Origin: a virus
Virus record (IMG/VR): IMGVR_UViG_3300025769_000350
Coordinates: 1-36,476 of that record
Strand: one strand, 5' to 3'
Length of the DNA: 36,476 nucleotides
In this document: positions 1 to 36,476 of the stretch, piece after piece
How the letters are laid out: each line of letters starts with the position of its first letter
Position numbering within the stretch: position 1 is the stretch's first letter
Notes under the pieces: model-generated
Seen by the model: only the letters and a program-made list of their open reading frames with translations
What the model was told of the DNA's origin: nothing
Databases searched by the model: none
Made by a program: the position numbers and the translations under genes

Positions 1-164
1 CTACTGCGACAGCTAGTTATGGTACGGTGACTCACGTCGGAATCTGGGACGCATCGAGCGCTGGCAACATGCTTGCATATGCCGCTTTGACAGCGTCAAA
101 GGCGATATCGACAGGCGACGTGTTCCGCATACCAGCTGGCGACTTGGACATCACGCTAGACTAA
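1..164 (+). CDS. Phage tail fibre-type protein, C-terminal half (5' end cut by window)
   Basis: An open frame enters from the window edge (first full codon at base 3) and stops with TAA at 162-164. It gives 54 residues beginning TATASYGTVTHVGIWDA and ending in GDLDITLD. This is the typical C-terminal half of a short phage tail protein family whose members read '...FPTATASxGTVTHxGIxDA...'. Its missing N-terminal half is very probably the partial gene at the other end of the window (36282-36476). The next gene starts one base after this stop, so both belong to the late tail operon. Its exact place in the virion is not known to me; a tail or tail-fibre part is inferred from family and context. 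Confidence 0.75.
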   Translation, partial: TATASYGTVTHVGIWDASSAGNMLAYAALTASKAISTGDVFRIPAGDLDITLD

Positions 165-165
165 T

Positions 166-801
166 ATGGCAACGTACAGAACTGGATTTGGCACAGGTAA
201 TTTTGGCGTCCGCGCATTTGGCGTAGACGGCGCGATTACCGACGCCATCGGTTCTGCGACTACAGCGGCGACAACAGTATCGAGCGCAGAAGTAGTAAGA
301 GATGCAAGCGCGAGCATTTCTGCTTCAGCGTCAACAACATCTGCTGGAGTTTTTGTAGTAGACGCATCTGCATCAACATCAGCGTCAGCGTCCACTACGT
401 CTGCTGGTGAGCAGATATTCCTTGGATCAGCAACTGCATCTGCTAGTGCGACAGGATCTGCATCGTTACAATTCTTGACGAATGCCGAGGCGTCAACAAG
501 CGCAAGTTCATCAATTACGGCATCTTGTTTGAGATTTAGGCTTGCAGACGCATCAGTCTCATCTACTTTGACTGCGACATCTGATAGCCAACTTGAGGCA
601 AATGGAGTCGCTCAAATTGATGCGGTCTCGACAGTATCGCCGACGATTGTCAGAGTCAGGTTTGGCGATGGCAGTACAGTTCAGGCTGTCTCATCTTTCG
701 CATCTGCCGCAATTGGCAAATGGGAGCACATTGATCCGAACGCAGTTACTTGGACGAATGTCCCTGTAAATTCTATTGATTGGAATAAACTAGCCGCCTA
801 A
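166..801 (+). CDS. Ser/Ala/Thr-rich repetitive tail-module protein
   Basis: This 211-residue protein is dominated by Ser, Ala and Thr. From about residue 27 to 195 it is built of roughly eight imperfect units of about 20 residues. Each unit has an S/A/T-rich stretch (for example DASASTSASASTTSAG) followed by a short hydrophobic strand such as VFVV, QIFLG, LRFRL or IVRVRFG. The pattern suggests a repetitive beta structure (a solenoid or fibrous shaft). The C-terminus is different and Trp-rich (KWEHIDPNAVTWTNVP...WNKL), which could be an attachment or trimerisation piece. It starts one base after the preceding tail gene and precedes two fibre-like genes, so a fibre or shaft role is inferred. 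I recognise no named family. Confidence 0.6.
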   Translation: MATYRTGFGTGNFGVRAFGVDGAITDAIGSATTAATTVSSAEVVRDASASISASASTTSAGVFVVDASASTSASASTTSAGEQIFLGSATASASATGSASLQFLTNAEASTSASSSITASCLRFRLADASVSSTLTATSDSQLEANGVAQIDAVSTVSPTIVRVRFGDGSTVQAVSSFASAAIGKWEHIDPNAVTWTNVPVNSIDWNKLAA

Positions 802-813
802 AAGGAGTGAAAA

Positions 814-1308
814 ATGGCTGATACAACCACGACGACATACGGCCTCACAAAACCAGAGGTCGGCGCGTCTGAAGATACTTGGGGCACCAAGTTAAACACA
901 AACTTAGATTCTATCGATGATCTGCTCGATGGGACGACTGCTGTTACTGGCATCGACATCAATTCAGGCACGATTGACAATGCAACAGTTGGAGCAACGA
1001 CAGCATCAACTGGAAACTTTACGACGCTATCAATCAACGGAACTGCGATCACATCGACTGCGGCCGAGTTAAATTTCGTTGATGGTGTTACATCTAATGT
1101 CCAAACTCAGTTAGATGCGAAAGCGCCAACTGCCAGCCCAACGTTTACAGGAACAGTGAATATTCCTACAATCGATTTTGGTGACTGGACTATTACTGAA
1201 TCTGCTGGAGTATTGTACTTTGCAACTGGCGGCACAAATAAGATGAAACTCGACGCGAGTGGAAATTTAACTGTTGTCGGTGACGTAACTGCTTACGGGA
1301 CAATCTAA
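814..1308 (+). CDS. Phage tail fibre-like protein
   Basis: This 164-residue protein begins [20 protein letters not shown], a start common in phage tail-fibre proteins. It carries low-complexity Thr/Ser/Gly beta repeats: the [20 protein letters not shown] region, the [11 protein letters not shown] motif found in many phage fibre and tail proteins, and the 'ASPTFTGTV' fibre repeat near residue 107. A ribosome binding site (AAGGAG) lies about 7 bases before the ATG. The stop overlaps the next ATG by one base, so it is translationally coupled to the glycine-rich fibre gene. It probably forms part of the receptor-binding or fibre apparatus. Family-level identification is good; the exact position in the fibre is not known. 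Confidence 0.75.
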
Positions 1309-2231
1309 TGGCCTTACCATCATCCGGAACACTTAGCATATCTGACATTGCGACGGAGTTTAATGATACTGCTCCAAACTCAATGTCAGAGTTTTATCGA
1401 GGGGGCGGAAAAGTTCCAGATTCTGCTGGCAACTCATCCGTTCCGGCGTCTGGCCAAATTGGCATTGGTAACTTTTACAATGCGGCCAACAGAGCGGCAG
1501 TAGCGATAAGCATTGCCGCTAATACACAGAACTACGACGTATACACTCAGGCGTCAGCAAATCCATCATATGTTGCTGGAACTAGCGACATTACTGTTAC
1601 TGTGGATTCTGGAATTGCAGTTGGATCTACGTCAACTGGAACTTACGCTCTATCTATTCCAAACTCGTTCAATCCCGGCGATACAGTCACAATTGTCAAC
1701 AATGGCACGATTATTGGCGCTGGTGGAAACGGTGGAAACGGCGGAAATAAATATTATTGGCCTCAGAGTCCAACCGGAGTCCAACCCGGAACTCCGGGGT
1801 CAGGTGGCGGCAATGCAGTCTATGTAAACTTCCCAACAATCATCACTAACAACGGAACAATCGCCGGAGGCGGCGGAGGTGGTGGAGGTGGTGCGTCTAC
1901 AAATCTACCTACTGGTGGCTACGGAGGTGGTGGCGGTGGTGGTGGCGCTGGATATTCTGGCGGATCAGGCGGCGCAATGAATCCTCCGTTTGCGGCAGTT
2001 CCATATACATATAACGGAACACCGGGAGCTACTGGAACAACAACTGCTGGTGGTGCTGGCGGATCAAGAGGTGGCGGCGCTGGCGGAGGACAAGGCGCAA
2101 ATGGATCGAGTGGTTCTCCGGGAAATCCGGGCGTTGTTGGCGGAACTGGCGGAACAAGAGGATATTATGTTGTCGGCAATCCACTAGTCACATATCCAGC
2201 AACTGGAACACTTTTAGGTCAAGTTTCTTAA
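1308..2231 (+). CDS. Glycine-rich, partly collagen-like tail fibre/adhesin
   Basis: This is a 307-residue protein. Residues 1-60 ([20 protein letters not shown]...) match the start of many phage fibre or structural proteins. Residues 61-135 look like beta strands. Residues 137-285 are very Gly-rich, with two related blocks beginning NNGTIIGAGG and NNGTIAGGGG and long G runs, like the polyglycine-helix sandwich of gp38-type distal adhesins. Residues 263-283 read as seven consecutive G-X-Y triplets with Pro in Y at 271 and 274. Pro-Gly pairs also occur at 160, 163 and 239. The start overlaps the stop of the upstream fibre gene. A receptor-binding fibre or adhesin role is inferred. Being next to an oxygenase with prolyl-hydroxylase-like motifs makes the Pro-Gly sites notable. 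Confidence 0.7.
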   Translation: MALPSSGTLSISDIATEFNDTAPNSMSEFYRGGGKVPDSAGNSSVPASGQIGIGNFYNAANRAAVAISIAANTQNYDVYTQASANPSYVAGTSDITVTVDSGIAVGSTSTGTYALSIPNSFNPGDTVTIVNNGTIIGAGGNGGNGGNKYYWPQSPTGVQPGTPGSGGGNAVYVNFPTIITNNGTIAGGGGGGGGGASTNLPTGGYGGGGGGGGAGYSGGSGGAMNPPFAAVPYTYNGTPGATGTTTAGGAGGSRGGGAGGGQGANGSSGSPGNPGVVGGTGGTRGYYVVGNPLVTYPATGTLLGQVS

Positions 2232-2244
2232 AAAGAGGAAAAAA

Positions 2245-2586
2245 ATGAATACCGTTACTGTAAAAATCGAATCTTGGGAAGAGGACAGCAAGAGTTTGGT
2301 TTGTCGTTTTGCATCTGACACAACTGCTTCAAGCAATCCTGATGACTATCGTCCCGTTGCATTTCAGCCACACTTGATGTGGCCACAGGCAACAACATCT
2401 GATGACATCATGACGAACATTGCTAGGGCTGGCGCAAATATTTGCCAAGAAATTGCAAATGAAGAGGCGTTAAATAGTGACGCGGCTCAGTTATCTGTTT
2501 ATAGCGGATTGTCAGGACAGACACAAACATTTAACGTTGCTGATATTCAGGAGCCACCAGCTCCAGAAGGTGTGGCTGGCTCGTAA
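2245..2586 (+). CDS. Small tail-module protein, function unknown
   Basis: This 113-residue acidic protein is preceded by a good ribosome binding site (AGAGG) 13 bases after the fibre stop. It has no signal peptide or membrane segment. Its N-terminus (MNTVTVKIESWEEDSKSLVC) looks like beta strands. The middle is helical (IMTNIARAGANICQEIANEE) and the end is Pro-rich. Small proteins of this size between fibre genes are sometimes fibre assembly chaperones, but I see no motif that proves this. It lies 6 bases upstream of the oxygenase gene, so the two are probably co-translated. Confidence 0.6.
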   Translation: MNTVTVKIESWEEDSKSLVCRFASDTTASSNPDDYRPVAFQPHLMWPQATTSDDIMTNIARAGANICQEIANEEALNSDAAQLSVYSGLSGQTQTFNVADIQEPPAPEGVAGS

Positions 2587-2592
2587 TTATTT

Positions 2593-3735
2593 ATGATCGC
2601 ACACAAACACGTTAAGAATGCTTTACATCGTGACAACTGCCAACAACTAACAGACTTTCTAAAGGCGAGCGTTGAAGATGGCATTGCCGTACATGATGAG
2701 CAATGCCCAACAAGCTGGGGAGTGCACCATCATCCAATGCTTGAAAGAGTGTTGGAAGAGTTTGTGCCGTTTATGGAAGAGCAAACCGGAAAACGTTTGT
2801 TCCCGACATACGCTTACGCAAGGCTCTACAAAAAAGGCGAAGTTTTAAAGTGTCACGTTGACCGTCCAGCGTGTGAGATCAGCGCGACAATTACGCTGGG
2901 ATTCGATAATGATGTCTGGCCAATATTTATTGCTGATGCTGGCGAAGAGACAGATCAAGGCATTATTGGCGAAAGAGACTCAATATTTCGAGTTAAGAAC
3001 ATTAACAAGATTGAGATGGATGTCGGTGACGCGCTAATTTATAGCGGATGCGAGTCTCCGCATTGGCGAGATGAGTTTGAGGGAGAATGGCAAACTCAAA
3101 TCTTTCTTCATTATGTAGATCAAGACGGGCCAAACGCAAAACATAAGTTTGATGACAGGCCGTTTCTATCTCATCACGTTAATGAAGAAAACGAAGAATG
3201 CTTGTATTGGTTTATTCCGAACGCAATATCGCATCCATCATGCGATTCGATGATCAGCAAGTTTGAGTCACATAAGCTGGAGAAGGCAACGATTGGATCT
3301 GGTAATGCAAATGCCGTTGATTGCAGAGTGCGTGATGTAAACAAATTACAGATAACCAATGAGATTGGAATCGGAGCCACACTTACTGGAATGGGCCTAA
3401 ACATCAACAGCAGATCGTGGAAGTTTGATATTACGAGGAGCAATCAGGCTGAATACCTGATGTACGACAAGGATGGAAAGTATAAGACTCACGTTGACAC
3501 ATACATTAGTCCAAAAGATAAAGAGTCTCGCAAGATAACAGTTTTGGCGTTTTTAAACGATGATTTTGAGGGCGGCAAATTTTATCTGGAAAACGACTAC
3601 AAAAGGATTTATCCTCCACAGGAGAAGGGGACAGTTTTAGCGTTTCCGAGTTTCATCAATCATGGCGTCGAGCCAGTAAAATCAGGAATACGGCGCAGTA
3701 TTGTCACTTGGCTGGTTGGGCCTTGGTTTAGGTAA
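2593..3735 (+). CDS. Tandem 2-oxoglutarate/Fe(II)-dependent oxygenase
   Basis: This 380-residue protein contains two 2OG-Fe(II) dioxygenase domains in one chain. The N-terminal domain (about 1-178) has metal ligands H88-x-D90 in KCHVDRP and a distal H157 in CESPHWRD, followed by the strand QIFLHYVD. The C-terminal domain (about 205-380) resembles PKHD/prolyl-4-hydroxylases, with H300-V-D302, the EGGKFYLEN turn, H357 in FPSFINHGVEPV and R367/R368 as the 2OG carboxylate ligand. In the N-terminal domain the residue about ten after H157 is Gln rather than Arg, so that domain may bind cosubstrate differently or be impaired. Such enzymes hydroxylate protein side chains or nucleobases; the substrate here is unknown. 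It sits inside the tail and fibre operon beside a Pro-Gly-containing fibre, so modification of virion protein is an inference. Confidence 0.85.
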   Translation: MIAHKHVKNALHRDNCQQLTDFLKASVEDGIAVHDEQCPTSWGVHHHPMLERVLEEFVPFMEEQTGKRLFPTYAYARLYKKGEVLKCHVDRPACEISATITLGFDNDVWPIFIADAGEETDQGIIGERDSIFRVKNINKIEMDVGDALIYSGCESPHWRDEFEGEWQTQIFLHYVDQDGPNAKHKFDDRPFLSHHVNEENEECLYWFIPNAISHPSCDSMISKFESHKLEKATIGSGNANAVDCRVRDVNKLQITNEIGIGATLTGMGLNINSRSWKFDITRSNQAEYLMYDKDGKYKTHVDTYISPKDKESRKITVLAFLNDDFEGGKFYLENDYKRIYPPQEKGTVLAFPSFINHGVEPVKSGIRRSIVTWLVGPWFR

Positions 3736-3745
3736 GGACACAAAA

Positions 3746-5230
3746 ATGGCACTCATTCCGTTACAGATCCCGCCCGGAGTTGTTAGAGTCGGCACAGAAT
3801 ACGAGCAATCTAATCGATGGCGTGATGCTAGTTTGATTCGTTGGCATAACGGATCTATGAGGCCAGTTGGCGGTTGGTCAACCAGAAATTCAACAGTAAC
3901 AGCGGCCGCCCCGAGAGGAATGCACGTTTGGACTGACAACACAGATGGCGTAAATACTGTGTTGGCCGATTATGACTCGATTATCTATGTCAACGCGTCA
4001 GGCACCACGACAGACATTACTCCAACTGGATTGACGGCTGGCAGAGAGGACGCGGCGGTCAATACTGCTTTTAGTGGCGGATTCTATGGGACTGGATATT
4101 ACGGCGTAACGAGGCCGAGCAGTAGCACGTTTCAGGAAGCCACAACTTGGTCTTTAGATAACTGGGGCGAGTATCTTGTCGCGTGTAATGCAGACGATGG
4201 CAAGATATATGAGTGGCAACTAGATACTGCAAGTCCAGCGGCTCAGATATCTGGCGCTCCAACTAGCAATAAGGGCATTATCGTTACTGAAGAGCGCTTT
4301 TTGTTTGCATTAGGTGCTGGCGGTAATCCTAGAAAAGTCCAATGGTGTGATAAAGAAGACAACACAACGTGGACTCCAGCGGCAACGAACGAAGCTGGCG
4401 ACATTGAATTGCAGACTAGCGGTCAAATTATGGGCGCTGTTCGTGTTCGAGGTCGAACGTTAATTATCACGGACAACGACGCGCATATTGCGACGTATTC
4501 TGGCCCTCCATTTGTGTTTGGATTCGAGAGAGTTGGCACGGCGTGTGGCGTTGTATCAAGAAAAGCGATTGCGGCAGTCGATGAAGGCGCTTTTTGGATG
4601 GGGCCAAAGGGATTCTTCATGTTTGATGGATCTGTTGCTAAAGAAATACCGTGCGAAGTTTCGGATTATGTGTTCGCAAACATAAACAGGAATCAAATCA
4701 CCAAGACTTATGCTGTTCACAACAGTCAATTTGGAGAAATTTGGTGGTTTTATCCGAGCAACGACTCTTTAGAGAATAACAAGTATGTCGCATACGACTA
4801 TTTAGAGAATCATTGGGAGATTGGCGAGATTGATCGCACATGCGGCGTTGATCGAGGCGTGTTTAACAATCCAATATGGGCGGATGCAAGCGGAAACACT
4901 TACAATCAAGAGATGAGCGCCAGCTTGGGTCATGGATCTTATTCAGTATTTGCCGAAACTGGCCCAATTAGTCTTGCCGCTGGCGACAAAGTGATGAAGG
5001 TCACAAGTTTGATCCCAGATGAGGCAAATCAAGGCGATGTGACGGTCACATTCAAGACCAGATTCTATCCAAACGCATCTGAGTCATCATTTGGCCCATT
5101 CTCGATGGCAAATCCAACTGACGTGAGATTCACTGGCAGACAGATCAGGATGCGAGTCGAAGGAAACGTGAATACAGACTGGCGAGCTGGGATAATGCGG
5201 ATTGAGGCGAAAGCCGGAGGTAAACGTTGA
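3746..5230 (+). CDS. Tail hub / DNA-stabilisation-like protein
   Basis: This 494-residue protein starts at the ATG at 3746, which follows a ribosome binding site (TAAGGAC). An earlier in-frame start at 3701 would overlap the oxygenase gene by 35 bases and lacks such a site. The N-terminus reads MALIPLQIPPGVVRVGTEYE then RWRDASLIRW...MRPVGGW, a signature shared by podoviral tail hub or packaged-DNA-stabilising proteins of the P22 gp10 type. The rest contains repeated short beta blades with W and G (WTPAATNEAGDIEL, AFWMGPKGFFMFDG, WWFYPS, WEIGEID) fitting a beta-propeller. Length matches the roughly 470-residue P22 gp10. It probably closes the portal channel or joins neck to tail. The stop overlaps the next TTG start. 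Confidence 0.65.
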   Translation: MALIPLQIPPGVVRVGTEYEQSNRWRDASLIRWHNGSMRPVGGWSTRNSTVTAAAPRGMHVWTDNTDGVNTVLADYDSIIYVNASGTTTDITPTGLTAGREDAAVNTAFSGGFYGTGYYGVTRPSSSTFQEATTWSLDNWGEYLVACNADDGKIYEWQLDTASPAAQISGAPTSNKGIIVTEERFLFALGAGGNPRKVQWCDKEDNTTWTPAATNEAGDIELQTSGQIMGAVRVRGRTLIITDNDAHIATYSGPPFVFGFERVGTACGVVSRKAIAAVDEGAFWMGPKGFFMFDGSVAKEIPCEVSDYVFANINRNQITKTYAVHNSQFGEIWWFYPSNDSLENNKYVAYDYLENHWEIGEIDRTCGVDRGVFNNPIWADASGNTYNQEMSASLGHGSYSVFAETGPISLAAGDKVMKVTSLIPDEANQGDVTVTFKTRFYPNASESSFGPFSMANPTDVRFTGRQIRMRVEGNVNTDWRAGIMRIEAKAGGKR

Positions 5231-5904
5231 GTAGTCAAGACATCCCGCCAAGTCCAGTAGGTGGTCAATGGCACACATGGGGAGAGAGACTTAACGCATT
5301 CTTGATGCGTACTAGAGGTACGCTGAGAAGCCTAACAAATGGCGACTCAGCGGCAGAGGATGCCGTGTTGATGTGGGATCGAGAGATCGAGCATCCAGTA
5401 GTTTCGCTCGATGGCGAGTGGATTCCTCTTGCGTATGGCGACAATGAGTACATGGGATATGGATACGGCGCATTTCTTGATTTTAGTGATCAGACTGCGA
5501 CGACTGTTGATACTGCAACCGCGATTACATGGGGGCAAACAGCGTATTCCAAAAACATCTCAGTAGGATCTCCAACTAGCAGAATTGTATTTGCAGAGGC
5601 TGGAAAGTATTACATCCACTTCACGGCGCAGTTAAATTCTCAGTCAGCAAATGCAAAAACGTTTTGGTTTTGGCCAAGACTAAACGGCACAGACGTCACG
5701 GGATCAACGATGCGTATTACATTGCATGACAATGATGAGGCGAAAACAGTTGCGCGAGCAGCGATATTTAATGTGTCTGCAAACGACTATTTAGAGGCAA
5801 TGTTTGCGGTTGATGATCTGGATACGGCGCTGCAAGCATATGCCGCAGAGACATTCTGCCCAGCAGTCCCATCGGTTACTTTAATGATAAAGAGTATTGG
5901 TTAA
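5227..5904 (+). CDS. Virion protein with possible C1q/TNF-like beta-sandwich
   Basis: This 225-residue protein starts with TTG at 5227, overlapping the upstream TGA (TTGA). Residues 1-75 are an N-terminal adaptor-like part with Trp and Arg. Residues from about 85 onward resemble the jelly-roll or C1q-like domains seen in phage tail and decoration proteins: ATAITWGQTAYSKN, a conserved RIVFAEAGKYYIHFTAQL strand pair, WFWPRLNGTDV, then ARAAIFNVSANDYLEAMFAV. These domains often form trimeric heads of fibres. The fold is assigned by eye only. The next gene overlaps its stop by one base (TAATG), again showing tight coupling in the late operon. Confidence 0.55.
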   Translation: MSSQDIPPSPVGGQWHTWGERLNAFLMRTRGTLRSLTNGDSAAEDAVLMWDREIEHPVVSLDGEWIPLAYGDNEYMGYGYGAFLDFSDQTATTVDTATAITWGQTAYSKNISVGSPTSRIVFAEAGKYYIHFTAQLNSQSANAKTFWFWPRLNGTDVTGSTMRITLHDNDEAKTVARAAIFNVSANDYLEAMFAVDDLDTALQAYAAETFCPAVPSVTLMIKSIG

Positions 5905-6290
5905 TGGATGAATACAAGCCGAAACACAGTCTCACCGAAGAACTGGTCAGGTGTCGTGTTTGGATTGAGAATGCTCTTGCTTACGGTGACGGTACTCATA
6001 CTTTTGACGATGTGGCTCGTGGCGTTTTGCAAGGAACTCATCATTTATGGCCTTTGCCGAATAGTTGCGCGGTGACAGAATTTGTGGTTTATCCGCAAAC
6101 AAAACACTTTCACGTTTGGCTTGCTGGAGGTACACTCAATGAAATTTTAGAGTTAAATGAGCCATTTGCTCAGTTTGCCAAGGCAAATGGCTGTACCGCG
6201 ATGACTATTGCTGGCAGACCGGGATGGGAAAGAGCATTAGACAAATTGGGCTGGGGATTCCAGTTCACAACGCTTAAAAGGGAGATTTAA
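5904..6290 (+). CDS. GNAT-like protein of the tail/ejection module
   Basis: This is a 128-residue protein. The central part (FVVYPQTKHFHVWLAGG) is followed by a helix and the sequence AKANGCTAMTIAGRPGWERA, then LGWGFQFTTLKREI. The 'GC..m...GR.GW...L...G' ending is the region by which many phage proteins are annotated as GNAT-type acetyltransferase-like, and podophages often carry one near the ejection proteins. I cannot see a complete acetyl-CoA loop (Q/RxxGxG/A), so enzymatic activity is uncertain; a structural or assembly role is possible. It overlaps the upstream stop by one base, and its stop is directly followed by the next ATG. Confidence 0.55.
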   Translation: MDEYKPKHSLTEELVRCRVWIENALAYGDGTHTFDDVARGVLQGTHHLWPLPNSCAVTEFVVYPQTKHFHVWLAGGTLNEILELNEPFAQFAKANGCTAMTIAGRPGWERALDKLGWGFQFTTLKREI

Positions 6291-6827
6291 ATGGGCGGCG
6301 GCGGAAAAGGTGGAAAACAGACCACTACAACAACAATTCCAGAGTGGGTCAGGGAGCCAGCAGAGCGTAACATTGCTAGGGCAGAGACTGCTCAAAAAAT
6401 CGGCTACATGCCATATTATGGCCCAGATATCGCGGCCTTCAATCCAACGCAGAATGCGGCATTTAACGCAAATATTAGCGCGGCGGAAGCGTTCGGATTG
6501 GTTCCTCAAGGATCGTTGACTGCATTTCAGGGCATGGCTCCGGCTCCAACAACATATGCTGGCGGGATACAGGCATATTCATCTGGCGATTTATTTGATC
6601 AGGCGCTCGCTGAGTTAGAGGCAAGACGACCGGGTCAAGTTGCTCAGTACAACAAACTGTTCGTTGATCCATTTACTGGAGATCAACCAGCTCCATTAGT
6701 TGAGCAAGACGAGACATCAGGGAAGAGACCGTATACTTCACTAATGCTACACAATCAGATGCCATATGGCATGACGTATAGAACTGGGCCAATGGGCAAT
6801 AATATCAGCGGATATTATCAATATTAA
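6291..6827 (+). CDS. Internal virion/ejection-module protein
   Basis: This 178-residue protein starts MGGGGKGGKQTTTTTIPEWV, a Gly/Lys/Thr-rich beginning common in proteins that precede the internal virion proteins of podophages. It continues with an Ala-rich helix and a Tyr/Pro/Gly-rich C-terminus (PYTSLMLHNQMPYGMTY). No enzymatic motif is visible. Its start immediately follows the stop of the upstream gene. The GAGG motif behind its stop serves the next gene. A role in the ejected protein set or in internal core assembly is inferred from position and composition. Confidence 0.55.
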   Translation: MGGGGKGGKQTTTTTIPEWVREPAERNIARAETAQKIGYMPYYGPDIAAFNPTQNAAFNANISAAEAFGLVPQGSLTAFQGMAPAPTTYAGGIQAYSSGDLFDQALAELEARRPGQVAQYNKLFVDPFTGDQPAPLVEQDETSGKRPYTSLMLHNQMPYGMTYRTGPMGNNISGYYQY

Positions 6828-6839
6828 GAGGAAACAAAT

Positions 6840-7598
6840 ATGGCTGGCGCACCACAAGGTGGAATCGGAAACGTAAATCAGGCGGCGGCAACAGCTGTTC
6901 TAAACGCTGGATTGTCTACTGGACAGGACATGTTTTACGGGCCTCAGCAAGTTCAAGCTGGGCAGTTGGCGACGACAGATTACGCGCCATACATGAATCC
7001 ATATACGCAAAATGTTATTGATGCACAGGCCGCTGATGTTCTTAGGAATGCTCAAATAGGACTTGGCAACTTAGGCGCTCAGGCTCAGGCCGCAAGGGCG
7101 TTTGGTGGATCGAGGCACGGCATTGCCGAGGCAGAACTTGGTCGAGGCGTGACAGAAACTTTAGGGCAACAAGCATCAGCATTAAGAGCGCAAGCATTCC
7201 AGAATGCACAAGCAGCGGCACAGCAAGATATTGCAAATAGACTTGCCGCAGAACAGTTTAATGTCCAGTCTGGATTATCTGGTCAGCAAGCTCGTTTGGC
7301 GGCAGCTGGTCAATTAGCGGATATCGGGAACATTGGTTTCGGAATGGGGCAGAAGATACAGCAGAACTTAATGCAGCAAGGCGCATTACAACAGGGCGTA
7401 CAGCAAGCATTAATTGATGCTGCTAAACAGCAGTACGCTGGATATACAAGTGCCCCAGCAACAACTATTAATTACGCAAGTAATGCTTTACAGGCTGTAC
7501 CGCAGGGCGGTGGAGTTACTCAAACAACGAGCGGCAGTCCGGGCCTCTTTGGAATGCTCTCATCAATCGCAAGTCTCGCATCAGGGATCCCAGCATGA
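6840..7598 (+). CDS. Internal virion/ejection protein, Ala/Gln-rich helical
   Basis: This is a 252-residue protein preceded by AGAGGAAA. Residues 40-60 contain the motif DYAPYMNPYTQNVIDAQ, which recurs in ejection-module proteins of many podophages. The next 120 residues are a long Ala/Gln-rich helix that includes AARAFGGSRHGIAEAEL, a pattern typical of this family. The C-terminal end is hydrophobic and Gly-rich (LFGMLSSIASLASGIPA), possibly membrane-active. The stop overlaps the next start as ATGA. The likely role is delivery into or across the cell envelope at infection; this is inferred from family resemblance. Confidence 0.6.
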   Translation: MAGAPQGGIGNVNQAAATAVLNAGLSTGQDMFYGPQQVQAGQLATTDYAPYMNPYTQNVIDAQAADVLRNAQIGLGNLGAQAQAARAFGGSRHGIAEAELGRGVTETLGQQASALRAQAFQNAQAAAQQDIANRLAAEQFNVQSGLSGQQARLAAAGQLADIGNIGFGMGQKIQQNLMQQGALQQGVQQALIDAAKQQYAGYTSAPATTINYASNALQAVPQGGGVTQTTSGSPGLFGMLSSIASLASGIPA

Positions 7599-8050
7599 CG
7601 CCAGAAGAACTTGAACGACTAAAAATGCTGCTGTCTATGTCGCCTCAGTCGGCATATCAGGCTCCGGGAACTGCTGGATACGTTCCGTTTAATGTTGCTG
7701 CACCTATAACACCACAGCAAGCGGTGGCTCCGATTCAGAGGGCGCCATCGATGCCGATGCCTATGCCAGCTGCCCCATCGATGGAGCAAGCAATGGGAGG
7801 AGGCGCTGTTGGAGGTTTAGGCGGATTAAGGAAGATTCCGGGACTGCTGGAAAAGTTAAAGAGCGCAACTGGCCCCGGCGTTACATTCAGGGATAACTTA
7901 CTTGGCAGCAACTACATTCGAGGCGCTGCTATCCCACAGAATCCAAACATTGGATTGCCAAACAATGCGTTTGGAATACAAGGAAATATCGGGAGCATTG
8001 CTAGACAGGTGATGCCAATGAGGTTTAGCGGAAACTTATTTGGATTTTAG
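7595..8050 (+). CDS. Small Pro/Met-rich protein of the ejection module
   Basis: This 151-residue protein is coupled to the upstream gene by an ATGA overlap and ends 2 bases before the next ATG. It begins with a short helix (MTPEELERLKMLLSM). A Pro/Ala/Met-rich linker follows (about residues 20-65, with repeated PMPMPAAPSM-like text), then a Gly-rich segment. There is no signal peptide and no recognisable catalytic motif. I do not recognise a family. The tight packing between two internal virion proteins makes a structural or assembly role the simplest guess. Confidence 0.5.
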   Translation: MTPEELERLKMLLSMSPQSAYQAPGTAGYVPFNVAAPITPQQAVAPIQRAPSMPMPMPAAPSMEQAMGGGAVGGLGGLRKIPGLLEKLKSATGPGVTFRDNLLGSNYIRGAAIPQNPNIGLPNNAFGIQGNIGSIARQVMPMRFSGNLFGF

Positions 8051-8052
8051 AT

Positions 8053-10062
8053 ATGGAATATACCGATCAAGCAACAATCCTTGAGAATCAAAGACGAGAA
8101 GATGAGTATATAAAGGCTCAGATTAAGGCTGCTAGGCAAGAGAAAGCCGCACAGCAAGCTCGAGACGATGAGATTACTCGAAGAATGCTCAATCGTAGTA
8201 GAGGCCCGGCTCCAATGTCGGCTACCGACCAGAACTTGCAATCCTTAATCAATCGTGGAGGATTATTGGCTCCAGCGTTTGATGAGACTGGAAACGTTAT
8301 CACGACTACAAACGTTACGGCTCCGACTGTTGATCTATCGAATATTCCTGTATTTGAAGATATAGTTGTGACTCCTGAGAGGCAATATTTTGAGTATAGG
8401 GATGCCCCAGAGCGCCCGGGCGTAAATTACGTCGATCGAGGAAACATTGATCCGTCTCCAGTCATGACGACTGGCATAGGACTGCTTGGCCCTATCGCAG
8501 ATAAGGTGATGCAAAAGAGGTTCTCTCCGAATGAGTTGCAAGGCGTTCCGAGCGGGGGCAGCAACATTAGGACGGACGGTCGAGTTACTGATGGTGCTCT
8601 ATTAAGCCAGCAACCATACTCTGGCGTTGTAACAAATCAGATGGTTCCAACTGCTCCGGTAAGGGGAGCAGTTTCAATGCCGCAAAGACAGCAAATTGAT
8701 CCTACGCAAATGAACGCTCGTCAGGCAATTGATTTAAGTGTTGTGCCAAACATGCCGCCTCCAAATATACAACGGCAAAACATTGTTGCAGATGCGCCTA
8801 GAGCTGGATCAAATGTCGGAAACTTAGAACGTTTGGCAAAAGCGGGATCATTATCTACTAAATTTGATGGTGCTGCTGCAACTCAAGATGAAGTTGTCGA
8901 TCAGGATCGCAACTTAAAAGCTGGGAACGCTGTTCTTAGTGAATATGCTAGAACGGGTGCGGCAGATCCAAATATGGCTAGAGCGCTTAGTGATGCGTTG
9001 GAAGATTCGAAAAAAGATCCTAGCGATCCATACAAGTGGCAGAACTTCTTTGCTAGTGCCGCGATCGCGTTCGATAATTTAAGAATGCCATCAATGCGTA
9101 ATCCAGCGTTAGTCAAAATGATGGCAGATAGGATCCAATTTAACAGAACTCTGGTTAAGAGCGCTCGATCGGCTGATTCAATAGCATCAATTGGAACGCC
9201 AAAAGCACAAATGCTTGCACAAGCGGTTAGGGACGGAACAATAACTGTTAAAGATGCATTCACTGCTCTTTACAAGAACAAGTCGCAGTTCCAAGACATG
9301 CTCGATCTCATGCAGAATGATCCAGCCAACTTTGCGAAGATTGCGCCATACATTACTCCGGGATACGGCGAAGGCAATGCTGCAATTCTTAAAGAAGTAA
9401 TGAAGCAAAGAACAGCGTTAAGTGAAAAAGCAGATACATCAAAAGGTTTATTTGACGGGATATCGAGAATCCAGCGAGTGATCGATGATTTCAAATCTGA
9501 AGGATATGAAAGCGGCCCGTCAGCAGAGATGAAGAAGAGAATACTTCAGACTCTTAATTCTTATGGATTAGAGTTTAACGAAGGATTCTTGGAGAAAGCT
9601 CAAACATTTGAGGCAGCGTCAAATTTATTAGTTGCAGAGCAGTTAAGGCAGAACAAAGGCCCACAGACTGATTTTGACGCTCTGTTTACGCAATCATTTG
9701 TTCCTAGTCTTAAGAATTTCGATGAAGCAAATCAAGAAATGATTTCTTACATGAGTTCTGTTGCCTTGGCCGACATGCTAATCAATCAAGCCGCTCAGGA
9801 TGTAAAGATCAGTCAAGTAAATCCAAACCAGTCTCTAGAGGAAGTGTATCGCATCAATGCTTTGAAGAACGACAAAGATTTTGCAAAAGTTGTTAAAGTT
9901 CGTGATGCGTCAGATGGGCAGCCAGCCAAGTTTTCTACTTTTGAAAGTTTTGTCACTGCTTACAGAGATGCAGATAGCAATGCTGCCGCAATTGATATTA
10001 TTGAAGACTGGATGAAAACAGTAGCTAAGGCAAGAAAATCTCTAAAATCAAAGGCTCTATAA
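8053..10062 (+). CDS. Large internal virion protein
   Basis: This is a 669-residue protein. Residues 5-50 are a charged helix (ILENQRREDEYIKAQIKAAR) likely to form a coiled coil. Residues 50-260 are mostly Pro/Asn/Gln-rich and probably disordered. From about 260 to the end it is helical, with segments such as MARALSDALEDSKKDPSDPY and ISRIQRVIDDFKSEGYESGP. No lysozyme or transglycosylase motif is evident. Size, helical content and position next to the 816-residue protein fit the large ejection proteins of short-tailed phages. It may form part of the trans-envelope conduit; this is inferred. Confidence 0.6.
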   Translation: MEYTDQATILENQRREDEYIKAQIKAARQEKAAQQARDDEITRRMLNRSRGPAPMSATDQNLQSLINRGGLLAPAFDETGNVITTTNVTAPTVDLSNIPVFEDIVVTPERQYFEYRDAPERPGVNYVDRGNIDPSPVMTTGIGLLGPIADKVMQKRFSPNELQGVPSGGSNIRTDGRVTDGALLSQQPYSGVVTNQMVPTAPVRGAVSMPQRQQIDPTQMNARQAIDLSVVPNMPPPNIQRQNIVADAPRAGSNVGNLERLAKAGSLSTKFDGAAATQDEVVDQDRNLKAGNAVLSEYARTGAADPNMARALSDALEDSKKDPSDPYKWQNFFASAAIAFDNLRMPSMRNPALVKMMADRIQFNRTLVKSARSADSIASIGTPKAQMLAQAVRDGTITVKDAFTALYKNKSQFQDMLDLMQNDPANFAKIAPYITPGYGEGNAAILKEVMKQRTALSEKADTSKGLFDGISRIQRVIDDFKSEGYESGPSAEMKKRILQTLNSYGLEFNEGFLEKAQTFEAASNLLVAEQLRQNKGPQTDFDALFTQSFVPSLKNFDEANQEMISYMSSVALADMLINQAAQDVKISQVNPNQSLEEVYRINALKNDKDFAKVVKVRDASDGQPAKFSTFESFVTAYRDADSNAAAIDIIEDWMKTVAKARKSLKSKAL

Positions 10063-12513
10063 ATGGCTAATTTTGATCCTGACGCATGGCTCAAGGGCGA
10101 GCAAGAGAATGCTAAAAACTTTGATCCGTATGGACAAAGAGAAGCAGAAGCTCAAGTAGATACAACAATCGCAGTTGATGCTGCACCTAATCAGCAAAAA
10201 TTTGATCCAAATGCGTGGCTTGATCAGCAGAAAACTGGCATTACTTCAGATTCTCAAATGGAGTATTACAATCAGGGATTCGAGGTCGTTAGCAAAGATG
10301 TCACTTATCCTGATAACGGCAAAATAATGTTTAACAGAGACACGGATCAACTTATCTTTGTCTCTGATAAAGGCGTCATCACAGACCGAAATGTTGTTCA
10401 AGGTTTGATGGACAGACCGGGCGCAGATCCATTTGAGGCGCAGAGAATGAGTGAGCAGTTGCAAGGTCGAGGCGGCGAAGCTTTTGCTTTAACAGCTGCT
10501 GAGTCTTTGCCATACGTTGGTGGATTTATTCCTCGGGCGGTTGATGTGTTTAGACGCGGATATGAGTCTCCAGAGATGAGGGCGGCTCAGGAAAGTATGG
10601 GATTTGATTTAGATCCTAATGCGCCAAAGTCAAGCGAACTTATTTCTCAGTTTGCTGAGGAAAGTCCGGGCCTAAGTTTGGGCGCAAAAGGTCTTGGTCT
10701 GCTTGGGCCAACTGGGGCAAGCTTGGGACTAAGAAAAATGCTTGGGAGCACTGCTGGACAGTTCCAGCCAAGATTTACTTCCGGAAGCAAGTGGGATCCT
10801 TTAAAACGAATTTCATATCAGACTGCAAGAGGTGCAGCTGAAGCTGGACCAGAGTCTGCAATTTACGAATTTGGTCGAGCATTTAGTGCAGCTGACCGAG
10901 GTGAGTTTGATGTCGGTGAGGCGATACAGAGGTCAAAAGAGTCTGGGACGTTAGGCACAGGAGCTGGAGCAGGTCTTAGCGGTAGCGCTGCTCTTATGGG
11001 TGAGCTGTTTAATAAATACAGAAACAGGGCATCTGTAACATCACTTGCGCCAGCGATACAAAAATCTTTTGGTTTTTCACCAGAGACATCAAAACTAATT
11101 GAGCAATCAATTGCTGAAGGATTGGATCTAGAGCAAGCTGGTCGAAGACTTCAACAGTTAAGACTTAGAGGTGGCGTCAGTGATGCGACAATTGCTGATG
11201 CAGACGCAGCTGCTGCTGTGCTGCTAGATGCTGCTGCATCGGCGACTCCTCGAGCACAACAAGAGGCAAAAAGAATAGTAGGCGAGAGCGCTGAAAGGGC
11301 TGGCGAAAGAGCTGGCCAGATAATGGATCAGTACTTTGGCAAGCAAATTAGTCCGCTAAAGGATCCGATAGACGAAATAATGAAGCGGTCTAGAAAAGAG
11401 AGATACAACGCATACTCAAATGCGTACTCTCAGAAGATCAATTATGACTCTCCAGAGGGCCAAGAGCTAATATCCATTCTTGAGGATCTCAATAGAGTAG
11501 ATCCAAACTTTGTTAAAGGAATCAGCGGAAGAATCGATTTTCTTGGCGCGTTTGATCCAGATAACATTAAAGCGCCATTGTTTCAAGATGTCTCTATTGT
11601 TGGAAAAGATGGTTCTATTAAGTACGATCGAGCGCCCAGCGTAAAAGCTTTGGATTTGATCAAGAGAAAAATCAATGACATGGCATATACGCCAGACGTT
11701 GATCAAACCGAAAAAGCAGCTCTAGTCGAACTGTCAAGAAGATTAAGGACTGCTTTAGGAGATGCTGTCCCTGAGTATAATGCCGCAGCTAAGATAGGCG
11801 GTGATGCCATTATGAATAGGATGGCTTACGAGGCCGGAGCAGATATAAACAAGACTCCGATTAGTGAAGTATTTAGATTAGCAAGATCATCAAAGGAAGC
11901 TAAGTCTGGTCTGAGAGAAGGCGTCAGGTCAAACTTGCAGAGAATGATTGATACTGCAAAACGTCCTCCTTCGACGCTTGATGCTGAGGAAATATCTCAA
12001 GCAGTAAAGATGTTAAGAGATACATCATCTAAGGATTACCAAACAAAAGTTAGGCTAATTCTTGGCAAGAAAGAAGCCAAGGAGTTCTTTGATAAATTGG
12101 ACGGAATCAGAGCAAAATTACAAACAAAATCTTTGGTTGGAACTGGATCGGCAACAGCGCTTCGTCAGCAGAACATTAGATTTATTGATGACATAACAAA
12201 TCCAGCGTTGAAAGAGGCAGTCGGATCAGTATTTACAGGCGAGTTCCAAAAAGGATTAAGGCAAGTCAAAGATGCTCTTGGTAGCGGAGATCCAAAAACT
12301 AGAGCAAAAATTGCTGACGAAATGATTGAGTTCTTGACTGGAGTCAACATTAACAGAAGATCTCCAGAAATGGCAATCTCCAGATTGAAGCAAATTAAAA
12401 AGGGCAAAGTAAGTGAAAAAGACATCGCATTTATTGCATCGTCTTACTTGAGGACTTTCCTCGCTCTACCATTCGCAAGAGAATTCTCTAGAGAATCTGA
12501 TCTTAGGAAATAA
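10063..12513 (+). CDS. Large internal virion/ejection protein with FDPxAWL repeats
   Basis: This 816-residue protein is the largest in the window. Its start abuts the previous stop. The N-terminus has the motif FDPDAWL at residues 4-10, repeated as FDPNAWL near residue 46, with FDPYGQ between. Such FDPxA(W/Y)L repeats are common at the start of internal virion proteins in environmental podophages. Residues about 140-235 contain hydrophobic, Gly-rich stretches (GAKGLGLLGPTGASLGL; GTGAGAGLSGSAALMG) that could contact membrane. The rest is helical. I see no clear enzymatic motif. It ends 3 bases before the portal gene and is probably ejected with the genome. Confidence 0.65.
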   Translation: MANFDPDAWLKGEQENAKNFDPYGQREAEAQVDTTIAVDAAPNQQKFDPNAWLDQQKTGITSDSQMEYYNQGFEVVSKDVTYPDNGKIMFNRDTDQLIFVSDKGVITDRNVVQGLMDRPGADPFEAQRMSEQLQGRGGEAFALTAAESLPYVGGFIPRAVDVFRRGYESPEMRAAQESMGFDLDPNAPKSSELISQFAEESPGLSLGAKGLGLLGPTGASLGLRKMLGSTAGQFQPRFTSGSKWDPLKRISYQTARGAAEAGPESAIYEFGRAFSAADRGEFDVGEAIQRSKESGTLGTGAGAGLSGSAALMGELFNKYRNRASVTSLAPAIQKSFGFSPETSKLIEQSIAEGLDLEQAGRRLQQLRLRGGVSDATIADADAAAAVLLDAAASATPRAQQEAKRIVGESAERAGERAGQIMDQYFGKQISPLKDPIDEIMKRSRKERYNAYSNAYSQKINYDSPEGQELISILEDLNRVDPNFVKGISGRIDFLGAFDPDNIKAPLFQDVSIVGKDGSIKYDRAPSVKALDLIKRKINDMAYTPDVDQTEKAALVELSRRLRTALGDAVPEYNAAAKIGGDAIMNRMAYEAGADINKTPISEVFRLARSSKEAKSGLREGVRSNLQRMIDTAKRPPSTLDAEEISQAVKMLRDTSSKDYQTKVRLILGKKEAKEFFDKLDGIRAKLQTKSLVGTGSATALRQQNIRFIDDITNPALKEAVGSVFTGEFQKGLRQVKDALGSGDPKTRAKIADEMIEFLTGVNINRRSPEMAISRLKQIKKGKVSEKDIAFIASSYLRTFLALPFAREFSRESDLRK

Positions 12514-12516
12514 AAT

Positions 12517-14610
12517 ATGAAGCCAGAAAAGATGGATAGATCAACGATCGAGGGCGTAATTAGAGACGCAGTACAAGACGCAGTCGACTTTATTGAGAGC
12601 GAGATTGCTGACGATCGAATTAAGGCTCAAAGATACTTTGATGGCGAAGTTGATATTGGCGAAGAAGACGGACGATCAAAAGTCGTCGCAACAAAAGTTC
12701 GAGACACGGTTAGATCAATTAAGCCGAGTCTCATGCGCGTGTTCTTATCAACCGACAGGTCGGTCGAGTACACGCCTCAAGGCCCGGAGGACGTAGCAGT
12801 AGCGCAACAGGCAACACAGTACATGCACTGGGCATTCAATGAACTCAACGGCTATAAATTGCTGAATGATGCGTTCCATGACGCGATGGTTAAGAAGGCC
12901 GGGGTTCTTAAAGTTTATTGGGACAAATATACCGATGCCGAAACGTACTCATATACTAATCTCACGGATGAAGAGTTTGCTGTCATTGTTAACGATGATG
13001 ATGTCGACGTTATTGAACATTCTCAGGAAATGTCAATTGTTATTGATGACATGGGAATGGAAGTCGAAATGCCAGAGCATTCTGTCACGATTAGCAGAAA
13101 GACTGAAAAAGGGAAGTTAATGGTCGAGTCTGTGCCACCTGAAGAGTTCATGGTGGACAGAAATGCTCGATCAATTGACGACTTTTATGTCGTCGCACAT
13201 CGTACAGAGATGCGCGTATCTGACGTCGTAAACATGGGATACGATTTTGAAGAAATCGCTCAATTAGACGGAATCGGATCGAGTGACACATACTCAGAGG
13301 CCGAGGACTTCGAGCGTCGCGGATATCAGATGGAAGAAGAGGAGCACACAGAGGATCTGTCAATGCGACTCGTCGCTATCACCGAGGCGTACATGAAGAT
13401 GGACATCGAGGGCACAGGAATTGCCCAGATGTACAAATTCACACTTGGCGGCAGTAACTACAAGCTGCTCGATTACGAGCCATTTGGCTATGTGCCATTT
13501 GCTGTATTTGAAGTCGATCCAGAGCCACATGCATTCTTTGGTCGGTCAATCGCAGATCTCATCATGGATGATCAGGATGCGTCCACAGCAATGTTACGAG
13601 GTGTCCTTGATAACGTGGCATTGACGAATAATCCAAGGATTGGCGTTGTTGCAGATCAGGCCAACATGGATGATGTACTAAACAACGAAATTGGCGGGAT
13701 TGTTAGGATGAAGAATCCTCAAGCGATTGTGCCGCTTGCAGTGCCATTTGTGGCCTCTCAGACGCTTCCAGCGCTCCAGTATATGGATGACTCCATTGAG
13801 ACCAAAACGGGCGTTTCTAGGGCTTCTATGGGCCTTGATCCGGACGCATTGCAGAACACTACTGCTACAGCTGCCCAAATCACAAAACAGGCTGGAGCTG
13901 CTCAGGTCGAGGTTATGGCGCGGAATCTTGCCGAGGGCGGCATGAAGCGTCTATTTAAGTTAATGCTCAGGCTCTTTGTTGAGAATACCGACGAAGAGAA
14001 AATGATGCGGATGAATAGCCAGTTTGTGCCAGTTGATCCTCGAGTATGGAACACGAGCATGGACGTCATGTGTAACGTTGGTCTTGGCACAGGCAAAGAG
14101 GACGAGAAGATGGCTGTTCTGCAACAGGCGCTACAGCTGCAAATGCAGATCTGGCAGACATACGGCCCCGGCAACGGTCTCGTTACAATGACTCTTATTC
14201 GCAACACACTGGCTGACATGTTGGCTATTGCTGGCGTCAGAAACAGTGACAGATATTTCTCACCGATGAATGAGCAGTTCGAGCAGCAGCTGATCATGAT
14301 GAAGCAGCAGCAAGCAGCGATGCAGCCCAAGCCGATGGATCCGGGAGCGGCAATGGTACAGGCCGAGCAACTTAAGGCTCAGGCCAAGGCCCAGAGCGAT
14401 CTCGCTAAAATCCAGATCGATGCACAAAAAGCTATCGCTCAGGACGATCGAGAGCGCGACAAGATGGATCAAGATCTACTCGTTGAGGCTGCTAAAATAC
14501 TTGGTCAATATGGCACACAAGTTGACGTGGCAAACATCCGCAAGGCGCAGCAGGAGGCAAGATATCCAGATGAGCGCCCAAGCGAAGCTGTTACTGGCGG
14601 TAGATTCTAA
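12517..14610 (+). CDS. Portal protein (P22-like)
   Basis: This is a 697-residue protein, close to the usual length of P22-type portals. The N-terminal part (FIESEIADDRIKAQRYFDGE, then RSKVVATKVRDTVRSIKPSL) matches the entry region of this portal family. The centre (SVPPEEFMVDRNARSIDDF, then WDKYTDAE upstream) forms wing and stem. The region SIETKTGVSRASMGLDPDAL followed by TTATAAQITKQAGAAQVEV is the very typical clip/crown motif. The C-terminus is a long Gln/Met/Ala coiled coil, the barrel-like extension seen in P22. It forms the dodecameric DNA gate where terminase docks and neck proteins attach. A weak AGGA lies before the start. The stop overlaps the next gene. Confidence 0.92.
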   Translation: MKPEKMDRSTIEGVIRDAVQDAVDFIESEIADDRIKAQRYFDGEVDIGEEDGRSKVVATKVRDTVRSIKPSLMRVFLSTDRSVEYTPQGPEDVAVAQQATQYMHWAFNELNGYKLLNDAFHDAMVKKAGVLKVYWDKYTDAETYSYTNLTDEEFAVIVNDDDVDVIEHSQEMSIVIDDMGMEVEMPEHSVTISRKTEKGKLMVESVPPEEFMVDRNARSIDDFYVVAHRTEMRVSDVVNMGYDFEEIAQLDGIGSSDTYSEAEDFERRGYQMEEEEHTEDLSMRLVAITEAYMKMDIEGTGIAQMYKFTLGGSNYKLLDYEPFGYVPFAVFEVDPEPHAFFGRSIADLIMDDQDASTAMLRGVLDNVALTNNPRIGVVADQANMDDVLNNEIGGIVRMKNPQAIVPLAVPFVASQTLPALQYMDDSIETKTGVSRASMGLDPDALQNTTATAAQITKQAGAAQVEVMARNLAEGGMKRLFKLMLRLFVENTDEEKMMRMNSQFVPVDPRVWNTSMDVMCNVGLGTGKEDEKMAVLQQALQLQMQIWQTYGPGNGLVTMTLIRNTLADMLAIAGVRNSDRYFSPMNEQFEQQLIMMKQQQAAMQPKPMDPGAAMVQAEQLKAQAKAQSDLAKIQIDAQKAIAQDDRERDKMDQDLLVEAAKILGQYGTQVDVANIRKAQQEARYPDERPSEAVTGGRF

Positions 14611-14843
14611 TGGCTGGTGTAAAAGATAAAGCGGCAAAGATTAGACGGCTCCAAGACGATCCAACATTCAAGGAAGTCATGGAAGGCGTCAGGATGCTAC
14701 AAGTTAGCATCTTTATGGATCCGGCTTCAACTACTGAGGCTCTGGATGAGGCGCACGATATTATTCGTGCATTGAGTAAAGTCGAGGATTACATCAACAC
14801 TGTTTTGGCAGACGAGGCAGTCTTCGACAAAAAAGGGAGATAA
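14610..14843 (+). CDS. Small protein between portal and scaffold
   Basis: This 77-residue helical protein begins MAGVKDKAAKIRRLQDDPTF. Its ATG overlaps the portal stop (TAATG), so it is translationally coupled. It has a basic first 15 residues and an acidic helix at the end. It contains no cysteine and no membrane segment. Comparable small ORFs sit between portal and scaffold in related phages, but I know no assigned function; help in capsid nucleation is possible only by position. Confidence 0.6.
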   Translation: MAGVKDKAAKIRRLQDDPTFKEVMEGVRMLQVSIFMDPASTTEALDEAHDIIRALSKVEDYINTVLADEAVFDKKGR

Positions 14844-14849
14844 AGCACC

Positions 14850-15845
14850 GTGGCAGACACGACTGAAAACTCATTCGATGGCAGCATCGAGGCAGCAGTT
14901 GGTTTAATTACTCGTCCTGAAGAGCCAGAGACAGTTGAGCAAGAAGAAATTACAGAATCTGAGGATGTATCTCCAGAACTGGAAGCATCGGAATCAGAGG
15001 ATGTTGATGACGCCGAAATCGACGACGGCGAGGAAGATGAAGTAGAAGTCGAAATGTCGGACGATGACGAGGCAGATGACGAAGCCGATCAAGAAGCCCC
15101 AGTTCTATATACCGTCAAAGTTGATGGTAGAGAGGAACAGGTAACGCTTGAGGATCTACAGCGAGGTTATTCAGGCCAGAAGTACGTCCAAAAAGGGATG
15201 CAAGAGGCAGCTGCTCAGAAAAAACAAGCTGAGGAGGTTTACTCTGCATTGCTAGCCGAACGGCAACAACTCGTTGACATGTATCAACAAATGCAACAAG
15301 GGCAGTTCTTGTCCAAGCCGAATCCACCATCGGAAGAACTACTCGCCGAGGATCCAATCGGATACATCGAAGAGAAGGCGCGATACGATAAGGCTGTGGA
15401 GCAGTACAATCAGCAACAGGGCAAAATGAGCCAGCTCATGCAGCAAAGTGAGCAAGCTCGAGAGCGCGCTGTTCAGGCGTATTTGCAGCAAGAAATGCAA
15501 AGCTTGGCAAATGTTATTCCTGAGTTTGGTGACGCCCAAAAGGCATCTAAACTTAAGAACAAATTGATCGATGGTGGCCAGAATCACTACGGCTACACGC
15601 AAGAAGAAATCGGTCAAATCATGGATCATCGAGCAATCCGGGTTTTGAATGATGCGATCAAGTACCGCGAGATAGTCGCTGGCAAATCGAAGGCCGAGCA
15701 AAAAGCTAAGGGCGCGAAACCAGTTATCAAGCCGGGAGCTAAGAGAGCACAGAATCCAAGCCGTAAAGCAATGGATAAGCAAAAGGCTAGGCTTAAGAGA
15801 AGCGGTAGCATCGAGGATGCACTCGCTTTAATTGTTAATGAATAA
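14850..15845 (+). CDS. Capsid scaffold protein
   Basis: This 331-residue protein starts with GTG at 14850, with AGGGAGA about 12 bases before. Residues 20-90 are extremely acidic (VDDAEIDDGEEDEVEVEMSD). Residues 125-225 are a Gln/Glu-rich coiled coil (QQLVDMYQQMQQGQFLSKP), and the last 45 residues are strongly basic (KPGAKRAQNPSRKAMDKQ). An acidic, coiled-coil protein with a basic capsid-binding tail, directly between portal and major capsid genes, is the normal signature of a phage scaffold. I see no protease motif, so maturation probably occurs without a fused protease. The assignment rests on composition and position. Confidence 0.82.
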   Translation: MADTTENSFDGSIEAAVGLITRPEEPETVEQEEITESEDVSPELEASESEDVDDAEIDDGEEDEVEVEMSDDDEADDEADQEAPVLYTVKVDGREEQVTLEDLQRGYSGQKYVQKGMQEAAAQKKQAEEVYSALLAERQQLVDMYQQMQQGQFLSKPNPPSEELLAEDPIGYIEEKARYDKAVEQYNQQQGKMSQLMQQSEQARERAVQAYLQQEMQSLANVIPEFGDAQKASKLKNKLIDGGQNHYGYTQEEIGQIMDHRAIRVLNDAIKYREIVAGKSKAEQKAKGAKPVIKPGAKRAQNPSRKAMDKQKARLKRSGSIEDALALIVNE

Positions 15846-15865
15846 CTTAATGAAAGGATGCCATC

Positions 15866-16840
15866 ATGGCTCAACCAACCAATACATTCGATAGCTACGA
15901 TGCTGTCGGCATCAGAGAAGACCTCTCTGATATCATCTATGACGTTTCACCAGAGCAAACTCCTTTTTACTCAAAGTGTAAAAAAGTAAAGGCGACTAAT
16001 GTCCTACATGAATGGATGACCGATTCTCTCCGTTCGTCAGCGACTAATGCTCACATCGAAGGTAATGCAATTACTTCAACTGCACGGACAGCAACGACAA
16101 GGCTAGGAAATTATTCTCAAATTTTCGTTGACAGCGTTTCTATTCCAGATACTGACGCTGGCCTTAAAAAAGCTGGTCGCGCATCTGAAATTGCGTATCA
16201 AATGTTGAAGGCTGCAAAAGAGCAAAAGCTCGATATCGAGTCCGCGCTTTGGGCATCACAGGCCCGCGTTGCTGGAAACAGCACAACGACTGCACGACGT
16301 CTTGCTGGTGTTCCAGCATGGCTAACAACAAACACAAGTTTTGTTACTGGCGGTGTTACTGATGGGGCTGACCCCAGTGGAGATGGGACTGACACCAGAA
16401 CAGACTCATCCGATCAGGAAGCTTTTAGCCAAACTAAATTTGACACAGTCATGCAGTCAATCTGGGAGAACGGCGGTAATCCAAACACTGTTTACCTCTC
16501 AGCATTCCAGATGAACAAGGCTCTTGATTTCACAGGAATGAACAATCAGCGTTCAACGATTGGTGCATCAGTTGGTGGAACTAACAGTGTCATCAACGCA
16601 GTTGACGTTTATGTGACTCCTTGGGGCACAGTCAACTTCATGCCATCTCGTGAAAACCGCTCTCGTGACGTATTCATCATCCAAGATGATATGTTCAGCG
16701 TTGCAGTTCTTCGTCCAACCAAGAACATTGAGTTGGCGAAAGACTCAGACGCAACACGACGCGCTGTTATCACTGAACTGACGCTTGTCTCAAACAATGA
16801 GAAAGCATCTGGTGGTGTCTTTGACTGTACAACATCTTAA
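15866..16840 (+). CDS. Major capsid protein (SU10/DUF5309-like)
   Basis: This 324-residue protein has a strong ribosome binding site (GAAAGGA). The first 60 residues (MAQPTNTFDSYDAVGIREDL then SDIIYDVSPEQTPFYSKCKK and TNVLHEWMTDSL) are the hallmark of the DUF5309/SU10 major capsid family, an HK97-fold shell protein. The conserved middle ARRLAGVPAWL and late block VMQSIWENGGNPNTVYLSA followed by VDVYVTPWGTVNFMPSR also match. It assembles on the scaffold encoded just upstream. A strong terminator begins 9 bases after the stop, marking the end of the main structural operon. No large insertion domain is seen. Confidence 0.93.
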   Translation: MAQPTNTFDSYDAVGIREDLSDIIYDVSPEQTPFYSKCKKVKATNVLHEWMTDSLRSSATNAHIEGNAITSTARTATTRLGNYSQIFVDSVSIPDTDAGLKKAGRASEIAYQMLKAAKEQKLDIESALWASQARVAGNSTTTARRLAGVPAWLTTNTSFVTGGVTDGADPSGDGTDTRTDSSDQEAFSQTKFDTVMQSIWENGGNPNTVYLSAFQMNKALDFTGMNNQRSTIGASVGGTNSVINAVDVYVTPWGTVNFMPSRENRSRDVFIIQDDMFSVAVLRPTKNIELAKDSDATRRAVITELTLVSNNEKASGGVFDCTTS

Positions 16841-16849
16841 TCGATGTAT

Positions 16850-16876
16850 GGGGGGCTTTATGCCCCCCCTTTTTTT
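16850..16876 (+). terminator. Rho-independent terminator after major capsid gene
   Basis: A perfect 7-bp GC stem, GGGGGGC (16850-16856) and GCCCCCC (16862-16868), with a TTTAT loop is followed by seven T residues (16870-16876). It sits 9 bases after the capsid stop codon. The ribosome binding site of the next gene (AGGAG at 16877-16881) directly follows the T-run. Confidence 0.93.
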
Positions 16877-16887
16877 AGGAGATTAGT

Positions 16888-17184
16888 TTGAGCAAAATCA
16901 AAGAAGTTGTGCATCATGACGACGGGGGAGACACCTTAACGGTGGAGACCGTATATGACAATGAGCCGACGTTAAATCAGGTAAAACACCTAAAAGATGC
17001 TGGATTCGATCAGCAAAGAGGTGATAATAGACTCGTTGGCCGGATACCTCTGCACATTTTGTCGCAATGGTTGAAGGAAGCTGGCGTTGACTGGTCTGAT
17101 CATGGAGCAGCACAGGAAGTGATTAAACGAAAAATCTTATCCGGTGATTTTGCCAAATTTAGAGTTTGGGAAGGAACGTTCTAA
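16888..17184 (+). CDS. Small protein following the capsid gene
   Basis: This 98-residue protein starts with TTG at 16888, chosen because AGGAG lies 6 bases before it. It contains the segment DNRLVGRIPLHILSQWLKEA and ends AKFRVWEGTF. Small proteins with an '(R)LVGRIP' motif and a 'KFRVW.G' ending are common just after the major capsid gene in related phages, where I recall them as uncharacterised head-associated proteins. The beginning (MSKIKEVVHHDDGGDTLTVE) is acidic and His-rich. Because a terminator separates it from the capsid gene, its mRNA comes from readthrough or a separate promoter I could not locate. Confidence 0.7.
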   Translation: MSKIKEVVHHDDGGDTLTVETVYDNEPTLNQVKHLKDAGFDQQRGDNRLVGRIPLHILSQWLKEAGVDWSDHGAAQEVIKRKILSGDFAKFRVWEGTF

Positions 17185-17436
17185 ATGGGACAAACAATCG
17201 TAAACTGGGCCTTATTGTCCGTCAGCGCTTTAATAGGTTTTTTTGGACACTTGGCGTGGATGGCTATCAGAGACATCCAAAAGGCTCAGTCTCGATTGCA
17301 AATGAGAGTTAGCGAAGTCGAGATACTCGTCGCTGGTGATTATTTGCGAAAGCAAGAATTTGAAAAGTTTGTCGATCGCGTCATCTGCAAACTCGACGCC
17401 ATCGACGATAAGATCGATCGAAAGGCGGATAAGTGA
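17185..17436 (+). CDS. Small membrane-anchored coiled-coil protein
   Basis: This 83-residue protein starts directly after the previous stop. One N-terminal membrane segment (ALLSVSALIGFFGHLAWMAI, about residues 8-27) is followed by a coiled coil and a basic tail (CKLDAIDDKIDRKADK). The layout, one TM helix then a periplasmic or cytoplasmic helix, is found in phage lysis-cassette proteins such as inner-membrane spanins and in small accessory membrane proteins. I cannot assign it firmly. It overlaps the next small ORF (start within GTGA), suggesting one membrane-protein cassette. Confidence 0.6.
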   Translation: MGQTIVNWALLSVSALIGFFGHLAWMAIRDIQKAQSRLQMRVSEVEILVAGDYLRKQEFEKFVDRVICKLDAIDDKIDRKADK

Positions 17437-17588
17437 ATGAGTTTATTCAGCTATGGCCAATCATCTCGGCACTAGGAATCTTGGCCGCGATGCTTATCAG
17501 TTTCCGCAGTGAGACTCTTCTTAGACTGAAACATTTAGAAGAGAAAATAAAAACCTTATTCGATCTTTGGAATGGCAAAAGCAAATAA
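17433..17588 (+). CDS. 51-aa single-TM protein
   Basis: A short frame starts with GTG at 17433, inside the TGA of the preceding gene (GTGA overlap), and ends with TAA at 17586-17588. It encodes a hydrophobic segment (FIQLWPIISALGILAAMLIS) near the N-terminus followed by a charged helix (LLRLKHLEEKIKTLFDLWNG). The 17-base overlap with the next short frame and the repeated 'TM plus helix' design support a real gene. The function is unknown; a lysis or membrane role is inferred from neighbours. Confidence 0.5.
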   Translation: MNEFIQLWPIISALGILAAMLISFRSETLLRLKHLEEKIKTLFDLWNGKSK

Positions 17589-17688
17589 AGAGATTGTTCG
17601 CCCAATTCCGAAGCGAACAAAGCTAAACAAGAAACAGCGTCAGCGTTTGCTGAAGAAGTCGAACGCCAAGCGCTCATTGTTCCGATGA
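17572..17688 (+). CDS. 38-aa very basic protein
   Basis: The frame starts with ATG at 17572, overlapping the previous short gene, and ends with TGA in an ATGA overlap with the next gene. The product (MAKANKEIVRPIPKRTKLNK, then QRQRLLKKSNAKRSLFR after one further K) has about 15 Lys/Arg residues. Overlap at both ends is typical of real phage genes. No family recognised; such basic peptides could bind nucleic acid. Confidence 0.45.
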   Translation: MAKANKEIVRPIPKRTKLNKKQRQRLLKKSNAKRSLFR

Positions 17689-17960
17689 AAGACTTTGACA
17701 TAGCGAAGGCGCTGGCTAGTTTAGTCCCAGTTCTTTTAGCCGCTATGTGGTGGGTCATTTCTTCTATTGGCGAGATACGTTCAGACATTCAGCTGATCCG
17801 CGCCAACCAAATGCAACTTATTAGTCCGAACGGCGAGATTGTTCCAAGCCCGGGCAATGCATTTGCGCGCCAAGAACTAAAAGAGGAAATGCTGGAGCAC
17901 ATTCACGATCTGAAAGTTAGAGTTAAATTGCTAGAAAGGCAAGGTGGAAATGGTAGCTAA
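17685..17960 (+). CDS. Single-TM protein, candidate inner-membrane spanin or holin partner
   Basis: This is a 91-residue protein. The start ATG lies in an ATGA overlap with the preceding frame. A hydrophobic segment (LASLVPVLLAAMWWVISSIG, about residues 10-29) is followed by a polar part and a C-terminal helix (KEEMLEHIHDLKVRVKLLER). Membrane helix plus coiled coil matches the general design of an i-spanin, and a candidate lipoprotein (o-spanin) occurs 1.4 kb downstream. The identity is tentative. Confidence 0.55.
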   Translation: MKDFDIAKALASLVPVLLAAMWWVISSIGEIRSDIQLIRANQMQLISPNGEIVPSPGNAFARQELKEEMLEHIHDLKVRVKLLERQGGNGS

Positions 17961-18222
17961 AAAATATCAGAATCCAAAAGGTGGTTTGAACGAAAAAGGC
18001 CGCAAACACTTTGAGGCGAAGGATGGCGGCAATCTGAAGGCGCCAGTCAAGTCTGGAACAAATCCTCGACGTGTTTCATTCGCCGCACGATTCGCTGGCA
18101 TGAAGGGGCCGATGAAAGATTCTAAAGGCAGGCCAACTCGTAAAGCATTGGCCCTAAAAGCATGGGGCTTTGGCAGTGTCGAGGCCGCAAGAAATTTTGC
18201 TAACAGACATAAGAAGAAGTGA
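17950..18222 (+). CDS. Small basic DUF6321-like protein
   Basis: This protein of about 90 residues begins MVAKKYQNPKGGLNEKGRKH. The central text NLKAPVKSG then RRVSFAARFAGMKGPM and the ending RKALALKAWGFGSVEAARNF are characteristic of the phage DUF6321 family, whose role is unknown. I chose the ATG at 17950; another in-frame ATG at 17944 is equally near the upstream AAGGTGG. It overlaps the previous gene and is strongly basic, like its small neighbours. Confidence 0.75.
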   Translation: MVAKKYQNPKGGLNEKGRKHFEAKDGGNLKAPVKSGTNPRRVSFAARFAGMKGPMKDSKGRPTRKALALKAWGFGSVEAARNFANRHKKK

Positions 18223-18223
18223 C

Positions 18224-18403
18224 ATGGCTAAAAAAGGACTCTACGCGAACATACACGCTAAACGTAAACGAATTGCCGCTGGAAGTGGTGAAAAGATGAA
18301 AAAGCCGGGGACAAAAGGTGCACCAACAGCAGAGCAATTTAAAAAAGCCGCAAAAACAGCAAAAACGCCGAAAAAGAAAAAAAACTCCAGAGCAGCAACG
18401 TGA
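18224..18403 (+). CDS. 59-aa Lys-rich small protein
   Basis: The start is the ATG at 18224, two bases after the preceding stop; longer in-frame starts would lie inside that gene. The product begins MAKKGLYANIHAKRKRIAAG and continues SGEKMKKPGTKGAPTAEQFK. This is a recurring small conserved phage protein of unknown role. The end is a Lys run (TPKKKKNSRAAT) encoded by a tract that includes eight consecutive A residues (18377-18384). The HNH reading frame begins within this gene, and a one-base change at that homopolymer would fuse the two. Confidence 0.7.
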   Translation: MAKKGLYANIHAKRKRIAAGSGEKMKKPGTKGAPTAEQFKKAAKTAKTPKKKKNSRAAT

Positions 18404-18782
18404 CCACCACTTAAAACATAAATACGGCATAGTCTTTTCTGACTATGTTGAGATGGCGTACAAGCAGAACAACAAGTGCTCCATCTGCGGGATGGACGGC
18501 AAAGATACTGGCAAGGGAAAATTATACATTGACCACTGCCACAAGACTGGCAGAATAAGAAAACTGCTATGTCATAACTGCAACAGCAGCATAGGTTTGA
18601 TTGGTGATGACCACAAACTGGCATTCAGGTCAGCATTTTATTTAATTAAGTTTCATGTGAAACACATATGTTTGGACTTGGCACAGAAGTTATATTGGCT
18701 ATTGGCGGTAACATCGTCGGCGTCATATCTGGTCTTGTGGCGAATAGCCAGAAAAGTAAAGCAGATCATCAAAAAATGCTGA
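18318..18782 (+). CDS. Endonuclease VII-type HNH nuclease
   Basis: The clear domain reads LKHKYGIVFSDYVEMAYKQN, then CSIC, LYIDHCHKTGRIRKLLC and CNSSIGL. The two CxxC pairs with the central DHCH metal/catalytic site match the recombination endonuclease VII (T4 gp49-type) HNH fold, used either as resolvase or as a free-standing homing nuclease. The frame opens with GTG at 18318, inside the preceding gene, and its 3' part overlaps the next gene by 115 bases, so only about 18385-18660 shows family sequence. The true start is uncertain: a frameshift fusion from the upstream gene is possible. Being wedged between small conserved genes suggests later insertion. Confidence 0.7.
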   Translation: MHQQQSNLKKPQKQQKRRKRKKTPEQQRDHHLKHKYGIVFSDYVEMAYKQNNKCSICGMDGKDTGKGKLYIDHCHKTGRIRKLLCHNCNSSIGLIGDDHKLAFRSAFYLIKFHVKHICLDLAQKLYWLLAVTSSASYLVLWRIARKVKQIIKKC

Positions 18783-19138
18783 TGGAGCGTTTGACGTTTG
18801 ACGTCGAGCGCATGAAGGCCCAATCCGAAATGTCAAACAAAGAGTTCGAGCTGCGGTCAAAGGATCGGTTCTCGAGCATGACTAGGCGCGTGTTGGTGTT
18901 ATTCTTCATGATCATGATCGCCGTGATTAGTCTGGCTCCAATGTTAGGGACGGTTGATATCGCTGTTCCTGTAGAGATGAAAAGTGGCGGTAAATATTTA
19001 TTGGGTCTGATCGATACTAGCAAGACTTGGATCGAATGGCATACAATCAAAAATGCAGTAATGTTCCGGGAGAACTTCGACACTATTTTGGTGATGATTT
19101 TCTCATTCTATGTTGGCAGTTCAGCTGTTAAGAGGTGA
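18668..19138 (+). CDS. Three-TM membrane protein, holin candidate
   Basis: This 156-residue protein has three hydrophobic segments: about residues 7-26 (VILAIGGNIVGVISGLVA), 74-95 (VLVLFFMIMIAVISLAPML) and 139-154 (TILVMIFSFYVGSSAV). A charged helix lies between the first two. The arrangement resembles the three-TM holin group found in GTA-like elements and marine phages. No endolysin is seen beside it, so assignment as holin rests on topology and on nearby spanin-like candidates. It starts at ATG 18668, within the 3' part of the HNH frame. Confidence 0.55.
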   Translation: MFGLGTEVILAIGGNIVGVISGLVANSQKSKADHQKMLMERLTFDVERMKAQSEMSNKEFELRSKDRFSSMTRRVLVLFFMIMIAVISLAPMLGTVDIAVPVEMKSGGKYLLGLIDTSKTWIEWHTIKNAVMFRENFDTILVMIFSFYVGSSAVKR

Positions 19139-19140
19139 AA

Positions 19141-19251
19141 ATGAAAACTTGTCCTACCTGTCCAAATCCTAGAAGCTGCATGGCAGCTGGCAAATGTCTA
19201 ATGAAGGCAATGGTCAAAACAAAAAGGCCAGCTGCTAAAAAGAAGAAATAA
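19141..19251 (+). CDS. 36-aa Cys-rich basic peptide
   Basis: A short frame starts 2 bases after the previous stop and ends in a one-base overlap with the next ATG. The product ([20 protein letters not shown] then a Lys-rich tail) has four Cys in the pattern CxxCx5CxxxxxC, which could bind zinc, followed by KKKK. It is too short for a family call; overlap and spacing support it as a gene. Confidence 0.55.
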
Positions 19252-19388
19252 TGCCGCTCGTTAAAAGCAAATCTAAGAAGGCATTCAAGAAGAACGTCGA
19301 GGCCGAAATCAAAGCTGGCAAGCCGCCTAAACAGGCGGTCGCAATCGCTTACGCTGTAAAGAAGAAAGCTTCGAAGAAAAAGAAATGA
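19251..19388 (+). CDS. 45-aa conserved small phage protein
   Basis: The start ATG overlaps the previous TAA (TAATG); the stop is in an ATGA overlap with the next gene. The product [20 protein letters not shown] followed by [20 protein letters not shown] is a very recurrent small protein in phages of many hosts, recognised by the '(P)[14 protein letters not shown]...[11 protein letters not shown]' pattern. Its function is unknown. It is too short for usual gene finders. Confidence 0.8.
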
Positions 19389-19612
19389 TCCCCGGACGCA
19401 TCCTTGGCGCGCTCTGCATTGCGCTAGTGTGCCAAGGCTGTTCCATTATGACGGCCAAGAGGATCGTGGAGAAGCTACAGGAGCCGTCAGCGCCTATTTA
19501 TAACATTACCTACGAATGTCCGGCTATGATGCCGCAGACGGTCTTAGAGACCGTCCGGGAGTACATCATCATAGATGCTGAGATGGATCGTCACTTTGAG
19601 GAGTGGACTTAG
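19385..19612 (+). CDS. Putative small lipoprotein (o-spanin candidate)
   Basis: This 75-residue protein starts [20 protein letters not shown]: a positive residue, a hydrophobic core and Cys at 19 after Gly, an imperfect lipobox (VCQGC has Cys instead of Leu at -3). The mature part is short and ends in an acidic helix. A small outer-membrane lipoprotein downstream of single-TM and three-TM proteins fits an o-spanin. It is the last gene of this plus-strand group and faces a convergent minus gene 20 bases away. Confidence 0.5.
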
Positions 19613-19631
19613 AAGTGGACTGTTTCCGGCC

Positions 19632-20081
19632 TTAGCCGAAGTGTTTTGCACACTCCGGGCCAATGCCAGTCTTGATACTGTCTGGATGAGTAAGAGTGCG
19701 ATTGCAGCGGCAGCAACGGCCCTCGTGCATGATCTCGAAACCGTCCATGTCTCGGCGGTACAACTTCATCAAAACCCACTGTAGCGCTTTAAAACTAGGG
19801 GCATCAGGCTTGCCTTTTTTACCAGCGAGCAATGGATCAGCGTCAACTGGAAGCGCGTACTCTTTAAGGAATCCAATATACTGACTAGCCGCCCAGTCTT
19901 GATTGTCCGGGCCAGCAAGAACGCGCACAAAGTATGGAGCTGCGTCGCGCTCTCTCTCGCGTTTAGCTTGAGTCACTTTGTATGTGAAATGCTTATCAGT
20001 CTTGAGAGACTTGATAGTGAAGACAGCATTACCGCCGTAGATGAACTCAATTGCAGATTTGTGGTCGTCGAATTTGCTCAT
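19632..20081 (-). CDS. DUF6011-type zinc-binding early protein
   Basis: This 149-residue protein starts at ATG 20081 (minus) with AGGAGA upstream. The C-terminal part CCRCNRTLTHPDSIKTGIGP followed by ECAKHFG is the DUF6011 zinc-finger signature (two Cys pairs, 'IGP.CA'). The N-terminal two thirds (FTIKSLKTDKHFTYKV, then ASQYIGFLKEYAL) form a beta-rich domain often found with this finger in phage and bacterial proteins handling DNA or RNA. It is expressed alone from its own promoter at 20135-20164. The function is unknown. Confidence 0.75.
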   Translation of the reverse strand: MSKFDDHKSAIEFIYGGNAVFTIKSLKTDKHFTYKVTQAKRERERDAAPYFVRVLAGPDNQDWAASQYIGFLKEYALPVDADPLLAGKKGKPDAPSFKALQWVLMKLYRRDMDGFEIMHEGRCCRCNRTLTHPDSIKTGIGPECAKHFG

Positions 20082-20134
20082 TTTTTTTCTCCTAGTTTAG
20101 ATCGGTTGGCCAATTCCGCTCGATCGATGGCTCT

Positions 20135-20164
20135 ATTTAACCATGATTGACGCTTTTGTGTCAA
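20135..20164 (-). promoter_or_regulatory. Sigma70-type early promoter P1 with operator-like inverted repeat
   Basis: On the minus strand the -35 is TTGACA (20164-20159), then an 18-base spacer and TTAAAT (20140-20135) as a weak -10. The -35 is part of an inverted repeat TTGAC-N8-GTCAA (20147-20164). A leader box related to that of the other early promoters (GTTTAG on the plus strand, 20095-20100) lies about 30 bases downstream. It would serve the DUF6011 gene. Confidence 0.65.
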
Positions 20165-20173
20165 CACTATGAT

Positions 20174-20202
20174 TAAAAAAAGGCCCACACGAAGTGGGCC
20201 TT
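20174..20202 (-). terminator. Rho-independent terminator of the long early operon
   Basis: On the minus strand AAGGCCCAC (20202-20194), loop TTCGT, then GTGGGCCTT (20188-20180), followed by a T-run (plus-strand A at 20175-20181). It lies 30 bases downstream of the 72-residue protein's stop, ending the minus-strand operon just before promoter P1. Confidence 0.85.
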
Positions 20203-20232
20203 AAAGAAGGAGAAAACTATGAAAAAAGTAAG

Positions 20233-20451
20233 TCAACCAAGCGAATTGAAAGCTTCGTAAACTCGCTCCACTTGATTATAACCGTATTTCTTGGCTAATG
20301 TGAGCGCCTCTGAAGCTTTGTATGTCTTCCCATCGATAAACCTAAACAATGGCTCTCCATCCTTTATCTTATCTATTGCTACAAGATAGTAAGGCCCAAA
20401 CTTAATGTGTTTGATCCTTTTGTTATGTTTTCTTAGATTGAAACTAACCAT
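20233..20451 (-). CDS. 72-aa early protein, function unknown
   Basis: This small basic protein reads MVSFNLRKHNKRIKHIKFGP, then beta-strand text (YYLVAIDKIKDGEPLFRF) and a helix (KASEALTLAKKYGYNQVERV). The start overlaps the stop of the HTH gene upstream by 8 bases. It is the last gene before the operon terminator. No family recognised. Confidence 0.6.
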   Translation of the reverse strand: MVSFNLRKHNKRIKHIKFGPYYLVAIDKIKDGEPLFRFIDGKTYKASEALTLAKKYGYNQVERVYEAFNSLG

Positions 20452-20788
20452 ACATCCCAGCTACCAAATAAAACATCGCGAATATTGCAGCGCATCCTAG
20501 CAGCATCCCGCAGATCCCAATCCAGCTAATTTTGCTAAATAGTAGCGCATTGCGCTCGGGATCTAGGTAGATCTGGTCTTGCTCGATCTTCCCGGTGTAG
20601 AACAGTTGCTCTAACTTTTGCTTATTTTGATCAGACGGCAAGTTAGCGCCGTTTTCCCAATCGCTCACTGTCTTGCGACTAACGCCAAGCATGACGGCAA
20701 GTTCACGCTGGCTAAGTTTAAGTTTAATCCTATGTGTCCGAATGTTATCGGCCGATCTCATGTTTTTAGTCAAGTTCCGTTCCACCAT
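20444..20788 (-). CDS. HTH (Cro/CI-type) regulator with C-terminal membrane anchor
   Basis: This 114-residue protein starts at ATG 20788, chosen because CGGAG precedes it; the frame is open further upstream. Residues about 15-60 form a classic HTH_XRE domain (RTHRIKLKLSQRELAVMLGV then SRKTVSDWENGANLPS). The C-terminal 25 residues are a membrane segment (WIGICGMLLGCAAIFAMFYL). A soluble DNA-binding domain tethered to the membrane is unusual for a phage repressor but known in host regulators. It lies at the distal end of the early operon and overlaps the nuclease gene by 23 bases. Possible targets are the TTGAC-N8-GTCA(A/G) repeats over the early promoters. Confidence 0.8.
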   Translation of the reverse strand: MVERNLTKNMRSADNIRTHRIKLKLSQRELAVMLGVSRKTVSDWENGANLPSDQNKQKLEQLFYTGKIEQDQIYLDPERNALLFSKISWIGICGMLLGCAAIFAMFYLVAGMYG

Positions 20789-21197
20789 AGTTCTCCGTGA
20801 TTGTTGTAGTAAATTCCTCAATTTGAGACTTAGCATCCTCAAATCCTTTAGCGACGATAACAGTTTGCTGCACCGATCTCAAATAATTTATCCAGTCTAA
20901 CTGATTTTTCGACAATGAGCCGCCTTTTTTACGTTTCATCTCGATCCAAAGATTCCAAGCCGGGATCAACATATCTGGGACTCCGGGGGTCACGCCTTCG
21001 CTTTTGAGACGAACAGCGGTTACGATATTTCTGTGACCGCCGTTTGGAATAGCAATGATTCTTACGCCTTCGTAATTTTTCCGAAACCAACTAACAAACT
21101 CTCGCTGCTCAACGTGTTCACTACGACCAACTTCTTTTTGTGACTTTGAAGTAGTTTCCTTCTTTTTTATAGGATATCTCATTTGGTGGAATTCCAT
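20766..21197 (-). CDS. VRR-NUC-type nuclease
   Basis: This 143-residue protein carries the VRR-NUC core: E-Q-R-E-F near residue 31, IIAIPNGG, RLKSEGVTPGVPDMLIPA and WIEMKRKKGGSLSKNQ. The Asp of VPDM, the E-x-K of IEMKR and the later Gln make the PD-(D/E)XK active site, with the short 140-residue length usual for stand-alone phage members. These act on DNA junctions or flaps. The gene overlaps the 3' end of the helicase by up to 77 bases (an internal Met at residue 6 would shorten this), indicating joint expression with the helicase, a pairing seen in many phages. Confidence 0.88.
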   Translation of the reverse strand: MEFHQMRYPIKKKETTSKSQKEVGRSEHVEQREFVSWFRKNYEGVRIIAIPNGGHRNIVTAVRLKSEGVTPGVPDMLIPAWNLWIEMKRKKGGSLSKNQLDWINYLRSVQQTVIVAKGFEDAKSQIEEFTTTITENYGGTELD

Positions 21198-22713
21198 TTA
21201 AGTTAAAAGAGTCACATATCTCATCCAGATCGAAGGCATTCTTTACATCGTCAATGACTCCGGCCTTTCTAGCATGTACATACACTGTCTGGCGCGCTGT
21301 TGTCCCGGCATATCCTTCGTGCGTCAGCGGAAAATACTCTGTTATGATCGGATCACTAAACAATTTTGAGTAGTAAGTCACTTTAATCATTTCTTTGCCG
21401 CTGGCTCGAGACAAATGCGTCTCCCAGCGCCATGAATCTACTAAAAGCTTATCGCCTCCACCGCCCATTATATCGACGTCATGAAGCTTCATCTTTTTCT
21501 CTTTTGGCGGCGGGAACACAAAATGGCATTCTGGGCATTCTTTTACGGCTGGCGGCACTAGACTGTCGCATTGCGGACAGGCTTTAACAGGCGCCTCACC
21601 GTTGCCCTCTGTGGCCTTGTTTGGTGATTTAACGCCAGTAATTGGGCCGTGAGTCTGAACGACGCCAGCGAAATCCAGCACAAGGCAGTGATCCGTGTGA
21701 CTCTTGACTCTCATGCCTCGCCCGGCCATCTGGACATATAGGCCAGCGCTCATTGTGGGCCTCAGCATGGCGATCAAATCGATGTCTGGATAGTCGAAGC
21801 CAGTTGTGAGCACATTGGCGTTTGTTAGCGCCCTGAGTTCGCCAGACTTAAATCTTTTAATTATCTTTTCCCGCTCTGGCTTTGGCGTGTCCCCGGTAAC
21901 GCATTCGGCTGGGATACCGTTCTCGATAAGCAGGTCTTTAATCGCCATAGCGTGTTTCACGCCAGCGCAAAAAAATAACCATGCCTTACGGTCTCCGGCT
22001 ATTTTAATGACTTCCTTAACGGCCTCAGAATTGTTGTGCGGCTGGTTTACAGCTGCCTGTAGTTCTTTCTCGATGTACTCGCCGCCCCGCTTATGAACGC
22101 CCTCAACGCTTAACTTGATCCCGGTCAACTTTGACTTGAGCGGCGCCAAGAATCCATCCTCAACGAGCGCCTCGATCGAGGTCGGCTCGATCAGGTCATC
22201 AAATATGGCTGGTTTATCTGTGATCATCCCGTGGCCGAGTCGATACGGCGTCGCAGTAAGGCCAATGACTCTCAGCGCTGGATTGATGGCCTTTAGCGCG
22301 TCAATCAGTTTGCGATAACCAGTGTTTTGATCTGTGGATATCAGGTGCGCTTCATCGACGATCATGAGGTCGACGTGACCTATTTCGTGCGACTTGTTTC
22401 TGATAGACTGGATGCCAGCAAACGTGATTTGTTGATGGGCCTCTTTACGCCCAATCCCAGCGCTGTATATTCCAAGCGGAGCGTCCGGCCAGTGCATCAA
22501 CATTTTTTCGGCGTTCTGCTCTATCAATTCCTTGACGTGAGTCGCCATCAAAACTCGAGTCTCAGGCCAATTGGTTATGGCGTCTTTGCAAAGCGCCGCA
22601 ACGACGTGAGACTTGCCGCTTCCAGTTGGCAGAACGATACATGGATTGCCATCGTTCGCCCTAAGCCAACTGTACAGCTGCTCAATCGCTAATTTCTGGT
22701 ACTTCCTTAACAT
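21121..22713 (-). CDS. SF2 DEAH-box helicase
   Basis: This is a 530-residue protein. The ATG at 22713 (with GGAGAG upstream) is preferred over an upstream frame extension. Motifs: LRKYQKLAIEQL (Q-like) at 2-13, Walker A PTGSGKS at 29-35, DEAH at 120-123, TAT at 153-155, and motif VI QMAGRGMR at 328-335. A zinc-ribbon with Cys 379, 382, 393 and 396 follows. The C-terminal 130 residues have a separate domain (HDVDIMGGGGDKLL). It resembles the phage helicases grouped with Rad25/UvsW-like enzymes that unwind or anneal branched DNA in replication and recombination. It is flanked by DUF6378 and VRR-NUC genes with overlaps on both sides. Confidence 0.92.
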   Translation of the reverse strand: MLRKYQKLAIEQLYSWLRANDGNPCIVLPTGSGKSHVVAALCKDAITNWPETRVLMATHVKELIEQNAEKMLMHWPDAPLGIYSAGIGRKEAHQQITFAGIQSIRNKSHEIGHVDLMIVDEAHLISTDQNTGYRKLIDALKAINPALRVIGLTATPYRLGHGMITDKPAIFDDLIEPTSIEALVEDGFLAPLKSKLTGIKLSVEGVHKRGGEYIEKELQAAVNQPHNNSEAVKEVIKIAGDRKAWLFFCAGVKHAMAIKDLLIENGIPAECVTGDTPKPEREKIIKRFKSGELRALTNANVLTTGFDYPDIDLIAMLRPTMSAGLYVQMAGRGMRVKSHTDHCLVLDFAGVVQTHGPITGVKSPNKATEGNGEAPVKACPQCDSLVPPAVKECPECHFVFPPPKEKKMKLHDVDIMGGGGDKLLVDSWRWETHLSRASGKEMIKVTYYSKLFSDPIITEYFPLTHEGYAGTTARQTVYVHARKAGVIDDVKNAFDLDEICDSFNLNGIPPNEISYKKEGNYFKVTKRSWS

Positions 22714-22987
22714 TATTAGTTCTCTCCAGCTCATCCGCAACAAGCTTGGCGTATCCACCAATGTCATGCCAAGTGTCGTGGAGATAATAGTTTCCACCAG
22801 CAAGGATCCTCGACATTTTGTTGCAAATCATGTCTATGCTTTCCTTCATCATTGGCGGCATAAATTTATAATTTGGTGATTCTCTGACCACTTTCTTTAG
22901 ACTCTGGCTGATCGCGCTGACCGTGACATAAGGCCCGTACTGGCCGTGGCGCTCCGCAAGTGTTGCTTCAATTGTTTTGTTTGTCAT
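22682..22987 (-). CDS. DUF6378-like early protein
   Basis: This 101-residue protein starts MTNKTIEATLAERHGQYGPY and contains MKESIDMICNKMSRILAGG and HDTWHDIGGYAKLVADEL. The '(T)L.ER...YG', 'KES..MI..K..RIL.G' and 'D.WHDI.GYA.L' pattern is that of the phage DUF6378 family. The family's function is unknown to me; the conserved His/Asp residues and helical content recall all-alpha NTP pyrophosphohydrolase-like folds, which is only a suggestion. It overlaps the nuclease gene upstream by 4 bases and the helicase downstream. Confidence 0.75.
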   Translation of the reverse strand: MTNKTIEATLAERHGQYGPYVTVSAISQSLKKVVRESPNYKFMPPMMKESIDMICNKMSRILAGGNYYLHDTWHDIGGYAKLVADELERTNNVKEVPEISD

Positions 22988-23994
22988 CCGGTTATCTTCC
23001 CATCAAATTGACTACGAATATCCATGACGTCTGGATCCTGATTTACACAAGCTGCTGTGTTCGATACAAGTTCAATGCTGGAAAACGTGTTAGCGTCGCC
23101 TTCACCGTTTCTGATCGCTTTGCCATCGATCATGAACACGGCCTCAGCGTCCGTGCTACTCTCGATCCTTGGCCAAGGCACGACGTCAGGATGAAGAACA
23201 TGCGATGGGCATCCTGTTCGCTGAAACTCTTCAGGTATCCCAGCTGACTCGAATCTTTCGCAGTCCCAAGTGCCATCAGGCATGGGCGTCGAGTGAGCGC
23301 ATGTCCGACAGTTAATCTGCGTAGTTGGTTTTTCCTCGTGACAAATATGGCGAGCCGCACACTGTTTGCAAGTGAAGAACGTTGGATCGTTAGTGATCCT
23401 CGGTGGTGCCTCATTTGCCAATGTAATGAATTCTCCCTTTTTTAAAAGGCGCTCCGCGAACGGCTCATCGAAGTCGATGATCTCTGTGTACATCTCATCA
23501 TTATTTTTGTTCACCGCGACGTACAGCGCCTTGTTGATTTTCTTGCCAAGCATATACAGCTGCATTTGCGCGTAGTGCTGCGGCTTGGTTTCCTTCACGC
23601 CTTTCCTCGAGGTCGAGTCAAATGATCTCTGGTTGTGAGTCTTGAACTCAGCAATCATTGTCTCCGTCTCATGCCCGGGAACGCCGCCAGTAATAATGCC
23701 GTCGACCGAGCCGCTGACGTGATTTCCAAAATCAACTTTAGACTGGTTATCGCCAACTTCTTTGATATTAATGCCAATCGCCCAAAGGTCAGAGACAATT
23801 GTATTCTCCTCGAGGTGGCCTCGACGAAACAACCGCCTCATCCGTCCCGAGAAGTTTTCCTTAAATGCCCAACGGAACATGTACCAAAGGAATCTTTCAC
23901 ACTTGTGACCTAATACAGAGCCGCCCATATGGCCGCGTTGCGTGTCTGTGGTTTTCTGATGGTACTCGTCAATCCGTTCGACAATTTTGCTCAT
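22984..23994 (-). CDS. Cas4-like PD-(D/E)XK nuclease
   Basis: This 336-residue protein starts at ATG 23994, overlapping the upstream TAA by one base. The nuclease core is HVSGSVDGIIT (catalytic Asp) followed by MIAEFKTH (E-x-K) and the helix QHYAQMQLYMLG with the conserved Gln-x3-Tyr pattern of RecB/Cas4-like nucleases. Several Cys (CKQCAARHIC then CRTCAH...DCERF, and a later CPSH) could hold a metal or iron-sulphur cluster as in Cas4/AddB types. It is the likely exonuclease that produces single strands for the Sak4/SSB set in the same operon. The last 70 residues are not recognisable. Confidence 0.85.
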   Translation of the reverse strand: MSKIVERIDEYHQKTTDTQRGHMGGSVLGHKCERFLWYMFRWAFKENFSGRMRRLFRRGHLEENTIVSDLWAIGINIKEVGDNQSKVDFGNHVSGSVDGIITGGVPGHETETMIAEFKTHNQRSFDSTSRKGVKETKPQHYAQMQLYMLGKKINKALYVAVNKNNDEMYTEIIDFDEPFAERLLKKGEFITLANEAPPRITNDPTFFTCKQCAARHICHEEKPTTQINCRTCAHSTPMPDGTWDCERFESAGIPEEFQRTGCPSHVLHPDVVPWPRIESSTDAEAVFMIDGKAIRNGEGDANTFSSIELVSNTAACVNQDPDVMDIRSQFDGKITG

Positions 23995-24278
23995 TAACCA
24001 ACCAACCTTTCTATTTTTAATTTGGATGCGATCCACTCACCTCTACTTGAGATGTGACTTTTCCCATTCTTTAACGAATCATTAACGTAGAGAGCGTACT
24101 CAAGTTTATTAGCAACGTTTCTAATGCACTCCATTCCTTCGTCAGAATAAATCAAGTCCAGCGCATCAGTATTCATCAAAAACACTTCACTTAAAGTTTT
24201 TAATTCTGCGGTCGTCAGGATCAACGAATGCTTCGTGGCATTATCTAAGGCATCTTCTAAGTAATTTTCTAAATCCAT
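23994..24278 (-). CDS. 94-aa acidic early protein, function unknown
   Basis: The start is the ATG at 24278, with GGAGA 5 bases before; a longer frame would begin with TTG at 24290, which lies in the ribosome binding site. The product is helical (MDLENYLEDALDNATKHSLI, then LTTAELKTLSEVFLM). No family recognised. The gene lies just after an internal terminator hairpin, so its expression may depend on partial readthrough. Confidence 0.6.
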   Translation of the reverse strand: MDLENYLEDALDNATKHSLILTTAELKTLSEVFLMNTDALDLIYSDEGMECIRNVANKLEYALYVNDSLKNGKSHISSRGEWIASKLKIERLVG

Positions 24279-24288
24279 TGTTTTCTCC

Positions 24289-24316
24289 AAAAAACATTGA
24301 GGGGCCGAAGCCCCTC
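24289..24316 (-). terminator. Internal terminator-like hairpin in the early operon
   Basis: On the minus strand GAGGGGC (24316-24310), TTCG tetraloop, GCCCCTC (24305-24299), then AATG and six T residues (24294-24289). It lies 7 bases after the Cro-like gene's stop and before the nuclease block, so it probably reduces downstream transcription. Confidence 0.75.
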
Positions 24317-24322
24317 TTGTTA

Positions 24323-24544
24323 TTAAAATCCGACTCTCTCAACTATCAAGTTTGCAATCTTTGGGTCGACCAAGCCAACCACATCAATATCAAACTTTTT
24401 CGAGATAGTCTTCGCATGATTGATCGGGAAATATCCTCTTGACTTGCAATGTGCAATGTACTGCTGAGTTACTCCCAATATTTTGGCCAGATTTTTTTGG
24501 GTTCCGGCTTCATCAATTGCGTGATTAACAAAATTTCGTGCCAT
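24323..24544 (-). CDS. Small Cro/YdaS-like HTH regulator
   Basis: This 73-residue protein starts at ATG 24544, with AAGGAGA upstream. The text HAIDEAGTQKNLAKILGVTQ followed by QYIAHCKSRGYFPINHAK is the short HTH typical of Cro or YdaS-type proteins, in which a Gln-Lys-x-Leu-Ala helix precedes the recognition helix. It ends VDPKIANLIVERVGF. Its central place in the early operon and the hairpin directly after suggest feedback control of early transcription. Confidence 0.78.
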   Translation of the reverse strand: MARNFVNHAIDEAGTQKNLAKILGVTQQYIAHCKSRGYFPINHAKTISKKFDIDVVGLVDPKIANLIVERVGF

Positions 24545-24554
24545 AAAGATCTCC

Positions 24555-25016
24555 TTATTTCGCCCAAGGCGCGTTAGCGTTAGCGTTGGTATCAGCTGTT
24601 GGCGGCTTCGAGCCGTTGCCAGTTGTTTTCCAATCCTTAACGTCATTGGACGCTGCGTACTGACCAGAAGCTGGGCGCTCAGTTACTTTAATTTTTACAT
24701 CGAGACCGACCAGTTCATTAGTATCTCTAGGTAGGCCGCTCATCCCGCCAGCTAACGCCAACTTACTGAGTTGAGTTCGGCCAATCTTTTCAGCAACTGG
24801 ATTGGGATTGTGCACATTCAGGTTCCCCCAAATCACACGACCGCTATGCTCCGGGCCAGTGATATCGTAACGGACTGCGATGTATTTCCCGTTCCCGGCC
24901 TTTGTCGTTCTAAGTTCTGCCGACATGACTCGAGCGTCGTACCACCCATCAGGAACTGGGGCATAGTCAGCGTTTGCGTCTGCGACAAAGTCGTAAGTAT
25001 CAAATTCAAGATCCAT
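24555..25016 (-). CDS. DUF669-like, SSB-type protein
   Basis: This 153-residue protein starts at ATG 25016, with AAGGA upstream. It has the family features of phage DUF669 proteins: YAPVPDGWYDARVMSAEL, KYIAVRYDITG, GRVIWGNLNVHNPNPVAEKI, then VGLDVKIKVTER. This is an OB-fold-like beta domain. It ends with a flexible Ala/Asn-rich tail and PWAK, similar in layout to single-strand DNA-binding proteins. It sits immediately downstream of the Sak4-like ATPase and a DUF7173-type gene, a common recombination cluster, so it probably coats ssDNA during recombination. Confidence 0.82.
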   Translation of the reverse strand: MDLEFDTYDFVADANADYAPVPDGWYDARVMSAELRTTKAGNGKYIAVRYDITGPEHSGRVIWGNLNVHNPNPVAEKIGRTQLSKLALAGGMSGLPRDTNELVGLDVKIKVTERPASGQYAASNDVKDWKTTGNGSKPPTADTNANANAPWAK

Positions 25017-25018
25017 AG

Positions 25019-25411
25019 TTATTTTCCTTCTAAAGTTATTGAATACGAAGGTCTGCCCGGAACAGTTGTGATCGCTCCGAGAAGAGGCTTCGTAAGATTT
25101 TCGTCTGCCTTTTTCCAAGCAGACATGTTTATGTCCGGCTTCCACCTAAACAGCGTCGGCAGATGGTCGGACAATCCGTGTTCCGCTGCGATGTCTTGCA
25201 ATACGTCACCATCGACTTTGCGAGTCATGCGGCTGGTAATTTTCAACTTGTAGTTGTTCTGAGTCAGCAACTTCGTGCCTTCTTCAGTCTCATCGAGTTT
25301 GATCAACTTGCTGATCTGATCCTCGATCTCTCGACGCTCATCGATAGCGGCTTTCTCTCGAGACTTTGCCGCTATCCATCGTCGACTGAGTGCGTCTAAT
25401 GCATCAGGCAT
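25019..25411 (-). CDS. DUF7173-like coiled-coil protein
   Basis: This is a 130-residue protein. The ATG at 25411 is preferred because GGAGG lies 6 bases upstream. Residues 1-40 are a charged helix (LDALSRRWIAAKSREKAAID then ERREIEDQISKLIKLDE). The second half has beta strands (YKLKITSRMTRKVDG) and ends SYSITLEGK. The 'W..AK..E..A...R..IE..I' start is typical of a small phage family found next to recombination ATPases. It overlaps the ATPase stop by 8 bases and is 2 bases from the SSB-like gene. Confidence 0.7.
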   Translation of the reverse strand: MPDALDALSRRWIAAKSREKAAIDERREIEDQISKLIKLDETEEGTKLLTQNNYKLKITSRMTRKVDGDVLQDIAAEHGLSDHLPTLFRWKPDINMSAWKKADENLTKPLLGAITTVPGRPSYSITLEGK

Positions 25412-26072
25412 CTTGACCTCCAATCTTTGCAATGAGTTTTCCTAAGTCCGGATCCTCCCAGTCAGAAAGCTTCCCGGAACGATCCTTCGCGATCCAAGAT
25501 GTATCGCCCTTGCACATTAGGCCGCGCCATTCTTTGTCGTCAGTCTTGCCGAATCGCATCGCCAGAACTTCGTCAAACAGATACGGCAACTGCTGGCCAG
25601 TCTTGCTGCCGGGCATCGACGGCCCCCAGAACAACTTGCCGACGTCGTCTTGGACTTGCGACAACTTCGCGGTCATGTAAACGTGCATCGGTAAATTACG
25701 GAACGCACGGATGATTGACATCATGCTGTCAGCGAGCGCGCCATAAGCTTGACGAGGATCCTTCGACTTTTGTTTTTCCTCACTCAGTACGACCTCGCCG
25801 ATTTCTGATATCGAATCGATGGCGACAGAAGAATATTCGCCGCCCTCGTTCTTCAACCAGCTGTACGCCTCTTTAAGATCGTCCATCGTCTCGACCTCGA
25901 TGTACGGGATGTCAGTCCCATCGAGTGAGCGCAGACCAGATTCAGCTGACAAGATGATTGGTTTTGGAAGTGTTTTGATCAGAGTGGTTTTGCCTGAGCC
26001 GCTCTGGCCGTAACACAAGATGTTGATGTGACTCGTCGCGATCGACGATGTCGTTTTTAGATTTATAGCCAT
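25404..26072 (-). CDS. Sak4-like RecA-fold ATPase (AAA_24)
   Basis: This 222-residue protein starts at ATG 26072, with GGAGA upstream; the earlier in-frame start has no such site. Walker A is GQSGSGKT at residues 22-29, followed by PKPIILSAESGL. Walker B is SVAIDSISEI, with later sensor-like text MTAKLSQVQDD. It is about the length and layout of phage Sak4 single-strand annealing ATPases, which work with an SSB. The next two genes (DUF7173-like and DUF669/SSB-like) and the Cas4-like nuclease complete the set. The role is annealing or pairing of single strands in recombination-dependent replication. Confidence 0.88.
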   Translation of the reverse strand: MAINLKTTSSIATSHINILCYGQSGSGKTTLIKTLPKPIILSAESGLRSLDGTDIPYIEVETMDDLKEAYSWLKNEGGEYSSVAIDSISEIGEVVLSEEKQKSKDPRQAYGALADSMMSIIRAFRNLPMHVYMTAKLSQVQDDVGKLFWGPSMPGSKTGQQLPYLFDEVLAMRFGKTDDKEWRGLMCKGDTSWIAKDRSGKLSDWEDPDLGKLIAKIGGQDA

Positions 26073-26122
26073 GTTTTCTCCAGTTAAATGGCGGTCGGAA
26101 AATCCCTTCGCCAATATTTAGG

Positions 26123-26413
26123 TTAGCAGAGTCGTTTTGGAATTGCAATATACTGGTCAGTATCCACAAGCATCTCACTGTATTCGTCGAACGCTTCGTC
26201 TCGATCGGACTTGATCGTTAGATCAGAGTCCGGGAAGAAGACCTCAATCGATTCTGCAATCGACGTGATGCCGTCTTGCTCGATGACGTAGAGTCCGACT
26301 CCCGGTAAGACGTGGTTAGACACAGTCGTGTTTCGATCGCTTCCACTCACCGACACGAGTGTCACAAGCATTGGCGATTTCTCGTCCGTGGATACAAACT
26401 TTTTTATTTTCAT
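26123..26413 (-). CDS. 96-aa early protein, function unknown
   Basis: A purine-rich AGAGG precedes ATG 26413. The product has beta strands and acidic loops (TLVSVSGSDRNTTVSNHV, SIAESIEVFFPDSDLTIK) and ends YIAIPKRLC. It overlaps the preceding membrane-protein gene by 98 bases if that start is right; an internal Met at residue 15 would shorten the overlap. No family recognised. It ends 50 bases before the ATPase start. Confidence 0.55.
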   Translation of the reverse strand: MKIKKFVSTDEKSPMLVTLVSVSGSDRNTTVSNHVLPGVGLYVIEQDGITSIAESIEVFFPDSDLTIKSDRDEAFDEYSEMLVDTDQYIAIPKRLC

Positions 26414-26525
26414 CTGTCTGCCTCTTATCCCATTCTAACGCAACGAGATAAGAGAGCATGATGACGACTAGGCCGCCGAGAAGAAAATACATAAGGTCAA
26501 TGAGTCGTTCTAAAATTTTAAGCAT
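26316..26525 (-). CDS. 69-aa single-TM early protein
   Basis: The start is taken at ATG 26525 (an upstream Met at 26546 is possible). A membrane segment (LMYFLLGGLVVIMLSYLVAL, residues about 11-30) is followed by a charged tail with two Cys (KKVCIHGREIANACDTRVGE). The gene overlaps the upstream stop by 8 bases and the downstream frame by 98 bases. No family recognised; it is an early membrane protein, so superinfection exclusion or host takeover is imaginable but not shown. Confidence 0.55.
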   Translation of the reverse strand: MLKILERLIDLMYFLLGGLVVIMLSYLVALEWDKRQTDENKKVCIHGREIANACDTRVGEWKRSKHDCV

Positions 26526-26790
26526 TCCAGTTATCCCATTTCTCAATCATGATTGGCTCAACGATATCGCAAAAGATTTTCGCCTCTTTGTGCATTTCGT
26601 ACTCGTAAGTCTCGACGGCGGCAGTCTCGATCTCAGCAAAGTATCCAGCGTACTCGAGCACTTGAGGTAGATTCTTATCATCCCGGAAGATGTAACAGAA
26701 CTTGCCCTCGACCTTCAGGATCTCTGGGATCTCGTGATCGCGGTCAGCTGCCATCGCGAGGAACAATGTGTTTACTTTAATTACGACCAC
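26518..26790 (-). CDS. 90-aa acidic early protein
   Basis: This 90-residue protein starts with GTG at 26790, chosen because AAGGAGAT lies just before it (the longer frame from a TTG would include that site). Sequence: MVVIKVNTLFLAMAADRDHE, then KVEGKFCYIFRDDKNLPQVL and a helical acidic end (ETYEYEMHKEAKIFCDIVEP). It overlaps the zinc-finger gene upstream and the TM gene downstream. No family recognised. Confidence 0.6.
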   Translation of the reverse strand: MVVIKVNTLFLAMAADRDHEIPEILKVEGKFCYIFRDDKNLPQVLEYAGYFAEIETAAVETYEYEMHKEAKIFCDIVEPIMIEKWDNWNA

Positions 26791-26971
26791 GTTTATCTCC
26801 TTTTCTAATATCAATGCAAGACTTACACATCCACTTACAATTACTTGTGTTAGCTCTAAACTTGCCGCCCTCGAGCGGCCTGTGTTTATTGCAATAGGCG
26901 CAGTATCGCTCCCCGGTGTATCGAGCGACGGCCTCGCGCATTTGATTTATTTTCATTCTTTGATCCGGCAA
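26777..26971 (-). CDS. Small four-Cys zinc-finger protein
   Basis: The protein is about 64 residues if it starts with TTG at 26971 behind AAGGAG, or 59 if it starts with ATG at 26956; the start is uncertain. The Cys pattern CAYC (RYCAYCNKHRPLEGGKF) and CKWMCKSC (SNCKWMCKSCIDIRKGDK) looks like a treble-clef zinc finger of the HNH-like or ribbon type, but no catalytic His-Asn-His is visible. It overlaps its neighbours on both sides. The function is unknown; nucleic-acid binding is inferred. Confidence 0.6.
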   Translation of the reverse strand: MPDQRMKINQMREAVARYTGERYCAYCNKHRPLEGGKFRANTSNCKWMCKSCIDIRKGDKRGRN

Positions 26972-27116
26972 CTTTTTCTCCTTCAAGTTTTACTGAGTTT
27001 ATTTTCCAATTGTCACCATGAAGATTCTCATGGCAGGCTTCGTCATAATGCATTTTTGCGGATGCGTGGTCAACGTACTCGCCGACCACATATCCGTTGA
27101 CTATGACCTTAAACAC
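26886..27116 (-). CDS. 76-aa early protein with GTG start
   Basis: The frame opens with GTG at 27116, inside the stop region of the preceding gene (GGTGTTTAA). The product reads VFKVIVNGYVVGEYVDHASA then KMHYDEACHENLHGDNWK and IN-SVKLEGEK, a plausible alpha/beta fold. The last 25 residues overlap the zinc-finger gene and look like shadow sequence (RGRRSIHRG), so the true stop or the overlap needs care. There is no clear ribosome binding site; coupling to the upstream stop would explain this. Confidence 0.45.
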   Translation of the reverse strand: MFKVIVNGYVVGEYVDHASAKMHYDEACHENLHGDNWKINSVKLEGEKVAGSKNENKSNARGRRSIHRGAILRLLQ

Positions 27117-27399
27117 CGAAGCGCAGCGAGAAGATCGCTGACGTGGTGGTGTACTTTTCGCGAGTGTTAGAGTCAACACCCATGTCATCAATCAAAGTCT
27201 TCCAGTCAAGAACTTTGCGATTTGCTTCAACGTAAGTTGCGTTGTACACGTTGCCGCAGACTTTCTTGATACCGCTGGCTTGGCACTGGTCTTTGATCTC
27301 TGCCTCGAGCGCTTTGATCTCGCGATTGTAATCAGCAACGATTTTCTTCATTGCGCCAACTTTGTCGACTAGTGTCTCGAGCGTGTTTTCTGCTTTCAT
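27109..27399 (-). CDS. First gene of the long early operon; coiled-coil protein
   Basis: This 96-residue protein starts at ATG 27399 behind TTAGGAGA, 52 bases downstream of promoter P2's -10. Residues 1-40 form a coiled coil (LVDKVGAMKKIVADYNREIK). The rest has a small beta segment (CGNVYNATYVEANRKVLDWK) and ends IFSLRFGV. It recalls short versions of phage siphovirus Gp157-like proteins, though this is not certain. As the leading gene of the operon it should be strongly expressed early. Confidence 0.65.
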   Translation of the reverse strand: MKAENTLETLVDKVGAMKKIVADYNREIKALEAEIKDQCQASGIKKVCGNVYNATYVEANRKVLDWKTLIDDMGVDSNTREKYTTTSAIFSLRFGV

Positions 27400-27412
27400 T
27401 TTTTTCTCCTAA

Positions 27413-27422
27413 GTTTAGGACT
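27413..27422 (-). promoter_or_regulatory. Leader box of early transcript from P2
   Basis: Plus-strand GTTTAGGACT (minus AGTCCTAAAC) lies 30 bases downstream of the P2 -10. The identical 10-mer occurs at 28302-28311 downstream of P3, with a partial version (GTTTAG) at 20095-20100 downstream of P1, each just ahead of the ribosome binding site. It is therefore a shared 5' leader element of early mRNAs. Confidence 0.6.
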
Positions 27423-27451
27423 GTCGGCCCATCCGGCTGTCCATGTATGTA

Positions 27452-27481
27452 ATTCTAAACCAACTGACAGAAAAGTGTCAA
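27452..27481 (-). promoter_or_regulatory. Sigma70-type early promoter P2 with operator-like inverted repeat
   Basis: On the minus strand TTGACA (27481-27476), an 18-base spacer, then TAGAAT (27457-27452). The -35 is part of the inverted repeat TTGAC-N8-GTCAG (27464-27481), with the same spacing as at P1. It drives the operon beginning with the 96-residue protein and running to 20233. Confidence 0.75.
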
Positions 27482-27483
27482 CA

Positions 27484-27660
27484 CTATTGAAAGTGTTTAG
27501 CCAACCATTTCAGAACTGCTGGTTTTGTTTTTGGTAGCGGCGGCAGCTCGCAGACAATCCAACCAAGGTGCTGGTACTTATCCGTGAGCTGCTGCGCTTC
27601 CTTGAGGGAGCCAACATATGCTGTTGGCCGCCCCTCGATACTTACACGATAGATCTTCAT
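27484..27660 (-). CDS. 58-aa early protein, function unknown
   Basis: The start is taken at ATG 27660; the longer frame (to 27678) overlaps the upstream gene region less convincingly. The product MKIYRVSIEGRPTAYVGSLK then LGWIVCELPPLPKTKPAVLK is a small alpha/beta protein with a C-terminal amphipathic helix. It is the last gene of the P3 transcript, ending 3 bases from the -35 of P2. No family recognised. Confidence 0.55.
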   Translation of the reverse strand: MKIYRVSIEGRPTAYVGSLKEAQQLTDKYQHLGWIVCELPPLPKTKPAVLKWLAKHFQ

Positions 27661-27681
27661 GATCCGATCGTACATCAATGA

Positions 27682-27867
27682 TCAGACGTTGTTAAGAGTC
27701 GTCGCCCGTCTCAGCACTCGAGCGCGCTCAGACTGGGTCAACGTCGATAACAGATTGAGCGCCTTGATGGCAAACTGGCGCTCGTGCTCTGCCGTGAATT
27801 TTTTCTGTCGAGGCTTGGATAGTCCAAGCTTCTTCAGAGTGTCAGAGTCAAGATCTTCTATTCTCAT
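27682..27867 (-). CDS. 61-aa helical basic early protein
   Basis: GGGAGA precedes ATG 27867. The product (MRIEDLDSDTLKKLGLSKPR, then KFTAEHERQFAIKALNLLST and ERARVLRRATTL) is helical with a basic end, consistent with a small DNA- or RNA-binding protein. I recognise no family. It is the second gene from promoter P3. Confidence 0.6.
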   Translation of the reverse strand: MRIEDLDSDTLKKLGLSKPRQKKFTAEHERQFAIKALNLLSTLTQSERARVLRRATTLNNV

Positions 27868-27888
27868 ATTTTTCTCCCGTAAGAGGTA

Positions 27889-28284
27889 TTAGGCTTTCGC
27901 CCAATACCCGTAGATCATTTTGTGTGTGCTGTTCCATGAGTCATGGGCCACACCGTCTTTGACAGCAACAAAGTGTTTCGCCATTCTTGCGATCACCGTG
28001 CCAGTCGGCATATCTCCAACGTATGCCTTGCGCCCGTCAAACTTTGGAGCAGAAAACCATTTCCAACCATGCGCCTCTAGCACTCGATTGAAGTCTTCTT
28101 TGAACACTCCGTTGCGAGCGCTCTTGACTCTCATCCGGCCAGCTGCATTCGCCTCAGCAAGTTCGTCGTAAGCGGCCTTGTAGTCAATGCCCAAGGCAAT
28201 TGCCATTGCACGAGCTGCGCAATCTCCGGCCCTGCCTTTGAAATATTTGCTTCTACCGCCATCGTCATACTTGAAATTTGTCAT
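27889..28284 (-). CDS. Papain-like (C39-type) cysteine peptidase-like protein
   Basis: This 131-residue protein starts at ATG 28284 behind GGAGG; the longer frame would start upstream of the promoter and is rejected. Key residues: Cys22 in RAGDCAARAMAIALG at the start of a helix, His104 in RMAKHFVAVKDG, and Asp115 in HDSWN. This Cys-His-Asp order, the 'GDCxxRAxA' helix and the final 'GYW' resemble small C39-like papain-fold proteins seen in phages. Whether it cuts peptides, amides or nothing is unknown. It is the first gene behind promoter P3, so it is probably among the earliest products, and a host-directed role can be imagined but not shown. Confidence 0.6.
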   Translation of the reverse strand: MTNFKYDDGGRSKYFKGRAGDCAARAMAIALGIDYKAAYDELAEANAAGRMRVKSARNGVFKEDFNRVLEAHGWKWFSAPKFDGRKAYVGDMPTGTVIARMAKHFVAVKDGVAHDSWNSTHKMIYGYWAKA

Positions 28285-28301
28285 GCAAAACCTCCAACTT
28301 T

Positions 28302-28311
28302 GTTTAGGACT
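28302..28311 (-). promoter_or_regulatory. Leader box of early transcript from P3
   Basis: Plus-strand GTTTAGGACT, identical to the box at 27413-27422, lies 30 bases downstream of the P3 -10 and just upstream of the GGAGG of the peptidase-like gene. Confidence 0.6.
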
Positions 28312-28341
28312 TTCAGCGAAATGCTCTTTGTCCATACCCCT

Positions 28342-28371
28342 ATTGTAAAACAGTTTTTCGTCCGAAGTCAA
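28342..28371 (-). promoter_or_regulatory. Sigma70-type early promoter P3
   Basis: On the minus strand TTGACT (28371-28366), an 18-base spacer and TACAAT (28347-28342). It has the same spacer as P1 and P2 but lacks the GTCAA half of the operator-like repeat. It lies in the 213-base gap between divergent genes. Confidence 0.7.
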
Positions 28372-28414
28372 ACAATATCGATAAAAATATTGATAAAAAA
28401 ACGTCATTTAGGGG

Positions 28415-28442
28415 TTGTGCGCTAGATTCGTTCGCGTATAAT
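28415..28442 (+). promoter_or_regulatory. Plus-strand promoter diverging from P3
   Basis: TTGTGC (28415-28420), a 16-base spacer and a perfect TATAAT (28437-28442), 56 bases ahead of the next ATG. It is back-to-back with P3 on the other strand. Confidence 0.65.
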
Positions 28443-28497
28443 TCAAGTTATGGGGCGAGAGCAATTAAGCCGAGATCCCGAAAACAAGGAGAAAAAC

Positions 28498-28755
28498 ATG
28501 AACAAATTTAATCATCACGGAACATTCGATTGCAGAATATGCGGCAGACACACTCGCGATACTGAGCGCGAAAACGGCGAGGTTCAGTTGTGCCCGCACT
28601 GCGATCATCTGTCTGAGTTCGAGAACATGATCAATGACGGCGATGCCTTGACCACCGCGCAGCAGAACACTGCGCTGGTCGTTGCGAGAGATCTCGAGAC
28701 GAAATGCGACCACAAGGCGGCTGATCTTTTCCCATTCTTGGCAAAATTTAACTAA
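28498..28755 (+). CDS. Small zinc-finger protein
   Basis: This 85-residue protein starts at ATG 28498 behind AAGGAGA; the longer open frame from 28450 includes that site. Two CxxC pairs (FDCRICGRHTRDTERENG then CPHCDHL) make a zinc ribbon, followed by an acidic helix (TTAQQNTALVVARDLETKCD). No family recognised. It is followed by a strong hairpin terminator 8 bases after its stop, so it forms its own short transcript from the TATAAT promoter. Confidence 0.65.
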   Translation: MNKFNHHGTFDCRICGRHTRDTERENGEVQLCPHCDHLSEFENMINDGDALTTAQQNTALVVARDLETKCDHKAADLFPFLAKFN

Positions 28756-28762
28756 CATACGA

Positions 28763-28797
28763 AAGGACACCTAGCGCGTTAGGTGTCCTTAATTTTT
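28763..28797 (+). terminator. Hairpin terminator between two small plus-strand genes
   Basis: An 11-bp perfect stem, AAGGACACCTA (28763-28773) with TAGGTGTCCTT (28780-28790), is followed by AA and five T (28793-28797). The next gene's ribosome binding site begins right after the T-run. Confidence 0.8.
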
Positions 28798-28807
28798 GGA
28801 GAAAAAA

Positions 28808-28999
28808 ATGCAGATCAAAGTTTTATCAGACAATGCGGCACACATCACAATCGGCGATTGGACGATCTACGTCGACAACAGCACAAACGAGCACGTCATA
28901 TCCAGCTGGAAGGATGGATACAACGGCGTGATCAATGTGAGATCAAATCAGGGAACGTTTACCGGATTCAAGTTAGACGTCGATCAAAAGGGGACATAG
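28808..28999 (+). CDS. 63-aa beta-rich protein, function unknown
   Basis: The start is ATG 28808 behind GGAGA. The product reads MQIKVLSDNAAHITIGDWTI then VISSWKDGYNGVINVRSNQG, likely an all-beta fold of about six strands. The stop codon lies inside the stem of the following terminator. No family recognised. The gene is bracketed by two hairpins, so its level may depend on readthrough. Confidence 0.6.
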   Translation: MQIKVLSDNAAHITIGDWTIYVDNSTNEHVISSWKDGYNGVINVRSNQGTFTGFKLDVDQKGT

Positions 29000-29017
29000 C
29001 GCGCTACGTCCCTTTTT
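28987..29017. terminator. Bidirectional terminator between convergent genes
   Basis: AAAGGGGACATAGC / GCTACGTCCCTTTTT forms a stem-loop with A runs on one side and T runs on the other. On the plus strand there is one A-C mismatch. On the minus strand this position becomes a G-U pair, so the minus-strand hairpin is fully paired. It would stop both the 63-aa gene and the convergent HExxH gene. Confidence 0.8.
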
Positions 29018-29294
29018 ATTCTGTCAGGTTGAGATAAATCCTCTCGATCTTGGCGCACTCGATCTCGCGGCTCTCCCACTCTTTCCAAGTCTGGGCTGGT
29101 TTATTCCCGGCTCTGGCATACTGAGCCGCGTGACACGCCTCGTGGAGAATCACGTTTGGTTTATTCATGTGTGGCGCAAGGTAAATCACCGGGATATCGC
29201 CAGCGAGGAAAAAGGTCGCATTGCTTGGCGTGATAACCGTGTTATCAGGATATTGCAGATTGAACAGCAAGAGAAAACTAATTAGTTCTTTCAT
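29016..29294 (-). CDS. HExxH metallopeptidase-like small protein
   Basis: This 92-residue protein is preceded by CGGAGG. It contains NVILHEACHAAQYARAGN: HEACH is a full HExxH zinc site at about residues 51-55, and ESREIECAKIER downstream offers a third ligand Glu as in gluzincin-type active sites. The N-terminus MKELISFLLLFNLQ could be a short signal or membrane segment, but the mature part looks cytoplasmic in size. No family name is certain. It stands alone on the minus strand, diverging from the HTH/primase operon, and could be an envelope or host-protein protease. Confidence 0.55.
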   Translation of the reverse strand: MKELISFLLLFNLQYPDNTVITPSNATFFLAGDIPVIYLAPHMNKPNVILHEACHAAQYARAGNKPAQTWKEWESREIECAKIERIYLNLTE

Positions 29295-29316
29295 CGCATC
29301 CTCCGATCTGTGAGTC

Positions 29317-29345
29317 TTGATGTTAACTAATTTTTAAAATAAGAT
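29317..29345 (+). promoter_or_regulatory. Putative promoter of the HTH-primase operon
   Basis: TTGATG (29317-29322), a 17-base spacer, TAAGAT (29340-29345), 33 bases before the HTH ATG. It matches the consensus at 4 of 6 positions in each box. A TTGACA on the opposite strand (29350-29345) could serve the HExxH gene, so the region may be divergent. Confidence 0.45.
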
Positions 29346-29377
29346 GTCAAAAAAACGGTTTTAACAAGGAGAAAAAC

Positions 29378-29566
29378 ATGGAATTACAAGAAATCAAAGA
29401 CTTACTGTCTGACCGCAATCTTACCGAGGTCAGTCGCCGCACCAATGTCAGTTACTCGACGCTCAGGAATATACTGAGTGGGCGGTCGGTTGATCCGAGC
29501 TACAGCACCATCGACAAGTTGAGAAAGTATCTGATGTCAACATGTCCGAGGTGCGTCAATGGCTGA
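29378..29566 (+). CDS. Small HTH DNA-binding protein upstream of primase
   Basis: This 62-residue protein is preceded by CAAGGAGAAAAAC. Residues 1-45 form a helix-turn-helix (SDRNLTEVSRRTNVSYSTLR then NILSGRSVDPSYSTIDKL), the layout of Cro/CI-type proteins. Its stop overlaps the primase start by 8 bases, so it is translated together with the primase. It probably regulates this operon's own promoter, or helps bind the origin. Confidence 0.75.
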   Translation: MELQEIKDLLSDRNLTEVSRRTNVSYSTLRNILSGRSVDPSYSTIDKLRKYLMSTCPRCVNG

Positions 29567-31571
29567 TATTACTGAAATCTGGCGGGACAAAGTTCCTGTC
29601 GATCCACCTGAGATACAGTTCAAAAACGCAATCGAGGAGGCCGGGTTAGATGCGCCAGCAGAAATCATTTTCGATGGAAGAATTCACCGATTTAATTCGG
29701 GTAGCAGTGGAAGATCAAATCGTTCAGATAAAAGTGGTTGGTATATTGCTTTTGGCGGTGGCAGTATCGCTGCCGGGAAATTCGGAGACTGGCGCCTTTC
29801 GATCGAGAATAAGTGGAGACAGGATATTGGTCGCCACCTCACGCCGAGTGAGGAACTTGAGTTTTCGAGACGTATGGAGGCGGCACGTCAAGCGAGAATC
29901 GAGGCCGAACAGGTAATGCACGACAATGTCTCCGAGGTCGTTGAAAAGATCTGGAGCGAGGCAGCAGCTGCAACTGATCATCCTTATCTCGTTAAAAAGA
30001 AGATTCATCCGCATGGCGCTCGAGTCACTGGCGATGGACGGCTCATCGTGCCGCTGTTTAACGATGACGGAGAGCTGACTACGCTGCAATACATAGATGG
30101 CTCCGGGGGCAAGCTTTATCACACTGGCGGTAAAACTGGCGGGTCATTCTGGCGTGTTGGTGATAACGACGATGGCAATATATATGTCGCTGAGGGGTTT
30201 GCTACGGCTGCAACCATCGCTGAGACGACTTCTAAGGCGTGTTACGTTGCGTATTCGGCCTCCAACATACCAACAGTCGTCGGTCAGCTGCGTGAGCGCT
30301 ACGGGCGCAAAAAGATCATTGTCGTTGCTGACCATGATAAGTCTGGCGTCGGCAAGTCATACGCTGATCAGGCATCGGCCAAACACGGATCGATAACGAT
30401 CGTGCCGCCGATCGAGGGGATGGACGCGAACGACTATCTGCTCGACGGAAATGATCTCGCGGCACTTCTTGAGCCGCCTGAGCCAGTTCACGATTGGCTA
30501 ATCGATGGCAATGAGTTCACCAAGAAACCAGCGCCGATCAGCTGGTATGTAAAGAACTGGATCCAGAATCGATCATTGATGATGGTTCATGGGCCATCTG
30601 GGTCAGGAAAAACTTTTCTAGTGCTTGACTGGTGTCTTCGTATGGCTGCTGATGAGATGGAGAATCGAGATTGGTGCGGCAATAAGACAAAGTCGCTCCC
30701 TGTTGTTTATTTGGCTGGTGAGGGGCACTACGGACTGCGGGCCAGAGTTGCAGCATGGATGCAACACTTTTCCGTGCCAAGCATTAAGTTCTGGATGAGC
30801 AAGACCGGGACAGACCTAAATGAGCCATCCGGACTGGACAAAGTTATAGAAAATGTCCGCTCTTTGTCCGTGCCGCCGAAGATCATTGTTGTAGACACAT
30901 TGCACCGATTCTTGAATGGCGATGAGAACAGCGCTCAGGATGCAAAGACAATGCTGGACTCATGCGCTGCACTGATAGAGGAATTTGACTGCACAGTCAT
31001 ATTGGTGCATCACACTGGCGTATCTGAAGAGGCGCAGCATCGTGCTCGAGGATCTAGCGCATGGCGTGGTGCGTTAGATATTGAGGTGAGCGTAAAGCCC
31101 GGGAACGGATCTAGGCCAATCGAGGTCATCCAACGTAAGATGAAAGACTCTGAGATGAAGGACAGTCTGTTCTTTGAGCTGCGGCCTGTGACTATTAATG
31201 GATGGAAAGACGAGGACAATGAGCCAGTCAAAAGTGTCGTGCTCGAGAGTGTTAGCGCTCCGGCCAAGGTCGACAAAAAGACATCTAAGATCGAGGAACA
31301 TCGCAAACGATTCGAACGCGCTTGGCATGCCGGACATCGCGAGCGTGACGGTCAGAAACGACCGCACGTCAATCGGTATCAGATGATTAACTTTTTGACT
31401 GGGCCAATGATCGGGATGTCAGAGTCTGCCGCAAAGAAAGCATGTCAGGCTGATCCCTCGAGGATGATCGGAGCGCTAATCGATGCTGAATATATTATTC
31501 CAGAAGGGAATGGATGGTCGGCAACGAACGAGTCATTGATCATCAATTTAGAGAATCAGGTCAATAATTGA
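29559..31571 (+). CDS. Toprim primase - RepA-like helicase
   Basis: This 670-residue protein fuses two parts. The N-terminal part has a small zinc-free primase-like region and a Toprim core: E212 in YVAEGFATAATI, then VVADHD with D258 and D260, and GMDANDYL. The C-terminal part is a RecA-fold helicase of the RepA/AAA_25 type: Walker A GPSGSGKT at 345-352, Walker B IIVVDTLHRFLNGDEN, then VILVHHTG and RGSSAWRG motifs, followed by a winged-helix-like tail. Such proteins prime and unwind at phage and plasmid origins. The candidate origin follows directly. No DNA polymerase gene is present, so host polymerase must extend the primers. Confidence 0.9.
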   Translation: MADITEIWRDKVPVDPPEIQFKNAIEEAGLDAPAEIIFDGRIHRFNSGSSGRSNRSDKSGWYIAFGGGSIAAGKFGDWRLSIENKWRQDIGRHLTPSEELEFSRRMEAARQARIEAEQVMHDNVSEVVEKIWSEAAAATDHPYLVKKKIHPHGARVTGDGRLIVPLFNDDGELTTLQYIDGSGGKLYHTGGKTGGSFWRVGDNDDGNIYVAEGFATAATIAETTSKACYVAYSASNIPTVVGQLRERYGRKKIIVVADHDKSGVGKSYADQASAKHGSITIVPPIEGMDANDYLLDGNDLAALLEPPEPVHDWLIDGNEFTKKPAPISWYVKNWIQNRSLMMVHGPSGSGKTFLVLDWCLRMAADEMENRDWCGNKTKSLPVVYLAGEGHYGLRARVAAWMQHFSVPSIKFWMSKTGTDLNEPSGLDKVIENVRSLSVPPKIIVVDTLHRFLNGDENSAQDAKTMLDSCAALIEEFDCTVILVHHTGVSEEAQHRARGSSAWRGALDIEVSVKPGNGSRPIEVIQRKMKDSEMKDSLFFELRPVTINGWKDEDNEPVKSVVLESVSAPAKVDKKTSKIEEHRKRFERAWHAGHRERDGQKRPHVNRYQMINFLTGPMIGMSESAAKKACQADPSRMIGALIDAEYIIPEGNGWSATNESLIINLENQVNN

Positions 31572-31583
31572 GGACAAATGAAT

Positions 31584-31598
31584 AAAATCAAACACTTA
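31584..31598 (+). repeat. Direct repeat, copy 1 (15 bp)
   Basis: AAAATCAAACACTTA, repeated exactly at 31670-31684, 86 bases away. Confidence 0.85.
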
Positions 31599-31669
31599 AC
31601 GCATTTAAGGACAAAAAGACATTTGAGGACATTTTGTAATGTCCTCTAGTCGTAATCAGAAACATGTTT

Positions 31670-31684
31670 AAAATCAAACACTTA
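31670..31684 (+). repeat. Direct repeat, copy 2 (15 bp)
   Basis: Exact second copy of AAAATCAAACACTTA (first at 31584-31598). Both lie upstream of GGACA boxes. Confidence 0.85.
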
Positions 31685-31743
31685 GCAAATGTAAAGACAT
31701 TGCGGAGGACAAACTGGGGGACAAGCGAACGAAAGGACAAGAC

Positions 31744-31770
31744 AAGACATACTCTTAAAGAGTATGTCTT
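31744..31770 (+). terminator. Long hairpin in the repeat region
   Basis: AAGACATACTCTT, one A, then AAGAGTATGTCTT: 13-base perfect arms, ending in CTTTTG. It could be the terminator of the primase operon, but the T-run is short, so it may be a structural part of the origin or pac site. It divides the forward GGACA boxes from the inverted ones. Confidence 0.5.
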
Positions 31771-31902
31771 TTGTCCTCGATTGTCCTGTCCTCGATGTCG
31801 TGTCCTGAGTAGAATATCGAGGTGGATAATTTTCCGTTTAATAGCCAGTTATCAAACGGCGTCGGTTGATATCTAGGTAGCAACCGAGACATGGAGTGTG
31901 GT

Positions 31903-32313
31903 ATGGAAGAAGAAAAGAAGCTTGGAAGACCGACAGACTTTACAGATGAGCTGGTTGATCGCATGTGCGAAGAAATAGCGGCTGGTCGATCTCTAAATAA
32001 AATATGTAAAGAGGAAAGTTGGGCGCCTGATAAATCAACGTTTTATCGATGGATGTATAAGCATCCACAGATTCGCGACAAGTACGCGCGCGCGAAGAAC
32101 GCGCAGCAAGAATACGCAGCTGAGGACATCATGGAGATCGCATACAGCGCGACGCCAGATAATTACAACGTGGCTAGATTGCAGATCGACGCCATAAAAT
32201 GGACAGCGAGCAAGTTGCTACCTAAGCGCTACGGCGAGCGGCAGCAGCTCGAGCATACTGGCGAGTCCGGTGGGCCGTTAATCATTAAGTGGAAGGGATC
32301 AGATGAAGAATAA
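31903..32313 (+). CDS. terS: Terminase small subunit (Sf6-like)
   Basis: This 136-residue protein starts at ATG 31903, chosen because GGAG lies 6 bases before it (an ATG at 31891 is an alternative). It has the DNA-binding HTH start (LGRPTDFTDELVDRMCEEIA then WAPDKSTFYRWMYKHPQIRD) and a helical oligomerisation part (YAAEDIMEIAYSATPDNYNV followed by IKWTASKLLPKRYGER). This matches Sf6/P22-type small terminases that recognise pac and start headful packaging. Terminase large subunit and portal belong to the same kind. Its upstream repeat region is a natural pac candidate. Confidence 0.88.
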   Translation: MEEEKKLGRPTDFTDELVDRMCEEIAAGRSLNKICKEESWAPDKSTFYRWMYKHPQIRDKYARAKNAQQEYAAEDIMEIAYSATPDNYNVARLQIDAIKWTASKLLPKRYGERQQLEHTGESGGPLIIKWKGSDEE

Positions 32314-32401
32314 GTTCGACTGGTTTATCTTTGCGTTGGTGGTTGGTTTGGTTTTTACGACGACGGCGATGATCGTCGATTTTCTAGGATTCTATGCCTG
32401 A
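32303..32401 (+). CDS. 32-aa single-TM ORF between terminase genes
   Basis: A short frame starts at ATG 32303, behind AAGGGA, overlapping terS by 11 bases and terL by 8. The product is MKNKFDWFIFALVVGLVFTT then TAMIVDFLGFYA: one hydrophobic helix of about 20 residues with a basic N-terminus. Overlap at both ends and a ribosome binding site support it as a real gene. The function is unknown; a small holin-like or superinfection role is possible. Confidence 0.5.
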   Translation: MKNKFDWFIFALVVGLVFTTTAMIVDFLGFYA

Positions 32402-33656
32402 AATAACAATTCCGTACACTCCACGGGAGGTCATGCTCCCGTTTCACAACAGAAAAGAGCGTTTTGCATGTTTGGTGGCGCATCGAAGGTGCGGCAAGAC
32501 TGTCGCGGCCATCAATGACCTGATTAGGGACGCGCTGACTATCCCGCGCGATAACGTGCGCGTTGCGTACATCTCGCCGACCTATCGTCAGTCTAAGGCG
32601 GTAGCGTGGGACTACTGCAAGGAATTCACGCGCTCGATCCCGGGAATCAAAGTGAATGAGTCGGAACTACGGATCGACTTCCCGAATGGCGCTCGTATCA
32701 GACTGTTTGGCGCTGAGACCGCTGACTCGATGCGAGGTCTGTACTTTGACTCGGTGGTGTTGGACGAGCCAGCTGACTTCCCGATGAACGCATGGTCGAC
32801 TGTCATTCGACCAGCGATCGCTGACCGTCAGGGCAAGGCGACGTTTATCGGGACTCCGAAAGGCCGCAATAGTTTCTTCGAAATATGGGACGCGGCTAGG
32901 AATGATCCATCATGGTATTCCGCGATGCATAAGGCGAGCGAGACCAATCTGTTGCCGCAAGCGGAACTGGATGCGGCGATAAAGACGATGGGCGAGGATC
33001 GGTACGAGCAAGAGTTTGAATGCAGTTTCGAGGCCGCGATTGCTGGCGCTTACTACGGCACCGAAATGAAAGAGGCAACAAACACTGGACGAATTTGTAA
33101 TGTCGTTTATGATCGGGCGGTAGGTGTTATCACAAGTTGGGATTTAGGTATAGGTGATTCGACCTCAATCTGGTTCGCGCAGTACGTCGGGCAAGAGGTG
33201 AGGTTGATTGACTATTACGAAAACAGTGGCGTTGGTCTTGATCATTACGCCAGAGTGCTGCAAGAAAAAGGTTATGTTTATGAGTCGCACATACTGCCGC
33301 ACGACGTTCAAGTTAAAGAACTCAGTACGGGACACTCGCGCCTCGAGACCTTGGACAACTTAGGGATACGGCCAGTGGAGATAGCGCCAAAGCTTAATCT
33401 TGATGACGGCATACAGGCAGTTAGATCAATGTTAAATCGATGTTGGTTCGATGAGACAAAGTGCAATCGAGGGATCGAGGCATTGAGACAGTATCAGCGG
33501 GACTTCGATGAGAAGGGCCGAACATGGCGAGGTCGACCAAGACACGATTGGACATCTCATGGCGCTGACGCGATGAGATATTTGGCAGTTGGCTACAAGC
33601 CGCAGCAATCGAGCTGGGGCGAGCCTATTAGACGTAATCTGCGAGGGATAGCGTAG
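32394..33656 (+). CDS. terL: Terminase large subunit
   Basis: This 420-residue protein has an ATPase half with Walker A HRRCGKT (residues 30-36), the ISPTYRQ adenine-motif region and Walker B VVLDE at 121-125, followed by the coupling motif FIGTP. The nuclease half begins SWDLGIGDS (Asp250) and ends with DWTSHGADAMRYLA, the RNase H-fold acidic site. Length and motifs are those of Terminase_6-type motors of P22/Sf6-like podoviruses. It cuts and pumps DNA through the portal encoded at 12517-14610. The next gene overlaps its stop (TAGTG). Confidence 0.95.
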   Translation: MPEITIPYTPREVMLPFHNRKERFACLVAHRRCGKTVAAINDLIRDALTIPRDNVRVAYISPTYRQSKAVAWDYCKEFTRSIPGIKVNESELRIDFPNGARIRLFGAETADSMRGLYFDSVVLDEPADFPMNAWSTVIRPAIADRQGKATFIGTPKGRNSFFEIWDAARNDPSWYSAMHKASETNLLPQAELDAAIKTMGEDRYEQEFECSFEAAIAGAYYGTEMKEATNTGRICNVVYDRAVGVITSWDLGIGDSTSIWFAQYVGQEVRLIDYYENSGVGLDHYARVLQEKGYVYESHILPHDVQVKELSTGHSRLETLDNLGIRPVEIAPKLNLDDGIQAVRSMLNRCWFDETKCNRGIEALRQYQRDFDEKGRTWRGRPRHDWTSHGADAMRYLAVGYKPQQSSWGEPIRRNLRGIA

Positions 33657-35149
33657 TGGCAAGTAAAATTAAGTCTGTATTAGATCTGGTTGATGAGATT
33701 GCAAATCCAAAACAAAACCGATCGACCATACGAAACGCCAAAAGAAAAGCGTTCCCAAAGGTTTACGATGATCCTAGATCAATAGCAAAAGTCGCAGCGG
33801 CAAGGTCAGCTCCAGAGACTGAGGCCATGAAAGAATTATTCGGCGTGACGAGAGATGAACTATACGATCTCACGAAACAGACAAGAGGGCTTGGCGGCGA
33901 ATCTGTGTTTCAACCGCCAGCGAAGTCCAGAGGCGCAGATTCCGCTAAAGCTGTCATGCAGAATCAAAATAAACAAAGACTGATAGACACGTTAGCAGAG
34001 GCTGGCAAGTATCCAGAAATCTACAAAGGCATGGATTCTTGGTACAACTTAGATCCAATGTACAACATCATGGTGGATTTGTTTGGAGAGGCAGAGGCTA
34101 ACAGAAGGTTTTTGCAGCTAAACTCTTTGAGCGGAATGTCTAGTCCAATGGCCGATGTCCTGACTGAGACTGGAAGAGGCACTGCTGCAAACTGGATGAT
34201 CAATCAGGGGAAGTTTGACGATTTTGTTAAGTACGGAGGACAAGTCGCAGGACGTCCAGAATACATGGGAAATTTTCCCGGTCACTTAGCGCACAAGACT
34301 GCGCAACTTCCAGCAATGAAGAAGTATGTTGAAACAGGTGATGTTCAGATGGCTTCACCTAAAGTTCCTGTCTACATAAATGCATCAACTCCAGAGTCCC
34401 TCGGCGGATCTTGGAGAGTCCCAGTTGGAGACGCGCATTGGTCTAGAGCGGTCGGACTTGCTGACACAAGAAATATGGTTAAAGGCAAGGATGGATTAAA
34501 GATTCCGGGGCAATCTGTATCTAATCCAGAACTCGCAGATTTGACTCCTTGGTGGGCCGAAATATCAGACGCCGTCGGCATAGAGCCAGTTCCAGCTCAA
34601 GCTAGACTTTGGGGGACAGCTAGTCACGCAACTGGAGTTCAGTCTCCAATCGGAGCGTCAAAGTTAGAGCTGATTGCAAATAAGATAATGGCTCAAGCCA
34701 AGAAAAGAGGCATCGATCCTAAGTTATTTAGGGACTATGTTTTGGCTGGCGGCGATGTCAAAAAGCTTGGATTGTCTGCCGCTACCGTTGCATCATTGGC
34801 TGGCGTCCCAGCGTTCGCGCAAGATCAAGAAAGCCCTCAAGAGCGAGCATCTTCTCAAGACGCACTCGATGTGTCTATGGAGGGCATAAAAACAAGCAGC
34901 AAGTCTCCATCACAGTTTGCTGGGATGACGTTTGAGACTGCGATATCAATGCTTAGAGGGATGGGAGTTGGATTGTTGGATGCAATACAAATGGTTAGTG
35001 ACGAGATGATTCCAGAGTCTAACATTTTGCCATCAGGCAAGGAAAAACCAAAGTTGCCAAATTATGATCCCAAATATATTCCTAAAAAAGATCAAGACTT
35101 TCTTGAAGGAATAGGACTTTTTTCATTGCCGACGCCATACGGAATATAG
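33656..35149 (+). CDS. Large virion-associated or accessory protein, unclassified
   Basis: This 497-residue protein starts with GTG at 33656, overlapping the terL stop. Residues 105-190 (PMYNIMVDLFGEAEANRRFL, then MSSPMADVLTETGRGTAANW) and 255-330 (VPVGDAHWSRAVGLADTR, TPWWAEISDAVGIEPVPAQA then RLWG) recall a phage protein family that I only know as unnamed DUFs. Residues 371-389 (LGLSAATVASLAGVPAFAQ) are a hydrophobic, Ala-rich segment like those seen in internal virion proteins. The C-terminal 105 residues are Pro- and Ser-rich. Position after terL and before the adaptor suggests a structural or ejected protein; the function is unknown. Confidence 0.55.
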   Translation: MASKIKSVLDLVDEIANPKQNRSTIRNAKRKAFPKVYDDPRSIAKVAAARSAPETEAMKELFGVTRDELYDLTKQTRGLGGESVFQPPAKSRGADSAKAVMQNQNKQRLIDTLAEAGKYPEIYKGMDSWYNLDPMYNIMVDLFGEAEANRRFLQLNSLSGMSSPMADVLTETGRGTAANWMINQGKFDDFVKYGGQVAGRPEYMGNFPGHLAHKTAQLPAMKKYVETGDVQMASPKVPVYINASTPESLGGSWRVPVGDAHWSRAVGLADTRNMVKGKDGLKIPGQSVSNPELADLTPWWAEISDAVGIEPVPAQARLWGTASHATGVQSPIGASKLELIANKIMAQAKKRGIDPKLFRDYVLAGGDVKKLGLSAATVASLAGVPAFAQDQESPQERASSQDALDVSMEGIKTSSKSPSQFAGMTFETAISMLRGMGVGLLDAIQMVSDEMIPESNILPSGKEKPKLPNYDPKYIPKKDQDFLEGIGLFSLPTPYGI

Positions 35150-35158
35150 GAGACACAA

Positions 35159-35656
35159 ATGCCGAATTACAACAAAGGGCCAATGACAGACGCGGAAGCA
35201 ATGATGAGGCGCTTCTACAATAAAGGCCCGATGACAGACTTTGATCGACAGATGCCGCAGTCAATGGGAAGTAGCGGATTATTGGACGCGATCAGGGGAT
35301 TGGAGCCATCGATGAGATTCAATACACCTCAAGGGCCAGTGCCATCTGCTCCACCACCGACGTCATTTACTACTCCACAGCAACCGATGGATCCAAATCA
35401 GATGACAATGCCGCTTGGAGGGCTGCTGCAAATGTCTGGCAATGCGCCTCAGATTCCTCAAGACAGGCCGATTTCTCCAATTGTCCAACAGGCAATCTCT
35501 GATAGCATAAATATAGTTCGCGAAGAACAAGGCTTACCTCCGGCGTCTCAAGAACAGAATTTTCTTTTTTACATTGAGGCAGATCCACAACTCAAGCAGT
35601 TGATTGAGCAAAGGATGAAAGATATCCACATACAAAAATCGGGGACTGGTATCTAA
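35159..35656 (+). CDS. Pro/Met-rich small virion-module protein
   Basis: This is a 165-residue protein with TAGGAGAC before its ATG. The N-terminus carries the direct repeat YNKGPMTD twice (residues 4-11 and 20-27). The middle is Pro/Gln-rich (PSAPPPTSFTTPQQPMDPNQ). The last 50 residues form a helix (QQAISDSINIVREEQGLPP). The stop overlaps the adaptor start. I recognise no family; low complexity with a C-terminal helix recalls proteins that interact with large virion assemblies. Confidence 0.55.
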   Translation: MPNYNKGPMTDAEAMMRRFYNKGPMTDFDRQMPQSMGSSGLLDAIRGLEPSMRFNTPQGPVPSAPPPTSFTTPQQPMDPNQMTMPLGGLLQMSGNAPQIPQDRPISPIVQQAISDSINIVREEQGLPPASQEQNFLFYIEADPQLKQLIEQRMKDIHIQKSGTGI

Positions 35657-36282
35657 TGTCTATTACTAACTACACCAACTTACAGTCGACGATTGCTGAC
35701 TATCTCAATCGCGATGACCTGACTAGCGTCATTCCTGTATTCATACAGCTGGCCGAGGCACAGATGAATCGAGACATCCGTCATTACGAGATGGAGGCTC
35801 GAAGTACAGGTGTTCAGGATGCTGGCGACGAGTACATGCAGGTTCCATCAACATGGCTCGAGAATATCCGAGCACATGTGCAGGGCGGCGGCACTACGCC
35901 ACTCGACCTGATCTCGAGGGCTGCTATGGCGGACAAAAGGGCCGGGCAAGAAGATACGAGCGGTCGGCCAGAGTATTACTGCATGGCAGACGGGCAGTTT
36001 CAGCTGTATCCGACGCCAGATGCCGAGTACACAGTAGAGCTGCTGTTCTACGAGAAAATCCCAGCATTAGCAACAAATAGCACGAATTGGCTGCTCGAGG
36101 AACATCCAGACGTATATTTATATGGAAGCTTAATTCATTCTGCGCCATACTTGGCGGAAGATGAGAGGGCCACGATCTGGACTCAGCTATATGCGGCAGC
36201 AGCAAAACGAGTAATTGACTCATCTGAACAGGCAAGAATGTCTGGCTCAGGTTTAACATTAAAAGTAAGAGGACTAGGCTAA
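35656..36282 (+). CDS. Head-tail adaptor (SU10/P22 gp4-type)
   Basis: This 208-residue helical protein reads MSITNYTNLQSTIADYLNRD then FIQLAEAQMNRDIRHYEMEA and YMQVPSTWLENIRAHVQGG. It continues with RPEYYCMADGQFQLYPTPDA, then YTVELLFYEKIPAL and LLEEHPDVYLYGSLIHSAPY. This pattern (AEA.MNRD.R, YP.P......l.YY..ip.L) is the SU10-type adaptor / phage gp6-like family that forms the ring below the portal. It starts at an overlap with the preceding stop and itself overlaps the partial tail gene. It joins head and tail in the virion. Confidence 0.88.
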   Translation: MSITNYTNLQSTIADYLNRDDLTSVIPVFIQLAEAQMNRDIRHYEMEARSTGVQDAGDEYMQVPSTWLENIRAHVQGGGTTPLDLISRAAMADKRAGQEDTSGRPEYYCMADGQFQLYPTPDAEYTVELLFYEKIPALATNSTNWLLEEHPDVYLYGSLIHSAPYLAEDERATIWTQLYAAAAKRVIDSSEQARMSGSGLTLKVRGLG

Positions 36283-36476
36283 TGAGCTTTTCAAACTATC
36301 TAGAAACAGAGTTGCTAGATCATGTTTTCACAAATAGCGCATACACATCTCCAACGACTGTTTATGTGTCATTGCACACAGCAAATCCAGATGAGGATGC
36401 ATCAGGCGCTGAAGTATCAACATCAGGTACTGCGTATGCTCGACAGGCTGGCACATTTTCTGTGTCTGGCAACACG
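36282..36476 (+). CDS. Phage tail fibre-type protein, N-terminal half (3' end cut by window)
   Basis: ATG at 36282 overlaps the adaptor stop by one base, and the frame is open to the last base (65 codons). The text MSFSNYLETELLDHVFTNSA then YTSPTTVYVSLHTANPDEDA and YARQAGTFSVSGNT is the characteristic N-terminal half of a short phage tail protein. The C-terminal half is at 3-164. The frame offset means direct joining of the two ends would shift frame, so about 30-40 bases are missing between them. Confidence 0.78.
   Translation, partial: MSFSNYLETELLDHVFTNSAYTSPTTVYVSLHTANPDEDASGAEVSTSGTAYARQAGTFSVSGNT

Follow-up and report, generated by a model that had tools for sequence, protein, structure and literature searches.

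A fused pair of oxygenase folds beside the fibre genes of marine phages and its possible link to proline in receptor-binding fibre tips

To our knowledge, most marine T4-like phages and many pelagiphages carry multiple 2OG oxygenases, for which no substrate has been demonstrated. A nucleic-acid role has been proposed for the 2OG oxygenases of cyanophages (PMC3037559, PMC9146016). The name ferrochelatase recurs in the same literature: a table of 2010 lists a 'Hyp. with ferrochetalase domain' (PMC3037559), the 'ferrochelatase' of pelagiphages has been taken as a haem enzyme or metabolic gene that is an obligate neighbour of oxygenases (PMC9599517), and in seasonal viral communities and contigs 'ferrochelatase' has been described as an enriched, haem-related auxiliary gene which co-occurs with 2OG oxygenases (PMC11561400).

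Two double-stranded beta-helix (DSBH) domains in one chain are known from the uS12 prolyl hydroxylases OGFOD1 and Tpa1p, which have been called the only tandem-DSBH 2OG oxygenases identified as of 2015 (PMC4396695). The protein analyzed here, encoded in a viral stretch of 36,476 nucleotides (IMG/VR record IMGVR_UViG_3300025769_000350; hereafter the window), resembles them in having two such domains, and Foldseek matched it to 3kt4 and 4nhy. However, OGFOD1 and Tpa1p have a catalytic N-terminal and a metal-free C-terminal domain, whereas in the window chain both iron sites, including the C-terminal triad, are intact and the P4H-type domain is the C-terminal one. This second domain (D2) shares its fold (Z 17-19.5), the HxD...H motif and an Arg at H+10 with P. 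putida P4H (4iw3), PBCV-1 vCPH (5c5t) and PiuC (9qn0), but, unlike the P4H, PHD2 and PKHD hydroxylases, it shares its chain with another oxygenase domain and is encoded in a phage fibre operon. The first domain (D1) shares the fold of the non-haem alpha-ketoglutarate enzyme SnoN (5ep9), from which it differs by the lack of Arg at H+10 and by a signature of its own.

Among phages, the phrog_3531 proteins of ACG-2014f and S-T4 are full-length fused homologues (~27-28% identity), and homologues belonging to phrog_2954 and phrog_61 are encoded by split neighbouring genes in HTVC023P, HTVC033P, S-CAM8 and S-SSM5. These cyanophage and pelagiphage homologues have been named as haem enzymes, whereas the window pair consists of two oxygenase folds for which a part in fibre maturation is proposed below. 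Collagen and collagen prolyl 4-hydroxylase provide an analogy only, namely a Gly-rich, Pro-containing structural protein together with an enzyme of P4H fold; unlike collagen, the phage fibre tips show no enrichment of X-Pro-Gly, the context of collagen P4H, over their Gly background. The tandem belongs, as a new member, to a phage family that already exists under a wrong name; the novelty lies in the proposed fibre-proline link and in the unusual site of D1.

The gene and its locus

The tandem oxygenase gene is an intact ORF of 380 codons according to the ORF list and its translation (Table 1). The whole chain matched phrog_3531 (E 1.2e-31, residues 9-375 of 380 onto 17-362 of 362), and its halves carry the PHROGs labels phrog_2954 and phrog_61 (2OG-Fe(II) oxygenase), respectively; both phrog_3531 and phrog_2954 are named 'ferrochelatase'. 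The Pfam match covered the second half only (PF13640, E 1.2e-15, residues 288-374).

Table 1. Features of the tandem oxygenase locus (positions in the window)
Feature	Position	Strand	Evidence
Upstream fibre-like structural protein (putative)	814..1308	+	Translation; related contigs share the position
Gly-rich gp38-like receptor-binding fibre tip, proposed substrate	1308..2231	+	PF05268 GP38, E 2e-8; phrog_2056/11439 tail fibre; translation; Pro statistics
113-aa small protein between fibre and oxygenase	2245..2586	+	Gene of 65-140 aa recurrent here in relatives
Tandem 2OG-Fe(II)-type oxygenase, 380 aa, D1 + D2	2593..3735	+	ORF; phrog_3531; AF2; dN/dS
D1, residues 1-195, domain named 'ferrochelatase' (phrog_2954)	2593..3177	+	PHROG match; conservation; fold match
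D2, residues 196-380, PF13640 P4H/PKHD-type oxygenase	3178..3732	+	PF13640; profile; fold matches
P22 gp10-like 'stabilization' structural protein	3746..5230	+	phrog_3287, E 9e-96; homologues annotated phage stabilization protein

A location within a fibre operon, which had been claimed from the sequence alone, was confirmed, the gene lying between the Gly-rich fibre tip with the 113-aa protein and the gp10-like protein. Judging by its position, the 113-aa protein is a possible fibre-assembly partner. The listed ORF of the gp10-like gene (3701-5230) opens with TTG at 3701 and would overlap the oxygenase gene by 34 nt, and the ATG at 3746 is the likelier start. An Ala/Ser-rich, low-complexity structural protein, the length of which is highly variable among relatives, is also encoded at the fibre locus (166-801). 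The rest of the window contains capsid, portal, terminase and replication genes, indicating a small tailed phage. The closest named relative found was Octadecabacter Antarctic DB virus 2, in which a tail fibre gene directly precedes the gp10-like gene and no oxygenase is annotated between the two.

Two oxygenase domains and the unusual site of the first

The full chain was modelled by AF2 with a 38-row alignment of the window and viral-contig proteins. The model (mean pLDDT 90) contained two beta-sandwiches, the mutual arrangement of which is unsure because the pTM was 0.55. In both halves, the HxD lies at the end of one strand and the second His in a later strand, which is followed by a long last strand, and both triads occupy the canonical strand positions. 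Structure prediction of both domains therefore bore out the two-domain claim of the sequence-only reading, and the chain almost certainly comprises two DSBH oxygenase folds. The two triads that it had listed (H88/D90/H157 and H300/D302/H357) are correctly numbered and conserved among relatives. A comparison of the window gene with its 96%-identical copy gave a dN/dS of ~0.10 overall (0.06 for D1 and 0.12 for D2), demonstrating that selection maintains both domains.

Among 80 relatives of D2, H300, D302 and H357 were 99-100% conserved and R367 was 100% conserved, and no conservation of R368 was found. Both members of the arginine pair that had been pointed out in this domain are present, at H357+10 and +11, but only R367 kept its significance, and R368 is not a conserved functional residue. 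The D2 profile matched P4H and PKHD crystal structures by sequence (E ~1e-15), and the closest folds were those of P. putida P4H 4iw3 (Z 19.5), PBCV-1 collagen prolyl hydroxylase (19.1), PHD2 (18-19) and PiuC (17). All three hallmarks of the superfamily were found in D2, i.e., the DSBH fold, the HxD...H triad and a basic residue about ten positions after the distal His (R367). On the basis of profile and model, D2 is predicted to be a P4H/PKHD-type peptidyl hydroxylase with a normal 2OG-binding Arg367.

The fold of D1 (residues 1-192) matched SnoN 5ep9 with a Z of 16.9 (173 residues aligned, rmsd 3.0, 12% identity). Across ~80 diverse relatives, H88, D90, H157, W158, R159 and H173 were invariant and R77, R91, C94, E95, F171 and Y174 essentially so; the signature of D1 is HxDR..CE.S ... 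HWR ... Q.F.HY. In a set fetched by patterns without HxD, H88 and D90 were kept in 77/77 D1 sequences. A search of PDB sequences by the D1 profile gave no match, and a profile-profile comparison of D1 with D2 was weak (34% probability with 7 sequences, 4% on larger sets), so that the assignment of D1 as an oxygenase rests on the predicted fold and the triad. D1 modelled alone without an alignment had a pLDDT of 34, and this model was not used. The absence of the usual Arg from D1, also reported earlier, was upheld: Q167 stands at H157+10, no 2OG-binding Arg or Lys was found at H+9 to H+11 in the ~80 relatives, and positions 167 (C/Q/Y/H) and 168 (G/A/V/T/I/H) vary. Because D1 is conserved and under selection, it is not a decaying domain, and because the canonical Arg position is variable, a co-substrate site unlike the standard one has to be assumed; the invariant R77, R91, R159 and H173 are candidates, suggested by conservation, for this non-standard pocket. 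The designation of the whole chain as a two-domain 2OG-Fe(II) enzyme thus holds for D2 and, as to fold and triad, for D1, but the missing Arg means that D1 is filed as an oxygenase-fold Fe domain rather than as a proven 2OG enzyme, and it may not be one. It might even be a non-catalytic scaffold like the C-terminal DSBH of OGFOD1/Tpa1p, leaving D2 as the sole enzyme, an arrangement which would be compatible with a fibre substrate. The lack of the 2OG-binding Arg and the OGFOD1/Tpa1p precedent (PMC4396695) point to such a role; however, ~80 D1 sequences retain the iron triad without exception (100%), whereas the C-terminal domains of OGFOD1/Tpa1p have no metal site, and we consider the scaffold rather unlikely.

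The identity of D1 as a ferrochelatase was also considered and rejected. PF00762 (HemH) was absent from the window and from six phages with genes annotated ferrochelatase (0/7 records) and present in 8/14 control genomes; a phrog_2954 match was found in 0/14 of these controls, and the standalone phage 'ferrochelatase' proteins had no Pfam match. Among the matches from an independent viral-structure library was the 'Ferrochelatase' of Synechococcus phage S-SM1, the BFVD model of which aligns to the window model with an rmsd of 2.3 over 160 columns. There is hardly any doubt that the name 'ferrochelatase' is wrong for the phage D1 family (phrog_2954). In publications on pelagiphages (PMC9599517) and on seasonal viral contigs (PMC11561400), the protein is taken as part of auxiliary iron or haem metabolism, in which it would provide or handle the iron of the oxygenase with which it is paired; this agrees with the annotation of phrog_2954 and of named phages as well as with the constant pairing of D1 with an oxygenase. 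Yet a protein without a PF00762 match where controls do match, half as long as a ferrochelatase and built as a DSBH with HxD...H makes this reading extremely improbable.

Distribution of the pair and its fibre neighbours

The tandem had been thought uncommon, a view that did not survive comparison with other phages: phrog_3531 already covers the fusion, which was found on ~30 further distinct viral contigs and also in Synechococcus phages ACG-2014f and S-T4, and the split D1/D2 version is very common in marine phages. D2 was part of the same chain in 33 of 143 distinct D1 ORFs and lay no more than 2.5 kb away on the same strand in 97, the remaining 13 being too near a contig end; in other words, D2 was fused or nearby in 130/130 of the D1 ORFs with enough flanking sequence. 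Since D2 lies beside or is fused to every assessable D1, the fusion joins two already cooperating proteins. Both gene orders occur in the split version. D1 is almost confined to viruses; 84,980 genomes of bacteria and archaea yielded 8 loci, most of them on MAG or single-cell contigs, which may be phage. In the D1 tree the fused forms cluster and at least two changes are forced, the branches being long and the fusion counts unsure.

Other arrangements of D1 were observed as well. In contig L026 (3965-5068), D1 is followed in the same chain by a C-terminal oxygenase domain other than D2, and a D2-type gene lies immediately upstream. A degenerate second domain was considered for this protein and rejected, as the domain proved on inspection to be intact and of another kind, which shows that D1 can exchange its C-terminal partner. 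In Synechococcus phage Sf-CH11 (contig L170, 3195-7058), a P4H-type gene, two other 2OG oxygenases, a tryptophan 7-halogenase and D1 are clustered between the gene for a very large structural protein and that for a LamG protein.

The position of fused genes was counted in 29 loci, each with at least two upstream genes. A Gly-rich gene was among the three genes upstream in 22/29, and Gly-rich genes elsewhere in these loci amounted to 2/68 in the three downstream positions and 2/85 further away. Upstream neighbours of the fused genes match tail-fibre PHROGs, a short gene (65-140 aa) often lies between fibre and oxygenase in relatives, as in the window, and the split pairs of pelagiphages and cyanophages also adjoin fibre genes. 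In contigs aligned on the gp10-like gene, the slot before it is variable, being empty or containing a fibre only, a fibre with oxygenases, or split or fused pairs. An exception is ACG-2014f, in which the fused gene lies by nrdA/nrdB, a CpeT gene and an endolysin-family gene and not by fibre genes; in S-T4 it is near helicase and endonuclease V genes. The association of D1 with a P0005-like gene (Fisher p 2e-8) comes from hand counts and near-identical contigs and was not relied on.

Further genes occupy the fibre/oxygenase slot of window-related contigs. Fatty-acid desaturase genes (PF00487; E 8.5e-14 for L174), unusual for a small phage, were found at L174:4245-5000, L177:4245-5000 and L182:92-847, and a gene for 196-203 aa with an HxH...K and GDxW...H pattern was found in the same slot at L174:2503-3114 and L172:1872-2462. 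The L174 protein with this pattern had no Pfam or PHROG match; to judge from the motifs, the gene perhaps encodes another DSBH enzyme.

Proline in the fibre tip and the proposed function

The idea that proline is involved arose from an exploratory comparison, in which more Pro was seen in Gly-rich fibres near D1. For the follow-up, fibres were fetched regardless of oxygenases and comprised family 1, with the window-type N-terminus, and family 2, with different N-termini and a KVTV[VI]GGGG domain, which was retrieved by DNA pattern. The Gly-rich region of the window fibre contains 8.3% Pro. In family 1, median Pro of this region was 8.3% with D1 and D2 within 4.5 kb (3.7-9.6, n=22) versus 1.3% in fibres without oxygenase (0-6.0, n=17; p=2.7e-7), a class defined by none within 4.5 kb, so that an enzyme could lie further out; with other oxygenases only, it was 0.8% (n=7). 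In family 2, the values were 7.0% with D1 and D2 (n=20) and 2.3% without (n=27; p=1.6e-7), part of the positive group being contigs from the exploratory step and the negative group being independent of it. Pro was the most changed residue in both families. The Pro-rich group had a locus GC similar to or below that of the other group, and the contrast in Pro persisted within GC bins; the remaining proteins encoded in these loci did not differ in Pro (4.4 vs 4.1% and 4.0 vs 3.9%). Contig L183, which has the gene order of the window without D1 and D2, encodes a fibre with 0.6% Pro.

Fibres accompanied by D1 and D2 mostly form one clade per family. Most random pairings agreed with the association between Pro and enzyme and none pointed in the opposite direction; the supported independent contrasts numbered 2 + 2 (five on the best family 2 tree), too few for significance, and shared cassette ancestry can therefore still explain part of the association. 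One contig with oxygenases only and 9.2% Pro (L267) was left out of the tree test, as it has only 1.5 kb downstream, and L373 was re-labelled because L027, another stretch of its contig, carries D1 and D2.

The P4H fold, the position in the fibre operon and the Pro enrichment confined to the neighbouring tip make prolyl hydroxylation of the tip the simplest account. What we infer for catalysis, for proline as the residue, for the fibre as substrate, for the role of D1 and for the benefit is as follows. The fused Fe(II) oxygenase pair would be produced late in infection, its gene sharing an operon with that of the Gly-rich fibre tip; D2, holding Fe by H300/D302/H357 and 2OG by Arg367, would hydroxylate prolines in the poly-Gly loops of the tip before or during its trimer assembly; D1, with its intact iron site and non-standard pocket, might perform a second oxidation or present the substrate; and hydroxyproline would make the host-contacting loops stiffer or decorate them. 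The chance that the DSBH pair matures the receptor-binding fibre in this manner appears to be about even. A virion or fibre substrate is probable, and proline specifically is as apt to be the hydroxylated residue as not. Virion protein, DNA and a host factor had been proposed as targets on an equal footing; the first is the most likely and the equality was not sustained, the comparative data favouring the Gly-rich fibre tip. The fullest form of the proposal, a collagen-style system in marine phages, in which a two-domain oxygenase hydroxylates fibre-tip Pro, the tips have evolved extra Pro as its substrate, and the abundant viral 'ferrochelatase' is one half of the pair with an unusual co-substrate site, is tentative and somewhat short of an even chance.

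The pair might also act on the virion at residues other than the prolines of the Gly-rich tip, e.g., Asn, Asp or Lys of another fibre or of the gp10-like protein, in which case the Pro link would reflect cassette ancestry. The small number of supported independent contrasts and the movement of the fibre cassette, with the P0005-like small gene and the oxygenases, as a unit would suit this explanation, but it is unlikely in view of the same association in two unrelated fibre families, with Pro top-ranked in both, and of the equal Pro content of the remaining proteins encoded there. Another alternative is a host-surface or superinfection factor, the post-fibre slot being a place for modifiers of the host envelope or receptor (lipid, glycan or outer-membrane protein), which would accommodate the PF00487 desaturase and the further oxygenases in that slot of related contigs as well as those loci that pair oxygenases with Pro-poor fibres. 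As it does not predict Pro enrichment in the adjacent fibre, and as D2 resembles peptidyl hydroxylases and not lipid enzymes, we regard it as improbable. A nucleic-acid enzyme, AlkB- or TET/JBP-like and serving DNA repair or hypermodification, is very improbable: the window gene lies in a structural operon and its best matches are P4H/PHD/PKHD structures (Z 16-19), although a weak Tet_JBP match below the cut-off (E 0.0015) was obtained for the ACG-2014f relative and the neighbours of the S-T4 fused gene would fit such a role.

The annotation of the phage 'ferrochelatase' phrog_2954 is corrected to that of an oxygenase-fold protein. A search of the literature for prolyl hydroxylation of phage fibres found no paper. 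For phage oxygenases, the fibre-proline proposal makes a specific prediction that is cheap to check, namely a gain of 16 Da (+16 Da) on prolines of the fibre. Should the proposal hold, receptor-binding proteins of phages would, as far as is known, join the targets of prolyl hydroxylation for the first time, and recognition of the host would be tied to the oxygen, iron and 2OG inside the cell.
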